DNA of 57,639 nucleotides from Fibrobacter succinogenes (GTDB lineage Bacteria; Fibrobacterota; Fibrobacteria; Fibrobacterales; Fibrobacteraceae), in the NCBI GenBank assembly GCA_902762795.1, contig CACWPM010000023.1, forward strand, positions 1 through 57,639, read 5' to 3'. This document shows positions 1 through 57,639 of this stretch, piece after piece (the first letter of the stretch is position 1; every line of letters begins with the position of its first letter). A program made the translations under genes and the position numbers. The notes beneath the pieces were generated by a model. The model was not told the origin of the DNA. It did no database searches and saw only the letters and a list, made by a program, of their open reading frames with translations.

Positions 1-64
1 TGATGCGAGAAACTTGGCAGAACGTATATATCAAAAATACATCCTTCAACCTTATGGCAACTAA
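1..64 (+). CDS. C-terminal end of a small lipoprotein paralog (partial)
   Basis: An open frame enters the window and stops with TAA at 62-64. Its last residues read DARNLAERIYQKYILQPYGN. They resemble the C-termini of the next two genes (…AQWVYQKHIAAHLQNQ and …AKEVMKKYMF…), and the same terminator hairpin follows. I infer that this is the first of three tandem paralogs of a small secreted lipoprotein. The function of the family is unknown. The start lies outside the window. Confidence 0.6.
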   Translation, partial: DARNLAERIYQKYILQPYGN

Positions 65-90
65 TAGTTGGATGTAATTGAAATTTTTAC

Positions 91-120
91 GAACTCGGCG
101 TTCCGCCGGGTTCTTTTTTT
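91..120 (+). terminator. Intrinsic terminator of the first lipoprotein paralog
   Basis: GAACTCGGCG and CGCCGGGTTC pair around a TTC loop, with one G-T wobble, and are followed by seven T. Almost the same hairpin recurs at 992-1018 behind the next paralog, so the terminator was duplicated with the gene. Confidence 0.85.
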
Positions 121-262
121 ACGTGTATATTTGATGGTAGAATGTTGTTGGTGAATATTAGAATAAATTGCAGAATTTGAAAATAATACTCTTCTTTGAA
201 GGGTGAAAACTACTTTGTAAAAATATTTTTTCTGGAAAGTTTGCACTTTTTTTAGTTTACTC

Positions 263-291
263 TTGAAAATAAGATAAGAAAATCTTATTTT
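263..291 (+). promoter_or_regulatory. Promoter of lipoprotein paralog 2
   Basis: TTGAAA (263-268), a 17-bp spacer, then TATTTT (286-291). The same TTGAAA-N17-TATNTT layout and the context ACTCTTGAAAATAA recur before the next paralog (1135-1163), which supports both as real. The start codon is about 33 bp downstream. Confidence 0.55.
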
Positions 292-324
292 ATTTGACAC
301 TTATTTTTAATAAAGGAGATGTAT

Positions 325-960
325 ATGAAAAAGATTACTCTGTCTGCCGCCATCTTGGCTTTGACAATAATGGGCTGCTCTGATGGCCTTGATAATTCTG
401 TCGCTTCTGCAAGCGAAGTGAAAGATGAACAGGTTCAGTCTCTTGACGAAAAAACAATTGCGTTGTTCAAAACAACGGAAACCTGTGATGGTAAAGAAGG
501 TTCTTGTTTATCTATTCAAACAATAGGATCTCATAAGTATGGCATGTATTTCAAAACGGGCGTTGACCAAATGAATCAGGGTTATTCGCAAGCCAGTGTA
601 TGGCGAGATAATGATGCTTGGGTGAGAGCAGACTTTGCTCATATCGTCTCGGCTTGTGTACAGGGGTGCGATGATTATGGAAATTGTCAGCACAGTGTTC
701 TTAAAACGGAATCGCGCCCTAATGTGTATTTTGTGAATTTTTTGAAAGTAGGTGTATATACTCCGGGAATAGAAGCTCGTTGTAATTCTTTGTCTAGTGA
801 AGATGGAAAAATCAGTGTTGTTTCTGTTTATTCTGTTGTTTTTAATGCGGGGAAATATGACGAAGTTATTTTGATGGGCTCAACTTATGCAAATTTGTCT
901 CCTACTCAAGCTCAATGGGTCTATCAGAAACATATCGCAGCACATTTGCAAAATCAGTAA
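325..960 (+). CDS. Small lipoprotein, CVQGC-motif family (paralog 2)
   Basis: A 211-residue predicted lipoprotein. The N-terminus MKKITLSAAILALTIMGCSD is a type II signal peptide with the lipobox IMGC. I chose the ATG at 325 rather than 319 because AAGGAG at 313-318 would touch the earlier ATG but sits 6 nt from this one. The mature part has a conserved cysteine cluster, CVQGC followed by a third Cys six residues on, shared with the next gene (CVQGCSADGTC). I recognise no enzymatic motif. It is monocistronic, with its own promoter and terminator. Likely anchored in the outer membrane or periplasm; function unknown. Confidence 0.85.
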   Translation: MKKITLSAAILALTIMGCSDGLDNSVASASEVKDEQVQSLDEKTIALFKTTETCDGKEGSCLSIQTIGSHKYGMYFKTGVDQMNQGYSQASVWRDNDAWVRADFAHIVSACVQGCDDYGNCQHSVLKTESRPNVYFVNFLKVGVYTPGIEARCNSLSSEDGKISVVSVYSVVFNAGKYDEVILMGSTYANLSPTQAQWVYQKHIAAHLQNQ

Positions 961-991
961 TCGCAAAGAAGCTTATTTCAAAATGCACAAT

Positions 992-1022
992 GAACTCGGC
1001 CTTTCGCCGGGTTCTTTTGTTT
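992..1022 (+). terminator. Intrinsic terminator of lipoprotein paralog 2
   Basis: GAACTCGGC (992-1000) pairs with GCCGGGTTC (1006-1014), followed by TTTTGTTTT. It is a near copy of the hairpin at 91-120. Confidence 0.8.
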
Positions 1023-1134
1023 TGAGAGCGAATGCTGTGTTATTAACGGAAGTGTGAGTAAATTGTTTGCTTTTTGTGTTGCTGATATTTGATAAACTTT
1101 TTGTAAAATTATGTTGAAATGTTAAAACAAACTC

Positions 1135-1163
1135 TTGAAAATAAATTATTAATTGCTTATCTT
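1135..1163 (+). promoter_or_regulatory. Promoter of lipoprotein paralog 3
   Basis: TTGAAA (1135-1140), a 17-bp spacer, then TATCTT (1158-1163). It matches the promoter of the preceding paralog in spacing and flanks. Confidence 0.55.
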
Positions 1164-1198
1164 GTCTAAGTCCTTATTTTTTTTAGAAGGAGATGACT

Positions 1199-1888
1199 AT
1201 GAAAAAATCATCTTTGTCGGCTGCTATTTTGGCTATGACAATGATGGGTTGCTCGGAAACTGGCGTGGATAATTCCATGACGGCAACGACAAGCGATGCC
1301 CAAAAAGAAAAAATAATTGAGATGCTCAAAACTGTGCCGGATGAAATTCCGGAAATGCCTGATTCTGATGCGCCTTTGGTATTGCAGAAAAGTGGTGCAC
1401 AGTGGTCTGGAACGGTTACTGACGATAGCGGAATTTATCGTTTGAATGTTTATGCTGAAGTTGAACCCTACCTAAAGAACCTCAGAGTGCACTATCGGGG
1501 GCGTACTTATTCCCTGTTAATGAAAAAAATCCATGATAACCCGGTTATATGGAACCCCTATTATGGACCTGATACAAAAACCTATTTCTTCTCGGTTTGC
1601 GTTCAGGGATGCTCTGCGGATGGTACTTGTAAGGAACATTTATTTACGGCGAAAACTGGAGATGCATATACCGCTGAAGTATCACGCCAGTGCCCTGATT
1701 ATTCTTCGTGGTTGAGTTCCGGTATGGGGATTGTTGCTATGTCGTCTGTTTCTTTTAATGGAGGCGATATTTCGTTAACGGTTACTGCTCGTAAAAATTT
1801 GAGCAATGATGTCGCGAAAGAGGTCATGAAAAAATATATGTTTCATGAAGTTGTGAAATGTTTTCAGAATCACTTGTGTTCGCTATAG
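1199..1888 (+). CDS. Small lipoprotein, CVQGC-motif family (paralog 3)
   Basis: A 229-residue predicted lipoprotein. MKKSSLSAAILAMTMMGCSE is a signal peptide with the lipobox MMGC. The ATG at 1199 is preferred over 1193 because AAGGAG (1187-1192) lies 6 nt upstream of it. The mid-protein cysteine motif CVQGCSADGTC, the following SSVSFNGG stretch and the signal peptide are shared with the gene at 325-960. The sequences have otherwise diverged strongly, so the duplication is old. It has its own promoter and a different terminator (1920-1945). Function unknown. Confidence 0.85.
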   Translation: MKKSSLSAAILAMTMMGCSETGVDNSMTATTSDAQKEKIIEMLKTVPDEIPEMPDSDAPLVLQKSGAQWSGTVTDDSGIYRLNVYAEVEPYLKNLRVHYRGRTYSLLMKKIHDNPVIWNPYYGPDTKTYFFSVCVQGCSADGTCKEHLFTAKTGDAYTAEVSRQCPDYSSWLSSGMGIVAMSSVSFNGGDISLTVTARKNLSNDVAKEVMKKYMFHEVVKCFQNHLCSL

Positions 1889-1919
1889 CATTGAACATAA
1901 AAATAGATTGTCGAAATGG

Positions 1920-1945
1920 TCGAGGCTTTTGTCCTCGATTTTTTT
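1920..1945 (+). terminator. Intrinsic terminator of lipoprotein paralog 3
   Basis: TCGAGG (1920-1925) pairs with CCTCGA (1933-1938) across a 7-nt loop and is followed by seven T. Confidence 0.8.
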
Positions 1946-2044
1946 GCATTTCTGGGTCTTTTGCTTTTTTCTGTAAGTTCTAAAATTTGCCATCTGCAGC
2001 AAAGCCTTCCTTTACTATATTTCTTTTGTAAATTGGAGAATTTC

Positions 2045-3184
2045 ATGAAAAGGTCCATCGTTATTACAGGCGGAGCTGGTTTTATCGGTAGCCATGTCGT
2101 TCGTCTTTTTGTAAACAAGTATCCTGAATACAAGATTATTAATCTCGATAAGCTCACGTATGCGGGCAACCTCGCAAACCTCAAGGATGTCGAAGGCAAG
2201 CCGAACTACAAGTTCGTGAAAATGGACATTTGCGACTTTGACGCTTTCTACAAGCTCATGCAGGACGAACAGGTCGACGGCATCATCCATCTTGCTGCCG
2301 AAAGCCATGTGGACCGTTCCATCAAGGACCCGTTCACGTTTGCCCGCACGAACGTCATGGGCACTTTGAGCCTCTTGCAAGCCGCAAAGCTCTATTGGGA
2401 AAGTCTCTCGGAAAAGTACGAAGGCAAGCGCTTTTACCACATTTCGACCGACGAAGTTTACGGCGCGCTCAAGATGAACCACCCGGAAGGCATCACGCCT
2501 CCGTTTACGACCACAGCTTCTAGCTCGGAACACCATCTGGCTTACGGTGACGATTTCTTCTACGAAACGACGAAGTACACGCCGCACTCTCCCTACTCGG
2601 CTTCCAAGGCTGGCTCCGACCACTTTGTGCGTGCGTTCCACGATACCTACGGCATGCCGACCATCGTGACGAACTGCTCCAACAACTACGGTCCGTACCA
2701 GTTCCCCGAAAAGCTCATTCCGCTGTTCATCAACAACATCCGCCACAAGAAACCGCTCCCGGTTTACGGCAAGGGCGAGAACGTTCGCGACTGGCTCTTT
2801 GTAGAAGACCATGCCCGCGCCATTGACGTGATTTTCCATAACGGGAAGATTGCCGAGACGTACAACATCGGCGGGTTCAACGAATGGAAAAACATCGACA
2901 TTATCAAGGTTGTCATCAAGACTGTAGATAAGCTGCTCGGCCGCGCCGAAGGCGAGGACATGAACCTCATCACTTACGTGACGGACCGCCTGGGCCACGA
3001 TGCCCGCTACGCGATTGATTCCACCAAGCTCCAGAAGGAACTCGGCTGGGAACCGTCGTTGCAGTTCGAGGAAGGCATCGAAAAGACGGTGCGCTGGTAC
3101 CTCGACAACCAGGAATGGCTCGACAACATCACGAGCGGCGACTATGAGAAGTATTACGAAAAAATGTACGGAGATAGAACTTAG
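2045..3184 (+). CDS. rfbB: dTDP-glucose 4,6-dehydratase
   Basis: A 379-residue short-chain dehydrogenase/epimerase-family enzyme that converts dTDP-glucose to dTDP-4-dehydro-6-deoxyglucose, the second step of dTDP-rhamnose synthesis. Visible motifs: the Rossmann NAD-binding GGAGFIGSH at residues 9-17, HISTDEVYG, the catalytic YSASK (Tyr and Lys) and NNYGPYQFPEKLIPL. The frame is open upstream to 1916, but GGAG at 2035-2038 and the homology point to the ATG at 2045. It is slightly longer than the usual ~355 residues because of an insertion near residues 150-170. It lies just upstream of rfbC; rfbA and rfbD are not in the window. Confidence 0.95.
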   Translation: MKRSIVITGGAGFIGSHVVRLFVNKYPEYKIINLDKLTYAGNLANLKDVEGKPNYKFVKMDICDFDAFYKLMQDEQVDGIIHLAAESHVDRSIKDPFTFARTNVMGTLSLLQAAKLYWESLSEKYEGKRFYHISTDEVYGALKMNHPEGITPPFTTTASSSEHHLAYGDDFFYETTKYTPHSPYSASKAGSDHFVRAFHDTYGMPTIVTNCSNNYGPYQFPEKLIPLFINNIRHKKPLPVYGKGENVRDWLFVEDHARAIDVIFHNGKIAETYNIGGFNEWKNIDIIKVVIKTVDKLLGRAEGEDMNLITYVTDRLGHDARYAIDSTKLQKELGWEPSLQFEEGIEKTVRWYLDNQEWLDNITSGDYEKYYEKMYGDRT

Positions 3185-3260
3185 AGCTTAGAACTTAGAA
3201 CTTAGAGTAACGTCATTGCGAGCGAAGCGTGGCAATCTTTCTAAGATCTGCCAACTAAGT
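3185..3260 (+). repeat. Dispersed intergenic repeats between rfbB and rfbC
   Basis: A run of imperfect ACTTAGAACTTAGA-type repeats (3182-3207) surrounds one copy of the dispersed repeat GTCATTGCGAGCGAAGCGTGG (3212-3238, ending CAATCT). A diverged copy of the second repeat is translated inside uvrB (20935-20992). The AACTTAGA-type motif recurs near 7220 and 55268. Confidence 0.7.
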
Positions 3261-3280
3261 TCTACCAACTGGAGATTTTT

Positions 3281-3844
3281 ATGTCTAAATTCAATTTCAT
3301 CAATACAGAAATCGAAGGTGTGAAAATCATCGAGCCGACAGTCTTTGGCGATGCTCGCGGTTACTTCATGGAAACCTACAGCAAACGCGATTTTGCCGAA
3401 GGCGGTATCGATGTTGATTTTGTACAAGATAACGAATCCCGTTCCCGCAAGGGCGTTCTTCGCGGTCTTCATTTTCAAAAGCAGAATCCGCAAGGCAAGC
3501 TTGTCCGCGTGATCGAAGGCGAAGTCTTTGACGTGGCGGTAGACCTTCGCAAGAACAGCAAGACGTTTGGTAAATGGGTAGGCGTTACGCTTTCCGCCGA
3601 AAACAAGAAGCAGTTCTATATTCCCGAAGGTTTTGCTCACGGTTTCGTGGTGCTTTCCGAAACGGCGGCGTTTGTCTACAAGTGCACTCGCTTCTATGCC
3701 CCGAATGATGAAGGTGGCCTTTTCTGGAATGATCCGGAAATAGGCATCAAGTGGCCGGTGGGCGAGGGCTTCGAACCGCTTCTTTCCGAAAAGGACACGA
3801 AGAACCCGCTTTTGAAGGATCTCGGTTTCGCGTTTGATTTGTAG
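3281..3844 (+). CDS. rfbC: dTDP-4-dehydrorhamnose 3,5-epimerase
   Basis: A 187-residue cupin-fold RmlC-type epimerase, third step of dTDP-L-rhamnose synthesis. Visible signatures: RGYFMETY, FVQDNESRS, VLRGLHFQ (with the conserved His), QGKLVRVIEGEVFDVAVDLR and FYIPEGFAHGF. GGAG at 3271-3274 places the ATG at 3281. Length is normal for the family. It probably works with the upstream rfbB to supply rhamnose for a surface polysaccharide. Confidence 0.95.
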   Translation: MSKFNFINTEIEGVKIIEPTVFGDARGYFMETYSKRDFAEGGIDVDFVQDNESRSRKGVLRGLHFQKQNPQGKLVRVIEGEVFDVAVDLRKNSKTFGKWVGVTLSAENKKQFYIPEGFAHGFVVLSETAAFVYKCTRFYAPNDEGGLFWNDPEIGIKWPVGEGFEPLLSEKDTKNPLLKDLGFAFDL

Positions 3845-3952
3845 TTATTAGTCGTTTGTCTTTCGCTATTGGTTTCCTATAATCGTAGTTTTGCCACTAC
3901 CTTTAAGCTAATGACCGAAGGCCATGGACTATTGACTTACAACTAAATTTTC

Positions 3953-3960
3953 TATTATTA
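3953..3960 (+). promoter_or_regulatory. TAnnTT-type promoter element of the phosphatase gene
   Basis: TATTATTA preceded by TTTTC lies 7 nt before the ATG at 3968. There is no Shine-Dalgarno. It matches the TTTTCTAnnTT pattern before pheS, cmk and others in this window, so transcription probably starts at or very near the ATG. Confidence 0.4.
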
Positions 3961-3967
3961 CGCTATC

Positions 3968-4414
3968 ATGAAAAATATACTTGTCGTTTGTACTGGGAAC
4001 ATTTGCCGTAGCCCTACTGGGGAATATCTTTTGAAGAAGGAACTCGGGCCAGACTTTAATGTTATGAGTGCTGGTCTTGGAGCTTTGGTCGATAACCCGG
4101 CCCATGAAATTTCTCAAAAAATTGCTTTGCAACATGGCATTGACATGAGTGCTCATAGAGCGCGCCAAATTAATTTGGACATTCTTAAATGGGCAGACTT
4201 GATTTTGGTGATGGAAAACGGTCATAAAAAGGAACTTTTGTACAAGTATCCGTGGCTTGAGGGCAAGGTGTTCCGCTATGGGGAATCCCATCAGGTGGAT
4301 ATTCCCGACCCCTATAGGCGACCGGAAAGCGCGTTTATTTTGGCTTGGAACTTTATTTCCAAACTGACTCCGTATTGGGTTGAAAAGATTAGGCAGAGCG
4401 AAACTGAAAAATAA
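3968..4414 (+). CDS. Low-molecular-weight protein-tyrosine phosphatase (Wzb/Etp type)
   Basis: A 148-residue LMW-PTP. The catalytic P-loop CTGNICRSP has nucleophile Cys8 and Arg14, and the general acid is in DPYRRP near residue 117. In capsule and exopolysaccharide clusters these enzymes dephosphorylate a bacterial tyrosine kinase of the Wzc type to control chain export. Here it is followed after 16 bp by a Wza-like exporter, which supports that role. No BY-kinase gene is visible in the window. The start has no ribosome binding site and lies 7 nt behind a TAnnTT promoter element. Confidence 0.9.
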   Translation: MKNILVVCTGNICRSPTGEYLLKKELGPDFNVMSAGLGALVDNPAHEISQKIALQHGIDMSAHRARQINLDILKWADLILVMENGHKKELLYKYPWLEGKVFRYGESHQVDIPDPYRRPESAFILAWNFISKLTPYWVEKIRQSETEK

Positions 4415-4430
4415 TTCTAAAAGGTAACGT

Positions 4431-5645
4431 ATGAATAAAATTGGTATTGGTCTTTGTGGTGTGGCTGCTGCTGTCTTGAGCGGTTGCTTTGCCGCTCCCC
4501 AGATGCGCATGGACATTCCCATGGATTCCACGACCTATAATGGAATTACTTTCAAGTTACATTCCATAGAAAAAGGTGAAATGGGTGAACCGGTGGAAGT
4601 TGCCGCGAATCCCGCCGAAGGCAATTTGGAAGAGTTGATGGTGGATACCCTTCCTAACTTGGAATACAGGATTGGACCTCTGGACATGGTGCAGGTGGTT
4701 GTCTGGGAACATCCGGAACTCACTTCTCCGATGGGGCAATACCAGCCGGCCGGTCAAAAGGTGACGACCGATGGCAAGCTTTTCTACCCGTATGCGGGTG
4801 AACTCCAGGTTGCAGGTCTTACCGCTCAGGAACTTCGCGCCGAAATTACCAAGCGTCTTTCGGATAAAATTCTTAACGACCCTCAGGTCGATGTCCGCGT
4901 GACGGGTTACAACAGCCGCAAGGCTTTTGTTTCGGGTGCCGTGAACAGACCGGGCGTTGTTCGCTTTGATGAAAACCCGATGACAATCTCCGATGCTATT
5001 GCTGCTGGTGGTGGCTTTAGTGAACAAGCTGATCCTTCGTTTGTACAGCTCCGTCGTGGTAATAAGGTCTACAGCATTGACTATGTCCGTGCTTTCAAGG
5101 ACAATATCGCTATTGACCGTATTCTCGTGAAGCCGGGTGACCAACTTTTTGTTCCGTTGAGAAGCGAAATGGAACGCGACAGAAAGGTATATGTTCTTGG
5201 CGAAGTCAACAGAACAGGCATTGTGCGCATGGATAGCTATTTGTCCTTGGCCGAAGCGCTTGCCTCTGCGGGTGGCGTCAACGTGATGTACGGTTCCCCG
5301 AAGGATATCTATGTTATTAGAAATACTTCTGAAAAGAAAATCGATATTTATCAGTTAGATGCAAAGAATGCGTTGGCTCTTGCTATGGCCGACCGCTTTG
5401 AATTGAATCCGCGTGATATCGTTTATGTCGACGTTTCTGGCATTGGTACCTGGAACCGTCTTCTTAACTTGATTACGCCGACGATGAACGCTATTTATCT
5501 TGGTTCGAATATCGTTCAGAACATTCAGGAAATTAATAACGCCGGTTGGAAGACTCCGTCTCAAAAGAGGTCTAGCTCCACTACTACTTCTTCAAATACT
5601 GCTTCTTCAAACACTGGTACCACTAATACGACGACTGGTAAATAA
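4431..5645 (+). CDS. Wza-like outer-membrane polysaccharide export lipoprotein
   Basis: A 404-residue exporter. MNKIGIGLCGVAAAVLSGCF is a lipoprotein signal with lipobox LSGC. The Poly_export domain begins near residue 75 with YRIGPLDMVQVVVWEHPEL. Two SLBB-type segments follow (RKAFVSGAVNRPGVVRF and RKVYVLGEVNRTGIVRM). The C-terminus is a Ser/Thr/Asn-rich low-complexity tail, unlike the amphipathic C-terminal helix of E. coli Wza. It probably forms the outer-membrane channel for capsule or exopolysaccharide. It is the second gene of the phosphatase-exporter-manC operon. Confidence 0.9.
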   Translation: MNKIGIGLCGVAAAVLSGCFAAPQMRMDIPMDSTTYNGITFKLHSIEKGEMGEPVEVAANPAEGNLEELMVDTLPNLEYRIGPLDMVQVVVWEHPELTSPMGQYQPAGQKVTTDGKLFYPYAGELQVAGLTAQELRAEITKRLSDKILNDPQVDVRVTGYNSRKAFVSGAVNRPGVVRFDENPMTISDAIAAGGGFSEQADPSFVQLRRGNKVYSIDYVRAFKDNIAIDRILVKPGDQLFVPLRSEMERDRKVYVLGEVNRTGIVRMDSYLSLAEALASAGGVNVMYGSPKDIYVIRNTSEKKIDIYQLDAKNALALAMADRFELNPRDIVYVDVSGIGTWNRLLNLITPTMNAIYLGSNIVQNIQEINNAGWKTPSQKRSSSTTTSSNTASSNTGTTNTTTGK

Positions 5646-5665
5646 CAAAGTTAAGGGCTATTAAA

Positions 5666-7045
5666 ATGATTAACTTGATTTTGTGTGGTGGTAGCGGAAC
5701 GCGTCTTTGGCCGATTAGCCGCTCTCTCATGCCGAAGCAGTTCGCCCGCCTTTTTGACGGTGCGTCCTTGTTCCAGCGCACGGTAAAGACAAATTCTAAA
5801 ATTTGCAGTGCCCAGTACATTGTCAGTAATGCCGAACAGTATTTTTTAGCTAAAGACCAGCTCGATGAAGTTGGCGCCAACGATGTTCGTTTCCTTTTGG
5901 AACCGGTAGGCCGCAATACTGCTCCGGCAATTGCTCTTGCATGCCTCGGTCTCAACCCGGATGATATTGTTCTCGTTTCGCCTTCAGACCACGTAATCCG
6001 TAAGACTGAAGAATACGAAAAATGCTTGCGCAAGGCTGAGGTGTTTGCCGAAAAGGGTTTTTTGGTCACGTTCGGTATTACGCCGACGGGTCCGGAAACG
6101 GGGTATGGTTACATCGAGGCAAATGGCGATGATGTCAAGCGCTTTGTGGAAAAACCGGACCTGGAAACTGCTAAGAAGTACGTTGCCTCGGGGCGTTTCT
6201 TCTGGAATAGTGGCATTTTCTGTTTCAAGGTTTCGACATTCCTTGCAGAACTTGAAACTTTTTCTCCGGATATTTTGTCTGCGGCAAAGGTTGCTTATGC
6301 CAATGCCAAAAAAGAAAATCGGGATTCTCTCATTCGCGTCGATCACGTTGACATGATGAACATCCCTTCGAATTCGATTGATTATGCCGTGATGGAAAAA
6401 TCATCCAGGGTAAAGGTTGTGCCGAGTGATATCGGCTGGTCCGATCTTGGAGCTTTCGATTCTCTTTACGGTGAATTCGATCACGATGCCGATGGCAATA
6501 ACGTGAATGCCAAGCACTTGGCGATTGGTTCCAAGAATTCGCTTGTGCTCGGTGGCCAGCGCCAGATTTGCACGATTGATTTGGACAATATGCTTATTGT
6601 CGATACGCCGGACGCCTTGTTGGTCGCACCACTTGCTAGCAGCCAGAAGGTGAAGAAGGTTGTCGATGAACTCAAGGCTCGAGGCTCCGACTTGCCTACG
6701 GTCCCGCAGACGGTCAACCGCCCGTGGGGCACGTACTCCGTGCTCGAATCGACAGACCGCTACAAGATGAAACGCATTGTCGTGCGTCCGGGTGAACGCC
6801 TCTCTTTACAGAAACATTTGCACCGCTCGGAACACTGGGTTGTCGTGAGTGGTACGGCAACAGTGACTGTTGGCGATAAAGTGTTCTACGTTCGTCCGAA
6901 CGAATCGACTTATATCCCGTCCGGGACGATTCACCGTTTGCAGAACGAAGGAAGGCTTCCTCTTGTAATCGTTGAAGTCCAGGTTGGCGAATATACCGGT
7001 GAAGACGATATCATTCGCGTACAGGACGACTACAAGCGCTCTTAG
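5666..7045 (+). CDS. manC: Mannose-1-phosphate guanylyltransferase / mannose-6-phosphate isomerase
   Basis: A 459-residue bifunctional type II enzyme making GDP-mannose (and possibly mannose-6-P from fructose-6-P). The N-terminal nucleotidyltransferase has GGSGTRLWPISR with PKQF right after, and FVEKPD. The C-terminal cupin isomerase domain carries RPWGTY, VRPGERLSLQKHLHRSEHW and a conserved TIHRLQN. Length is typical of ManC/CpsB/AlgA (about 460-480). It starts 20 bp after the exporter, so the two are probably co-transcribed, and it provides GDP-mannose for the polysaccharide. Confidence 0.92.
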   Translation: MINLILCGGSGTRLWPISRSLMPKQFARLFDGASLFQRTVKTNSKICSAQYIVSNAEQYFLAKDQLDEVGANDVRFLLEPVGRNTAPAIALACLGLNPDDIVLVSPSDHVIRKTEEYEKCLRKAEVFAEKGFLVTFGITPTGPETGYGYIEANGDDVKRFVEKPDLETAKKYVASGRFFWNSGIFCFKVSTFLAELETFSPDILSAAKVAYANAKKENRDSLIRVDHVDMMNIPSNSIDYAVMEKSSRVKVVPSDIGWSDLGAFDSLYGEFDHDADGNNVNAKHLAIGSKNSLVLGGQRQICTIDLDNMLIVDTPDALLVAPLASSQKVKKVVDELKARGSDLPTVPQTVNRPWGTYSVLESTDRYKMKRIVVRPGERLSLQKHLHRSEHWVVVSGTATVTVGDKVFYVRPNESTYIPSGTIHRLQNEGRLPLVIVEVQVGEYTGEDDIIRVQDDYKRS

Positions 7046-7087
7046 GAGTAGGCGGTAGGAAGTAGACAGTAGGAAGTCTTAAAAGTG

Positions 7088-7109
7088 GCGGGCCTCGCGG
7101 CCCGCTTTT
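7088..7109 (+). terminator. Intrinsic terminator of the manC operon
   Basis: GCGGGCC (7088-7094), loop TCGC, GGCCCGC (7099-7105), then TTTT. Confidence 0.75.
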
Positions 7110-7150
7110 GTCATCCTGAGCGGAGTGCGTTGCACGAAGTCGAAGGATCT
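7110..7150 (+). repeat. Dispersed repeat, CTGAG…GAAGTCGAAGGATC family
   Basis: Reads TCATCCTGAGCGGAGTGCG, then TTGCACGAAGTCGAAGGATC. The same element in the opposite sense occurs at 21092-21128 (inside uvrB), 28636-28667 and 33461-33496. Confidence 0.75.
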
Positions 7151-7156
7151 AAATGC

Positions 7157-7188
7157 AAAAAAAGCGAACCTCAACGGTCCGCTTTTTT
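7157..7188. terminator. Bidirectional terminator between manC and pheS
   Basis: AAAAAAAGCGAACC and GGTCCGCTTTTTT pair around TCAAC with one mismatch. The A-run and T-run make it usable from both sides; pheS converges on it from the right. Confidence 0.7.
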
Positions 7189-7224
7189 GTCCTAAAACCT
7201 ATAACCTACAACCTAAGACCTAAC

Positions 7225-8247
7225 TTAGAACTGGCTCAGGAATCTCTGGTCGTTGGCTGTCAAAAGTCCGATTTCCGGGATTTCGTGACGGAGCATCGCG
7301 ATACGGTCGAGACCGAAACCGAATGCAAAGCCGGTGAACTTTTCAGCATCGATGCCGCAATTTTTGAACACGTTCGGGTCCACAGAGCCGCAACCACCGA
7401 TTTCCATCCAGCCCGTGCCCTTGCAACGACGGCAGCCCTTGCCACCGCAGAATACACAGCTCACGTCCATTTCTGCGGACGGTTCCGTGAACGGGAAGAA
7501 ACTCGGACGGAATCGCGTCTTGACGCCTGCGCCAAAGAGTTTGTTCATGAACACCTGGAGCACACCCTTGAGGTCGGCGAAGCTAATGTTTTCGTCAACA
7601 ACAAGACCTTCGCACTGCTGGAACATCGGGGCGTGGGTGGCGTCGTTATCAACGCGGAACACATGGCCCGGAGCAATCATGCGGAAAGGCGGCTTGTGCG
7701 TTTCCATGTAGTGAATCTGGGTGCCCGACGTGTGCGTGCGGAGCATGACCTTGTTGTCCACGTAGAACGTGTCCTGCATGTCGCGGCTCGGATGGTCAGG
7801 CGGAGTGTTGAGCGCTTCAAAGTTGTACCAATCCGTTTCGATATCGCGACCGAAGTCCACATCAAAACCCATCTGCGCAAAGAAGTCGATGATTTCTTCG
7901 CGGACATCGTACAGCGGGTGCGTAGAACCGGCTGCGATGCCGGTACCCGGGAGCGTGATATCGACGGCGCCACTAGCGAGCTTCTTCTGGAGAGCGGCTT
8001 CGTTGGCCGTTGCAATGGCCTTGTCAATCGCCTCGGAAACGGCAACCTTCAGTTCGTTCACGAGCTTGCCGTAAGCGGGGCGTTCTTCGGCGCTGAGCGA
8101 ACCCATCTGCTTCATGAGGTCGGTGACTGCGCCCTTCTTGCCGAGATACTTTACGCGGAGATTGTTGACCGCTTCTTGATTGGTGAGGTCCGTTTGTGCA
8201 AGTTCTGCATCAAAGGCCTGCTTGACATTGTTAATAGCTTCACTCAT
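7225..8247 (-). CDS. pheS: Phenylalanyl-tRNA synthetase alpha subunit
   Basis: A 340-residue class II synthetase alpha chain. Motifs: an N-terminal coiled-coil region, then LMRTHTSGTQIHYM-like motif 1/2 context, FRVDNDATHAPMFQQCEGLV, a Cys-rich insert (CGGKGCRRCKGTGW), GGCGSVDPNV and the class II motif 3 FGFGLDRIAML. The ATG at 8247 has no Shine-Dalgarno and lies 8 nt behind TAAATTTC. The longer frame to 8298 would run through the promoter. pheT does not follow; the gene ends at a terminator, so alpha and beta are not in one operon here. Confidence 0.93.
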   Translation of the reverse strand: MSEAINNVKQAFDAELAQTDLTNQEAVNNLRVKYLGKKGAVTDLMKQMGSLSAEERPAYGKLVNELKVAVSEAIDKAIATANEAALQKKLASGAVDITLPGTGIAAGSTHPLYDVREEIIDFFAQMGFDVDFGRDIETDWYNFEALNTPPDHPSRDMQDTFYVDNKVMLRTHTSGTQIHYMETHKPPFRMIAPGHVFRVDNDATHAPMFQQCEGLVVDENISFADLKGVLQVFMNKLFGAGVKTRFRPSFFPFTEPSAEMDVSCVFCGGKGCRRCKGTGWMEIGGCGSVDPNVFKNCGIDAEKFTGFAFGFGLDRIAMLRHEIPEIGLLTANDQRFLSQF

Positions 8248-8255
8248 AGTACGGC

Positions 8256-8263
8256 GAAATTTA
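8256..8263 (-). promoter_or_regulatory. TAnnTTT-type promoter element of pheS
   Basis: On the minus strand TTTTTTC precedes TAAATTTC, which ends 8 nt before the pheS ATG. This matches the Bacteroidetes -7 consensus TAnnTTTG except for the last base. I see no clear -33 TTTG. Confidence 0.4.
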
Positions 8264-8300
8264 GAAAAAACGCGGACTCTTTGCACGAGTAAATGCAAAA

Positions 8301-8324
8301 AAAGCTCCCCGGCAGGGGAGCTTT
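8301..8324. terminator. Terminator downstream of the giant pseudopilin gene
   Basis: AAAGCTCCCC and GGGGAGCTTT form a perfect 10-bp stem with loop GGCA. On the minus strand seven T follow, so it ends the pseudopilin operon just before pheS. Confidence 0.85.
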
Positions 8325-8348
8325 GAGGTTTTATTTTAAAATTTGATT

Positions 8349-11300
8349 TTACCAGTCTTGTTTACATTCAATGCCTTTCGCTTGTTGCTTTGCCGTTTCC
8401 TGGTTGTTTGGATTCCTTGGAAGTGGCGGGAGCACGATAACCGATGCCGTATAGCCGTCTCTGCAAAGGTTTCCGCTCAAGTTGACGGATTGACCACCTT
8501 GCTGTGTGGGGTTAATATCAACGGTATTACCATCATAGCTGATCTGGCAATGTGAATAGCCCCATTCGGCGTTAATGCATTTACATACAAGCTGACCGCC
8601 TCTACCGCCACAGGTTATCTGATATGAACCTTCATTAAGCTTTGTCCATGTGCCACCGTATGCCAAAGTGATATTTGTAGATCCGTGGCCCTTGAACGTT
8701 ACGTCAAAATTACATGCGGCTTTGTTGTCGTACTTGTCTTTTGCCTCGAATTTGTATGTCTTTTTACCTGTAGCACCAGGGTCATAGAAGCTAAAGTCAC
8801 TATTTATATCCTTTTCGATGTTTCCGTCCCAGATTTTATAGGAACAACCTTCACAGTTTTCTGCGCTTGCATCGACTGTGATTATTTCACTCGGATCCTG
8901 GTTGTTTTTCGGTTTTGGACACTTAACAGCTAAGGACGATGTAACCTTCAGTTCCTTGGTACAGGAATGCTCATCGCTGTCAATGGTGACGCTGTATAGA
9001 TATGTTCCTGCTCTGCCCGGCGTATATTCGTAAGAAAGGTCTTTGGAATTGCCCGAACCGTCGGAACCGCTAAAGACAACGCCTTGGGCGTCGGTGACGG
9101 CGAAGGTGTAAGAGTAGTTCACATCGTCGGGGTTGTCAATCTTGACTTTGAATACACCGCTGTTTTCGACTTTACTTTCGTTGCATTTGATCTTTGGATC
9201 TTTCTTTGTAGCATCTTCAACGGTGAAGTCTGCGGAACAAGTTTGGCAATTCATTCCGTTAAAACACAGTTCTACAGAATATGTGTGTGTGCCGGAACCA
9301 ACAGTTACGTCATTTCCTAGATGGACAGTTTGTTCAATATTGCTCTTGGCATTGCCTTCCTTTACGATTTCGTCATCTAAAGAGACCTTGTAAACGAGGT
9401 CGAAAATCATTGCCGAAGGATCTTCAACGCCCTTGAATATAAAGTCGGGTGCAGGATCACCTGGCTTTATTTTCTTCTTGTCTTTAGGCACGCGGCATGA
9501 CGGTGTTAAACCCATGTTGTATGCTGCCCCGGTAATGTCTGGACATTCGATCGTAACGTTGTTCTTGTCGGTTGCTGTGACCGTAAATGTTGGCGGCGCT
9601 GCCATCCAGGTATATCCAAAACCGAAACTTCCGGGTTTGTAAGTCAAGACAACGTCTTTACAGCCAATGATGTTTTCCTGGGGCTCCATGTTTCCGTCAG
9701 AAGATGTATAAGTACACTTGATCGTATTATTTTGAGGAGGCGTTTTAATGGCCCACCCGTTCTTCTGCATATTGTATTCCGCTGTTATTTTCGAACAGTC
9801 TAATTCAAATTGTTTTTCGCACTTGCTTTCAATTTTCAGTTTTTTGATATTGATGTTTTTGTCGCTGAAGACAATAACCTTTGAAACCTGTTGCGGATCA
9901 AAACCGGTAATGTCTGCAAGGACGTTAACGCTGATTTCGTGTTTCCCTGCCGTGCTAATTGTTCTAGACAAACTCTTCATTCCGTTTGTCGATTGCAGTT
10001 GGACAATCAAATTTGCGTTGTTGGGTAGCGGCTGCTGGGTAGCTCCGTTGCCGAGACCTCCGTTACTGGGGCCCATGCCGAAACCATCGACTTGGACATC
10101 TACGTGGAGTACGGCTTCGCGCATATTGATATATCCGTCATTGTTTGCTATTGAAAATTCGTATGGTTCGTTTGCGTCCATGTATTTTGATTCATCGGTA
10201 ACCTTGATGTTGCTAGAACAGTTGTATACATCGCCGACCCAGAACGGTCCGCAACTGTAATGGTCTTGAGACAAGTCAAGGCTCGTCTGGTCCCCGGGGC
10301 AGACGACCTTCACCGAGGCGTCCTTGGCTTTTTTATCATCACCGATGGAGTAACCATGGATACCTTCTTGTGTAAATCTGTATGAGGTGCCAATAAGCTT
10401 GGCTCCCATTTCGCCGGGGGTTCCTGCTTCATCGGCACATGTCGGGGAGGTGGCGTTGTCGCAGCCGTTGTAATGGTACTCTGTCGTGCAGTTCTTTTCG
10501 GAGAACCAACTGGACATGACGACTTTAGGTGTCGCGTCTTCATCGTATGGAACCGTTTCACCGATATACTTGTCGGCGAAGGAGCAGGTGACTGTCGGAA
10601 TTTCCCAGCACTTGTCATCGAACGAAGACGATGCCCATCCGTTGTCGTAAATCTTGAAGCCCTTTTCGGCAAGGCTGAAACCAACGTAGGTATGCGTAAT
10701 GTCGTTGTACCCGAAGTCCTTCACGTTGACTTCGCCTTCCCAAGCGACATCGTTGACGGTTGCTCTGACGGATAACTTGTCATTGACATCAATCGTAAAT
10801 GCCATCTTGATGAAGTCGCTACTCGTTATTGAAATATCGGTTATGTTGGTCTTCTTTTCGACGAGCTTGCATTCGCCCTGTGTCGTATTGCTGATGGATT
10901 GGCCCGCAACTTTGCAGACGCGGAATGTTAACTTACCAGAAGTGCTACCGCTCTGGCTTGCTCCATAAATGTTCAAAATCAAGTGTTCGTCGCCGTTGCT
11001 TCTAAAGATAAGGCCCGAGTTTAAGAGGTCGGTCGTATTTGAACTGCTCAAGATTGTGGTCTGTACAAGAGCGTTCATTGTTCCGTAAGGCCCTGCATTC
11101 TTGTTTCTCAGAATGATGGAAGGCTTATCGCTTTTTTGTGGAGCGAAAATGGAACCGGATCCAAGGCTTGGCGGCAGGTAGCCGGACTTGCTTCCGCTGC
11201 CTGTGTTATGGTAGGTCATGAGCCAATTCGATTTGAACTGCTTGGTATTTCTCGGACGGCAGGCTTGATTGTCGACAAGCACTGTGGTACAGGTGTCGAT

Positions 11301-14300
11301 ACAGTCTTCGCCGTTAGCTTCGCAGAATGCGGTCGTATTGGAAAAATCTTCATAATAGCAATGGGATTCCTTATTGTATTCGGCGGTAATAGTATGCGAG
11401 CCGTAGAAGTTGTATTCAACTTCGTTGTTGTTGCTGGTTGCCGATGCGCCACAGTTATCTCCGATACAGGACCAGTTGCTAAAGCTCTGTTGGTCTTCAT
11501 CTACATCTTCGTGTGAAATGATGATGTGGTCCCCTGCGGTGATAGGATATGTGCAAGGACTTTCGGCTTTAGTACAAATATTCGGAGCTTCCGCTGTGGT
11601 TTGGTTATAGACGCGGATCTTGGTCAAATCGTTTTTGGCATCCTTGAAATTGACTGTCAGCTCGATCTTTTTGCGCTTTAATGAAGCGTACAGGAATTTT
11701 GCTTCGCCTCCGACGGGACTTGTAATCGTATTGTATTCTGTCGGGATGATAATTTCGCAATCCGAGGGGATGCTTGAGGCATCGACTGTTTCGAACGATA
11801 TTTCATTGCCGGTCATGCAGCTCCATCTTTCGTTTTCCGTCAATACGCTACATCCGGAACCGTTAACGGTAACCCATTCCTTGTTGTAATCGCAGTCGGG
11901 ATAATCTTTCTTCTCGAGATATATGGTCCCTTCGCATTGATTTCCATTAAAAGGGGAGTCCGCTTCTTTGTCTTTACGGGAGCAGTAATCCGATAATGAA
12001 CCTCTGTTTACATAGGAACGGCCCATAACGTAAATATGGTGGGCTGTGTTGGTCCCCATTTTACAGAGTTCCAGCGGCGATGTAAGGAATATTTGTATAT
12101 CGCCGTCGGCGGCATCGGCTGTTGTTTCGACGGTCAATATGTCGATAATCTGTTTTTCGGTTGCGTTTGGGGTTACTTCCACAGAGAAGAAGCGTCTGCC
12201 GTTTACACTTCCGCTACGTGCCGTGACACCTGGCTTGGGGGTTATTGTCCATCCCGAGTAAACATCGGGGATCGAAAAGTCGAATTTTATCTTGCCGTTC
12301 GTGTTGCTCGCTTTGCCGATTTCCACGGAAACTGTTTTGCTTTCACCCAAATTCAAAGGTGTGTTGGTTGACGTAAAGTTGATTTCAGGGAGTTCACCCA
12401 GTGCATTGGTGACAACAACGTAGAAAGGCACCTTTCCATAAGTCGATGACGTGTAGTCGCAAGCGTAGTTGCCGTTGTACAGGTATTCCCCATCGGCGTA
12501 AAGAGCTCCTGTTGTCGGAATGCCGTTACAAGTTACGTTAGCCGAATTTTTGACCTCGCTAGCTCCGTTCAGGTTCATTAAAGTGAAATAGTCAGAAAGC
12601 GTACCCTTGGGGTCTTTAGTGAGGTAAATGATGCGCGGTACAACGAGTATGGAAGGGGAAACGTTAGTTGTGTTGCTAGGAACAGGTTCTGTCGTCTTGT
12701 ATTGCGATTCGAGAGTGACGTTCAGTTGAGGCGCGATAGATACAAAGTATTTATCCTTGTTTTTGAAAATATCTTCTGTAGAGGCGGAACTTGTCGGCGA
12801 TGCCGAAGAGGAACTTTCTACAGTTCCACCACACGTTCCAACGGAGGCATCGCAAATAATTCGGCTCTGGTTCAAGCTGTTCATCAAGTCCTGGTTGAAT
12901 GCCATCGTACCAGGTTTATTTAGCGTAATTGTAGCTATTTTTGCACAATTTTTTGCAACGGCATAAATGGATCCGTTGAATTGGGCATGGTTGAATAGGA
13001 AACCTCCATCCCCTTCGATATGAACGCCATCCGAGGCTTCCGTTATCGTTGATTTTCCTATATCGGCGGGGGTATAAATGAAGTAGTTGTATGTTTTATA
13101 GTCGATGCTTTGAACTCTATTGGCTCCTTCGCTCATGTAAAGGAATACAAAGTCATTTTTGCCATCGGTTGCGGGGAGTGCTATATCATATTGAGGCTTT
13201 TTCTCTAGGATGATGATAAACTTGCCTTTCAGTTCTCCGCCATAATTATTCACTAATTCTTTTGATTGTACTTTTACAACGAGGTAGCCGTTGTAGAGAT
13301 TTTCTCTCTTTTTAATTTCATCCGTCATATTTTCGATATAGCAGGCGTTCATTTTCGTAACGAAGCTGGTATTCACTTCTTTGATATTTTTGGCGCACCC
13401 TTTGTTGGAGAAGGGTTCGAATTTGTCGTAAGCTGTTTTGAGAATGTCCTTGACTTTGTACTTGGCTCCGTCGCAACCGGGCGTTTTTTCCCAAATGGCG
13501 TCACAGACTTCTTTGACGGAGTCCGCGCAGTCGATTGGTCTTTGAGAAGGGAGGTCTCTAGTGATGGTTCCATTGGATGTGAACCAAGGCGTCACATGAC
13601 ATTCTGGGACAAATGAATTAGAGGCTCCGTTATTATGCCAGCAGTAGGGGGAGCGTTTTTGCGGGATATTTCCATAGTTGTATTCGTTCCATGTTCCCCC
13701 TTTGGGGTTATAGTATTGATTCCCTCCGACGTAGTAGGCGCCGACTTCTGTCGGGACGCTCCAAGCTCCGCTAGTTTTGTTTCTCAGAACGTTATCATTG
13801 GTAATCTTAAACTCGACATCAGTGATACCGGGTTCTACATAGTAGAAGTAGTACATTTTATCTTTTTTGGGGACATTGACGTAAACGCTATGAGTTTCTC
13901 CGTGCCAGTAATCCCACTGGTGATCGTGTCTACCGGGGTCATTGGAATTTTTGTTGTAGCAACCTTTTTCTCCGCCACCGACATCGACAGGGTTACTGCA
14001 ATTTTGCCTGATGTCTGCACTTTCGGTAAATGTCTTGTCGTTACGCAGCTTGACATAGTCGCTATAGGGATACGCATCCGTTATATAGACCTTAGAACCG
14101 GTACGGGCTCCCAGGTTGATGACATCGTAATTTTCGTGGAAGTCTGCATTTGCAATGGTGCCACCACCTTTAGCGTAAAAAGAATAGTGGCTTGTAATCC
14201 AGACATCACCATTGACTTTGAATTTGGAGGGGTATTGAAAATTAGAACCTTGCATTGCACCGATTTGAATTTGGGAACCTTCTTTTTCCATGCAAAGGTT

Positions 14301-15212
14301 GCCATCGATGGTGACATTGCTGCTTCCATTACCCATGTTAGTTCTTAAAGTATTGCCGACGGTCATGTTGCCACCGACTAGAATGGCCCTGTTGTTGTCT
14401 TGTTCTACGAGCCCGTCAAAGTACGCATGCCTGATAACACCTATTCCTGTCCTGGTGCCGAATTTTTTTGCTGTGCCGGCGATATAAATATTGTCTGCGT
14501 CAACGCCGTTGTCTGCATTGAAATCCCCGCCAAAACATCCTGTTCCCTTGATATAAACTCTGTCGCCGGATAGCCTTGCATTACCGGTGATGATGAGGTT
14601 CTTGTCGATTGTGACGGGGTTTCCGGTCCATTTACCGTTAATGAGCATGGAGGACATTGTGATATCGCCATTGTTTCTCATGGAACCACCGAAGTAGGCG
14701 TAATCGTAGGGAATGTTTTTTATTTCTTCTTCTTCTTGAGGCGGATCGACCAGGTATAATCCGGAAACGTTTAAAATGGCCGCTTCGGTGTGTTTAGCCT
14801 TGTTGCGGGCGATACCTTCGGAAAGAATTTTCAGTTTGTAAAATCCGTTGACAACGTTTACGCCCGTGAGCCACACGTTAAAGTTTTGCTTGCCGTTGGT
14901 AATCGCTTCCAAGCGGTTGTTTAGATTGACGGGGATGGGGGCTGCTTTACGCGAATCGGCGCTACATTGGGGATCGTTTCTGCATACGTACTGCCGTATG
15001 ACGGCACCGACTTCGTTTCCGTTGTTGGTCATCCACGCTCTTGCGGTTTGGATGCCGGCAATAGCGCTTTGACGCGCTTCCTGCATTTCCATTCTGGATG
15101 CCGATGAGCGGTTCTCGGATGTCAACCATTTGAATGTCGCTGTACCGGCGATGGTCGCGACGAGCATGAACAGAAGAACTGTTATGAGTGATACACCTTT
15201 TTTATTGAACAT
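8349..15212 (-). CDS. Giant PilX-like pseudopilin with long Cys-rich surface region
   Basis: A 2287-residue protein. The start at 15212 gives MFNKKGVSLITVLLFMLVAT, a class III (prepilin-peptidase) signal and hydrophobic helix like PilX N-terminal domains; AGGAG at 15220-15224 is 7 nt upstream. Residues ~150-350 are a repetitive beta-rich stretch (GNMTVGN…, IDGNLCME). A linker of Ser/Thr with SSSSASPTSSAS lies near residue 800. A lectin/glucanase-like segment (SGLIFRSNGDEHLILNIYG) lies near residue 1400, then several Ig-like repeats and many cysteine pairs. PilX family members are usually below 250 residues, so nearly all of this is extra. It probably sits at the tip of a type IV pilus or type II secretion pseudopilus; an adhesive role is inference. 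Its ribosome binding site overlaps the stop region of the upstream pseudopilin gene. Confidence 0.8.
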   Translation of the reverse strand: MFNKKGVSLITVLLFMLVATIAGTATFKWLTSENRSSASRMEMQEARQSAIAGIQTARAWMTNNGNEVGAVIRQYVCRNDPQCSADSRKAAPIPVNLNNRLEAITNGKQNFNVWLTGVNVVNGFYKLKILSEGIARNKAKHTEAAILNVSGLYLVDPPQEEEEIKNIPYDYAYFGGSMRNNGDITMSSMLINGKWTGNPVTIDKNLIITGNARLSGDRVYIKGTGCFGGDFNADNGVDADNIYIAGTAKKFGTRTGIGVIRHAYFDGLVEQDNNRAILVGGNMTVGNTLRTNMGNGSSNVTIDGNLCMEKEGSQIQIGAMQGSNFQYPSKFKVNGDVWITSHYSFYAKGGGTIANADFHENYDVINLGARTGSKVYITDAYPYSDYVKLRNDKTFTESADIRQNCSNPVDVGGGEKGCYNKNSNDPGRHDHQWDYWHGETHSVYVNVPKKDKMYYFYYVEPGITDVEFKITNDNVLRNKTSGAWSVPTEVGAYYVGGNQYYNPKGGTWNEYNYGNIPQKRSPYCWHNNGASNSFVPECHVTPWFTSNGTITRDLPSQRPIDCADSVKEVCDAIWEKTPGCDGAKYKVKDILKTAYDKFEPFSNKGCAKNIKEVNTSFVTKMNACYIENMTDEIKKRENLYNGYLVVKVQSKELVNNYGGELKGKFIIILEKKPQYDIALPATDGKNDFVFLYMSEGANRVQSIDYKTYNYFIYTPADIGKSTITEASDGVHIEGDGGFLFNHAQFNGSIYAVAKNCAKIATITLNKPGTMAFNQDLMNSLNQSRIICDASVGTCGGTVESSSSASPTSSASTEDIFKNKDKYFVSIAPQLNVTLESQYKTTEPVPSNTTNVSPSILVVPRIIYLTKDPKGTLSDYFTLMNLNGASEVKNSANVTCNGIPTTGALYADGEYLYNGNYACDYTSSTYGKVPFYVVVTNALGELPEINFTSTNTPLNLGESKTVSVEIGKASNTNGKIKFDFSIPDVYSGWTITPKPGVTARSGSVNGRRFFSVEVTPNATEKQIIDILTVETTADAADGDIQIFLTSPLELCKMGTNTAHHIYVMGRSYVNRGSLSDYCSRKDKEADSPFNGNQCEGTIYLEKKDYPDCDYNKEWVTVNGSGCSVLTENERWSCMTGNEISFETVDASSIPSDCEIIIPTEYNTITSPVGGEAKFLYASLKRKKIELTVNFKDAKNDLTKIRVYNQTTAEAPNICTKAESPCTYPITAGDHIIISHEDVDEDQQSFSNWSCIGDNCGASATSNNNEVEYNFYGSHTITAEYNKESHCYYEDFSNTTAFCEANGEDCIDTCTTVLVDNQACRPRNTKQFKSNWLMTYHNTGSGSKSGYLPPSLGSGSIFAPQKSDKPSIILRNKNAGPYGTMNALVQTTILSSSNTTDLLNSGLIFRSNGDEHLILNIYGASQSGSTSGKLTFRVCKVAGQSISNTTQGECKLVEKKTNITDISITSSDFIKMAFTIDVNDKLSVRATVNDVAWEGEVNVKDFGYNDITHTYVGFSLAEKGFKIYDNGWASSSFDDKCWEIPTVTCSFADKYIGETVPYDEDATPKVVMSSWFSEKNCTTEYHYNGCDNATSPTCADEAGTPGEMGAKLIGTSYRFTQEGIHGYSIGDDKKAKDASVKVVCPGDQTSLDLSQDHYSCGPFWVGDVYNCSSNIKVTDESKYMDANEPYEFSIANNDGYINMREAVLHVDVQVDGFGMGPSNGGLGNGATQQPLPNNANLIVQLQSTNGMKSLSRTISTAGKHEISVNVLADITGFDPQQVSKVIVFSDKNINIKKLKIESKCEKQFELDCSKITAEYNMQKNGWAIKTPPQNNTIKCTYTSSDGNMEPQENIIGCKDVVLTYKPGSFGFGYTWMAAPPTFTVTATDKNNVTIECPDITGAAYNMGLTPSCRVPKDKKKIKPGDPAPDFIFKGVEDPSAMIFDLVYKVSLDDEIVKEGNAKSNIEQTVHLGNDVTVGSGTHTYSVELCFNGMNCQTCSADFTVEDATKKDPKIKCNESKVENSGVFKVKIDNPDDVNYSYTFAVTDAQGVVFSGSDGSGNSKDLSYEYTPGRAGTYLYSVTIDSDEHSCTKELKVTSSLAVKCPKPKNNQDPSEIITVDASAENCEGCSYKIWDGNIEKDINSDFSFYDPGATGKKTYKFEAKDKYDNKAACNFDVTFKGHGSTNITLAYGGTWTKLNEGSYQITCGGRGGQLVCKCINAEWGYSHCQISYDGNTVDINPTQQGGQSVNLSGNLCRDGYTASVIVLPPLPRNPNNQETAKQQAKGIECKQDW

Positions 15213-15222
15213 AACCATACTC

Positions 15223-16584
15223 CTAATCTCTTGGTCCATTGCTTGGAATGGGGATAAATGCTGTTTCCGTACCGCTTTCACCGTTCTTGTTTATGACAAG
15301 CTCCACCTTGAGTGCTTTGACGTTTTTCTTGTCGATGATTGGAGGTTCGTATCCGTTTACAAATGAGTAATTTGAACTAGGAATCATTTTAAGCTTTACA
15401 TTCTTTATGTTGATATTGCCCGACGAGGCGACCGGCGAAAAGAAGGCGAAGGTGAATCCTAGGCAGACATTTTTTATGGTATCGCGGGTTGTAAAGCGCA
15501 TGGTCCTTAAACCTGTATCCGGGGGCGTTAAATTGTATGGATTATCCTGAATTGAAGTGGGCGGATAAAATTGGAAGTCGTGAAGTCCGTCTGGCTTTTT
15601 ACCATTCTCGGCATTCCTAAAGCCCACAGCCATGTGGTCGCGGCCGGGGCAGAACATTCTACTTGGATCTTCTTCGGCGTTATTCGGCATGGAAAATGAA
15701 ATTTCGTATTCGACGAAGGGGACCAGCGTAATTTGGGTACATTGGGAACTCCAGGAAGTTTCATCGCTACCTGTCGGGGCCAAAAATACTTGGTTGACTT
15801 TGATTAAATCCGGGTTGGTGATGGGAGCGTTTGATGTAAAGTCGTAATTTTGTGTAAATCCAGAAAGTCGTATATATGACGTGTTACTGGTAACTCCGGT
15901 TTCAGGGGCTATATTGAGTGCTTCGAAATTCTCGTCGCCAAATCGTGAAACGAGTTTAAAACTGTGTTCGGTTTCGCTCGTTGATGGGAGAACGTTTACT
16001 GAAGTCGATGTTGTGCATGGCTTTGCTGGGGTGATTACGAACTTGTTGACGCCTTCGGCGATGCTTACGATAGTTGTGTTATCTGTAGGACAGTCTTCAT
16101 TATTTGTTAGAGCTTCGATGCTTGTACAAGATCTTTTTAAAATTTTATCTTCGACAAACCATGAAACTTCTTCGACGCCATCGTATTTCCCTGCATCGGT
16201 GTAGCGCAAGCGTCGCATGGTTATTTTGTCCAGGTCATTTCCGCCATCGTTTTTAGTGATTGTAAATGACGAAGAATCTTTGCTGTCATCGGTGGCGTTG
16301 TCAGGATCCATGTAAACATTGTGGATATGGCTGACATCGAAAACGTCTAATGAGACTCCGCTTCCTTCCATGGAACTTTTCGCGCCGATCTGTGCGATAT
16401 CCGCCTTGATAATCGAACCTATATTCCCGACATCCTGATTGGATTGCAACATGCTTTGCGTCCTGATGCGCATTTTAGTACTGTCGTTGAACGCTTGACC
16501 TGCAATAAGGACAATACCTCCCAAGAGAGCTATGTAAACCATGAGCTCCATGAGGGTGAAACCGTCTTTAAACTTACAATTCAT
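15223..16584 (-). CDS. Pseudopilin with prepilin N-terminal methylation motif (PilW-like)
   Basis: A 453-residue protein. MNCKFKDGFTLMELMVYIALLGG is a typical prepilin leader: cleavage after Gly8, Phe at +1, Glu at +5 of the mature chain, then the hydrophobic helix. PilW-like segments follow (QSNQDVGNIGSIIKADIAQIG). The C-terminal ~250 residues are beta-rich and resemble no domain I can name. It is about 100 residues longer than typical PilW. Ten bp separate it from the giant PilX-like gene downstream, so they form an operon and probably assemble together as minor pilins priming a pilus or T2SS pseudopilus. Confidence 0.85.
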   Translation of the reverse strand: MNCKFKDGFTLMELMVYIALLGGIVLIAGQAFNDSTKMRIRTQSMLQSNQDVGNIGSIIKADIAQIGAKSSMEGSGVSLDVFDVSHIHNVYMDPDNATDDSKDSSSFTITKNDGGNDLDKITMRRLRYTDAGKYDGVEEVSWFVEDKILKRSCTSIEALTNNEDCPTDNTTIVSIAEGVNKFVITPAKPCTTSTSVNVLPSTSETEHSFKLVSRFGDENFEALNIAPETGVTSNTSYIRLSGFTQNYDFTSNAPITNPDLIKVNQVFLAPTGSDETSWSSQCTQITLVPFVEYEISFSMPNNAEEDPSRMFCPGRDHMAVGFRNAENGKKPDGLHDFQFYPPTSIQDNPYNLTPPDTGLRTMRFTTRDTIKNVCLGFTFAFFSPVASSGNINIKNVKLKMIPSSNYSFVNGYEPPIIDKKNVKALKVELVINKNGESGTETAFIPIPSNGPRD

Positions 16585-16918
16585 TTCATTTCCTCAACAC
16601 CACGTCGTTTTTACTATTAAAGATAAGTTTTTTAAATATGAAATGAAAACTTTTTTTTTCAGCGTGTTAGGTATCACCCCCGAAAATGCGAAAAAATCCC
16701 CCAAAAACTCAAAAAGGGCTTTTTTAATCGAAAATCGATGCTATGAATTGGATTGTTTTATGTAATTCCGAAATACTAATTTCTAATTCCGCATGGAGTT
16801 GAATTGTAGCTTTTGAAAGTGCTTCGAAGGCGTATTCACAGTGCTTAAAATGGATGTTTATGATGCAAAAATGGAACCTTTTCAGGTTCCATTTTTAATT
16901 TCGTTATATGTTAGCCGT
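16585..16918. other. Intergenic region upstream of the pseudopilin operon
   Basis: No gene seen. It is AT-rich with long A and T tracts. On the minus strand TATCTTTA (16618-16625), 33 nt before the pseudopilin ATG and 20 nt behind TTTT, is a weak promoter candidate. The gpmI terminator occupies 16871-16892. Confidence 0.4.
16871..16892. terminator. Terminator of gpmI
   Basis: ATGGAACC (16871-16878) pairs with GGTTCCAT (16885-16892), flanked by A-runs and T-runs, so it can act in both directions. gpmI ends 27 bp to the right. Confidence 0.8.
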
Positions 16919-18553
16919 TTATTTGATGATCAACATAGATTCGTCCCACGCCTCGTGCTTTTCGAGGCCAAGGAGGTTGGCCGTCGTAGCAGCGATGTTG
17001 GAAAGACCCCAGTCGCCTTCCTTGAGGGAAAGCTTGCCACCCGTTACGTTATCGTAAAGGATGCAGGGAACCTTGTTCAAGGTGTGGCTCGTCTTGGCCT
17101 TGAACGTACCGTCCTTGTTGACCTTCGGCATGCCGGTCTTCTTGTCGATTTCGTACATTTCGTCGGCGTTACCGTGGTCAGCCGTGATGATGGCGACACC
17201 ACCGAGGGCATCGATCACCGGGAGGAGTCGTGCGAGGCCGATGTCCACGGCTTCGATAGCCATCGTAGCTGCGCGGAAGGAACCCGTGTGGCCCACCATG
17301 TCGCCGTTCGGGAAGTTGCAGCGGAGCGTCTGGTACTTGCCGCTCTTCAAAGCTTCGATCATGGCGTCGGTGATTTCGGCTGCCTTCATCCACGGGCGCT
17401 GTTCGAACGGAACAACGTCAGATTCGATTTCGAGGTAGGTTTCGCCGTCGAACTTGCTGGAACGGTTACCGTTCCAGAAGTAGGTCACGTGGCCGTACTT
17501 CTGCGTTTCGGAGCAAGCAAACTGCTTGACGCCCGTTTCAGCGAGCCATTCGCCGCTGGTTTCCTTGATTGCCGGAGGCGGAACGAGGAAGCGGTTCGGA
17601 AGCTTGAGATCGCCGTCGTACTGGAGCATGCCAGCGTAGCAGACGTGCGGGAAGCGCTTGCGGTCAAATTCATTGAAGGATTCTTCTTCAAAGGCGCGCG
17701 TGATTTCAATAGCGCGGTCGCCACGGAAGTTGAAGAACACCACGGAGTCGCCATCGTTGATGGTGCCGACCGGCTGGCCGTCCTTGGCAATCACGAACGG
17801 CGGGAGGTCCTGGTCGATAGCCTTGGTTTCGCCACGGAGAGTTTCGATAGCCTGCGTAGCGTTGTCGAAGTAACGACCTTCGCCGAGCACGTGGGTCTTC
17901 CAGCCGAGTTCCACCATCTTCCAGTTAGCGTTGTAACGGTCCATGGTGATCTGCATACGGCCACCGCCGCTAGCAATGCAAACGTCGAATTCCGGGCTGC
18001 GGAGTTCGTTGAGGAACTTTTCGAACGGGCCGACGTAATCGAGTGCAGAAGTTTCCGGCACGTCACGACCGTCGAGCAAAATGTGTACGCGGACCTTCTT
18101 GAGGCCTTCCTTCTTGGCCTGGGCGACCATGGCCTTGAGGTGAGAAATGTTGGAGTGAACGTTGCCGTCGCTGAAGAGGCCGATGAAATGGAGCACGGTG
18201 TTCTTGGCGCGAACGTTCTCGGCGATTTCCTTCCAGGCGTCGCGGCCGAAGATTTCGCCGGAGACGATGGAGTCCTGCACGAGGGCGGCACCCTGGTTGT
18301 ACACCTGACCGGCACCGATAGCGTTGTGGCCCACTTCGGAGTTACCCATGTCTTCGTTGGTTGGCATACCCACGGCGCGGCCGTGAGCCTTCAGGAGCAC
18401 GTTCGGGTACATTTTGAAGAGGTTGTCGAGAGTCGGGGTGCGGGCTGCCTTGATGGCGTTGCCTTCGACCTTATCGGTGATACCAAAACCATCCATCACA
18501 ATCGTGACGACCGGTCCCTTGATGCCGGGGAAGTTGGAAAGTTTCTTGAGCAT
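16919..18553 (-). CDS. gpmI: 2,3-bisphosphoglycerate-independent phosphoglycerate mutase
   Basis: A 544-residue alkaline-phosphatase-superfamily enzyme that interconverts 3- and 2-phosphoglycerate using two metal ions (usually Mn). Motifs: VMDGFG at residue ~19 with a metal-binding Asp, the phosphoserine site GNSEVGH (Ser72), LLDGRDVPETSA, and ITADHGNADEM near the C-terminus. Length is near the usual 510-550. A Shine-Dalgarno (AAGGAG) lies just upstream. Immediately upstream on the same strand is gpmA, an unrelated enzyme for the same reaction. Confidence 0.95.
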   Translation of the reverse strand: MLKKLSNFPGIKGPVVTIVMDGFGITDKVEGNAIKAARTPTLDNLFKMYPNVLLKAHGRAVGMPTNEDMGNSEVGHNAIGAGQVYNQGAALVQDSIVSGEIFGRDAWKEIAENVRAKNTVLHFIGLFSDGNVHSNISHLKAMVAQAKKEGLKKVRVHILLDGRDVPETSALDYVGPFEKFLNELRSPEFDVCIASGGGRMQITMDRYNANWKMVELGWKTHVLGEGRYFDNATQAIETLRGETKAIDQDLPPFVIAKDGQPVGTINDGDSVVFFNFRGDRAIEITRAFEEESFNEFDRKRFPHVCYAGMLQYDGDLKLPNRFLVPPPAIKETSGEWLAETGVKQFACSETQKYGHVTYFWNGNRSSKFDGETYLEIESDVVPFEQRPWMKAAEITDAMIEALKSGKYQTLRCNFPNGDMVGHTGSFRAATMAIEAVDIGLARLLPVIDALGGVAIITADHGNADEMYEIDKKTGMPKVNKDGTFKAKTSHTLNKVPCILYDNVTGGKLSLKEGDWGLSNIAATTANLLGLEKHEAWDESMLIIK

Positions 18554-18608
18554 GTTGTGTCTCCTTGTACACGCCCCTGTATTTGGGCTCTGAAATTAAT
18601 TTCGAGCA

Positions 18609-18616
18609 CAAATTTA
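18609..18616 (-). promoter_or_regulatory. TAnnTTTG promoter element of gpmI
   Basis: On the minus strand TAAATTTG behind TTTTC is a perfect Bacteroidetes-type -7 element, 55 nt before the gpmI ATG. This leader does carry a Shine-Dalgarno. No clear -33 TTTG is visible. Confidence 0.45.
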
Positions 18617-18672
18617 GAAAACACCGTGAACTTTCGGCTCCGGTTTTTTCGAAGACACCGCGATATGGCGCG

Positions 18673-19419
18673 CTACTTTTTCTTGCCCTGGTTTGCGACG
18701 GCTTCCATTTTGGCTTTGAGCGCGTTTTGGTCGCCGAGATAGTAGTGCTTGACTGGGTTCAGATTGTCGTCGAACTCGTAGACAAGCGGAATCGCTGTCG
18801 GAATGTTCAGGCCGAGAACCTCTTCCTTGCTCATCTTGTCAAGGTACATCACCAGTGCGCGCAGGGAATTGCCGTGGGCTGCGATTATGATTCGTTTCCC
18901 TGCTTTCATTTGCGGCCTGATTTCTTCGAGATAGTAAGGAATAACGCGCGCAATTGTCGTTTCTAGGCTTTCATTCTGCGGGAGGAATGATGAGTCTACA
19001 TCGCGATACATGGCTTGTTTTTTTGCGCTGCGTTCGTCATCGTCGGCAAGTATGGGCGGCTTCACGTCGAAGGAACGCCGCCAGATTTTCACTTGTTCTT
19101 CACCGAATTTCTCGGCGGCTTCGGACTTGTTCTTGCCTTGCAGGTCTCCGTAGTGACGTTCGTTCAGTTTCCAGCTCTTTACGACAGGGAGCCACGCTCT
19201 GTCCATCTCGTCGAGCATGTGGTTCAGCGTATGGATGGCGCGCTTCAGGTATGAGGTGTAGCACAAATCGAAATCGTAGCCTTCGGCTTTTAAAAGCTGG
19301 CCTGCAGCGGTCGCTTCTTCGTGACCTTTTTCGCTCAGGTCGACATCCATCCAGCCGGTAAAGAGGTTCTTCTTGTTCCATTCGCTTTCGCCATGGCGTA
19401 CAAGCACAAGTTTAATCAT
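18673..19419 (-). CDS. gpmA: 2,3-bisphosphoglycerate-dependent phosphoglycerate mutase
   Basis: A 248-residue histidine-phosphatase-superfamily enzyme. [12 protein letters not shown] carries the phospho-accepting His9; [16 protein letters not shown] carries the catalytic Glu and surrounding residues; AAHGNSLRA holds the second catalytic His. Length is typical (about 250). AGGAG precedes the ATG, and a TATTATTG element behind TTTTTC lies about 34 nt upstream. It uses the 2,3-BPG-primed mechanism, unlike its neighbour gpmI, with which it shares no fold. Confidence 0.95.
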
Positions 19420-19491
19420 GAGGTTTCTCCTATTTTATATAATCTTCGCAAATCAATAATAGAAAAATTTGTTTAAAATTTTAGCTTTAGC

Positions 19492-19525
19492 TAATAAAAT
19501 TAGCTTAATATAATAAAATTAGCTT
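19492..19525. repeat. Short AT-rich direct repeat upstream of gpmA
   Basis: TAATAAAATTAGCTT occurs at 19492-19506 and 19511-19525, a period of 19 bp, with a partial third copy to the left (TTAGCTTTAGC). It lies in the region upstream of the gpmA promoter. The role is unknown; it could be a regulator binding site or curved DNA. Confidence 0.6.
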
Positions 19526-19569
19526 TGTAAAACTTTTTTTTAGGAGTCCTGCGAAGGATGGAACACAAA

Positions 19570-19596
19570 AAAGACCTCCACGAGGGAGGTCTTTTT
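19570..19596. terminator. Terminator of the lipoprotein gene at 19617
   Basis: GACCTCC (19573-19579) pairs with GGAGGTC (19585-19591) across ACGAG, flanked by AAAAAA and TTTTT. On the minus strand it follows the lipoprotein stop codon by about 20 bp. Confidence 0.8.
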
Positions 19597-19616
19597 AAAA
19601 CGATTTTGTTTTTAGA

Positions 19617-20663
19617 TTACTTGGCTTTGTAAATGAGCAATGAAATAGTCATGTCGCCGTTGGGATCCGGTACAGAACTATCAAGTACTACGAATGAGTA
19701 GAAACCAATTGCAGAACCCGAGTTGGGAACGTATGTTGGAGCGATACCCACGAAGAACACGTCTCCTGCAGCCAAGAAGTTGGGGTAGACTTCTTTCAAC
19801 GAGCTTGGCATATAGAGGAAGTCGTCTGTTGTCGGGTTTTCTGGCAGATAATTCTTGCTGTAGTCGTTGAGACGAACGTTGTCGTTCGTGTTGTCGTAAA
19901 CAGCGAACTTGATGCCGGTTCCACTAGAAAGTTCAATTGCACCCGTAGTGCTTGTCGATCTGAGGCATATGTCGCCCGTTTCGCCTGCAGCTACAGCTTG
20001 TGCCGTTAGATCGATGCACTTGTTAACCTTGGTATTGATCTGAACGCTGAATGTGTCGAGTGGTGCACCTGGAACTGCTGGCGGTTCGGAAGAGGAACTT
20101 TCCGGTTCCCTGCATTTTTCTTCAGGACGGACGAACGGAATTCTTTTCTCTGCTTGAGAGGTGATATAGCCGTCATCGATGAATGCATATACGACGAGTT
20201 CAAAGTTGCCGCATTCGTTATAGCCTTGGTCGAGGTCGGTTTGCAAACCAATCTCTTGGAAGCTGACGGCTGTTACAAAGTCGTTTTCGTAGTCCATCGC
20301 AAGTGTCGCGGTTATGGAACCAGTTTCAATATTGTTTTGATTTACAATATGGTATTCGATGCCGGTAATATGTACCTGATCAATATCAACAACGGTGTTT
20401 GTATCGCTCAAGTCAATGGTAATCGCGCCTTTAAACTTGACTCTTGACAACGTCGAAGAGGCTACGCCAAAGTCGGAGAATTGGATGGCAGTTATCGGAT
20501 CCGGATGAAAACTTGACAAAGGTTTTCCACCTGCAGAAGACGATGATCCTCCCAGGACCGGATTTATATCGGAATTGCCACCATCCCCGCAGGCAACAAA
20601 ACCCATTGCTCCCAGTGCGAGAGCGGAACTCAAAATAAGAGGTGCTGTAAATTTCGAACTCAT
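19617..20663 (-). CDS. Predicted lipoprotein with Ser-rich linker
   Basis: A 348-residue protein. The ATG at 20663 (AAAGGG 7 nt upstream) gives a signal ending in the lipobox FVAC after LGAMG. SSSSAGG follows the anchor, a pattern typical of Fibrobacter lipoproteins, and a second SSSS lies in the middle (EPESSSSEPP). The rest looks beta-rich: two segments of about 120 residues separated by the Ser linker, perhaps two Ig-like domains. I recognise no catalytic motif. Monocistronic; function unknown. Confidence 0.75.
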   Translation of the reverse strand: MSSKFTAPLILSSALALGAMGFVACGDGGNSDINPVLGGSSSSAGGKPLSSFHPDPITAIQFSDFGVASSTLSRVKFKGAITIDLSDTNTVVDIDQVHITGIEYHIVNQNNIETGSITATLAMDYENDFVTAVSFQEIGLQTDLDQGYNECGNFELVVYAFIDDGYITSQAEKRIPFVRPEEKCREPESSSSEPPAVPGAPLDTFSVQINTKVNKCIDLTAQAVAAGETGDICLRSTSTTGAIELSSGTGIKFAVYDNTNDNVRLNDYSKNYLPENPTTDDFLYMPSSLKEVYPNFLAAGDVFFVGIAPTYVPNSGSAIGFYSFVVLDSSVPDPNGDMTISLLIYKAK

Positions 20664-20822
20664 TGTAATACCCTTTCTATGTAATCTTAGAATGAAAATA
20701 AACAAATTATTGAAAAAAAGTACAAAGAATTTTACTTTTTATAATAATACAAAAATGAAGATACAGTGGCCTAAGGAATGTTTATCATAATGATACAAGT
20801 AACAAACTATTTGTAAACAAAA

Positions 20823-23084
20823 CTAAACGTTCAGGGTGCGTATAATGTCGCGAATTCGTGCGGCTTCTTCAAAGTCAAGGCGGGCGGCCGCTTCTTTCAT
20901 TTGACGTTCCAAGTCGACGAGATTAGAAGCGCTTGGATTGCTTCGCCGGGCTCCCACGCTTCGCTCGGAGTAAGTGTTGCTCGCAATGACGTTAGACGGG
21001 GATGCCGCGGATTTCTTTGTGGAACTTTTCCTGAAGCGCGAGGGCTGCAACGGTTCCATCGGGCGGATGCCGGGGGTGAAGTCTTCGCCGAGATCCTTCG
21101 ACTCCGTTTCACTTCGCTCAGGATGACACAGTTCGTCAATTTCGTTGTTATCGCCGATGTCGCCCAAGGGGTCGATGATTCTCAGGTCTTCTTCGATTTT
21201 GCGGGTGACGGATTTTGGCGTGATATGGTGTTCGGCGTTGAATTCTTCTTGCAGGGTGCGGCGGCGGTTCGTCTCGTCGATGGCCTTTTGCAAACTTTCG
21301 GTCATGTTGTCCGCGAACAAAAGTACCGTGCCGTTCACGTTGCGGCTTGCACGGCCCATTGTCTGGATGAGACTGCGGTAGTTGCGCAAGAAGCCTTCCT
21401 TGTCGGCGTCGAGAATTGCGACCATGCTCACTTCGGGGAGGTCGAGGCCTTCGCGCAAGAGGTTGATGCCCACGAGCACGTCAAATTCGCCACTGCGCAG
21501 TCCACGGATGAGTTCGTGGCGTTCAAGCGTCTTTATGTCGCTGTGGAGGTACTTCGCGCGGATGCCCGCTTCGATGAAAAATTCCGTGAGGTCCTGCGCC
21601 ATCTTCTTGGTGAGCGTCGTGACGAGCACGCGGTCGCCGTTTTTGACGACTTCTTCGATGCGATACAAGAGCACGTCCATCTGGCCCTGGATCGGGAACA
21701 GTTCGATTTTCGGGTCCAAAAGCCCGGTCGGACGGTTGATCTGTTCGGTGACCACGCCGCTAGTTTTCTTGAGTTCGTAATCGCCGGGGGTCGCACTCAC
21801 AAAAAGCACTTGCTTCGGGTACATGTACTCGAATTCGGCAAAGTTCATCGGGCGGTTGTCGAGTGCGCAGGGGAGGCGGAACCCGTACTGCACAAGCGTT
21901 GTCTTGCGGGACTTGTCGCCTTCGGCCATGCCGCCCACTTGCGGGATGCTCACGTGCGATTCGTCAATCATCAAAAGCCAATCATCGCCAAAGTAGTCGA
22001 TAAGCGTAAAGGGGCGGGTGCCCGGAGCGCGGTCTTCGATGATGCGGGAGTAGTTTTCGATGCCGTTGCACATGCCCGTTTCGCGGAGCATTTCCATATC
22101 GTAGCGGGTGCGGCTCGAAAGGCGTGCCGATTCGAGAACCTTGCCTTCCTTGTCGAGTTCCGCGAGGCGGTCGGTCAGTTCCATCTGGATGCGCTGTAGC
22201 ATACCCGCGCGGTTTTCTTCTTTGGTGACAAAGTGCTTTGCGGGGGCGATGGTAAGTTCTTCGACTTCCTTGATGACTTCGCCCGTGACGATGTTGAAGC
22301 GGTAAAGGCGATCGACTTCGTCGCCGAAAAGCTCAATGCGGAGGCCGTCTTCGTCATAGCTCGGGTGGACTTCGATCACGTCCCCGCGGACGCGGAATGT
22401 GCCGCGGTCAAGACTAAAGTCGTTGCGCGAATACTGGATGTGGACAAGGTCTCGCAGAATCTTGTCGCGGTCGTAAACGTCGCCTCGTCTGATGCGTACC
22501 ATCAAATCGAAGTATTCGCTGGGGCTTCCCAAACCGTAAATGCAGCTTACGGAAGCGACGATGATGACATCGCGACGGGTGAGGAGGTTTGCTGTTGCGC
22601 GCAGGCGGAGCTTGTCGATTTCGTCGTTGATGCTCGCGTCTTTTTCGATGAACGTGTCCGTGTGGGGAATGTAGGCTTCGGGCTGGAAGTAGTCGTAATA
22701 GCTCACGAAGTATTCCACCGCGTTGTTCGGGAAGAACGACTTGAATTCCTGATAGAGCTGGGCGGCCAGCGTCTTGTTGTGCGTGAGAATAAGCGTAGGC
22801 TTTCCGACGTTCTTGATGACGTTTGCCATCGTGAACGTCTTGCCGGAACCGGTCACGCCGAGAAGCGTCTGGAACTGTTCGCCGTTTTTGAAACCTTCGG
22901 TCAATTCTTCAATGGCCTTGGGCTGGTCGCCAGCGGCACCGTAAGGACTCACGAGGTCGAAATCTGCACGCGTGGGCGCCTGGAACTGCTTGAGTTTTCC
23001 GGGCAAGCTCTTGGAAGGCGGTAGCGGTTTCGCTATCGGTTTTGCATACGGATCAGGAGTAATAGTCTTACGTGCGCGAGCCAT
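20823..23084 (-). CDS. uvrB: UvrABC excinuclease subunit B with repeat-derived linker
   Basis: A 753-residue helicase-like damage-verification subunit of nucleotide excision repair. Motifs: [14 protein letters not shown] (Walker A), the beta-hairpin region [23 protein letters not shown], and [14 protein letters not shown] (helicase motif VI). The C-terminal UVR domain is [22 protein letters not shown]. UvrB is usually about 670 residues. The surplus is an N-terminal extension of ~35 residues and a linker (about 640-715) in which two dispersed DNA repeats are translated ([12 protein letters not shown] and [20 protein letters not shown]). The ATG at 23084 is chosen; a GTG at 23102 is possible. 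TATCTTTT near 23155 may be the promoter. Confidence 0.93.
20935..20992 (-). repeat. Dispersed repeat (ATTGCGAG…GAAGCG family) inside uvrB
   Basis: On the minus strand AACGTCATTGCGAGCAACAC, then CTTACTCCGAGCGAAGCGTG, continuing into GGAGCCCGGCGAAGCAATC. It is an expanded relative of the intergenic copy at 3212-3238, and is read in frame as [20 protein letters not shown]. Confidence 0.7.
21092..21128 (-). repeat. Dispersed repeat (CHPERSE family) inside uvrB
   Basis: On the minus strand TGTCATCCTGAGCGAAGTG continues into AAACGGAGTCGAAGGATC. It matches intergenic copies at 7110-7150 and 33461-33496 and is translated in frame as [12 protein letters not shown]. Confidence 0.8.
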
Positions 23085-23085
23085 T

Positions 23086-23243
23086 GAGGTATGAGGTCGC
23101 ACCTTCGGTGCTTTGAGGTTGTGGGGACGGCGCGATGCGCCTTTGAGCTCTTCAAAAAGATAGTAAAAGAAAAAATCTTGGAATGAACATGTTTGCCCAT
23201 AGCCCAGAGCGAAGCGACCTCAAAGTGCGAAGCACGACCTCAT
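23086..23243. repeat. Pair of inverted TATGAGGTC…TTTGAGG repeats upstream of uvrB
   Basis: The left copy (23090-23118) reads TATGAGGTCG, CACCTTCGGTG, CTTTGAGG. The right copy (23218-23243) is in the opposite sense and reads TATGAGGTCG, TGCTTCGCA, CTTTGAGG. The flanks are identical while the middle is a small hairpin with different but self-complementary stems (GCACC-TTC-GGTGC and GTGC-TTC-GCAC). Confidence 0.6.
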
Positions 23244-23261
23244 AGCCGTCTACTATTTTTC

Positions 23262-23269
23262 TACATTTC
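23262..23269 (+). promoter_or_regulatory. TAnnTTT promoter element of the UreE-like gene
   Basis: TACATTTC behind TTTTTC lies 5 nt before the ATG at 23275. There is no Shine-Dalgarno. The layout is as for pheS. Confidence 0.4.
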
Positions 23270-23274
23270 ATTCC

Positions 23275-23541
23275 ATGCTTTGCAATCGAATTCTTGGTAC
23301 GACTCATCACGGCACTTACAAGAAGGTCGTTGACGTTCCTCTTTTGCGCGAGGAGCTGACGGCGCGTTCACTCCGCTGTATCGCACGCGATGGCGTTGAA
23401 ATTGAAATCGATGTCTATGAAGATTTGCAAGAAGGCGATATTTTGGCGGAGACGGACTTTAACGTTTATGCCGTAAAGATTTATGTGCCCAAGAAAAAGC
23501 CGGAGCAGGAACAAAGGCCGACAGTGAAACGGTATTTATAA
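23275..23541 (+). CDS. Small UreE N-terminal-like protein
   Basis: An 88-residue soluble protein. The start MLCNRILGTTHH, the central ARSLRCIARDGVEIEIDV and LQEGDILAETDFNVYAVKI follow the pattern of the N-terminal domain of the urease nickel chaperone UreE (rewritten as β-strands ending in EGD-x-L). It lacks the second, metal-binding domain and the His-rich tail of UreE, and no other urease gene is nearby. It may be a stand-alone member of that fold with another role. The call rests on pattern resemblance only. The charged tail PKKKPEQEQRPTVKRYL looks disordered. Confidence 0.45.
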   Translation: MLCNRILGTTHHGTYKKVVDVPLLREELTARSLRCIARDGVEIEIDVYEDLQEGDILAETDFNVYAVKIYVPKKKPEQEQRPTVKRYL

Positions 23542-23615
23542 GCGAGCTGTCCTTCTTTGGAAGGTAAGTTCGTCTTCACAAAGAAATCCACCTGCTTTTC
23601 GAATTGGGGTAACTC

Positions 23616-26600
23616 CTAAAACTTTACTTTCGGCAAATTCTTCACTATTTTCATGGTTTCGAGGCTCACGGTAATGATGCGGAGAACCTGGTTGAAGATG
23701 TATTTGGGATCGTTGTGCTCCAGAGCCCAGTCATTGGGGTCATTGACGATGCCGCTTGCTTTGTCGGTGGTGATGGCGTAGCGTTCCATAATCCATTCAA
23801 TGGCGGATTTGCCGTTGACCACGTATTCGTAGGCTTCGAGCGGGATTTTAGCAATCGTGATTTTGTCGTTATAGACGATTCGGGTTTTGTCGTCTTCGGT
23901 TTTCATTTTACCATTGGCCGCTTTAACCTGTTTTTTCGCAAAACGCATCTGTCGAACTTTATAAAGTGTTTCAGGAGCTTCGGCACTGAAGAAGGCTCGA
24001 TTTTCACCAGCAGCGATACCGAACAGGGGTAAATCCGCAGAAGTAGATTTTGACGAGACAATGAGACACCTGTAAGGTTCTGCCTGTTCGTAGTTCAGGT
24101 GGATTTCGGCGAGCTTGCGGCCGGCCTTGCTGAACGCCCAGAAATCGTCAGCGGTATCGACAAGCGGGATGCGCGGGAGCATTTTCTTGAGGTCTGCGGC
24201 GAATTCGGTGCGGTATTCTTCGCAGTGCAGGAATCCATAGACGTAATAGAAAATGTCTTCTTTGCGAATTTTGGGGTCGCTATATTGCGTGCGGGCTTGC
24301 TTTAGAATGTAATCGCTGACGGCGTCTTTGCGGACATATTTTTCTTTGGATGCGAACATGTCTGTAGAATCAAGTTTTTCGTAGTAGTAGAGCGGGAAAC
24401 ATTGGGATTTACTCACGTATTCAAGGTCTGGCAAGGTGTCTGTTATTAAAGCACAAAAATCTTTTGTGCTACCAACACCATTTAAACCAATAACAAGATT
24501 TTTATGTTCTGTGGTAGGGAAAAACTCTTTCATTTGCCCCATTCTGTGAATAAAAGATTCCCCGAAATATGCATTTTGCTTGAAATATGGACGGTATATG
24601 GCATCGCGAATCTCGTAATCGCTTAGCGGCTTACGATTTTTTGCATCACAAATGAGACTAGAAGACCAGCTGATTTTGGTTGGATCTAAATTTAAATCAT
24701 CCTTTTCTCTGCCCAAATTTTTCTTGTATTCCTTAGAAATTATTGTGATATTATTTTTTAAGGATTCTTCTGAACTTGCATAAACCCAACTATCACGCGA
24801 TGTTTCAAAGCCTCTTGAATTTACTACAAACCAACTCTTACTCTTTTCATCAAATTTCTTTTCAGGTTCAATCGGTGTCCATTTCCCAAAGGACTCATTT
24901 CTTTGGTTAATCCAGTCGCCATGCTCGTTGGGGTGCAGCACCGTCATTTCCAAATGCGAGATACTTTCAGTTTCTTGAATGATTTTTAGTTTCTGTTCGC
25001 GGGTCAAGTAATCGCCGATGTCGTAATATTTGATGACGGCTTTATGTGAGTTCCCTTCGGCTGGCTCAGGGAACTTGGACGCAGGATGTTTGACAAGGAT
25101 GGTGATGGAGACGGGGGTGCGGCTTCCGCTGCCGAAGATTTTACCACCTTCTTTTCGGGAGAGTTCGCCACTAGTGCGCTGGTTTCCGCGCAGGTTGAAA
25201 ACGAATATCTTGCTGAATTCTTTTTCCAGACATTTGCGGAATCCGTCAGTTGCGTTGCCATCTATCCAGCTGCCATTAGTAATAAAGCCAATGACACCGC
25301 CATTTTTGGGGTCAAGTCGATCCGTTGCCCAGCGGAATGCCTTGATGTAGCTATCATACAGAGAGTTCTTGTTTGTTGCAGTGCTTTCTTGGGCGTATTT
25401 TATATCAACGCGAGCGTCCAAATCAGGATATTTCTGATTTTGCGCATTATCGTTCGCAGATTTTTGCCCTACAGAATATGGCGGGTTCCCAATCACTACT
25501 TGAATGGGCATACGCTTCTGTGCACGAGCACGCGGACCATTCACGGGGAAAATATCTTCGCCACAATCTTCTTGGTCCACCTTCTCGCCCAATTGGAAAC
25601 TATCCGTCAAACAAATTCCTTCAAACGGCGTGTATTCTTCTGAGCCCATAACATCGTGATAGGCGTTTTCGATGTTCACGCTCGCGATGTAGTATGCCAG
25701 CAAAACAATTTCATTCGCCTTGAGTTCCTTCTTGAACTTGCGTTCCAAATCCTTTTTGCCAATAAGCCCGCTTTGGATAAGCCGCGTTATGAACGTTCCT
25801 GTTCCCGTAAACGGATCGATAATGTTCACGTTTTCGTCACTAAGTTTACGGCCAAATTCTTGACGCAAAACGTCATTCACGCTATGGAGAATAAAATCGA
25901 CACATTCCACCGGCGTATAGACAATGCCTAACTTTTCGACGGTCTTGGGGAGAGCGCTCTTGAAGAATTTATCATAAAGTTCGATAATGATTTTCTGTTT
26001 GCCCTCAGCACTTTCAACGCCTTCGGCACGGAGCTTCACGCTCTTGTAAAAGTTTTCAAGACTTCGTTTATCAACATCATCGGTGGTACTTTCCACTACA
26101 TTGATAACACGCTGTAACGCTCTAGAAACAGGGTTGTTTTTCGCAAAGTCGTAATCTTCAAACAGAGCCTCGAAAACAGGTTTTGTAATCAGGTGCTGCG
26201 AAAGCATCTCTATCGCCTGCTCCTCGTTCACGCCGGGGTTCAAGTTCTTTTTCAGTGCCACAAGGAACTTATCAAATTGCACTTTCGGTTTGCCGTCAAC
26301 GGCAATAAGTTTGCGGATACGGTCTTCGTGGCGTTTGGCAATGTCGGCCACATCTTTCGCCCAGTCTTCCCAATAGCGGCGGCTACCGACTTTTTCGACC
26401 ATCTTTGCATAAATGGCTCCCTGCAATTCCTGGAACTTCAATTCTAGTTGGTCTGTAATTTTCTTTCGTTCATCACGCTTTGCAGGATCGAGGTTCTCTG
26501 TATCGGTCAGTCCGTGATTTATGCCGTCCGAAATTCCCACATGGCCACCGGTTGGGTTATTTCCCCTTCCGGGTTTATTGAACTGAATCTTGTTCACCAT

Positions 26601-28583
26601 CGCATTAAAGCGGTCGTCGTGGGCGCGGAGGGCGTTCAGGATTTTCCACACCACCTTGAAACGCTCGTTATTGTTCAAGGCTTCTTCGGCTTTTTCGCTT
26701 GCAGGGACAATCACAGGAATAATGATGTAGCCATACTTTTTTCCGGGGGCCGTACGCATAACGCGACCCACGCTTTGCACCACATCTACTTCGGAATCGC
26801 GGGCACTCAGGAATAACACCGCATCAAGGCTCGGAACATCAACGCCTTCACTCAAACAACGAACATTGTTCAAAATACGGCAATCGCCATCGTCAATATC
26901 CGCCTTGAGCCATGATAGCAATTCATCACGGCTGGATGCCCCCATGCCGCCATCAATATGTTTTGCCTCGACACAAACCGTCTGCTTGCGGGCTTCGGGC
27001 TTGAGAGCCTCGTAATAGGAATCTTTCAATTTATTGATAAGATCTACTATTTCTTTTGAAACCTTGATATTTTGCGAAAATGCGACCGCACGTTTCATTG
27101 GTTGCGGGTCAGTTTCTTTCAGTTGATGGTCATCGACAAGTGTAATTTTGGAAAGTGCATTAAAGCAACCAATCAGTTTTGCCTCGTCATCAGACAGCAT
27201 TTCACCTGAATCTGTTGCGAGGGATGGTTGCAAACTTTCGGTCATTGCCATGGGGTCAATCGTAAGCACCAACACCTTGTAATCGGAGAGCAACTGTTTT
27301 TCAACCGCTTCGCCAAAACCGATGCGGTACATTTCTTCGCCATACAGTTTCGGGTCGTCCATGGAGCAAATTTCCACAGCACCCTCTTCAGCCTTTTTCT
27401 TGCTGGATTCGCTGTAAAGACGCGGTGTTGCTGTCATGTACATTCGTTTTTTCGCTTGCAAGAAGTTGTTGTCATGGACTTTGACAAAGTTTGATTCTTC
27501 AGCATCGGCAAAAGTCGCTCCAGTTGTGCGATGGGCTTCATCGCAAATAATCATGTCAAATACGATGCCCATTTTCTTTTGTGCTTTCGAAATCACTTCA
27601 ATAGACTGGTAAGTGCTAAACACAACAGTCATGCCACCCTTCTTGTACTGGGCGACTTCAAGCTGTTTGACTATTGTCGAAACATTGGTTGATGCCGGGA
27701 GAGCAAGGTCGGTAACGCTGTAACCGTCGCCCTCGTTTTCGTTCTTGCGAGACATCTTGGACACGCCGGAATCACTACAGATGCAAATCGGCTTGATGGG
27801 TTCTTTCGAGTCGGCAGTCCATTCGCGAAGCGTTTGTCCTAAAAGAGCAATCGAAGGGACTAAGAATAAAATGGTTCCCCTGCTATCCGTTTCTTTTTCG
27901 GCAATGCAAAGCGAGGTGTATGTCTTGCCTGTTCCGCATGCCATGATAAGCTTGCCGCGGTCGTGGGTCTCGTCCTTGAAATATTCATGGACTTTTGCGA
28001 TGGCTTCTTTTTGGTGGTCACGTGGAGATTTCTTTTTGACTTGAGCGTTCTCGCCACAGGTGCCTTTGTCGAGTCGTTCCCAATCGACCATGGCGTTTTC
28101 TAGTTCCAAAAGACCGATGCGATGGAATTCCGGGTCTTGGTTTTCTAGCGAATTGAGAGCTTCGCGATTGAACCCATGTTCGGTGGTATCTATCCAGAGG
28201 CGGAATGCAAAGTGAACTTTGTTCCCGTTCCTATCCTTGAATGTTTTGCCGGATGTTGCAAGGAATGTATCTACTGCGGGTTTGTCGATTTTTGCGTCTG
28301 CCTTGTAGCACTTGCATTGGATTGCCCAGAAACTCCCGCCCGTTGTCTCTGCAACGAGATCGATGCCCACGTCCTTGCCGCCAAACTGGTCCTTGGCAAA
28401 AAAGTCATTCCATAGCCAAACTTCCGAAAGCGTGTTCGCATAAATCGGGTCGGTTTTTAGGTAACGCTGCATCAGCAACTCGAACTTGTTGCCTTTATCT
28501 CGCTGAGAAATACTTTCGTCACGATACTTGTCGAGAATACGAGTGAACGACGACTTGTTCTGAAGCGGCTTGTCCTGTGGCAT
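23616..28583 (-). CDS. Type ISP single-chain restriction-modification enzyme
   Basis: A 1655-residue fusion resembling LlaBIII-class type ISP enzymes, which cut, translocate and methylate with one polypeptide. In order: an Mrr-like nuclease domain (GGKDVGIDLVA at ~73, QCKCY at ~95); a superfamily 2 helicase (Walker A ACGTGKT ~216, DEAH ~348, motif VI QSVGRVMRT ~600); a gamma-type N6-adenine methyltransferase (DPFTGTGTF ~927, catalytic NPPY ~1033); and a C-terminal target-recognition region. All key motifs are intact. The ATG at 28583 has GAGGA 7 nt upstream. No separate specificity or methylase gene is present, as expected for the class. A toxin-antitoxin pair lies on the other side of the upstream non-coding region. 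Confidence 0.9.
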   Translation of the reverse strand: MPQDKPLQNKSSFTRILDKYRDESISQRDKGNKFELLMQRYLKTDPIYANTLSEVWLWNDFFAKDQFGGKDVGIDLVAETTGGSFWAIQCKCYKADAKIDKPAVDTFLATSGKTFKDRNGNKVHFAFRLWIDTTEHGFNREALNSLENQDPEFHRIGLLELENAMVDWERLDKGTCGENAQVKKKSPRDHQKEAIAKVHEYFKDETHDRGKLIMACGTGKTYTSLCIAEKETDSRGTILFLVPSIALLGQTLREWTADSKEPIKPICICSDSGVSKMSRKNENEGDGYSVTDLALPASTNVSTIVKQLEVAQYKKGGMTVVFSTYQSIEVISKAQKKMGIVFDMIICDEAHRTTGATFADAEESNFVKVHDNNFLQAKKRMYMTATPRLYSESSKKKAEEGAVEICSMDDPKLYGEEMYRIGFGEAVEKQLLSDYKVLVLTIDPMAMTESLQPSLATDSGEMLSDDEAKLIGCFNALSKITLVDDHQLKETDPQPMKRAVAFSQNIKVSKEIVDLINKLKDSYYEALKPEARKQTVCVEAKHIDGGMGASSRDELLSWLKADIDDGDCRILNNVRCLSEGVDVPSLDAVLFLSARDSEVDVVQSVGRVMRTAPGKKYGYIIIPVIVPASEKAEEALNNNERFKVVWKILNALRAHDDRFNAMVNKIQFNKPGRGNNPTGGHVGISDGINHGLTDTENLDPAKRDERKKITDQLELKFQELQGAIYAKMVEKVGSRRYWEDWAKDVADIAKRHEDRIRKLIAVDGKPKVQFDKFLVALKKNLNPGVNEEQAIEMLSQHLITKPVFEALFEDYDFAKNNPVSRALQRVINVVESTTDDVDKRSLENFYKSVKLRAEGVESAEGKQKIIIELYDKFFKSALPKTVEKLGIVYTPVECVDFILHSVNDVLRQEFGRKLSDENVNIIDPFTGTGTFITRLIQSGLIGKKDLERKFKKELKANEIVLLAYYIASVNIENAYHDVMGSEEYTPFEGICLTDSFQLGEKVDQEDCGEDIFPVNGPRARAQKRMPIQVVIGNPPYSVGQKSANDNAQNQKYPDLDARVDIKYAQESTATNKNSLYDSYIKAFRWATDRLDPKNGGVIGFITNGSWIDGNATDGFRKCLEKEFSKIFVFNLRGNQRTSGELSRKEGGKIFGSGSRTPVSITILVKHPASKFPEPAEGNSHKAVIKYYDIGDYLTREQKLKIIQETESISHLEMTVLHPNEHGDWINQRNESFGKWTPIEPEKKFDEKSKSWFVVNSRGFETSRDSWVYASSEESLKNNITIISKEYKKNLGREKDDLNLDPTKISWSSSLICDAKNRKPLSDYEIRDAIYRPYFKQNAYFGESFIHRMGQMKEFFPTTEHKNLVIGLNGVGSTKDFCALITDTLPDLEYVSKSQCFPLYYYEKLDSTDMFASKEKYVRKDAVSDYILKQARTQYSDPKIRKEDIFYYVYGFLHCEEYRTEFAADLKKMLPRIPLVDTADDFWAFSKAGRKLAEIHLNYEQAEPYRCLIVSSKSTSADLPLFGIAAGENRAFFSAEAPETLYKVRQMRFAKKQVKAANGKMKTEDDKTRIVYNDKITIAKIPLEAYEYVVNGKSAIEWIMERYAITTDKASGIVNDPNDWALEHNDPKYIFNQVLRIITVSLETMKIVKNLPKVKF

Positions 28584-28635
28584 CTAAAAATCCTCTTTGC
28601 AAGGATTCTTCTCTTAGGCACTTGAACACTGCACT

Positions 28636-28667
28636 GGATCCTTCACGCTTTGCGTTCAGGATGACGG
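28636..28667 (+). repeat. Dispersed repeat (GGATCCTTC…CAGGATGAC family)
   Basis: GGATCCTTCACGCTTTGCG followed by TTCAGGATGACGG. It is a diverged copy of the element at 33461-33496 and 21092-21128. Confidence 0.65.
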
Positions 28668-28703
28668 TTTGTGGTTCGGCTACCACGGAATTTTTTGGAA
28701 AAC

Positions 28704-28990
28704 AAAAAAGGCGTGGTGCCGAAGTGCTTATCAGTCCTGCGGGCTACCACACCCTTTCGTACAATAAGCACAAACGGCCCACGCCCAATAGGGCGTGAGC
28801 GTTCGTCTTATCCTCGTACGAATTGAAAGTGGTAGTTTCAGGGCTGAGAATAAGAGACGAATCTCAAAATTTTCCGGTCGCCCAAAGCCAGGTGGCAAAG
28901 GGCTATGTCAAAGGGAATGATAGTAAAATTGTGACTGGATTCTTACCCAAAGGGCATAACTCAACCTCAAAACTAAAGTTTTGGGTTTCG
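28704..28990 (-). ncRNA. Candidate structured RNA between type ISP gene and toxin-antitoxin pair
   Basis: No gene is visible in 28584-29050, but it contains many nested inverted repeats. GGCGTGG (28710-28716)/CCACGCC (28779-28785) encloses GTGCTTAT (28724-28731)/ATAAGCAC (28764-28771). CACGCCC/GGGCGTG (28780-28797) competes with the outer stem. TTCGTCTTAT (28802-28811)/ATAAG-AG-ACGAA (28850-28861) encloses TGAAA/TTTCA. GCCC-AAA-GCC-AGGT-GGC-AAA-GGGC spans 28880-28903, and CAAAACT/AGTTTTG spans 28968-28983. On the minus strand the outer stem is followed by six T (28704-28709), like an intrinsic terminator. It could be an independent RNA or an attenuator leader of the type ISP gene. It does not match tmRNA, RNase P or SRP RNA signatures that I know. 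Confidence 0.35.
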
Positions 28991-29051
28991 TATATCGACT
29001 TCGCCTTGCGGCTTCGCACAGAATGCGCACAAAAAGAAAATATTATACAAC

Positions 29052-29080
29052 TTGACATTTGTAATGTTTTGTATTATATT
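29052..29080 (+). promoter_or_regulatory. Promoter and operator of the toxin-antitoxin operon
   Basis: TTGACA (29052-29057), a 17-bp spacer, then TATATT (29075-29080): a near-consensus sigma-70-type promoter, unlike the TAnnTTTG elements of neighbouring housekeeping genes. ACATT-TGT-AATGT (29055-29067) is a perfect inverted repeat overlapping the -35 and spacer, a likely operator for autorepression by the antitoxin. Confidence 0.6.
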
Positions 29081-29103
29081 AGTTATTGGTAAAGAGGTTT
29101 ATT

Positions 29104-29397
29104 ATGCCGACAACAATATTACAAGTTCGAATGGATGAAGAGTTAAAAGATGAGGCTTCCGAGCTTTTCGAAAAAATGGGATTAGACATTCCCACCGCTA
29201 TCCGTATTTTTTTCAAACGAGCAGTTGCAGAAAAAGCCATTCCGTTTGAGCTGCGTGAACCAACAGCAGTCTATAATGCAAACCGAGGGAAAGCCATTCT
29301 TCGGGCATTGCAAGCAGACGCTGCTAAAAACGGCACCGCTAACATGAGCGAAGCAGAAATTGAAGCTGAAATTGCAGCCTACCGCGCTGGCAAGTAA
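29104..29397 (+). CDS. RelB/DinJ-family antitoxin
   Basis: A 97-residue protein. MPTTILQVRMDEELKDEASELFEKMGLDIPTAIRIFFKRAV is the ribbon-helix-helix DNA-binding domain of RelB/DinJ antitoxins (VRMDEELK…, GLDIPTAIRIFF). The C-terminal half (about 50-97) is acidic and Ala-rich and would wrap the toxin. AAAGAGG (29091-29097) is 6 nt from the ATG at 29104. The toxin gene starts 9 bp after its stop. It probably represses its own promoter through the ACATT/AATGT operator. Confidence 0.85.
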   Translation: MPTTILQVRMDEELKDEASELFEKMGLDIPTAIRIFFKRAVAEKAIPFELREPTAVYNANRGKAILRALQADAAKNGTANMSEAEIEAEIAAYRAGK

Positions 29398-29406
29398 ATT
29401 GATTTT

Positions 29407-29829
29407 ATGATTTACGCAGTCATTGATACTAATGTACTTATATCTGCGGCTTTGGCGAAAAATCCTCAAACTTCCATACCTTCACTGGTAATTGAATCCG
29501 CATTCGATAATTTATACACACCTCTATTTAACGAAGCTATAGTCAAAGAATATTCTGAAGTCCTCGCTAGACCAAAACTAAAAATAGACAAGCAAAAACG
29601 AGAAATACTGTTAGATGCGTTTCTTTCAATTGGAGAATTCGTTTTTGCACCACCAACAGAAATCAGTCTTCCTGATCCCAAAGACATTATGTTCTATGAT
29701 GTCGCTTTCGCAAATCAAGATAAGGAAGCATCCCTTGTTACTGGCAACACAAAGCATTTTCCAAATTGCACATTCGCAATCACTCCTCGAGATTTTTTGG
29801 AAAGATTGCACTCAAATTTCGCCTTTTAA
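29407..29829 (+). CDS. PIN-domain toxin (putative RNase)
   Basis: A 140-residue PIN-domain protein of the COG1569-like class. MIYAVIDTNVLISAAL holds the first metal-binding Asp, NEAIVKEYSEVL a conserved Glu, and LPDPKDIMFYDVAFA plus LVTGNTKHF the other acidic and Asn/Thr positions. PIN toxins are Mg-dependent ribonucleases that cleave tRNA or mRNA. It is paired with a RelB-like rather than a VapB-like antitoxin. It ends at a terminator shared with the converging acyltransferase gene. Confidence 0.85.
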   Translation: MIYAVIDTNVLISAALAKNPQTSIPSLVIESAFDNLYTPLFNEAIVKEYSEVLARPKLKIDKQKREILLDAFLSIGEFVFAPPTEISLPDPKDIMFYDVAFANQDKEASLVTGNTKHFPNCTFAITPRDFLERLHSNFAF

Positions 29830-29946
29830 GCAGTTTATTGCTCATTCATTGGAACAAGGCTTTCTCTATATTGGGCTCCGAAAAAATGACAATTTTGAGT
29901 GAGAAATGTCTTTTGAAAATGATGAAAGGATTGTTGTTTTGATTGT

Positions 29947-29986
29947 AAGCCTTTGCATTATTCCCTAATGCAGAGGCTTTCTTTTA
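29947..29986 (+). terminator. Terminator of the toxin gene inside the acyltransferase 3' end
   Basis: AAGCCTTTGCATTA (29947-29960) pairs with TAATGCAGAGGCTT (29966-29979), with one wobble, then TTCTTTT. The right part also codes for the last residues of the acyltransferase on the minus strand. Confidence 0.7.
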
Positions 29987-31109
29987 CGGTAATGCGTTCT
30001 TTGCCGAGGAGCTTGTAGAGGCGGCAACGGAAAAGCGGGATGGCTGCGATTGTGCCCGATGCGACAATCGGGATGGCAATGTAGGCGATTCCGGGTTGGT
30101 TGATTTGCGGTCTGAAAAAGATTCGCAACATCAAGACAATCCACCAATGGACTGCGAGAATCACAAGTGCGTTGCGGGATATGTTTCTGAGAATTCCCTT
30201 GGTAATGCGGATGGGAGCAATGTTTGGAATTTTGCTTGTTAGCAGGAACGTGGCAGTTAGTCCTGCGATTCCAAAGATGGAACTTGCAACAAATTGGGGG
30301 AGGCTCTTGCCCAAGTCGTTATTCATGATGCTGAAATTTGGACTTGGCGATTCCAAAAACGCGTAGGCGATAAAACTTGCAATTCCGATGGCGGCAACGA
30401 TGATCGTGTTTTTTGCGGCGTGTGTTGCGCCCGTTGAAATGGCGCTGTGGATTTTTTTGATGGGTTCCTTGCAGAGAAAACCGCATCCAAAGAAAAAGAG
30501 AATCGTAAGGTCGCGTTCAATGCCAAGCGGCAAGTGAATGTGATTCTCGTTCAGGAGCCAACCGCAAAGAAGACCTTCTATGGACATCACGGCGAAAAAA
30601 AGTTTGGGGTGGACTTGCTTTTTCGACATCTCGTGAAGCAGGTAAAAAAGCAAGCTGACGGAATATAAAGTAAATACAAACCACAGTGGCCCTGCGCCAA
30701 CGGAAGATTTCCCGGCGATGAAAATTTTTGCGATGTTCCAATAGATGTATTGCCATGTGTTGTTGATGTCGGGAATGGTGTTCACGACTGTCATCGTGGG
30801 GGATTTCGGAAACAATGCAAAGTTATAAATAACGGGGTCTAGGAAAAAAAAGAGGAATGAAAGATAAAGGTAGGGGTGTAGCAGAACGCGCGTTTTATGG
30901 ATAAAGTAACTCTTGAAGTCGCTGAATCTTTTTGTACTGAATAGAAATCCTGAAATAAAGAAAAATGCGGACATGCGGAGTGCGCTCAGGTGCCACATTC
31001 CGAGGTGTGCGTTTGGGAAATTCTGTTCGATGTGAAAAAGGCAGACGAGCAAAAGAACGAATCCCTTGAATTCGTCAATCCAGCCGATTCTCGCTTGCCC
31101 GTTGTTCAT
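29958..31109 (-). CDS. Membrane acyltransferase (acyltransferase 3 family)
   Basis: A 383-residue, roughly ten-segment membrane protein. RIGWIDEFKGFVLLLVCLFHIEQNF is the typical first segment, with the conserved basic residue and catalytic His (FHIEQ). FFISGFLFSTKRF and the strongly hydrophobic repeats fit OafA/NodX-type acyltransferases that acetylate or succinylate glycans. The substrate cannot be read from the sequence. A two-hairpin repeat element lies upstream (31209-31279). The upstream hydrolase and transporter genes are on the same strand but 240 bp away. Confidence 0.8.
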   Translation of the reverse strand: MNNGQARIGWIDEFKGFVLLLVCLFHIEQNFPNAHLGMWHLSALRMSAFFFISGFLFSTKRFSDFKSYFIHKTRVLLHPYLYLSFLFFFLDPVIYNFALFPKSPTMTVVNTIPDINNTWQYIYWNIAKIFIAGKSSVGAGPLWFVFTLYSVSLLFYLLHEMSKKQVHPKLFFAVMSIEGLLCGWLLNENHIHLPLGIERDLTILFFFGCGFLCKEPIKKIHSAISTGATHAAKNTIIVAAIGIASFIAYAFLESPSPNFSIMNNDLGKSLPQFVASSIFGIAGLTATFLLTSKIPNIAPIRITKGILRNISRNALVILAVHWWIVLMLRIFFRPQINQPGIAYIAIPIVASGTIAAIPLFRCRLYKLLGKERITVKESLCIRE

Positions 31110-31208
31110 TCTGTAATCTCTTTTTGTCTCTAATAGCTGCTTTATATTGTGTTTGGTCTAAAATTAGTTTCTTAGCGTCGGCCAAGGAATACCTTCGCAA
31201 AAGTCTGC

Positions 31209-31279
31209 AAGGTGAGTGTCGCGACGGGCTGCTTGCAGACCTGCATGACCGAACCGCAGCGACGGACGCCGTAGGCGTC
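31209..31279 (-). repeat. Two-hairpin covarying repeat, copy C
   Basis: On the minus strand: hairpin 1 GACGCC-TAC-GGCGTC (31265-31279); linker ending GCGGTTCGGTCATG; hairpin 2 GGTCTGC-AA-GCAGCCC (31226-31241) with one mismatch; and the tail CGCGACACTCACCTT (31209-31223). The linker and tail match copies B (35186-35261) and A (55422-55497), but both stems differ in sequence. Confidence 0.7.
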
Positions 31280-31350
31280 AACTCCGAGCTGGGGCCCCGC
31301 CCGCATGAAGTACATTTTGCGTTCAAAAAAACTTCTAGCGGTGAGCTAAC

Positions 31351-32007
31351 TTAATACCATCCCTTTTCATTCTCGATGGTGGTGCTTGGCCCGTGCCCGG
31401 GGAACACTACTGTCTCTGCCGGGAGCGTAAGGAGCTTTGATTTGATGCCACTTACGAGGGCAAATTCGTCACCGCCGTAGAGGTCGCTGCGTCCGCGGCT
31501 CCCTGCAAAAATGATATCGCCAGGGAAAAGGAGCGGTGGCACGTTGTCTTGACCATTGACTTTGCCCGGATTCTCGCAGAAAAATGCGAGACCGCCCGGG
31601 GAGTGCCCTGCAACGTGAATCACTTGCAAACGGATTTCTGCAATTTCGACGATATCGCCGTCATTCAGGTAATTGCCCAGCGCAGGGGCTAAATCGTTGC
31701 ACGGAAGCCCGAACATTTGGCTCTGTTCTTTTTGAGCATCGAGAAGGAACGTGTCATCTTTGTGCGCTTCTGCTTTGACGCCGAAAGTGCGTTCTGCAAA
31801 TGCGTTTCCGAGAATGTGATCCAAGTGCAGATGCGTGTTCAATACGCGTACGACTTTCAAGTTTTCGCTCTTGAGGTAGTCGGTTAGCGCAGCTTGTTCG
31901 CGGGCATTGCTTACGCTCGGATCAATCAGGATAGCTTCTCCCTTGCTATTGCTCAGAATGTAGCAGTTTACTCCGAACGGATTAAATACAAATTGCTTTA
32001 TTTCCAT
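31351..32007 (-). CDS. Metallo-beta-lactamase-fold hydrolase (glyoxalase II/YcbL-like)
   Basis: A 218-residue hydrolase. The metal ligands are in THLHLDH (near residue 59), HVAGHSPGG, FPGDIIF (bridging Asp) and FPGHGPST. The short length without the glyoxalase II C-terminal domain matches YcbL-like thioesterases acting on small thioesters such as S-lactoylglutathione analogues. It begins 9 bp after the MFS transporter gene, so the two are probably co-transcribed. The substrate is unknown. Confidence 0.85.
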   Translation of the reverse strand: MEIKQFVFNPFGVNCYILSNSKGEAILIDPSVSNAREQAALTDYLKSENLKVVRVLNTHLHLDHILGNAFAERTFGVKAEAHKDDTFLLDAQKEQSQMFGLPCNDLAPALGNYLNDGDIVEIAEIRLQVIHVAGHSPGGLAFFCENPGKVNGQDNVPPLLFPGDIIFAGSRGRSDLYGGDEFALVSGIKSKLLTLPAETVVFPGHGPSTTIENEKGWY

Positions 32008-32016
32008 AATAAACCC

Positions 32017-33399
32017 CTAGCGTTTCCTCTGACGATTGCGTAAACGACGTTGTATGCGACGTTCCCGTTTGAGACTCTCCATCGAAACTGTGTGGAGAAT
32101 GTCAATGACTCGTTCGCGGGCGTAAGACTTGTTCAGTTTTTTGTGCGTCACGTAGTCCAACAGGCACACACATAAAAGTAGTAAACCGACAAAAATCGAA
32201 AGCGAAATTGGCCAAAGATGAACGCTGAATTTAGCTGCAACGAGACCGAATGCGGGTGGCATCAAGATGGAGCCGATGTAGGATCCGGCGAGTTGGATGC
32301 TGATGGCTTGACTAGAGAGTGATTCTCCAAAACGTGCAGGAGTTGCGTGGATCAGCGAGGGGTAAACAGGAGCGCAACCGAGTCCTAGCAGGCAAATGCA
32401 GACGGGTTGCATCCACAGCGGAAGCGGGAGCGAAAGTACGAGACAACCGGCGGTAACGATGAATATTCCGGTATAAATCAAACGGTGATCGGTGAATTTA
32501 ATCGCAAAAAATCCGCTTGCAATGCGGCCAATCATCACAGAAGCAAACATCAGCGAGACGATAAACGCTCCGATTTCCGGCTTGAAACCGCATGCGATGA
32601 GGTATGTGCCGCACCACAGGCTTGTCGAGATTTCTAGTGCCGAATAAAAGAAGAACGTGAGGAACGAAAGTTTCATTCCCGGGATGCGGAGCGCTTCGCG
32701 AATACTGATATGCGGAGAATTGCTGTCGGAATGCGTGGCTTTTCCGGATGAACTGTTACCAATATGCGTGACGTTTTTTGGCGCGTTTTCGGGAGTCGCA
32801 TTTTTTGATGCAATCGCTGGGATGGTGACGTTTTCCGAGAGTCCTCCGCGGGCTTCCATTTTTTTCCATAGCGGGAGTGAAACGAGAATCAATAAAAAAA
32901 TCGCAGCGAGGGTTGCTGCAACATATTCGTATGCTCCACGCCAGCCGCCATTGGTCATAATCGAGAGCGAAAGCAACGAAGGCCCGAGCGTTGCTCCAAT
33001 TCCCCAGCTCGCATGTAGCCAGTTGGTGTGTTTGGATTCCAAATAAATGGCGGCGAAGTTGTTCATGGCCACGTCAACGGCTCCTGCGCCGATGCCCATC
33101 GGGATTGCCCAAAGGCAAAGAACGTTGAACGATTCCGCAAATCCATAGCCGATGGATGCGATTGCAGTAAGCGCGATGCTGTAGGCGACGAGTTTTCCGG
33201 TGCCCAAAATGCGGAGTACTTTCGGTGTGCAAAGGCTAGAGGCGATTGTCCCGAGCGATGCGATGATGGAAAGAATGCCTGCCGCTGAAATAGGCGTTTT
33301 GAGGTCCAGATGCATTAAGGGCCAAGCAGCCCCGAGAATGGTGTCGGGGAGACCTAGCCCGATAAATGCAACGTATATGACCACCAGCAAAAAAATCAT
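32017..33399 (-). CDS. MFS transporter
   Basis: A 460-residue major facilitator protein with about 12 membrane segments and a long hydrophilic central loop (about residues 195-235) rich in Asn, Ser and Lys. IGLGLPDTILGAAWPLMH at the start and PVYPSLIHATPARFGE in the second half resemble the FucP/FHS-type sugar porter branch. The ATG at 33399 has no Shine-Dalgarno and lies 5 nt behind TAAATTAC. The longer frame to 33480 would cross the cysS terminator. Substrate unknown. Confidence 0.8.
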   Translation of the reverse strand: MIFLLVVIYVAFIGLGLPDTILGAAWPLMHLDLKTPISAAGILSIIASLGTIASSLCTPKVLRILGTGKLVAYSIALTAIASIGYGFAESFNVLCLWAIPMGIGAGAVDVAMNNFAAIYLESKHTNWLHASWGIGATLGPSLLSLSIMTNGGWRGAYEYVAATLAAIFLLILVSLPLWKKMEARGGLSENVTIPAIASKNATPENAPKNVTHIGNSSSGKATHSDSNSPHISIREALRIPGMKLSFLTFFFYSALEISTSLWCGTYLIACGFKPEIGAFIVSLMFASVMIGRIASGFFAIKFTDHRLIYTGIFIVTAGCLVLSLPLPLWMQPVCICLLGLGCAPVYPSLIHATPARFGESLSSQAISIQLAGSYIGSILMPPAFGLVAAKFSVHLWPISLSIFVGLLLLCVCLLDYVTHKKLNKSYARERVIDILHTVSMESLKRERRIQRRLRNRQRKR

Positions 33400-33404
33400 C
33401 GAAG

Positions 33405-33412
33405 GTAATTTA
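33405..33412 (-). promoter_or_regulatory. TAnnTT promoter element of the MFS gene
   Basis: On the minus strand TAAATTAC, preceded by TTTTTTTA, ends 5 nt before the ATG. The T-run is shared with the cysS terminator. Confidence 0.35.
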
Positions 33413-33413
33413 T

Positions 33414-33443
33414 AAAAAAAGATGGCGGCTCTGGGGCCGCCAT
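33414..33443 (-). terminator. Terminator of cysS
   Basis: ATGGCGGC (33422-33429) pairs with GCCGCCAT (33436-33443). On the minus strand seven T follow (33414-33420). Confidence 0.8.
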
Positions 33444-33460
33444 GACAATGTTTGGCTAGA

Positions 33461-33496
33461 GATCCTTCGACTCGTTGCACTCGCTCAGGATGACAC
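33461..33496 (+). repeat. Dispersed repeat (GATCCTTCGACTC…CAGGATGAC family)
   Basis: GATCCTTCGACTCGTTGCAC followed by TCGCTCAGGATGACAC. Same family as 7110-7150, 21092-21128 and 28636-28667. A run of AACCACTAACCACC-type repeats follows to 33530. Confidence 0.75.
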
Positions 33497-33528
33497 TCTC
33501 CTAACCACTAACCACCAACCACTAATCA

Positions 33529-34983
33529 CTATCCTTTGATTTCCCAGGTCGTGCCTTCCTTGGAGTCCTTGATGACCACGTTCATCGCGGCGAGTTCGTC
33601 GCGGATGCGGTCACTTTCGGCCCAGTTCTTGTTGGCACGGGCTTCCTTACGGGCGGCAATCAGCGCTTCGATCTTCGCGACATCCACGCCGTCGTTTGCG
33701 CCCTTCTTGGCGTATTCTTCACGAGGCTGGTCGAGCTTCAAGCCGAAAATCTGGTCGAAGTCGGCCACCAGGGCGGCCTTCTCACCGTCGTCGATATCGC
33801 TCTTGAGCATCGTGTTCATGATGCCGAGTGCCCGCGGCATGTTCAGGTCGTCGCCGATGGCTTCCTTGAACTCGTTCTGGAAAGCCTTGGCGGCATCGCT
33901 CGTAATCGCGGTGGCCTTGCCGATCAGCGGGTCCGTCTTCTTGTGCAAGCTCTTGAGGCCTTCCTTCGCGCCTTCCAGGGCTTCCCACGTGAAGTTCAGG
34001 TAGTTGCGGTAGTGGCTGCCAATCGCGAAGAAGCGGTAGTCGAGCGGATTGAAGCCACGGTCCATCAAAAGCGTGACCGTCAGGAATTCGCCACTGGACT
34101 TGCTCATCTTGCCAAACTTGGTCTCGGTCGTGCCGTCTTCCAGCTTTTCTTCGCTTGCGGTGCGGAGGAATTCGCCGTGCATCCAGAAGCGGGCGAACTG
34201 CACGCCGTTGGCGCATTCGCTCTGGGCGATTTCGTTCGTGTGGTGCACGCGGATGTGGTCGGTACCGCCGCAGTGAATGTCGAGCGTCGGGCCGTTGTAC
34301 TTCATGGCCATGGCGGAGCATTCAATATGCCAGCCGGGGAAACCGACGCCCCACGGGCTGTCCCATTCCATGGCGCGCTTCTTGTCCTTCGGGCTGAACT
34401 TCCACAGAGCAAAGTCGGTGGCGTTCTTCTTTTCGCCCATGTCGATGCGGCTACCCTTGCGCAGGTTTTCCACGTCGAGTCGGGCGAAGTCGGCGTAGCG
34501 CGGGAACTTGAGGCTATCGAAGTAGATGCCGTCGCTGGTGCGGTAGGTGTAACCCTTTTCTTCCAGGGTCTTCACCAGGTCAATCTGTTCCTGGATGTGC
34601 TGCGTGGCAGGCGTCCAACGGGTCGGTTCCTGGATGTTGAGACGGTGCCAGTCGGCCATGAAGGCGTCGGTGTAGAACTTCGCGATGTCCCAAACGGACT
34701 TGCCTTCGCGGGCGGCGCCCTTTTCCATCTTGTCGTCGCCGGAGTCTGCATCGCTAGTGAGGTGGCCCACGTCGGTGATGTTCACGATGTGGTTCACCTT
34801 GTAGCCGTAGTATTTGAGCGTACGGACTAGGAAGTCTTCGAAAATGTAGGTGCGGAGGTTACCGATGTGGGCGAAATGGTACACCGTCGGGCCACAACAG
34901 TACATGCGCACGGCGGGAACGCCTTCCGGGAGAGTGAATACTTCTTTCTTGCGCGATGCGGTGTTGTAGAACTGTAGAGCCAT
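33529..34983 (-). CDS. cysS: Cysteinyl-tRNA synthetase
   Basis: A 484-residue class I synthetase charging tRNA-Cys. Motifs: YCCGPTVYHFAHIGNLRT with a zinc-ligand Cys and the HIGN signature at ~39; the second zinc region GWHIECSAMAMKY and CGGTDHIRVHHTNE; and KMSKSSGEF at ~291. The DALR-type helical C-terminus is present. A GGAGG Shine-Dalgarno precedes the ATG, and a full Bacteroidetes-type promoter (35028-35059) lies upstream. Length is typical. Confidence 0.95.
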   Translation of the reverse strand: MALQFYNTASRKKEVFTLPEGVPAVRMYCCGPTVYHFAHIGNLRTYIFEDFLVRTLKYYGYKVNHIVNITDVGHLTSDADSGDDKMEKGAAREGKSVWDIAKFYTDAFMADWHRLNIQEPTRWTPATQHIQEQIDLVKTLEEKGYTYRTSDGIYFDSLKFPRYADFARLDVENLRKGSRIDMGEKKNATDFALWKFSPKDKKRAMEWDSPWGVGFPGWHIECSAMAMKYNGPTLDIHCGGTDHIRVHHTNEIAQSECANGVQFARFWMHGEFLRTASEEKLEDGTTETKFGKMSKSSGEFLTVTLLMDRGFNPLDYRFFAIGSHYRNYLNFTWEALEGAKEGLKSLHKKTDPLIGKATAITSDAAKAFQNEFKEAIGDDLNMPRALGIMNTMLKSDIDDGEKAALVADFDQIFGLKLDQPREEYAKKGANDGVDVAKIEALIAARKEARANKNWAESDRIRDELAAMNVVIKDSKEGTTWEIKG

Positions 34984-35027
34984 TTTAGCCTCCGATTAAA
35001 TGCGGCGCAACATGCGCCAAGCGGGAG

Positions 35028-35059
35028 CAAAGATAGTAAAAGCCGAATGCCGCGGCAAA
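35028..35059 (-). promoter_or_regulatory. Bacteroidetes-type promoter of cysS
   Basis: On the minus strand TTTG (35056-35059), a 20-bp spacer, then TATCTTTG (35028-35035). This fits the Bacteroides consensus TTTG-N19-21-TAnnTTTG exactly and is the best example in the window. The leader is about 40 nt and has a Shine-Dalgarno. Confidence 0.6.
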
Positions 35060-35185
35060 AGTGTGCAAGGTTCAAAAGCGCGAAAATTCATTTTTGCATT
35101 TTTGAACCGCCGCTACGGACGCCTGTACGAAACTTGCCACTTTAGTGGCTTAGTTGAGTTATCCTCTTTGGGGAGAAGGCGTCAA

Positions 35186-35261
35186 AAGGCGAGAGTCGCG
35201 CCAATGGCTTAAAAGCCAATTGGCATGACCGAGCCGTGCTATATACACTCCAAAAGAGTGC
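35186..35261 (-). repeat. Two-hairpin covarying repeat, copy B
   Basis: On the minus strand: hairpin 1 GCACTC-TTTTG-GAGTGT (35245-35261); linker ATATAGCACGGCTCGGTCATG read in two parts; hairpin 2 CCAAT-T-GGCTT / AAGCCATTGG with a bulged T (35201-35223); tail CGCGACTCTCGCCTT (35186-35200). A partial relative lies just to the left (35100-35145: GCCACT-TT-AGTGGC hairpin plus GGCGTCCGTAGCGGCGGTTC). Apart from these, 34984-35374 holds only the cysS promoter. Confidence 0.7.
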
Positions 35262-35374
35262 ATATTTAGAAATTTTTAGGTCGGACGGCAATTGTACGGG
35301 GGCTGATTATTCGTTATGATTTTGGCTAAGGGTGTTTTGGATGGGCTTGGTGCTGATTTAGGGAGGGGGGGGCT

Positions 35375-35660
35375 TTTACGTACTTATTGGTGCTTTTGTG
35401 GTTTTCTAGTACGTAATATAAATTTGATTAATTTGTTTGCTACGTACTGAAGGCGCTGAAATAGTGTACTAAGTATGTAAAAAGAAGGGCGCAAGCGGAA
35501 TTTTGTTTCGTCTCGTGTTCGATGTGAGTTCGGTTTACGTACTGGAGGTATTGTTTTGTGTGGGTTAGTACGTATTTGCGGGCGATTGCGCAAAATTGGT
35601 TCTCTAAACTTTTGATTTTTACGTACTAACACCTTTTATTAAGCTTGCTTAGTACGTAAA
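35375..35660. repeat. Left array: four TTTACGTACT-N23-AGTACGTAAA units
   Basis: Four units, each a 10-bp left arm, exactly 23 nt, and an inverted 10-bp right arm: 35375-35417, 35439-35481 (right arm AGTATGTAAA), 35534-35576 and 35618-35660. Unit starts are spaced irregularly (gaps of 21, 52 and 41 nt). A G8 run (35365-35372) directly precedes the first unit. The inner 23 nt differ between units but are T-rich in the middle on the plus strand. The matching array is at 36739-37023, on the other side of the nuclease gene. Confidence 0.9.
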
Positions 35661-35685
35661 TGGTTACTAAGGGGTGTTTTTCCTG

Positions 35686-35722
35686 CCGCAAAATGCTTTT
35701 GCTTGCAAACGGTTGTTTGCAA
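35686..35722. repeat. Inverted repeat half and hairpin before the nuclease gene
   Basis: CCGCAAAATGC (35686-35696) has a perfect inverted partner GCATTTTGCGG at 36696-36706, so the pair brackets the nuclease gene inside the two arrays. Next to it, TTGCAAAC-GGTT-GTTTGCAA (35703-35722) is a perfect 8-bp hairpin. Confidence 0.6.
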
Positions 35723-35781
35723 AATGAAGGGCTCAAGTGTTTTTTGTGCGTTTGGTCGAAAGTTTATTGTATTTTATCCGC

Positions 35782-36612
35782 ATGAAAATAAACGATGAAT
35801 TAATACTACATGATGAACTTGTTAGGTTTGCTCGACATCGGATTAAGGAATTGACACGAGGTTTAACGCATATTCAAGCGGACCTCCGCAATGCTCCTTT
35901 AGAAAATCTAAGAGTTGTTCACTGCCATAATTCTATTCAATACCATTTGGTCTCTGACGAGAATAAACCGAATGGAATTTATGTGAATAAGAAAATGTTG
36001 AAAAAGGCGGCTGCTGTAGCGCAACGGGATTATTATAGAACGGTCTCTGATGAAATTCAAAAAGAAATATCCGCTATTGAAAATTTTTTAAGCGAGTATC
36101 ATCCGGAACGAGTTCAGACTGTTTATCAGACCTTGAATGTTGGACGACGAAAATTGGTGAAAAACGTTTTTGTCTCAGACGTAGATTTTGTATCGTCATG
36201 GAAATCGGTGACGTATGAACGACCGGCTTTTCTTGAAAATTCGCCGGAATATTTTACGAACAATGGGCTTCGGGTGCGTTCTAAATCGGAAATCATTATC
36301 GCAAATCAGCTTGTTCGCTCAAAGATTCCGTTCCGTTACGAGGCTCCGTTAACGCTGAATTCGGAAAAACGTAAAGTTGTTGTGCATCCTGATTTTACTT
36401 GCTTGAATGTTCGGACGCGAAAGGAGTTTGTATGGGAGCATTTTGGAATGATGAACGATGAAAATTATGTAGAAAATGCGCTTGGTAAAATTCACCTTTA
36501 TTCAGCAAATGGACTTATTCAAGGCAAGAATTTTATTGCAACGTTTGAAACGTTGGCAAATCCACTTTCTGTGAAAATTGCTCAGCAGTATATTGAGCAG
36601 TTCTTGAAATAG
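35782..36612 (+). CDS. PD-(D/E)XK nuclease-like protein flanked by repeat arrays
   Basis: A 276-residue soluble protein. Residues ~165-260 carry a likely PD-(D/E)XK core: RSKSEIIIANQL (acidic residue ~169), HPDFTC (Asp ~203) and FVWEHFGMM (Glu ~219), followed by Lys and Tyr positions in the next helix. Residues 1-150 form a helical N-terminal region (QYHLV, VNKKMLKKAA, AQRDYY). I know this overall layout from uncharacterised proteins of gut Firmicutes, not as a named restriction enzyme. The ATG at 35782 has no Shine-Dalgarno; TATTTTAT ends 4 nt before it. It is a lone gene, 121 bp from the left array and 126 bp from the right one. It may be a defence or mobile-element nuclease. Confidence 0.6.
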   Translation: MKINDELILHDELVRFARHRIKELTRGLTHIQADLRNAPLENLRVVHCHNSIQYHLVSDENKPNGIYVNKKMLKKAAAVAQRDYYRTVSDEIQKEISAIENFLSEYHPERVQTVYQTLNVGRRKLVKNVFVSDVDFVSSWKSVTYERPAFLENSPEYFTNNGLRVRSKSEIIIANQLVRSKIPFRYEAPLTLNSEKRKVVVHPDFTCLNVRTRKEFVWEHFGMMNDENYVENALGKIHLYSANGLIQGKNFIATFETLANPLSVKIAQQYIEQFLK

Positions 36613-36738
36613 GAGTTGTTTTGTGCCGCGTTTCTGAAACCCTAAATCGTACACGCGGGGATGGGGGGGGGCGGCTTGTTGGTTCGGGGTAAGTGGCATT
36701 TTGCGGAAAACTGTGGTGAAAAATAGGAAGTAGGGCTT

Positions 36739-37023
36739 TTTACGTACTTTAAGCCTTGTTTAGGGGGCTGAATACGTAAAAAATTTTAAGAACATTTGTA
36801 TGTTACGTACTAAATGGCAATTTTGTGTTCATGCAGTACGTAAATTTCGGTGATTGTGAAATTTTGAATGCTAAAAGTTCAAAAAATTACGTACTGACTA
36901 TGTTTTTTGGGGGCTTCTAGTACGTAAATTTGATGCATCCCGCCTGTAGAACATCAAAATAGTGTGAAAAACTCTAAAATTTACGTACTAAATGAGGCTT
37001 TTCTTCGGGCTTTGGTACGTAAA
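36739..37023. repeat. Right array: four TTTACGTACT-N23-AGTACGTAAA units
   Basis: Units at 36739-36781 (right arm ATACGTAAAA), 36802-36844, 36886-36928 and 36980-37023. The first three have 23 nt between arms, the last 24 nt. Before it, 36613-36738 contains a G9 run (36663-36671) and GCATTTTGCGG (36696-36706). After it, 37024-37149 is AT-rich leader of the next gene. The units are in the same form as in the left array. Confidence 0.9.
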
Positions 37024-37149
37024 ATCTCGTGAAAATGTAAAAAAAGTATTTTTTTTTCAACCCCGTTGTTTTGGCTTCAACGGAAATTCAGCGACAATGG
37101 GCTCTATTTGTGAGAATAGAATTTATATTAGACAAAAATGGAGTGCGCA

Positions 37150-39159
37150 ATGAAATTAATGAAGTTGGCAGTGGTTGCTGCATCAGCTATTTTGTGCTTT
37201 GTGGCTTGTTCTGATGATAATGGTTCAATTGGAGGTCCCGACAATGGAGGGATTTCTCCCATAGAGTCTTCTTCTAGCAGTGAAGTTCTAGGAAATGAAA
37301 GCTCAAGTTCTAGTGAAACCGTTCCTGGCATTGATGTATCGAGTTCTAGTGAAGTCGTTCCTGGCCAAGAATTCTCAAGTTCAAGTAGTGTTGTTCCTGG
37401 TACGGGCGTTTCTAGTTCCAGTAATAAAGTTCCAGGCAAAGAAGTTTCTAGTTCTAGCAGTAGGGGGCCAAACAACAAGTTTTCCAGTTCTAGCAAAGTA
37501 GTTCCTATCAGTTCATCTTCGGTTGACGATGAAAACGACAACGAAGATTCGAGAACTTTGGATGGCTCGCAAATTCTCCTAAAGCTTTCGGGAACGTCGG
37601 CTACCGTGGAAAATAATAACGGCTGTGTCGAGGTTGCTGATAAAAGTGCGACCATCACCTGTCCGGGCGCCTATTACATCACTGGCGAGTCATCTGACTT
37701 CCAGGTGGTTGTGAATACTCCGGCGGCCGAAAATGAAGGCAACACAGGCATTTATCTTTATAACGCGACTTTAAAGAGTTCTGACGCCGCGATTCTTGTG
37801 AAAAACGCCGACAAGGCGGTTCTCCATTTGGTCAAGGGTACGACTAATGTGGTAGAAGACGGCAATGGCAAACACTTGTTTACCAAGATCAATGGAACTC
37901 AGGATACCGCAAAGGCCGCAATTTATGCCAGGGATGACTTGAACATCAAGGGCGCAGGCTCTTTGACTGTCAAAGGCAAGTTCAAAAATGGCATCCAGTG
38001 CAGCAACGACCTTAAAATCAAAAACGGCAACATTACGGTGGAAGCGGAAGAAAACGCCATCAAAGGCAAGGGTAGCCTCCAGATTTCGGGTGGAACCTTG
38101 AACCTTACCGCTAAAAAGGGTGATGGTCTTGAAAGCGATGAATGCGAAGAAGTCAACGGTAAATGCAAAAATGTCATCGATGGCAAGGGCATTGTGGATA
38201 TTCGTGGTGGTAACATTACAATCAAGGCGGGCGATGATGGCATTGATGCCGCTAACTTTGTAATTGTTAGCGATTCTACGGAAAAGTCTACCCTCAAAGT
38301 TACTTCTACGGGCAAGGGTATGGTTGCCGAGAAATTCATATATATTAACGGTGGTGCCGTTAACGTGACCGCCGATGACGATGCAATGCATACAAAGTAT
38401 AAAGTCTTCATGAATGCTGGTGACGTGACTGTTTCTTCGAAGGATGACGGCATTCATGCGGATTCCGCGTTGTATTTGAAGGGTTCCACAATCAATGTCG
38501 TTACGGCATCTGAAGGTTTGGAAGCCTACAGGATTTTCGCTGAAGGTGGCATTACCTCTACGTTTGCGACTAATGACGGCTGGAATGGTGCCGGTGGTGC
38601 CAAGGAAAATTCTGGCGGCTATTCCATGTTTAGCGAATCGAGTGGCCATATTGTCGTTAGCGGTGGCTATCATTATATCAGTGCAAAAGGCAGTATGATT
38701 GATGTCTTTGATGCAAACGGCTCTGGCAAGCAGACCGGTGGTGTATTGATTTTGGAAATCACCGGAGAAAGCTATGAAAATGGCATGGGCGGTGGTGGCC
38801 AGTGGGGTGGCGGCGGCCAGTGGGGCGGCTTCCCAGGCGGTGGCATGGGTGGTGGCATGGGCGGCGGCGGTGGCTGCTCCGAGAATATGGCTGGCGGCCT
38901 TATCGATACGGATACCGGATTTGAAATTACCGGTGGAGTCCTGCTTGCATTTGGCAACTATTCGACAAACCTTCCCAAGTGCGCTTCTGTCACCTATACA
39001 AGCGATAATTTCTATGGTTCTGATAAGGCTGCTTTCAAGCCGCAATACAAGGGCAATACGATTATTTACGGTGGCGAAGTGACTTCCGTTGCTCAAGTCC
39101 AAACAAGCGGAATGAAGGAACTCAAGTTCCCGAACGGCTTGGTGTACATGTATAAGTAA
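37150..39159 (+). CDS. Carbohydrate-binding beta-helix lipoprotein (Cthe_2159-like)
   Basis: A 669-residue lipoprotein. The ATG at 37150 (GGAG at 37141-37144) gives a signal ending CFVACSD. Residues ~25-130 are a Ser linker of about seven repeats (SSSSSEVVPG-like, period about 15 residues). From ~140 a right-handed beta-helix repeats motifs such as AAIYARDDLNIKGAGSLTVKG and IDGKGIVDIRGGNITIKAGDDGID. This fits the DUF4353/Cthe_2159 family, which binds cellulose or polygalacturonate with calcium. A Gly-rich insert (GGGQWGGGGQWGG, ~545-580) interrupts the C-terminal part. Probably displayed at the cell surface for plant-fibre binding. Confidence 0.82.
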   Translation: MKLMKLAVVAASAILCFVACSDDNGSIGGPDNGGISPIESSSSSEVLGNESSSSSETVPGIDVSSSSEVVPGQEFSSSSSVVPGTGVSSSSNKVPGKEVSSSSSRGPNNKFSSSSKVVPISSSSVDDENDNEDSRTLDGSQILLKLSGTSATVENNNGCVEVADKSATITCPGAYYITGESSDFQVVVNTPAAENEGNTGIYLYNATLKSSDAAILVKNADKAVLHLVKGTTNVVEDGNGKHLFTKINGTQDTAKAAIYARDDLNIKGAGSLTVKGKFKNGIQCSNDLKIKNGNITVEAEENAIKGKGSLQISGGTLNLTAKKGDGLESDECEEVNGKCKNVIDGKGIVDIRGGNITIKAGDDGIDAANFVIVSDSTEKSTLKVTSTGKGMVAEKFIYINGGAVNVTADDDAMHTKYKVFMNAGDVTVSSKDDGIHADSALYLKGSTINVVTASEGLEAYRIFAEGGITSTFATNDGWNGAGGAKENSGGYSMFSESSGHIVVSGGYHYISAKGSMIDVFDANGSGKQTGGVLILEITGESYENGMGGGGQWGGGGQWGGFPGGGMGGGMGGGGGCSENMAGGLIDTDTGFEITGGVLLAFGNYSTNLPKCASVTYTSDNFYGSDKAAFKPQYKGNTIIYGGEVTSVAQVQTSGMKELKFPNGLVYMYK

Positions 39160-39230
39160 TGGTTGGCTGAGCCTGCAAATAATGCAGGCTGAAGCTACAC
39201 AGGTAGTGCTTTAAAGTCTTTAAAAACGCG

Positions 39231-39257
39231 GTCGCAATTTTGTTGCGACTTTTTTTT
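39231..39257 (+). terminator. Terminator of the carbohydrate-binding lipoprotein gene
   Basis: GTCGCAA (39231-39237) pairs with TTGCGAC (39243-39249), then eight T. An extra hairpin without T-tail, AGCCTGCA/TGCAGGCT, lies at 39170-39190. Confidence 0.8.
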
Positions 39258-39337
39258 GTAAAATAAATTATATGTTTTTTCGGTTTTTTTACCTATGTTG
39301 TAAAACGTTGTACATAACAAAATAAGAAGGGGAATAA

Positions 39338-41069
39338 ATGAAAAAAGCTTTTATTAGCATTATCTGCTGTGGTTATTTTTGGATGCAGCGATAATTCATC
39401 GCCTGCTGAAGGCTTGACCAATGCGTCTGAAGCTACTGAGACTGAGAAAAATGGTGGTGTAAACGTTATTACAGGAACGATTATCAGTGACCCTGCGAAT
39501 GATCCTTACTCTGTTGAAAATATGAGTAAGGCCATGCGTAGACAAGTTCTTGCGAAGCCAGGTGTAGATTCTCAGGAAGTGGAGTAGTTGACGCTGGAAC
39601 CGAACTATCTTTATGTTCGTTTTTTAGCAGAAGGAAAAAGGGGTGCTGCTGAGTTGAAAGCTTATGACACATCACTTGTCCTATTTAAACACCCGTTAGA
39701 CTATAAGCCTATTCCCAAGCCTGTTGTCTATATCGATCCATCTCTTCCGGATTCGATTATCCCTTTATTTGCGACGGTGCCTGTGAACTATAAGTTTGGT
39801 CCTACGAAGTATGAAATCTTAAAGGAATTGTTCCTTGTTGAGCCTTTAGACGATGATTGTGATGATGAAGATGATTGCTCTGACGATGCTGATTCTACAA
39901 CAACGGTAAACATTCTTGCTAAGAGAGCAGCCGAAAAGTCAAGTGAAACTGTTATAAAAAAATTAAGTAATATGGGGGTGTCTCTTCGTGATATCGAATG
40001 GGAATAGCTTTCCATGACGGGAAATTTGAATAGCCGTTTTGCTTCACAAATTCTTAAACCTGGTGAAGGTCCTGTTTTGGGATGGTCCTTATTTGGAGGT
40101 GGAAAAAAACTAGGTGGGCAATTAAAGTTTGTGGATGATGATCTTGGTGTACAACCTCTTGTTGGAGTGCGCGTTACAGGTGGTTATTCCTATTATTGGC
40201 GTGAAGCTCATACTGATAAGGATGGAAAATTCAGGATTCCTGAAAAATGGACTTTCAAAATTGACTTTGAAGCGAATTTTGATTCTGATGATTTTTTGTT
40301 GGAAGATGGACATTCTTCATATGGTGAAGATCTGGAAATTGAACACAACAACTATAAATCTGATTGGAATGAAACTTTTACTGGGGATATAGCCAAGTGG
40401 TGTGTTGTGTGGACTGCTGCTTACCAGTATTGGTATGGAGATAATTTCGGGCTAAAGAGACCCCGACAGAATACATGGTATAATTGGAGCTTGGATATTG
40501 AGGTGTATTATAAAAACAAAAAAGATTATGAGAACTTGCTTCCTACGAGTGGTCCTTTTATAGGATGCGGAGCTGGGGAATCGAGTGGAATGTACAAGGC
40601 TTTTGCTGGTTTGGAAGAAATATGTATATCTACATATGGTAAATCTTCAAGACAAATTTACTCAACAACGATTCATGAGGTTGGGCATACGTCCCATTAT
40701 TGGAATACCTCGGAATCTCTTTCTGATTTTTTTGATTTACCTTATGGTTTTCGTAATACCTATACTCGCGGACTTGAATATATTTTTCAAAAAAACAGAT
40801 ATGGTTCAGTTAATTTGAGCTATATTAAAGATTATACGGGAATCATACCGGATTTAATTGATGATGATTCCCGAACTGCTGATGGAAAGAAAAATATTGA
40901 TAAAGTTAAAGGATTCTCTATGGTTGATATAGAAAAAGCTATTTTTGCAACTAAATCCTTAAATGAAATGAAAACCTACATAAAAAATAATTATCCATCA
41001 GGAAAAAATGGTCGTAGCTATACGCACTCCGATTTGGATAAGTTGTTTGATTATTGGCTTAATATTTAA
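39338..41069 (+). pseudogene. Decayed metalloprotease-like lipoprotein gene
   Basis: AAGAAGGGG precedes ATG at 39338, but the frame stops after 18 codons. Removing one A from the A6 run at 39341-39346 restores MKKLLLALSAVVIFGCSD, a perfect lipoprotein signal. That frame then stays open for ~570 codons except for two TAG stops, at 39585-39587 and 40005-40007. The restored protein has an acidic stretch (DDDCDDEDDCSDDAD), a carboxypeptidase-regulatory-like segment (GVRVTGGYSYYWREAHTDKDGKFRIP) and TTIHEVGHTSHYW, a zincin HExxH motif near 40670. It ends WLNI at 41069. Three lesions in one otherwise open frame suggest recent decay; sequencing error is possible for the homopolymer but unlikely for both TAGs. 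Confidence 0.75.
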
Positions 41070-41073
41070 GAAT

Positions 41074-41547
41074 ATGAATATGAAATATATTGTTTTTGTT
41101 TTTTTTGCAAGTTTGTTTTATGCGTGTTCTTCCGGTTGTGAAGATTGTGAAGTATCTGTCATCTTAGATCCGACCGAAATAAAAAATGCAACTGATACGG
41201 ATGTATTAGTGTCTTTTGTTGGATATGATTCTATAAGTATAAAAATTGAAAAAAAAACATCTCTTTTCTTTAAAGATACTGCGTATAGCGCGTTGATTCC
41301 TAGGTGTGATTGTGGGTTGTTTCTTGATGGATGCAATTCTAAGCCTATAGATGTTTATTTAAAGTTTCTTTCAGATATTCCTCAATGCATTGCGTTTAAT
41401 GGCGAAATATTGGATGAAAGTAAAGATATTAGATCTATAAAATCATTCGAAAAAATAGGTGAATATAGTTATGTTGGTGCCATAATGTATTATTATCGTT
41501 TTTCTATAGACTCGTCTATTGTAAAAATGGCCATGCCGTGTGATTAA
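41074..41547 (+). CDS. Small predicted lipoprotein
   Basis: A 157-residue protein beginning 4 bp after the preceding (broken) gene. MNMKYIVFVFFASLFYACSS has a lipobox FYAC; the second ATG at 41080 is equally possible. The mature part has further cysteines (GCEDCE, RCDCG, DGCNS, QC) that could form disulfides. I recognise no family. Its position suggests co-transcription with the broken metalloprotease gene. It ends at a strong bidirectional terminator. Confidence 0.7.
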   Translation: MNMKYIVFVFFASLFYACSSGCEDCEVSVILDPTEIKNATDTDVLVSFVGYDSISIKIEKKTSLFFKDTAYSALIPRCDCGLFLDGCNSKPIDVYLKFLSDIPQCIAFNGEILDESKDIRSIKSFEKIGEYSYVGAIMYYYRFSIDSSIVKMAMPCD

Positions 41548-41568
41548 ATATTATATTAGTTTGATTAT

Positions 41569-41598
41569 AAAAAGGCTGCGACAAATAGCAGCCTTTTT
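41569..41598. terminator. Bidirectional terminator between lipoprotein and Crp/Fnr genes
   Basis: AAAAAGGCTGC (41569-41579) pairs with GCAGCCTTTTT (41588-41598). Confidence 0.85.
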
Positions 41599-41617
41599 CT
41601 CTAGGAGTTTTTCGATT

Positions 41618-42286
41618 TTATACCAGTTTTTTTAAACCGTCAATGTTGCGGAGAATAATTTTTCCCCGCTTGATCTCGACGAAACCCTTGGATGCGAATT
41701 CCCGGAGCATGCGGGCGACGACTTCGCGGGCGGAATTGACATCGCGGGCAATTTCCTCTTGCGTCTTTTTGATTTCGGTTTTGCCGCTATTTCTGTAAGT
41801 ATTGATAAAGTAAGAGGCGAGCCTTTGGTCGAAACGCTTGAACAGCATTTGCTGAATGGCCCAAATAGTCTGTGAATAGCGTTCTGTTTCGCGTTCAAAG
41901 ATGAACGCACGCACATGAATGTTGCTGTTCATCAGCCGTTCGCAAATGGACGATGGAATGACGAGTACAGAGGTGTCTTCTTCGGCGGTTACTATTGTTT
42001 CAAACGTCAATTGTTGAATCACGCACGATGCCGTCGAAACGCAAAATTCGTTTGCGTGTGCGCGGTAAAGCGTGATTTCTCGACCTTCGTCCGAGATGAG
42101 GCCCACGCGGATTCCTCCGTTCAAAATGAGGACGATTCCAAGGCATGCAGCACTATTGCTGCTGACAATCTGCTCCTTGTTAAAGTGTTTTGTCAGCGCG
42201 CGTTGGGATACAATCGCCTGTTCTTCTGACGAAAGATTTGTCCAAAATGGAATTTTTTTGACTATTTGGCTAATCGGCTCGGACAT
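41618..42286 (-). CDS. Crp/Fnr-family transcriptional regulator
   Basis: A 222-residue regulator. Residues ~20-130 are the cyclic-nucleotide-binding-like beta-barrel (ILNGGIRVGLISDEGREITLYRA). EFCVSTASCVIQQL holds two cysteines six residues apart, as in a common redox-linked subgroup of this family. A dimer helix follows, and the C-terminal winged helix-turn-helix includes TQEEIARDVNSAREVVARML. No N-terminal Fe-S cysteine cluster like that of FNR is present. It lies 121 bp behind the thioredoxin gene on the same strand, which suggests a shared oxidative-stress theme. Confidence 0.88.
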   Translation of the reverse strand: MSEPISQIVKKIPFWTNLSSEEQAIVSQRALTKHFNKEQIVSSNSAACLGIVLILNGGIRVGLISDEGREITLYRAHANEFCVSTASCVIQQLTFETIVTAEEDTSVLVIPSSICERLMNSNIHVRAFIFERETERYSQTIWAIQQMLFKRFDQRLASYFINTYRNSGKTEIKKTQEEIARDVNSAREVVARMLREFASKGFVEIKRGKIILRNIDGLKKLV

Positions 42287-42302
42287 AAAAAGTACTCATG
42301 GG

Positions 42303-42310
42303 GTAATATA
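42303..42310 (-). promoter_or_regulatory. TAnnTT promoter element of the Crp/Fnr gene
   Basis: On the minus strand TATATTAC lies 16 nt before the ATG, behind TTTTCTTT. No Shine-Dalgarno is seen. Confidence 0.35.
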
Positions 42311-42407
42311 TAAAAGAAAACAGAAGGCCGAGACCGGTGATGGCGGGCTTTTTTGTGTGTTTGCTATCCCGGCTTAGTGCGCCGGGAACGTTTTGTTTTG
42401 AAGTATT

Positions 42408-42716
42408 CTATATCATATTCATAATTTGTTTTTTCGGGCGAACGCCGACGGCGGAGTTCGTGATTTTACCGTTTTTCATGACCACGAGCAGCGGAATGCT
42501 CGATACTCCGAACAAGGCGGCTAGATCACCCTCTTCGTCGACATTTACTTTGCAAACTTTTATTTTGTCCTTATTCTCCTCGGCGATTTCTGAAATTGTG
42601 GGCGAGAGCATACGGCATGGACCGCACCAGCTTGCCCAAAAGTCTATTAGGACGGGCTTGTCGGATTTAAGGACTTCTTGTTCAAAGTTGTTTCTAGTGA
42701 TGTTTAATTCAGCCAT
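42408..42716 (-). CDS. trxA: Thioredoxin
   Basis: A 102-residue thioredoxin. The active site is DFWASWCGPCRM with Cys31 and Cys34; the cis-Pro is in SSIPLLVV. GGAG 6 nt upstream fixes the ATG at 42716; the longer frame to 42746 would run through this ribosome binding site. It reduces disulfides in the cytoplasm with thioredoxin reductase, which is not in the window. Located upstream of the Crp/Fnr gene. Confidence 0.95.
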   Translation of the reverse strand: MAELNITRNNFEQEVLKSDKPVLIDFWASWCGPCRMLSPTISEIAEENKDKIKVCKVNVDEEGDLAALFGVSSIPLLVVMKNGKITNSAVGVRPKKQIMNMI

Positions 42717-42813
42717 TTTTGTCTCCATTGTTGTTTTTCTTGTCAATTATATTTTAGATAATGGCTGAACTTTAAACTGTGACTAGGTTACATTAGAGAA
42801 ATTTTTTTTAGCC

Positions 42814-44812
42814 TTACTTCACAACGACACTATAGCTTTGTTCGCCGAGTCTCAAAATATATTTGCCGGCGTGTGGCGCTGTAAGGTTGAACGTTGTCGC
42901 GTTTGTGTTCCAGATGCCGCTTGCGATCACTTGTCCGAGGACGTTGCTTAAAGCGTAGTGTGTCGTGTTATTTCGGTTGCCCGCAGTACTTGATACAATT
43001 ATGTTCCGGCCTTGTGTGGCAATGGCGAATCTTGCGGTGCTTATTCCTGAACGTCTGTGTTGCTCGCCGGGCTTGATGGCGTCGGTTGAATCGACGACTT
43101 GGGGATTTTCGGTGGTCAATAGTACCGCAGTGATGGATTTTGCAGGGAGTGCCATTGTGAATTTATTTGCGAAATTTGTGGTTGCGTTGGTCGAACCTCC
43201 GCTGACTTTAGCACTTATGGCGTCTTCTTTCAGGGCGTTTTTCGTGTGCGATACGAACGTTTCGCCTGTAATTCCTGCAAGGGTGAGCGTTTTGAATTTT
43301 GTTCTTGCGTTGAAGTTTTCCACTTTCAGTTGCACATCTTGAGCGTCTTTTTCGGCGCGGTTTACGAAAACGACGGTGAGCGAATCGCCTTTGTTTGTAA
43401 TGGAACTGTATGCGGAAACGAGCGAATCGTTAGAGGATATAGATTGCACGCGGTTTGCATGGCCGTAACGACTGAATAGGTGGAGAACTTCGTACATGCC
43501 GTCGTTCCAAGTCCACGGGGTGAAAATCTCGACGCCGTTTTCTTGCATGGTGCCGATGAAGGAGGCATAAGTGAGGGCAGTGACCATCGGGTCGTTTTCG
43601 TCGATAAGGCTTGTTTCGGTGATGCCGAGCGTAATGCCGTGGCCTTCGCCAAAGTATTGATTAAGCCAGTCGCTGATGCGCTTGAAGATAAATTCCTTGG
43701 TATTGTTGTTGTCCCATTTGCCGGTGACGTTCTTGATTCCGTTTGCGCCGGGGTAGTTGTAGGTTGTGTCGAACAGTACACGGTGCCAGTTCATGCGGGA
43801 TTCGTAATCTTTTTCGCTCGGGTACCAATGTATGTCGAAAACATCGAGAAGACGTGTGCCAGAGGACTTTTGCGCCTCGGCAACTTTCATGATGAAGTAT
43901 TCTAGCCAGCAGTAATCGCGATCGGGGCCTTTGGGTCTATCCTGTTTGTTGTACGAGGACACGGAGCACCAGAACCATTCGTTTGCGACCACCGGGCCGG
44001 TGAGCTTGATGTCGCCCCAGGCGGCGCGGGCCTTCTTGGCCGCCCCAGGCGGCGCGGGCCTTCTTGGCGACATCGATGTAGCGTTCAACGAGAAAGTCTC
44101 CCGTGACAGGCAAATCCAGGTCGGAATGCGTGCCGCGCCAGATTTCCATTTCGTTATCCATGCTCCAGTACTTGAAACGGCTCATGTCGAACTTAAGTTC
44201 GTCTTTCCAGTGCGGGATAATCGCGACGGTTGAGTCGGCGGGCCATTCCATATTGTAGAGCGAGGCGTCGCCCGCCTTGATGAGCGTCTTGCCGTCTTCG
44301 GAAACTTCTCCGCCGCCCGCGAGGTCGAATGTCTGCGACGGATAAGAGCCGTGTTCCTGTTTCCAGTTCCAGTCGCCAAAGTTGTATTCGGTGGAACTTG
44401 CGGCCCATCCGGTGAGCTGGAAGGCGTACATGGCGTCGATACCGGGCATTTTATCGAGAACTTTCTGAGCGGTGTTGGCCCAATCGTGCGAATAGACGTT
44501 GTTGTACCAGTCGGGGTGAACGGTCATTTTGTGGCGCCAGTTGTATCGCGTGGCGTTATTGCCGTTGTTCGCGCGCAAAAAGTGGACGCCTGCTTCGAGC
44601 ATCTGGCTGATGAACGCTTCTTCGGTAGAATCGGTTTCGGCGGTACCGTCGCTTATTTTGTCGATGTTTCGACCGTACAGATACGGCGAAATTTTCATGA
44701 CGCCTTTCTGCGTATTGACGGTGACGTCGATGGCGGCGTGTGTTGCGGTTGTGAAACATGCTGCCAAAACCACAGCAGCTGTTCCGAAAATGTGGCTAGA
44801 TGAATATCCCAT
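42814..44812 (-). pseudogene. GH44 endoglucanase/xyloglucanase split by a 28-bp tandem duplication
   Basis: The first 770 bases encode a signal peptide (MGYSSSHIFGTAAVVLAACF…THA) and the start of a GH44 catalytic domain (ISPYLYGRNID, NNGNNATRYNW, acid/base Glu in YWSMDNEMEIW ~219). At KKARAAWG a 28-bp tandem duplication (44013-44068) shifts the frame. The second part continues the same protein: DIKLTGPVVANEWFW, VFDIHWYPSE, the nucleophile in GITETS and a beta-sandwich. A C-terminal secretion-type domain ends GKYILRLGEQSYSVVVK. Deleting one 28-bp copy restores a ~656-residue enzyme with all catalytic residues. A full-length product needs this loss or slippage; as it stands only fragments would be made. 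AAGGA lies 8 nt before the ATG. Confidence 0.85.
44013..44068. repeat. Exact 28-bp tandem duplication in the GH44 gene
   Basis: Two identical copies, 44013-44040 and 44041-44068, each beginning CGCCCCAGGCGG and ending CCTTCTTGGC. As 28 is not a multiple of three, it causes the frameshift. Confidence 0.95.
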
Positions 44813-44971
44813 AACAACAATCCTTTTTATTGCTTCTTAAAATAATCAATTTTTTTTTGAAAAGGATATTATTGTATGTTCCGATGTCTAGTAAGTTGAA
44901 AATTTCTCTTGAGATTGCGACTTCGCGATGCTTTTTGCTTGCAATAGTGATGTACGGCACAAAGTCGAGAC

Positions 44972-45565
44972 TTAGTTTGCCGGCTTGTCCAAAAAGACAG
45001 ACGCTTCTATAGTCTTAAAAAAACGTTTTCTTTTTGATTGCAAAATTAAACCCGCTATGACCATGAAAATGGCACATGGAAAAAGAATCGGGAAAAATGC
45101 AAGACAACATAGAATTAAGGGAGAGAGCGGAATGAACAGGATAATAGTGGCTGTTCTGTTGTTTGCAACGTAAAAAAGAAAATTGTAGCAGTAAATCGTG
45201 CTGAATGATGAAAGAAAAACGGCTATAGAAGTCAAAAGTAAAATGGCAAAGACTGCATTTCCAAATCCATCATCTTCGGTTTCGTTGATGGATGGAATGT
45301 ATGGAAGTAGTAATAGTAATGGGATGGATAAAAATATGATTGTGGCTATCTCGAATCCCAACGCGGCCTTTTTGGACTTAACCCAAAAGTCCTTGTTTTG
45401 CGGCTCTTCAAGTGTTAACCTTTCTTTTTTAGTCAGATACCGCACAATGAAAATGTTGAATGCGATTATGATTCCAAGAAATAAAATGAACGGACTACAG
45501 GTAAAAAGAAAACCCATAAAGTGAACGTATGCACTACTTAAAAGATTTAAGCTAAATTCCATCAT
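44972..45565 (-). CDS. Membrane protein of a four-gene tandem family (member 4)
   Basis: A 197-residue protein with about four to five hydrophobic segments. It shares with its three neighbours YLTKKERLTLEEPQNKDFWVKS, KKAALGFEIATI and YCYNFLFYVANN. GGAGGA lies 5 nt before the ATG at 45565. The start overlaps the end of the previous gene by 14 bp, so translation is probably coupled. Inner-membrane location inferred; function unknown. Confidence 0.8.
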   Translation of the reverse strand: MMEFSLNLLSSAYVHFMGFLFTCSPFILFLGIIIAFNIFIVRYLTKKERLTLEEPQNKDFWVKSKKAALGFEIATIIFLSIPLLLLLPYIPSINETEDDGFGNAVFAILLLTSIAVFLSSFSTIYCYNFLFYVANNRTATIILFIPLSPLILCCLAFFPILFPCAIFMVIAGLILQSKRKRFFKTIEASVFLDKPAN

Positions 45566-46154
45566 GAGAATCCTCCGGACTAGCCTCTCTCTGTTTTGCG
45601 TAAAAACGTTTTCTTTTTTTAGATAAAAGGATTCCCATTATAATGATGCAAAAGATGATTGTGCAAGGAATAATAATAATAAGCGAAAGTATGTTATCTA
45701 TGTTTAGAGCAATTGCATAAAGTACGGAAAATAAAGCATCTATGAGGATTGCTAAGGTTACTGGAACAAGCAGAATCTGGGTGGCTTTTTCTCTGTTTAC
45801 GAAAAAGAGAAAATTGTAACAGTATATGCTTGATAACGATGACGCAAATATGATTGTGGAAAGAGCGAAAATCTCAAAAAAGATGACCGCAGCCCCAAAA
45901 TCATCATCGTTGACGATCGGTAACAAAAATAAGTAATGAGCGGCTCCAAATAATACTGTAGCTATCTTGAATCCTAACGCGGCTTTTTTGCATTGAATCC
46001 AAAAATTTTTATTCTGAGGAAGCCGAATCTCTTGCCTTTCTTTTTTTGTCATCCGTCGCACGATGAAAATGTGAATTGCGATTATGAACAATACCACCGG
46101 AGACGTTATCATTGCGAAAAATAAAACGGCACGTAAATCGCTACTTAAATACAT
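45552..46154 (-). CDS. Membrane protein of a four-gene tandem family (member 3)
   Basis: A 200-residue membrane protein. RRMTKKERQEIRLPQNKNFWIQC, KKAALGFKIATVLF and YCYNFLFFVNREKA match member 4 closely, so these two are the youngest pair. The upstream context TAGTCCAGAGGATT also resembles that of member 4 (TAGTCCGGAGGATT), which shows that the duplication included the ribosome binding site. The tail KKRKRFYAKQREASPEDSHDGI is soluble and charged. Function unknown. Confidence 0.8.
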   Translation of the reverse strand: MYLSSDLRAVLFFAMITSPVVLFIIAIHIFIVRRMTKKERQEIRLPQNKNFWIQCKKAALGFKIATVLFGAAHYLFLLPIVNDDDFGAAVIFFEIFALSTIIFASSLSSIYCYNFLFFVNREKATQILLVPVTLAILIDALFSVLYAIALNIDNILSLIIIIPCTIIFCIIIMGILLSKKRKRFYAKQREASPEDSHDGI

Positions 46155-46168
46155 AGAAATCCTCTGGA

Positions 46169-46747
46169 CTAGACGGTCTGTTTTGCGTTAAGATGCTTCC
46201 TTTTCAATAATAAGAAGATCGACATTATCGCCATGATAAGGTAAACGGAGTACGTCACTAATTTTATTTCTATTCCCGCATTGGTTATTTCGGTTGCCTT
46301 GGCGAACTCTTTTGCAGTATTGATAAAGGCATTTAATGCGATTATTGTTGGAATGAACGGGATAGTAAAAAGGAAAAAAGCTTTTGAATTGCTTGTCACG
46401 TAAAAAAGGAAATCGTAGTTGCGGATAGATCTGATTGAAAAAATTGGCAATAATAAAGCGCAAGGAATGACGATAACGAGAAATAACAATCCGTTAAAAA
46501 GTTTGGGCGTGTAGATGAATCCTATTATGATGCTTGATAATAAGGGCGTGAATGAAATTATTACTGATATAATCTTGAAAATTGATGCAGCTTCTTTGGA
46601 AACGGAAAACTTTGGCGACTCCATAAACATATTATTTTGTTCCTCTTTTTCGATTTCCTCCCGTTCGGTTGCGGTGATTCCTCGCATAAGAAGGTTCATG
46701 AAAAGAGAAAAAATAAACGAATAGAAGATTGCGGCTGAAAAATCCAT
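46169..46747 (-). CDS. Membrane protein of a four-gene tandem family (member 2)
   Basis: A 192-residue, more diverged family member. It keeps RGITATEREEIEKEEQNNMF, FSVSKEAASIFKI, NYDFLFYVTSNSKAFFLF and the C-terminal KRKHLNAKQ. It has about five hydrophobic segments and a weak ribosome binding site, and lies 10 bp from member 1 upstream. Function unknown. Confidence 0.78.
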   Translation of the reverse strand: MDFSAAIFYSFIFSLFMNLLMRGITATEREEIEKEEQNNMFMESPKFSVSKEAASIFKIISVIISFTPLLSSIIIGFIYTPKLFNGLLFLVIVIPCALLLPIFSIRSIRNYDFLFYVTSNSKAFFLFTIPFIPTIIALNAFINTAKEFAKATEITNAGIEIKLVTYSVYLIMAIMSIFLLLKRKHLNAKQTV

Positions 46748-46757
46748 TAGCTATTTA

Positions 46758-47285
46758 TTAGGTGTTTTGCTTTGCGTTAAACTGCTTCCTTTTAAAATAC
46801 AAAATATATGCCATCACGGCCAAAATAATTACGTAAGGAATTATGAGAAAAACTCCGATAAATCCACCGCCTACTAGAGTCAAAAAGGTTCCTATCAAGA
46901 AAATGGGAATGAATGGAATAAATAGAATATAAAAGACTTTCGTTTTGTTTGTAGTGCTGAAAAGGTAATTGTAACTGGGGATGCAGCAAAGTGATGAAAT
47001 GAGTATTTCTATAGATAAAAAAATGAAGAATACAAGAAGGTCGTCTGCGCTAGAGTGTGTTGGCTTGTCGAATAGAAATGGGAAGAGCAATAGCAGGGGG
47101 GGGGAGACGGATGTGATTGCGGCAATCTTGAAGCCTTTGGCTGCTTTTTGAAATTGAACAAGCAAATTCTGATTTTGCTCTAGCATGAATGTTTGTCGTT
47201 CTTTTTTTGTTATTAACCATGCAAACCCGAATGTAATGATGGACATTGCAAAAAAGAATAATAAGGCAATGATTATAATTTCCAT
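46758..47285 (-). CDS. Membrane protein of a four-gene tandem family (member 1) with C9 tract
   Basis: A 175-residue membrane protein, first gene of the set. Family marks: WLITKKERQTFMLEQNQNLLV, KAAKGFKIAAI, YNYLFSTTNKTKVFYILF and FKRKQFNAKQ. A strong AGGAGG precedes the ATG at 47285. Nine consecutive C (minus strand; 47096-47104) fall in the codons for SPPL of the second hydrophobic segment. Gain or loss of one C would truncate the protein, and homologous positions in the other three have no such tract. Function unknown. Confidence 0.8.
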   Translation of the reverse strand: MEIIIIALLFFFAMSIITFGFAWLITKKERQTFMLEQNQNLLVQFQKAAKGFKIAAITSVSPPLLLLFPFLFDKPTHSSADDLLVFFIFLSIEILISSLCCIPSYNYLFSTTNKTKVFYILFIPFIPIFLIGTFLTLVGGGFIGVFLIIPYVIILAVMAYILYFKRKQFNAKQNT

Positions 47286-47347
47286 GGGACTCCTCCTTTT
47301 AAAAAATAAATATCTTTTTGGTTGAAATGTTTAATTTGGAGGTACTT

Positions 47348-48244
47348 ATGTCCCATTCCTTGAAATTTACTCTTGCTGTGTCGGCGGTATTTGCCGCATC
47401 GGCGATGTTCTCTGCTTGCAACAAGCAGGAAGTCGCGCAGTCTAAAGCGCAAATTGCGCCGGTTGCCGAAGTGGCTCCACAGCAGTCCAAGTCTGTCGTG
47501 GTTTATTTCTCGCAGACGGGATCGACCAAAAAATTGGCTCAGGTTTTCAAGGAAGCACGCAATGCCGATGAATTTGAACTCCAGCTGGTGAAACCGTTCC
47601 CCTCGACTTATGACAGCACGATTGCCGAAGTCCGTACCGAACGCGAAAGCAAACAGTGGCCTGCTCTCGTGAATGCAAAACTCGACGTTGACAAGTACGA
47701 TACCGTGTTCCTCGGCTATCCGATTATGTTCGGAACGTTCACTCCGCCAATTTATACGTTCCTCGAAGCGAACGATTTGAACGGCAAAGTCGTTGTGCCG
47801 TTCTGCACATATGGCAGCGGCGGTCGCAAGGCTAGTGCTGCTGAACTCAAAACGCTTGAACCGAACGCCAACGTGACGCTTGCTTATGGGATTTCTAACA
47901 AGCGAATCAACGCCGAAGGCGGTGTAGAGACGGCCAAGGCCGAAGTCGCCGCGTTCTTTGCGAACCTTGAAACTGGCAAGACCGAAGAAATGCTGATGGG
48001 CGGTTTTTCGGAACAGCGCCCGCTTACGGCTGAAGACTCTGCTGCATTCGCCGAAGCGACGAAGGATTATGCCTACTTGGGCTTGAAGCCGCTCAGCGTT
48101 TCGTCGCAGGTGGTGGCTGGCATGAACTACCTTTTTGTTTGCGAGATGAAGGCTTTTGGCGGCCCTGCGGTCCAGACGAACGTGAAAATTTTCAAGCCGC
48201 TCCCGGGACGCGGTGAAGCTGAACTTATCGGCGTGGAAAAGTAA
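47348..48244 (+). CDS. Flavodoxin-like lipoprotein with cystatin-like C-terminus
   Basis: A 298-residue protein. GGAGG fixes the ATG at 47348; the signal ends with lipobox FSAC. Residues ~48-205 form a flavodoxin-like domain: VVVYFSQTGSTKKLA (FMN phosphate loop), the FLGYPIMFGTFTPPIYTFLE block and VVPFCTYGSGG. Residues ~215-298 (AFAEATKDYAYLGLKPLSVSSQVVAGMNYLFVCEM) resemble a cystatin-like fold with the QVVAG hallmark. Flavodoxins are normally cytoplasmic; a lipid-anchored one suggests periplasmic flavin-linked redox. No partner gene is visible nearby. Confidence 0.75.
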   Translation: MSHSLKFTLAVSAVFAASAMFSACNKQEVAQSKAQIAPVAEVAPQQSKSVVVYFSQTGSTKKLAQVFKEARNADEFELQLVKPFPSTYDSTIAEVRTERESKQWPALVNAKLDVDKYDTVFLGYPIMFGTFTPPIYTFLEANDLNGKVVVPFCTYGSGGRKASAAELKTLEPNANVTLAYGISNKRINAEGGVETAKAEVAAFFANLETGKTEEMLMGGFSEQRPLTAEDSAAFAEATKDYAYLGLKPLSVSSQVVAGMNYLFVCEMKAFGGPAVQTNVKIFKPLPGRGEAELIGVEK

Positions 48245-48254
48245 AGTCGAAAAT

Positions 48255-48308
48255 AGATGGCGGTCATGGCGGACTAAGGTCACTGAGCTTGCCGAAGTGC
48301 CGCCATCT
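48255..48308 (+). repeat. Hairpin-forming intergenic repeat
   Basis: AGATGGCGG (48255-48263) and CCGCCATCT (48300-48308) form inverted ends around GGTCACTGAGCTTGCCGAAG, a sequence of the dispersed-repeat type. There is no T-run, so it is a poor terminator. Confidence 0.55.
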
Positions 48309-48325
48309 CCCTTAAAAACTTGAAT

Positions 48326-48913
48326 ATGAATTATCTATCATCCGCTCTTGTAATAGCACTTGTCGCTTCCAGCGCTTCTCTTGCTGCGCCTAAAGCGAAG
48401 AAAAATGAAATCAAGGACGCCCGCGACGAGCAGAAATACCGCACTGTTGTTATTGATGGCCGCACATGGATGGCAGACAACTTAAATTACAAAATGGCCG
48501 GTAGCACCTGCTATAGGGAAGACGAAGATAATTGCATGGTCTACGGTCGTCTTTACACATGGGAGGCTGCACAAAATGCGTGCCCCACCGGGTTCCATTT
48601 ACCGACAAACAAAGAATTTGAAAGTCTCTGGAAAGCTGCTGGCGGCGATTTCAATGCCGGTTATTTGATCAAGGCGAATTATGGCTGGTCTGGTGAAACG
48701 AACGGCAACGATACTCTTAAGTTTAGCGCCATGCCTGCGGGCAACATGTTCGATGACGGTACTTACGGCAACGAAAATAAATTCGCGTTTTTCTGGAGTT
48801 CAAACGTTGAAGGCGATAAAGCCTCGGTTTGGTATCTGACATCGAAATCTATGGGTTTCAGCTACATGATGAAACCGAAGAACTTTGGATTTTCAGTCAG
48901 GTGCGTACAGTAA
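48326..48913 (+). CDS. FISUMP-domain protein (Fibrobacter major paralogous domain)
   Basis: A 195-residue secreted protein. MNYLSSALVIALVASSASLA is a signal peptide; the cleavage site is near AAPKAKK. The rest is one FISUMP domain: TVVIDGRTWMADNLNYK, YGRLYTWEAAQNACPTGFHLP, FSAMPAGN and FFWSSN, ending GFSVRCVQ. Fibrobacter genomes carry many copies of this domain on surface and secreted proteins; its function is unknown. The frame is open to 48320 (TTG), but ATG at 48326 is the likelier start. Confidence 0.88.
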   Translation: MNYLSSALVIALVASSASLAAPKAKKNEIKDARDEQKYRTVVIDGRTWMADNLNYKMAGSTCYREDEDNCMVYGRLYTWEAAQNACPTGFHLPTNKEFESLWKAAGGDFNAGYLIKANYGWSGETNGNDTLKFSAMPAGNMFDDGTYGNENKFAFFWSSNVEGDKASVWYLTSKSMGFSYMMKPKNFGFSVRCVQ

Positions 48914-48944
48914 AATCAGTTGCTCCCTTCTATAAAATTAAAAA

Positions 48945-48982
48945 CCGCGGCCCTAGAATTTCGTCTAAAGGGTCGCGGCATT
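48945..48982. terminator. Terminator between FISUMP and xylanase genes
   Basis: CCGCGGCCCT (48945-48954) pairs with AGGGTCGCGG (48969-48978) with one wobble. T and A runs flank it, so it may serve both converging genes. Confidence 0.7.
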
Positions 48983-49033
48983 TTCATTTACGGCGCGCAT
49001 CTCGGAACCTATTCCGTTGCGCTTTGGCTTTTT

Positions 49034-50467
49034 TTACTTTATGTTCACCCGCTGTACGGTCTTCGCGCTTCCGGCTGTGATGCGGACAACGTAGTATCCT
49101 TCAGAAATGTTCTTCAAGTCGACCATTCCGTTTTCGCTTTGGGTGCTGAACACGGGGCGTCCCTGCATGTCGAACAAATCGACCTTTGCGGTGGTCTTCA
49201 GTCCGAGACCCGTTACGAACAGCGTGCGACCTGCAACGTATGCAGATACCGTTGCCCTGCTTGCGATCTTTGCAATGGCTTCTGTCGTATCCTTTTTAGT
49301 TGTATCCTTGACCGTTGTGTCTTTTTTAGTCGTATCTTTTACGGTCGTGTCCTTTGCGGTGGTGTCTTTCTTTGTCGTATCCTGTGGCGGTTCGAAATTC
49401 TGGAGTCTCACCAAAATGCTATCGAAAGCGGGCTTCGGTTTTAGATTGTCGTCATAGATAAGGCCTTTTTGCCGGTTCAGGCCGCTTAGCCAGCTCCATT
49501 TGTCGGATACGCCCCAAATCAGGTACGTGTCCGCATTCGGTTCTTCGAGAATAATGTCAAGGTATTGACGGAATGTTTCCCCTTGACGTTCAAGGTCTTT
49601 CTTGCTGACGTTCACGCCGCTCTTGAATCCGATATCGAGTTCGGTGATTTTCAGCTTGACGTTAAGCTTTGCAAGTTCCTTGGCAAGGGAGCGGAGGCTG
49701 TCCGGCGAACCGATAAAGTGCTTGTCGGTGGTGGTGTCTTCCACGTGCGTCTGGGAACCCACGCAATGGATAGGAATGCCGTTCTTGACCCAGCGTTTCA
49801 CCTGTTCCAGCAAAAAGCCCGCCTTGGCTTTCGAGTTGATTCCTTGTTCGAGGTTGTAGTCGTTGTAGCACAGTTCTGCATCAGGGTCAACGGCGTGCGT
49901 CCACACGAATGCGGAGTCGATGAATTCAGGGCCGATACCCTGGTACCAGACGGATTGGGAACGCCACATCGGTTCGTTATTGCTGATGGCTTCGTTCACC
50001 ACGTCCCATTCGGCGACTTTGCCCTTCCAGTGGCTGACCACGTTTTGGATGTGGTTCTTGAGCACCTTGAGCAGTTTCTGCTTGTCGTTCCTGTAGTTGT
50101 TCACCCAGCCCGGAACTTGGCTGTGCCAGGCGAGAGCGTGGCCGCGAACGCGCATGCCATTTTGCTGAGCGTACTTGACCATCTTGTCGCCGTTGCCGTA
50201 GCTGAATCTTCCTTCTTGCGGCTCGGTTGCGTCGAACTTCATTTCGTTTTCGGCAACGACAATGTTGAACTGGGCTTTGTGAATCTGTTCGTAATTGGCA
50301 GGAAGGCCGCCACTGAACCACTGCGAGTTCAGAATGGCGCCGATGTAGATTCCGTTTTTTTCTGCAAGGGACCTAAGGGTTTCGTCTGCGGCAAAGGCGT
50401 TAGAAATGCCTGCGCCTAAGAGGGCTGTTCCGAGAACAACCCCCATAATGGGATTTTTGAATCTCAT
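49034..50467 (-). CDS. Secreted GH10 endo-beta-1,4-xylanase
   Basis: A 477-residue xylanase. The ATG at 50467 (AAAGGAG upstream) gives a signal peptide ending NAFAAD. The GH10 barrel covers ~28-365: HALAWHSQVPGW, acid/base Glu in WDVVNEAI (~156), GSQTHVED, nucleophile in ITELDIG (~276), and WGVSDKWSW. A linker of seven DTT-containing repeats (DTTKKDTTVKDTT…, ~370-405) follows. The C-terminal ~75 residues (VDLFDMQGRPVFST…GYYVVRITAG…VQRVNIK) look like a type IX secretion type-A sorting-like domain or the Fibrobacter basic terminal domain. It degrades xylan outside the cell. Confidence 0.93.
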   Translation of the reverse strand: MRFKNPIMGVVLGTALLGAGISNAFAADETLRSLAEKNGIYIGAILNSQWFSGGLPANYEQIHKAQFNIVVAENEMKFDATEPQEGRFSYGNGDKMVKYAQQNGMRVRGHALAWHSQVPGWVNNYRNDKQKLLKVLKNHIQNVVSHWKGKVAEWDVVNEAISNNEPMWRSQSVWYQGIGPEFIDSAFVWTHAVDPDAELCYNDYNLEQGINSKAKAGFLLEQVKRWVKNGIPIHCVGSQTHVEDTTTDKHFIGSPDSLRSLAKELAKLNVKLKITELDIGFKSGVNVSKKDLERQGETFRQYLDIILEEPNADTYLIWGVSDKWSWLSGLNRQKGLIYDDNLKPKPAFDSILVRLQNFEPPQDTTKKDTTAKDTTVKDTTKKDTTVKDTTKKDTTEAIAKIASRATVSAYVAGRTLFVTGLGLKTTAKVDLFDMQGRPVFSTQSENGMVDLKNISEGYYVVRITAGSAKTVQRVNIK

Positions 50468-50929
50468 TGTTCGCTCCTTTATAGTTGTTTTAAGTAAAAT
50501 AAGCACAAACAAGAGTTGTCCGTTATGGACCTTTTTAAAATGTGTTGTAATAGTTTAAATGCATTTTTTTAAGAAAAAATTGTCGTTTTTTGCTTAAATT
50601 GGGCGTTTTCTCTAAAAGAAAACTGTGACTTTTATCGTCATTGTATGATTGTATACTTTTTTTTGCGTTTGCCTGGATGCTCTATTTGGTAGAAATTTAA
50701 GGGATGAAACTTTCGGGATTTGTGTGGATTCATGCAACTAGAGCTAAGTCATTGTCTTCCCCTAATGAATTATTTGAACGAATAATTAATTTTTTTTGAG
50801 TTTCTTTGTTTATTATATGTAAACTTTATTTATAAATATTTTTTGTATAAAAACTGTTATTCGAAAAATTTTTTTTTATCTTGTACAGCACTTACAAGAA
50901 CCTACTCTGAAGTAGGGAAGGAGAAAAAA
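50468..50929. other. Divergent intergenic region between xylanase and subtilase-like genes
   Basis: No gene seen. AT-rich, carrying both promoters. GTTTTCT-CTAAA-AGAAAAC (50605-50623) is a perfect 7-bp inverted repeat near the centre and may be a regulator site. A further T-rich stretch (50780-50880) precedes the Shine-Dalgarno GGAAGGAG at 50916-50923. Confidence 0.4.
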
Positions 50930-52666
50930 ATGAATAAAATACCATTTGTTTTATTGACAACTGGATTGTCGGTTTGGGCTGGAACTTCGCAATTCGATGC
51001 GAAGGGACGTAGCCTTGGAAAAGAACAAACGAAAAACCCAGGTATTGTGGCTTATGACAAAGCTAGTGCGGTGGTTTCTGAAATGAAAGACGCTGTAAGA
51101 TCTCCAATTTCTTTGTCGAAAACTTACGTGCCTCTTTCTGTTAAAAAAACTTCGGGTTCTTACGTATCGAATACGAATACCTATACTTTTAATGAAGGTA
51201 AAAAAAGTGAAAATGAATATTTAAAATTGGTGGATGCGTTTGAAAAGGCCGACAATCCAAGACTCCGGTTCATACCAATGAATAATTTTGATAACACTGG
51301 CGATCTGAAAAATAATGCTGCCGATTATCCAAGCAATAATGGTGGCGAATGTGAAGTTCGTGATGCTCCGAATAACCAAGTGTATTATTCCTATTATACG
51401 AAGGCATTGAGGTCTATCGGATTGAATTATAATGAAGATACGAAGCATGTGGATTATCAAGGTAGCTATGCCAATGCTAATGGCAGTGGAATAAAAATTT
51501 TCAATGTCGTCGGAGATAAGCCGATTACTTTAAAAAACGGAAGCTGCAGAAATTCTGTTTCCCGTGTATATACGGGTGGCATCCAGCACTACTATGTAAA
51601 ACGTCTTATCAACGTTGTTTCCAAGAATGCGAATGTTTCTACCACAATGGATGAGGGCGATGCTAGAATTAGAGACAAATTTACCAATCATCCTCTTTCC
51701 CCTTACAGCCTGAACTTGTATATCGGTAATGTGATTTCGACATCTGCGGATGGTACGTTGTACAATGGCGAGGCCGCCGTTATTGATGACTATATTTATA
51801 ACAATCGAGTCATTGAATTTGTCCCTTATACAGCCGGTGGTGTAAAGACTGGTGCTGGAGCTTCTCTCAATGCCATCAGTGTGGCGCCGGTTAATTATGC
51901 ACGTCATACGATTGATAAGGTTATTCCTTCTCCTAAATTTATAGAAAATAATCAAGTCAATTCTCACTATGCGAAACCCGAAATTTACAACCTTTCCTAT
52001 GTCCTGGATGAAAATAATTCTGGTACAAAAAGAATCTTCCATGACAATATGGCTCATTTCATGGGAGTGCAGGATAGCTGGGGGGCCGCTTCTACAAGTG
52101 CGGCTATGACGGCAAACCTTCTTTCTGTGCGTCCGTTTTATAAATGGCATCCGGAAGTCGTGAAAGCTCTTTGGCTGACGGCAAATCAGAGAAGCCCTGT
52201 TTATAGAGTCGATACGCCTAATTTGTATCACGACTATACCAATCGCTGTGGAAAATCTAGTTGTACAAGTGTTATTGCAGATAAAAGAATTTCCACAATG
52301 ACTCAGCTGTTGACCAATAATGTTTCTCGATATTGGTATGGTAACAACCAAGATTTCTTTGTCAATGAAAAAATGAGTTTTAATGAAACTGTTGAAGCGG
52401 GGAAAATGTACAATGTCGCTATCGCCTGGCTTGTTCGTGGCGATTACGCTTTGACTGAACGTAATATTTCTTCTAATTTCACTTTTAAAATTCTCAACGC
52501 AAGTAACAATAAGACGATCTTTTCTTCGCAAACGAATCTTGCCACGTATAGGTATGGAGAATTCACGGTTCCCGAAGGCGTGAAGGAAATCAAGGTCGAA
52601 ATCACGCGTACAAGGAATAAAGGCGACCGCATTATTCTTGGATACAACTTGCACAAGGTCTATTGA
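50930..52666 (+). CDS. Secreted subtilase-like protein of uncertain activity
   Basis: A 578-residue protein. GGAAGGAG lies 6 nt before the ATG at 50930; MNKIPFVLLTTGLSVWAG is a signal peptide. Late in the chain GAASTSAAMTANLLSVRPFYKWHPEVVKALW follows the pattern of the serine block of S8 peptidases (GTSxAAP…L…P…VKALL). GSGIKIFNVVGDK aligns with the usual Asp block but has no Asp-Thr-Gly, and I cannot find a normal His block. It may be a diverged or inactive S8-like protein. A beta-rich C-terminal domain (~480-578) ends in ILGYNLHKVY. Monocistronic, with a terminator. Confidence 0.55.
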   Translation: MNKIPFVLLTTGLSVWAGTSQFDAKGRSLGKEQTKNPGIVAYDKASAVVSEMKDAVRSPISLSKTYVPLSVKKTSGSYVSNTNTYTFNEGKKSENEYLKLVDAFEKADNPRLRFIPMNNFDNTGDLKNNAADYPSNNGGECEVRDAPNNQVYYSYYTKALRSIGLNYNEDTKHVDYQGSYANANGSGIKIFNVVGDKPITLKNGSCRNSVSRVYTGGIQHYYVKRLINVVSKNANVSTTMDEGDARIRDKFTNHPLSPYSLNLYIGNVISTSADGTLYNGEAAVIDDYIYNNRVIEFVPYTAGGVKTGAGASLNAISVAPVNYARHTIDKVIPSPKFIENNQVNSHYAKPEIYNLSYVLDENNSGTKRIFHDNMAHFMGVQDSWGAASTSAAMTANLLSVRPFYKWHPEVVKALWLTANQRSPVYRVDTPNLYHDYTNRCGKSSCTSVIADKRISTMTQLLTNNVSRYWYGNNQDFFVNEKMSFNETVEAGKMYNVAIAWLVRGDYALTERNISSNFTFKILNASNNKTIFSSQTNLATYRYGEFTVPEGVKEIKVEITRTRNKGDRIILGYNLHKVY

Positions 52667-52690
52667 TAGGATAAGTTAAAAAAATAAAAA

Positions 52691-52718
52691 GACAGCCCAA
52701 TTTTGGGCTGTCTCTTTT
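52691..52718. terminator. Bidirectional terminator of subtilase-like and TraB genes
   Basis: GACAGCCCAA (52691-52700) pairs with TTGGGCTGTC (52703-52712), then TCTTTT; A-rich on the left. Confidence 0.85.
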
Positions 52719-52757
52719 GTATGAACAAGTTTTTTTATATAAAATAATTGAACTGAA

Positions 52758-53975
52758 TTAAAATGCTTGGTAAATCTTGAGGATTGCGAGAATCTTGCCG
52801 ATGATGGCTGGAATTCCAGGACAAAGGAAACAAAGAATCACGCGTGTCACGCGGTTCTTCCACCAGCGCTTGATCTGCCATATGTCGTCTGTCAAGGTTT
52901 CCATTTCTGACACGCGAGGCGGTCTCACGTAGACTTGCGTGAGTGCCGTGAAAAAGCCAACGCCAATGAGCGGGGTAAGCCCCGTAAACGGAGCCATGAC
53001 CAGTGCCACCAGTATGGTCAGCGGATGACCGCCTGCGATAATTGCACCAAGCATTGCTCCACCACCAGTCAGCATTGCCCATTGGAGGCTCAACTGTCCG
53101 GCCTTTTCGATACCTGCAAAGTAACCGACAAGAACGATGCTTGCGATAATGGCAAGCGTAATGGACCAACCGAGAATTTTCCAGACGGCGGTCCCTTTCG
53201 GGATTACGGAAATGGATTCTTCGCTTGGAAGTTCACGATCGTCTTCGATAATACTTGCGATGCCTCGCATGTGGCCTGCGCCTATAACAGCGACGACCTT
53301 GTCTCCAGGTGCGTTCTTGATTTTGCTCGCGAGGAATTGGTCGCGTTCGTCAATGAGCACCTGTTTTACTTCTGGAAATGTCTTGCCGAACTCCTGCATC
53401 ATGGAGTTGAGTGCGTCCTTTTCCTTGATTTTCTGGAGTTCTTCTTCGCTAATTTCGGTTTTGTCGAAAATGCTTGCGAAGAGTCCTCCCAGGAGACTGA
53501 ACTTGCGGTACCATGGAGTGCAGGCCCAGGTGCGCTTGAGCGTAATCTTGATGTCGCGGTCGGCGAGCACGATGGGGATGTTCTTTGCGTTTGCAACGTC
53601 CACTGCTTCCTTGAGTTCGGAACCAGGCTTGACGCCGGTCTGAGCTCCCATGCGTTTCTGATATGAACCTAGCACCAGGTTTGCGATGAGGGTTGCAAGC
53701 TGCTTTTTCTTGATGACATCTCTCAGGTCTGTATTTTTCCAACGGTTCGGGTCCTGGATGGACTTGAGACGGCCGTCATCGAGTTCCACGCAAACGGTGT
53801 CTGGGTTCTCCGCTTCGATGGTTTCGTGAACTAGATCCTTGGATACTTGAGAAATATGTGCGGTCCCGACGAGAATTATTTCCCTGTTATCCTTGGTGTG
53901 GATGCGGTAAACGTCGGATTTTTCTCCCCTTACGGGTTCCTTGATTTCTACAGGCTGAAAGTTTGTTTCATTCAT
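52758..53975 (-). CDS. TraB-family membrane protein
   Basis: A 405-residue protein of the TraB/PrgY family (related to enterococcal pheromone-shutdown protein and the Tiki fold). Motifs: VGTAHISQVS near the start, CVELDDGRLKSI, and VIGAGHMRGI at ~245, which contribute the conserved His and Glu thought to bind metal. The C-terminal third has about four membrane segments (ITLAIIASIVLVGYFAG, GAIIAGGHPLTILVALVMAPFTG). Family function in free-living bacteria is unclear; a membrane protease-like role is proposed. It starts 9 nt behind a TACATTAC element with no Shine-Dalgarno. Confidence 0.88.
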   Translation of the reverse strand: MNETNFQPVEIKEPVRGEKSDVYRIHTKDNREIILVGTAHISQVSKDLVHETIEAENPDTVCVELDDGRLKSIQDPNRWKNTDLRDVIKKKQLATLIANLVLGSYQKRMGAQTGVKPGSELKEAVDVANAKNIPIVLADRDIKITLKRTWACTPWYRKFSLLGGLFASIFDKTEISEEELQKIKEKDALNSMMQEFGKTFPEVKQVLIDERDQFLASKIKNAPGDKVVAVIGAGHMRGIASIIEDDRELPSEESISVIPKGTAVWKILGWSITLAIIASIVLVGYFAGIEKAGQLSLQWAMLTGGGAMLGAIIAGGHPLTILVALVMAPFTGLTPLIGVGFFTALTQVYVRPPRVSEMETLTDDIWQIKRWWKNRVTRVILCFLCPGIPAIIGKILAILKIYQAF

Positions 53976-53984
53976 ATGGTAGAG

Positions 53985-53992
53985 GTAATGTA
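53985..53992 (-). promoter_or_regulatory. TAnnTT promoter element of the TraB gene
   Basis: On the minus strand TACATTAC behind TTTTTC ends 9 nt before the ATG at 53975. Confidence 0.35.
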
Positions 53993-54121
53993 GAAAAAGA
54001 TGGGGGGATTATCCATAAGATGAAATTTTTGGGCTCATTTTATGGAAAAAACGGAACAACTTAAAATAAATGTGAGAAATTTGTGTATATTTTGATAGGA
54101 TTTTTTTCGGAGGAGTACCCC

Positions 54122-54718
54122 ATGAGAAAACTTTTAGTTCTTTTGTCTGCAATAAGTATGTTCCTTCTGGGCTGTGCAGGTACGCCGAAGGACGAGGGCG
54201 AGGGATTGGATAATGCTCTCGTGTCATTTACTTCCAGTGTCCAGAGTTCTCGTTGGCAGGAAGCCCTTAGCTACGTGACTCCGGATGAAGCTCGCCAAAT
54301 TGGTACATCGGATGGCTACGAGTTCTTGCCGGAATACCAGACTGCCGCTAGCCGTCTCCCGCTTTCGACGCTCCGCAAGGCTAATCTTGGGGTTGATGGC
54401 GAAGGGCGCCTTGTCGGTATCAAGGCTGTCATGGACGAAACCAACGAACGCTATAAGGTTTCTGAAGATCAGGCAAAGGTCGGTACGAACTTGAAGCAGA
54501 TGGAAGATGACCGCATCAAGCGTCGTCTTGAAGAAGGCCAGAAGATCCTTCAGGAAGAAGAAGCTACTGCCCATCAGGAACAGCAGGTCGAAGTGCTCAC
54601 GAACCGCCTCACGGACGACGAAAAGCGCAAGTATGGCAGCACTCGCGATCTTCTCGCTCCGGAATCGACTCGCGATGACGGTACGACTGAAGAAAGCTAT
54701 AACGGTGACTACAAGTAA
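54122..54718 (+). CDS. Predicted lipoprotein with charged coiled-coil C-terminus
   Basis: A 198-residue lipoprotein. GGAGG before the ATG at 54122; MRKLLVLLSAISMFLLGCAG carries the lipobox LLGC. Residues ~25-95 contain a compact globular segment (SSRWQEALSYVTPDEARQI) of a DUF4878/NTF2-like flavour. Residues ~115-175 are highly charged and predicted helical (RRLEEGQKILQEEEATAHQE…), likely a coiled coil. The tail is acidic and disordered. Monocistronic. Function unknown. Confidence 0.8.
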   Translation: MRKLLVLLSAISMFLLGCAGTPKDEGEGLDNALVSFTSSVQSSRWQEALSYVTPDEARQIGTSDGYEFLPEYQTAASRLPLSTLRKANLGVDGEGRLVGIKAVMDETNERYKVSEDQAKVGTNLKQMEDDRIKRRLEEGQKILQEEEATAHQEQQVEVLTNRLTDDEKRKYGSTRDLLAPESTRDDGTTEESYNGDYK

Positions 54719-54754
54719 TCAGTCGCTTTTGGGTGAATCTTTTTTGTAGATTGT

Positions 54755-54783
54755 TCCCTCGACGTTTGCTCGAGGGATTTTTA
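54755..54783 (+). terminator. Terminator of the coiled-coil lipoprotein gene
   Basis: TCCCTCGA (54755-54762) pairs with TCGAGGGA (54770-54777), then TTTTTA. Confidence 0.85.
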
Positions 54784-54797
54784 TTTAGGAGTCGTTC

Positions 54798-55226
54798 ATG
54801 AAAGGTATTCTAGCTCTGTCACTTATGGTAATTGCATCCGCCCTTGTTGCTTGCGGGATGGATTGGAGTGCAGGTCCTGATAATGGCGGAGGATCTTTGA
54901 ATAAGCGTTTCCATTACTACTATGGAGCGGATTGCCGTTACGATGCCTTTGGACAGTCATACGATTGCTCGGATATGTATGTTCTGTCGCCATCCGTGAA
55001 TGTCCATTTGCAGATTACCCGCGATGGCTATGCGACTCTCTGCGTTGATGATCGCTGTTCTTATTATGATCCGGGCGAGTATTTCGAGGATTACGATCAT
55101 GGGGCGCGTTATTACGATTTCTCGGGGGATGAAACTCGCATGGTGATCTATGCGGACGGCTCCGAAATGATTTATATCGATACGTATGAAGGCTATGCGT
55201 ACTATTATTATTACGATTACTATTAA
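54798..55226 (+). CDS. Small Tyr/Asp-rich lipoprotein
   Basis: A 142-residue lipoprotein. The signal peptide MKGILALSLMVIASALVACG has lipobox LVAC, with TAGGAG upstream of the ATG. The mature part has four cysteines in CRYDAFGQSYDC and CVDDRC spacing, and a very Tyr/Asp-rich composition ending YAYYYYYDYY. It probably has beta structure with two disulfides, exposed at the cell surface. No known family recognised. The terminator of the previous gene lies between them, so it is transcribed separately or by read-through. Confidence 0.8.
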   Translation: MKGILALSLMVIASALVACGMDWSAGPDNGGGSLNKRFHYYYGADCRYDAFGQSYDCSDMYVLSPSVNVHLQITRDGYATLCVDDRCSYYDPGEYFEDYDHGARYYDFSGDETRMVIYADGSEMIYIDTYEGYAYYYYYDYY

Positions 55227-55421
55227 GCGACTTCGTTGCAGTTGGCAGAATTTAGACCGCTGCGCTCTTAGAACTTAGAATAAGTCTTGTTTTTGCCTTC
55301 TTTCTCTCGTCTCTCGTCTTTGCTCATGTGCTAAAGCTAGGCTCAATTATGTCAAAAAACAAGTTTTTGGTTGCAATATTCGCCTTATGCATTTGTCGTC
55401 TCTCGTCTAATTTCTATCTTG

Positions 55422-55497
55422 GCGCCCTTTCAGGGCGCATATAGCACGGTTCGGTCATGTCAATTCGTGCAAGCACGATTGACGCGACTCTCGCCTT
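55422..55497 (+). repeat. Two-hairpin covarying repeat, copy A
   Basis: Hairpin 1 GCGCCC-TTTCA-GGGCGC (55422-55438); linker ATATAGCACGG then TTCGGTCATG; hairpin 2 TCAAT-T-CGTGC / GCACGATTGA with a bulged T and AA loop (55460-55482); tail CGCGACTCTCGCCTT (55483-55497). It abuts the cmk promoter. The left part of this intergenic region (55227-55421) holds an AACTTAGA-type repeat near 55268 and nothing else I recognise. Confidence 0.75.
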
Positions 55498-55501
55498 AAG
55501 C

Positions 55502-55509
55502 TATATTTG
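55502..55509 (+). promoter_or_regulatory. TAnnTTTG promoter element of cmk
   Basis: TATATTTG ends 9 nt before the ATG at 55519. ATTG (55478-55481) lies exactly 20 nt upstream as a partial -33 element, inside the repeat. No Shine-Dalgarno; a leaderless or nearly leaderless mRNA is likely. Confidence 0.5.
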
Positions 55510-55518
55510 CTCCCACTC

Positions 55519-56187
55519 ATGAGTAATTCGGAAAATTTTGTTATCGCTCTTGATGGTGGCTCCGGAACTGGGAAAAGCACCACCGCCAAGCTTGTGGCTA
55601 AAAAACTCGGCATCACATACCTCGATACTGGCGCTATGTACCGCGCCGTGACGCTTGCCGCCCTTGATGCAGGCCTTTCTGCCGAAGAAGGCCCGGCAAT
55701 GGACGAATTGCTCTCTAACCTCACGCTCGGGTTTGACTCCGAAAACCACGTGCTCATCAACGGTGTCTGCCGCGAATCTGAAATCCGTGGCATGAAGGTC
55801 TCGAACAACGTGAGCATCTACTGCGCCCTCCCGTCGGTCCGCGCCGCGATGACCAAGCAGCAGCGCGAAATTGGCAAAAAGCAGAGCTGCATTTTGGATG
55901 GCCGCGATATCGGAACGGTCGTATTCCCCGACGCGAAGTACAAGTTTTTTATGGTGACGGATGTGAAGGTCCGCGCTGAACGCCGCTACAAGGAACTCCT
56001 TGAAAAAGGCGAAAAAGTTACCCTCGAAGAAGTCCTCAACAACTTGGTCGAACGCGACCGCCTGGACTCCTCCCGAGCGACCGCCCCGTTGAAGAAGGCG
56101 GACGATGCTATTGAAATTGACACTACACACATCTCAATCGAACAACAGGTTCAAAAGATTCTCGACTACGTAGGTGTAGTGGCGTAG
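55519..56187 (+). CDS. cmk: Cytidylate kinase
   Basis: A 222-residue P-loop kinase phosphorylating CMP and dCMP. Motifs: ALDGGSGTGKSTTAKLVAKKLG (Walker A), YLDTGAMYRAVT (substrate binding), LDGRDIGTVVFPDA, and RRYKELLEKG in the lid. Length is typical. The ATG at 55519 is preferred; the frame to 55507 would start with TTG inside the promoter element. It is followed after 36 bp by rpsA, the conserved cmk-rpsA order seen in many bacteria. Confidence 0.95.
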   Translation: MSNSENFVIALDGGSGTGKSTTAKLVAKKLGITYLDTGAMYRAVTLAALDAGLSAEEGPAMDELLSNLTLGFDSENHVLINGVCRESEIRGMKVSNNVSIYCALPSVRAAMTKQQREIGKKQSCILDGRDIGTVVFPDAKYKFFMVTDVKVRAERRYKELLEKGEKVTLEEVLNNLVERDRLDSSRATAPLKKADDAIEIDTTHISIEQQVQKILDYVGVVA

Positions 56188-56223
56188 CCTGAATCCTTTG
56201 TTACCACAACCCAATTAACTAAT

Positions 56224-57639
56224 ATGTCTCAAAATCTCAAATTCGGAACTCAAGAAGATCTCGAAGAAATTCTCGCCGCTCAGGGTGAATGCTCCCCGGA
56301 CTTCCGCAAGGCTAACGCTGACGTCTATGCCGGCATGGGCTGCCTCGAACAGGGCAAGCTCGTCACGGGTAAGATCAGCCAGGTGAACGACCAGGAAGTT
56401 CTCGTCGACGTGAACTACAAGTCCGAAGGCGTTATTGATCGCGCCGAATTCAAGGATACTGATTCTCTCGAACTCGGTTCCGAAATCGAAGTGTTCGTCG
56501 AAAAGCTCGAAGACGAAGACGGTCGCCTCATCCTCTCCAAGCAGAAGGCTGACTTCGTTCGCGTGTGGGATCGCATCCACGCTGCATTCGAAAACAACGA
56601 AGTCGTACGCGGCACTCTCACGAAGCGCATCAAGGGCGGCGTTGTCGTCGACCTCTTTGGTATCGATGCCTTCCTCCCGGGCTCTCAGATCGACCTCCGT
56701 CAGATTCCGGACATCAACGCTCTTATCGGCCAGGAATTCGACCTCAAGGTTATCAAGGTCAACAAGGCTCGTCGCAACATCGTCGTTTCTCGCCGTGTTG
56801 TTCTCGAAGAAGAACGCAACAAGCAGCGTGGCGACGTTCTCGAAACTCTCGAGAAGAACCAGGTCCGCAAGGGTATCGTCAAGAACATCACCGACTTCGG
56901 TGCATTCATCGACCTTGGCGGCGTAGATGGCCTCCTCCACATCACCGACATGAGCTACAAGCGCATCAACCACCCGTCCGAAATGCTCCAGCTCGGTCAG
57001 GAAGTCGAAGTCATGGTCCTCGACTTCAACGACAAGAAGGAACGCATCTCTCTCGGCATGAAGCAGCTTAAGCCGCATCCGTGGAAGGATATCGCCGAAC
57101 GTTATCCGGAAGGCGCTATCGTTAAGGGTAAGGTTGTTTCCATCACGGATTACGGTGCATTCGTCGAACTCGACAGCGGTGTTGAAGGTCTCATCCACGT
57201 TTCTGAAATGTCCTGGACCCAGCACGTCAAGCACCCGTCCAAAATCCTCACCGTCGGTCAGGAAGTCGAAGCTGTTGTTCTCAAGGTTGAAGAAGATGCA
57301 GAACGTATCTCTCTCGGCATGAAGCAGCTCGAATCTGATCCGTGGGATTCTATCGAAACCGAACTTCCGCCGGGCGCACGCGTCGTCGGTGAAATCCGCA
57401 ACATCGCTTCCTTCGGCGCATTCGTCGAAATCAAGGAAGGTGTTGATGGCCTCATCCACGTCTCTGACATGTCCTGGACCAAGAAGATCACCCACCCGAA
57501 CGAAATGGTCAAGAAGGGTGACAAGGTTGAATGCGTCGTTCTCGCCGTCGATAAGGAAAAGCGCCGCATTTCTCTCTCCATGAAGCACCTCACCGAAGAC
57601 CCGTGGGATTCTATCGATTCCACCTACCCGGTTGACTCC
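56224..57639 (+). CDS. rpsA: 30S ribosomal protein S1 (3' end outside window)
   Basis: 472 codons are present and the frame is open at the window end. Five S1 RNA-binding domains can be read, at residues ~42-105, ~125-190, ~215-280, ~300-367 and ~387-452. The last three carry the classic block TDFGAFIDLGGVDGLLHITDM and its variants (TDYGAFVEL…, ASFGAFVEI…), each with RISLGMKQL or RISLSMKHL near its end. S1 binds mRNA and helps its delivery to the ribosome, especially mRNA lacking a Shine-Dalgarno. The gene itself has no Shine-Dalgarno before its ATG, as is common for rpsA. Codon use is strongly biased, as expected for a highly expressed gene. Confidence 0.95.
   Translation, partial: MSQNLKFGTQEDLEEILAAQGECSPDFRKANADVYAGMGCLEQGKLVTGKISQVNDQEVLVDVNYKSEGVIDRAEFKDTDSLELGSEIEVFVEKLEDEDGRLILSKQKADFVRVWDRIHAAFENNEVVRGTLTKRIKGGVVVDLFGIDAFLPGSQIDLRQIPDINALIGQEFDLKVIKVNKARRNIVVSRRVVLEEERNKQRGDVLETLEKNQVRKGIVKNITDFGAFIDLGGVDGLLHITDMSYKRINHPSEMLQLGQEVEVMVLDFNDKKERISLGMKQLKPHPWKDIAERYPEGAIVKGKVVSITDYGAFVELDSGVEGLIHVSEMSWTQHVKHPSKILTVGQEVEAVVLKVEEDAERISLGMKQLESDPWDSIETELPPGARVVGEIRNIASFGAFVEIKEGVDGLIHVSDMSWTKKITHPNEMVKKGDKVECVVLAVDKEKRRISLSMKHLTEDPWDSIDSTYPVDS

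Follow-up and report, generated by a model that had tools for sequence, protein, structure and literature searches.

A family of predicted nucleases accompanied by helically phased, probably cognate inverted-repeat arrays in Fibrobacter and other bacteria

A gene of Fibrobacter succinogenes that lies between two arrays of inverted-repeat units raises the question of what reads these units and what they do for the genome that carries them. The window, which is the whole stretch of 57,639 nucleotides that was analysed, contains eight such units, four on each side of the gene, and the features of the locus are listed in Table 1. The arrangement is real and far beyond chance: units with at most three mismatches over both arms occur eight times in positions 34001-38500 and not once in 300 first-order Markov controls, and single arms with at most one mismatch occur 16 times across the window, where 2.8 are expected.

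Table 1. Positions of the protein-coding features and of the inverted-repeat units, numbered from the first letter of the window.
Feature	Position	Strand	Remarks
276-aa protein, undescribed family	35782..36612	+	N-terminal helix/beta-hairpin/helix, C-terminal PD-(D/E)XK-type domain (predicted); no Pfam match
Predicted beta-hairpin, codons 42-57	35905..35952	+	Best candidate arm reader, from the model, arm covariation, a natural exchange and same-arm versus different-arm pairs
PD-(D/E)XK-type nuclease domain (predicted), codons 156-276	36247..36609	+	E170, P203-D204 and W218-E219-H220 invariant, K236 nearly
Unit 1, upstream array	35375..35417	.	TTTACGTACT-N23-AGTACGTAAT
Unit 2, upstream array	35439..35481	.	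GCTACGTACT-N23-AGTATGTAAA, 3 arm mismatches
Unit 3, upstream array	35534..35576	.	N23
Unit 4, upstream array	35618..35660	.	Perfect arms, N23
Unit 5, downstream array	36739..36780	.	N22
Unit 6, downstream array	36802..36844	.	N23
Unit 7, downstream array	36886..36928	.	N23
Unit 8, downstream array	36980..37023	.	N24

The first-pass annotation of this DNA had correctly described four units per side and no arms elsewhere in the window; no further units are found there, and dozens are dispersed in the rest of the genome. Its claim of seven 23-nt spacers and one of 24 nt does not hold, as six spacers are of 23 nt, one is of 22 nt and one of 24 nt. The gaps between units, given as 21-58 nt, are 21, 52 and 41 nt upstream and 21, 41 and 51 nt downstream, and the upper end of the claimed range therefore fails. 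The idea that the units are freely spaced also fails, since the centre-to-centre distances of 64, 95 and 84 bp upstream and 63.5, 84 and 94.5 bp downstream correspond to 6.1, 9.05 and 8.0 and to 6.05, 8.0 and 9.0 turns of 10.5 bp, respectively. Two other features adjoin the locus. Just 5' of the array, at 35185-35245, there is a second, unrelated Fibrobacter intergenic repeat (GGCGAG-GTCGC ... GACCGAGCCG), which recurs in many intergenic regions, at times in tandem, and is also seen at loci L172, L184 and L187. Directly 3' of the array, at 37138-39159, there is a lipoprotein-like open reading frame with a long serine-repeat linker.

This phasing is a property of the whole family of arrays. The 206 unit spacings measured in Fibrobacter fit a period of 10.50 bp best (R 0.948; the largest value in 2000 uniform controls is 0.234), and the 135 spacings outside Fibrobacter again give 10.50 bp (R 0.876; null maximum 0.322). 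The A/T content, calculated for 55 Fibrobacter and 36 other seed families and separately for the TTACGTACT units, oscillates along the unit: it is highest at distances of 0, 10-11 and 21-22 bp from its centre and low at about 4-6, 16 and 25-27 bp. The spacing and the oscillation, both following the helix, therefore point to bent double-stranded protein sites and not to RNA hairpins. That the sites lie on one helix face is very likely, as inferred from sequence alone, in the absence of binding data. Of the two readings offered at the outset, paired protein sites on the same helix face are supported by the 10.5-bp phasing, and a 10-bp hairpin with a 23-nt loop is not, given this phasing and the neutral evolution of the spacers described below.

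In the AlphaFold model of the protein between the arrays (pLDDT 93.5), residues 13-36 form a helix, 42-48/51-57 a beta-hairpin and 70-105 a long helix, and the C-terminal part is an alpha/beta domain. Neither Pfam, NCBIfam nor PHROGs gives a match of note for the protein, Pfam gives none in 30 members of the family, and the PDB holds no sequence relative. The motif residues given in Table 1 are conserved as stated there across 30 diverse members. A structural comparison of the C-terminal domain shows fold resemblance to I-Bth0305I (VIA Z 8.5), TnsA (7.7) and Vsr-like proteins (6.6), and also to Bax1 and VRR-Nuc, and nuclease matches are found among predicted viral proteins. Foldseek on its own returned nothing from the PDB at E below 0.001, so that the assignment of the fold depends on the motif, on these second-look Z scores and on the matches to predicted viral proteins. 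It is very likely that the domain belongs to the PD-(D/E)XK superfamily; this is a prediction from the model and the conserved motif, and DNA cleavage itself is inferred. The likeness to TnsA, I-Bth0305I and Vsr is taken as fold resemblance only, because similar Z values are common; the present family differs from these proteins in having no TnsB or TnsC partner, another N-terminal domain and cognate arrays in the host genome. The N-terminal domain by itself is structurally most similar to helical hairpins (prefoldin, ESCRT-III; Z up to 9), and kinship with these was rejected, the Z values being within the range of coiled-coil chance matches.

The genome of the window (G000; 3.93 Mb, 89 contigs) encodes four further homologs, with six matching stretches in all. 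A homolog is present in 49 of 80 genomes of the genus, with up to eight match rows each, and 31 have none at the cut-off. Beyond the genus, at least 573 relatives were found among 84,980 species genomes; the 80 best-scoring ones belong to Fibrobacter, Treponema, Lachnospiraceae, Butyrivibrio and other Clostridia, mostly from gut or rumen. The gene loci sit among housekeeping genes and no partner gene is recurrent: only the protein itself recurs (76 loci), the next family being found in 6 loci.

Nearly every homolog has an array of the same build with an arm sequence of its own. In Fibrobacter, de novo detection finds an upstream unit family above every shuffled control at 84 of 94 homologs; nine of the remaining ten have a downstream array and the tenth is located at a contig end. 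The arms of this genus include TTACATACTA, GTACCTATAA, GGGGCGTATAA, TAGGACTAAA, TGCTACTAAA and TGGGTACCAAA. Outside Fibrobacter, upstream arrays reach the cut-off at 15 of 19 loci in Treponema, 7 of 9 in Butyrivibrio, 8 of 17 in Lachnospiraceae and 3 of 3 in Clostridia, compared with 2 of 63 control stretches; examples are TACGGACGAA, repeated seven times at 95 bp (L246), and TTACGCGCAA, repeated eight times at 64 bp (L305). In the Lachnospiraceae, roughly every second homolog is without an array that passes this cut-off.

The part of the protein that reads the arm is suggested by a natural exchange. The loci L071 (genome G092) and L072 (genome G079) are 98.5% identical in DNA up to about position -580, are unrelated from there to about +153 and are 97% identical again thereafter. 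The exchanged block spans the array and the first ~51 codons, and the arms differ (GTACCTATAA and GGGCATATAA). When pairs of proteins with C-terminal domains at least 85% identical are compared, the hairpins are 93% identical if the arm is the same and 46% if it is different. The hairpins of proteins with GTACCT arms share LR[IV]D[KR]C[RK] irrespective of the helix 1 that precedes them, and those of proteins with TTACAT arms share NH. Residues 43-54 show the highest partial rank correlation with arm similarity, which is only 0.27. The exchange, the hairpin identities, the shared motifs and the covariation hence point to the N-terminal module, and most likely to its hairpin, as the reader of the arm. 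That the protein recognises the arms of its array is very likely, again on sequence evidence without binding data, and the first-pass inference that the PD-(D/E)XK-like protein recognises the units is supported by the linkage of arm and gene, by arm-specific homologs in three phyla and by the joint exchange of array and N-terminus. The assignment to the beta-hairpin 42-57 is predicted from the model and is held with less confidence, as likely; it rests on the covariation of 0.27 and on exchanges in which helix 1 is replaced as well.

Units also occur away from the gene. Pattern searches requiring exact arms find 44 units with exact 8-bp arms in G000, and those outside the window form arrays of 2-6 units at 13 places, all of which are intergenic, between neighbours that are convergent, divergent or codirectional. 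A common layout of such gene-less arrays is two pairs, with 64-136-64 bp between starts. Three of them (L037, L026 and L027, on contigs C40, C2 and C3) adjoin genes that we take to be bioA/pyrG-like, and next to two of the three are genes that we take to be TIGR02147-like. The proposed search of other genomes for units tracking the homologs was run, and the arms go with the presence of the cognate gene. All four searched genomes of the genus that have the TTACGTACT gene type hold abundant TTACGTACT units, with at most one unit in any other; three or more GTACCTATA units are present in 7 of 7 genomes that carry the cognate gene and in 1 of 73 that do not, and the corresponding figures for TTACATACT units are 10 of 12 and 2 of 68 (Fisher p 1e-6, 3e-9 and 3e-9 for the three arms). 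In a Treponema genome, likewise, three arrays without a gene carry the same arm as the array of the gene in that genome. Units scattered genome-wide without a link to the nuclease family had also been named as a refutation; half of this applies, as the units are scattered, yet they are tied to the presence of the cognate gene.

Two side observations concern these arrays. In genome G087 (C40:51739-52462) a TTACGTACT array is apparently duplicated in tandem within one intergenic region. A short motif resembling ACAAA(C/G/T)TAA recurs beside the units, on the inner side, in TTACGTACT and TTACGGGAA elements (L029, L026, L213, L207), and it is possible that it is a site for a host factor.

Orthologous positions exist in G087 for five of the gene-less arrays of G000. 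The arms at these positions are 96.9% identical (349/360) and the spacers 74.5% (342/459; p 4e-21), the latter being as diverged as the inter-unit gaps (72.8%) and the flanking intergenic DNA (74.3%). Only 2 gap columns are found beside 1517 aligned array bases, versus 38 beside about 1043 flanking bases. The loci were required to have at least one matching unit, which somewhat inflates the arm identity and leaves the indel contrast unaffected. For one array compared with G042, 54 of 54 arm bases are kept without indels while the spacers are down to 52% identity. With arms conserved, lengths fixed and spacers diverging like the flanks, a guide role of the spacers is therefore excluded, as is the idea that the copies are dead; it is very likely that the arms and their spacing are kept by natural selection.

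These results bear on the reading of the units as an RNA-guided, CRISPR-like array of hairpins with 23-nt guide spacers. In its favour are the inverted arms around a variable insert and the nuclease gene adjoining the array. Against it, the units are phased at 10.5 bp, the spacers evolve at the rate of flanking intergenic DNA with their length fixed, and the arms differ between homologs and follow the protein. No Rfam family matches positions 34900-37300, and an excess of promoters or terminators was looked for in the array region and not found. An RNA reading was therefore rejected, and the CRISPR-like version of it is very improbable.

A second alternative is a transposable element, in which the PD-(D/E)XK protein is a transposase-like enzyme, the arrays are subterminal sites and the gene-less arrays are MITE-like non-autonomous copies. 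The TTACGGGAA elements have TIR-like ends (GGAGATAATTTT...AAAATTATCTCC), and within one genome their copies match at 78-86% identity along a stretch of about 300 bp and no further; these copies show past copying and do not show which enzyme copied. The homologs L007 and L134 each lie between directly repeated copies, and the C-terminal domain resembles TnsA and I-Bth0305I. At the glgC-NifU site, arrays are present or absent among close relatives: TTACGTACT arrays are found in G000, G042 and G075, TTACGGGAA arrays of a different layout in G058, G100 and G045, and none in close relatives. The two arm types at this site could reflect either independent insertions or a change in place. However, old gene-less copies are strongly selected in arms and spacing, which is unexpected of dead MITEs; terminal repeats are not apparent around the arrays of the window, nor in the alignment of TTACGTACT elements; no clean target-site duplication was found; and the flanks of many gene loci are shared between species, so that the genes appear to be mostly inherited in place. 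A transposon is therefore considered unlikely.

Also unlikely is a defence or self-marking system, in which chromosomal arrays would hold the nuclease in place and in check, and DNA without arrays, or DNA that disturbs them, would be attacked. The invariant nuclease residues, the patchy presence, the several specificities per genome and the exchange of modules would fit, as would the occurrence of this C-terminal domain at the end of PDC-S68, the candidate defence proteins of PADLOC. Type I restriction specificity subunits exchange recognition modules at a conserved locus, as the array family does. However, the PDC-S68 match, seen in 30 of 30 members, is limited to the last ~126 residues (148-273), the rest of the protein is not shared, the PDC-S68 proteins are about 1200 aa long and the PADLOC model includes no array. 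The loci lie among housekeeping genes, with no cognate methyltransferase or other recurrent partner nearby, which sets the family apart from restriction-modification systems, and unlike Type I systems it has no translocase and exchanges the recognised array together with the reader. The absence of exact TTACGTACT units from 2.9 million viral contigs would also suit defence, but a low count is expected for any rare 18-base pattern.

Viral contigs (L306-L314) encode proteins that share only the C-terminal nuclease domain. GTACCTATA units give 4 single matches in viral contigs, with no surrounding array. A phage origin was rejected on these grounds and on the lack of exact TTACGTACT units.

The arrays could finally be operators or looping sites of a regulator or nucleoid-architecture protein whose nuclease activity is secondary or lost. 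The phasing, the bending signature and the conservation in situ fit regulatory or architectural DNA, and the array is mostly upstream of the gene. Against this, the nuclease motif is invariant in 30 diverse members, the dispersed arrays have neighbours of every orientation (convergent, divergent and codirectional), and many genomes (31 of 80) have no homolog at the cut-off; this reading is also unlikely. The first-pass annotation had left a defence locus, a mobile element and a self-regulated nuclease as possibilities, and the present data do not resolve among the three.

Among described systems the closest likeness is to the REPtron (RAYT/TnpA-REP), in which a gene lies beside cognate inverted repeats that have many copies dispersed in intergenic DNA, and in which the abundance of the repeats tracks the gene, repeat and protein co-vary, persistence is long and conserved arms surround diverse spacers (PMC8266576, PMC8049555). 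The system of the window also has cognate palindromes beside the gene and dispersed between genes, with an abundance tied to the gene. It is not filed under REPtron, because the defining enzyme and tag are absent: the enzyme is of PD-(D/E)XK type and not an HUH tyrosine transposase of the IS200/IS605 kind, no Pfam transposase is found in 30 members, and no GTAG-type tetranucleotide precedes a palindrome of 20-50 nt, the arms varying by family without a common tag. The sites are helically phased with fixed arm spacing, the 10.5-bp phasing arguing for double-stranded DNA where REPtrons recognise folded single strands, and there are several paralogs per genome with different arms, array and N-terminus being exchanged as one block.

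A protein-plus-cognate-array system as a whole is preferred with moderate confidence as the best explanation, without binding or cleavage data. Each protein of the family would read one arm sequence, most likely via a swappable N-terminal module, with hairpin 42-57 on the arm, and the units would be double-stranded sites on one helix face; both steps are strongly supported by sequence. It is further inferred that a dimer may sit on each unit with the DNA bent at the A/T-rich centre, and that neighbouring units may join into one larger nucleoprotein assembly. The gene-adjacent array would probably serve self-regulation and/or loading; the autoregulatory part is inferred only, and against it, about ten Fibrobacter homologs have their array downstream only. 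The dispersed arrays would be extra binding sites, under selection while the cognate protein is present. Among the least certain steps are the control of the conserved nuclease domain by the array-bound assembly, and a REPIN-RAYT-like behaviour on a different enzyme, in which long-lived, mostly vertically inherited cognate sites would occasionally be copied to new intergenic places and specificity modules exchanged between species by recombination. A REPIN-like function, including copying by the protein, is possible by analogy, and copying by the protein is not shown. A bolder reading, also no more than possible, is that protein-only recognition in three phyla, through an exchangeable beta-hairpin and species-specific arms, wraps DNA in phased arrays, and that dispersed chromosomal arrays license or restrain the nuclease, so that they reveal the identity of a genome or element.

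Open-access papers on repeats in Fibrobacter, on nuclease-associated phased inverted repeats and on PDC-S68 were searched and gave no such system, with subscription papers and preprints largely outside reach. Within this scope the earlier remark that no system with this layout is described holds, and the system is likely to be new in kind, neither family nor array having been described, which remains provisional. Because genes, sites and natural exchanges are all available, the persistence of dispersed repeats is directly testable here. If the proposed explanation is true, at least some 25 arm sequences would be tied to a short beta-hairpin by a natural code that is open to testing and perhaps usable for programmable DNA binding, and the family would join REPIN-RAYT as the second case in bacteria, with an unrelated enzyme, of an enzyme class that has its own population of cognate repeats under selection in the genome.
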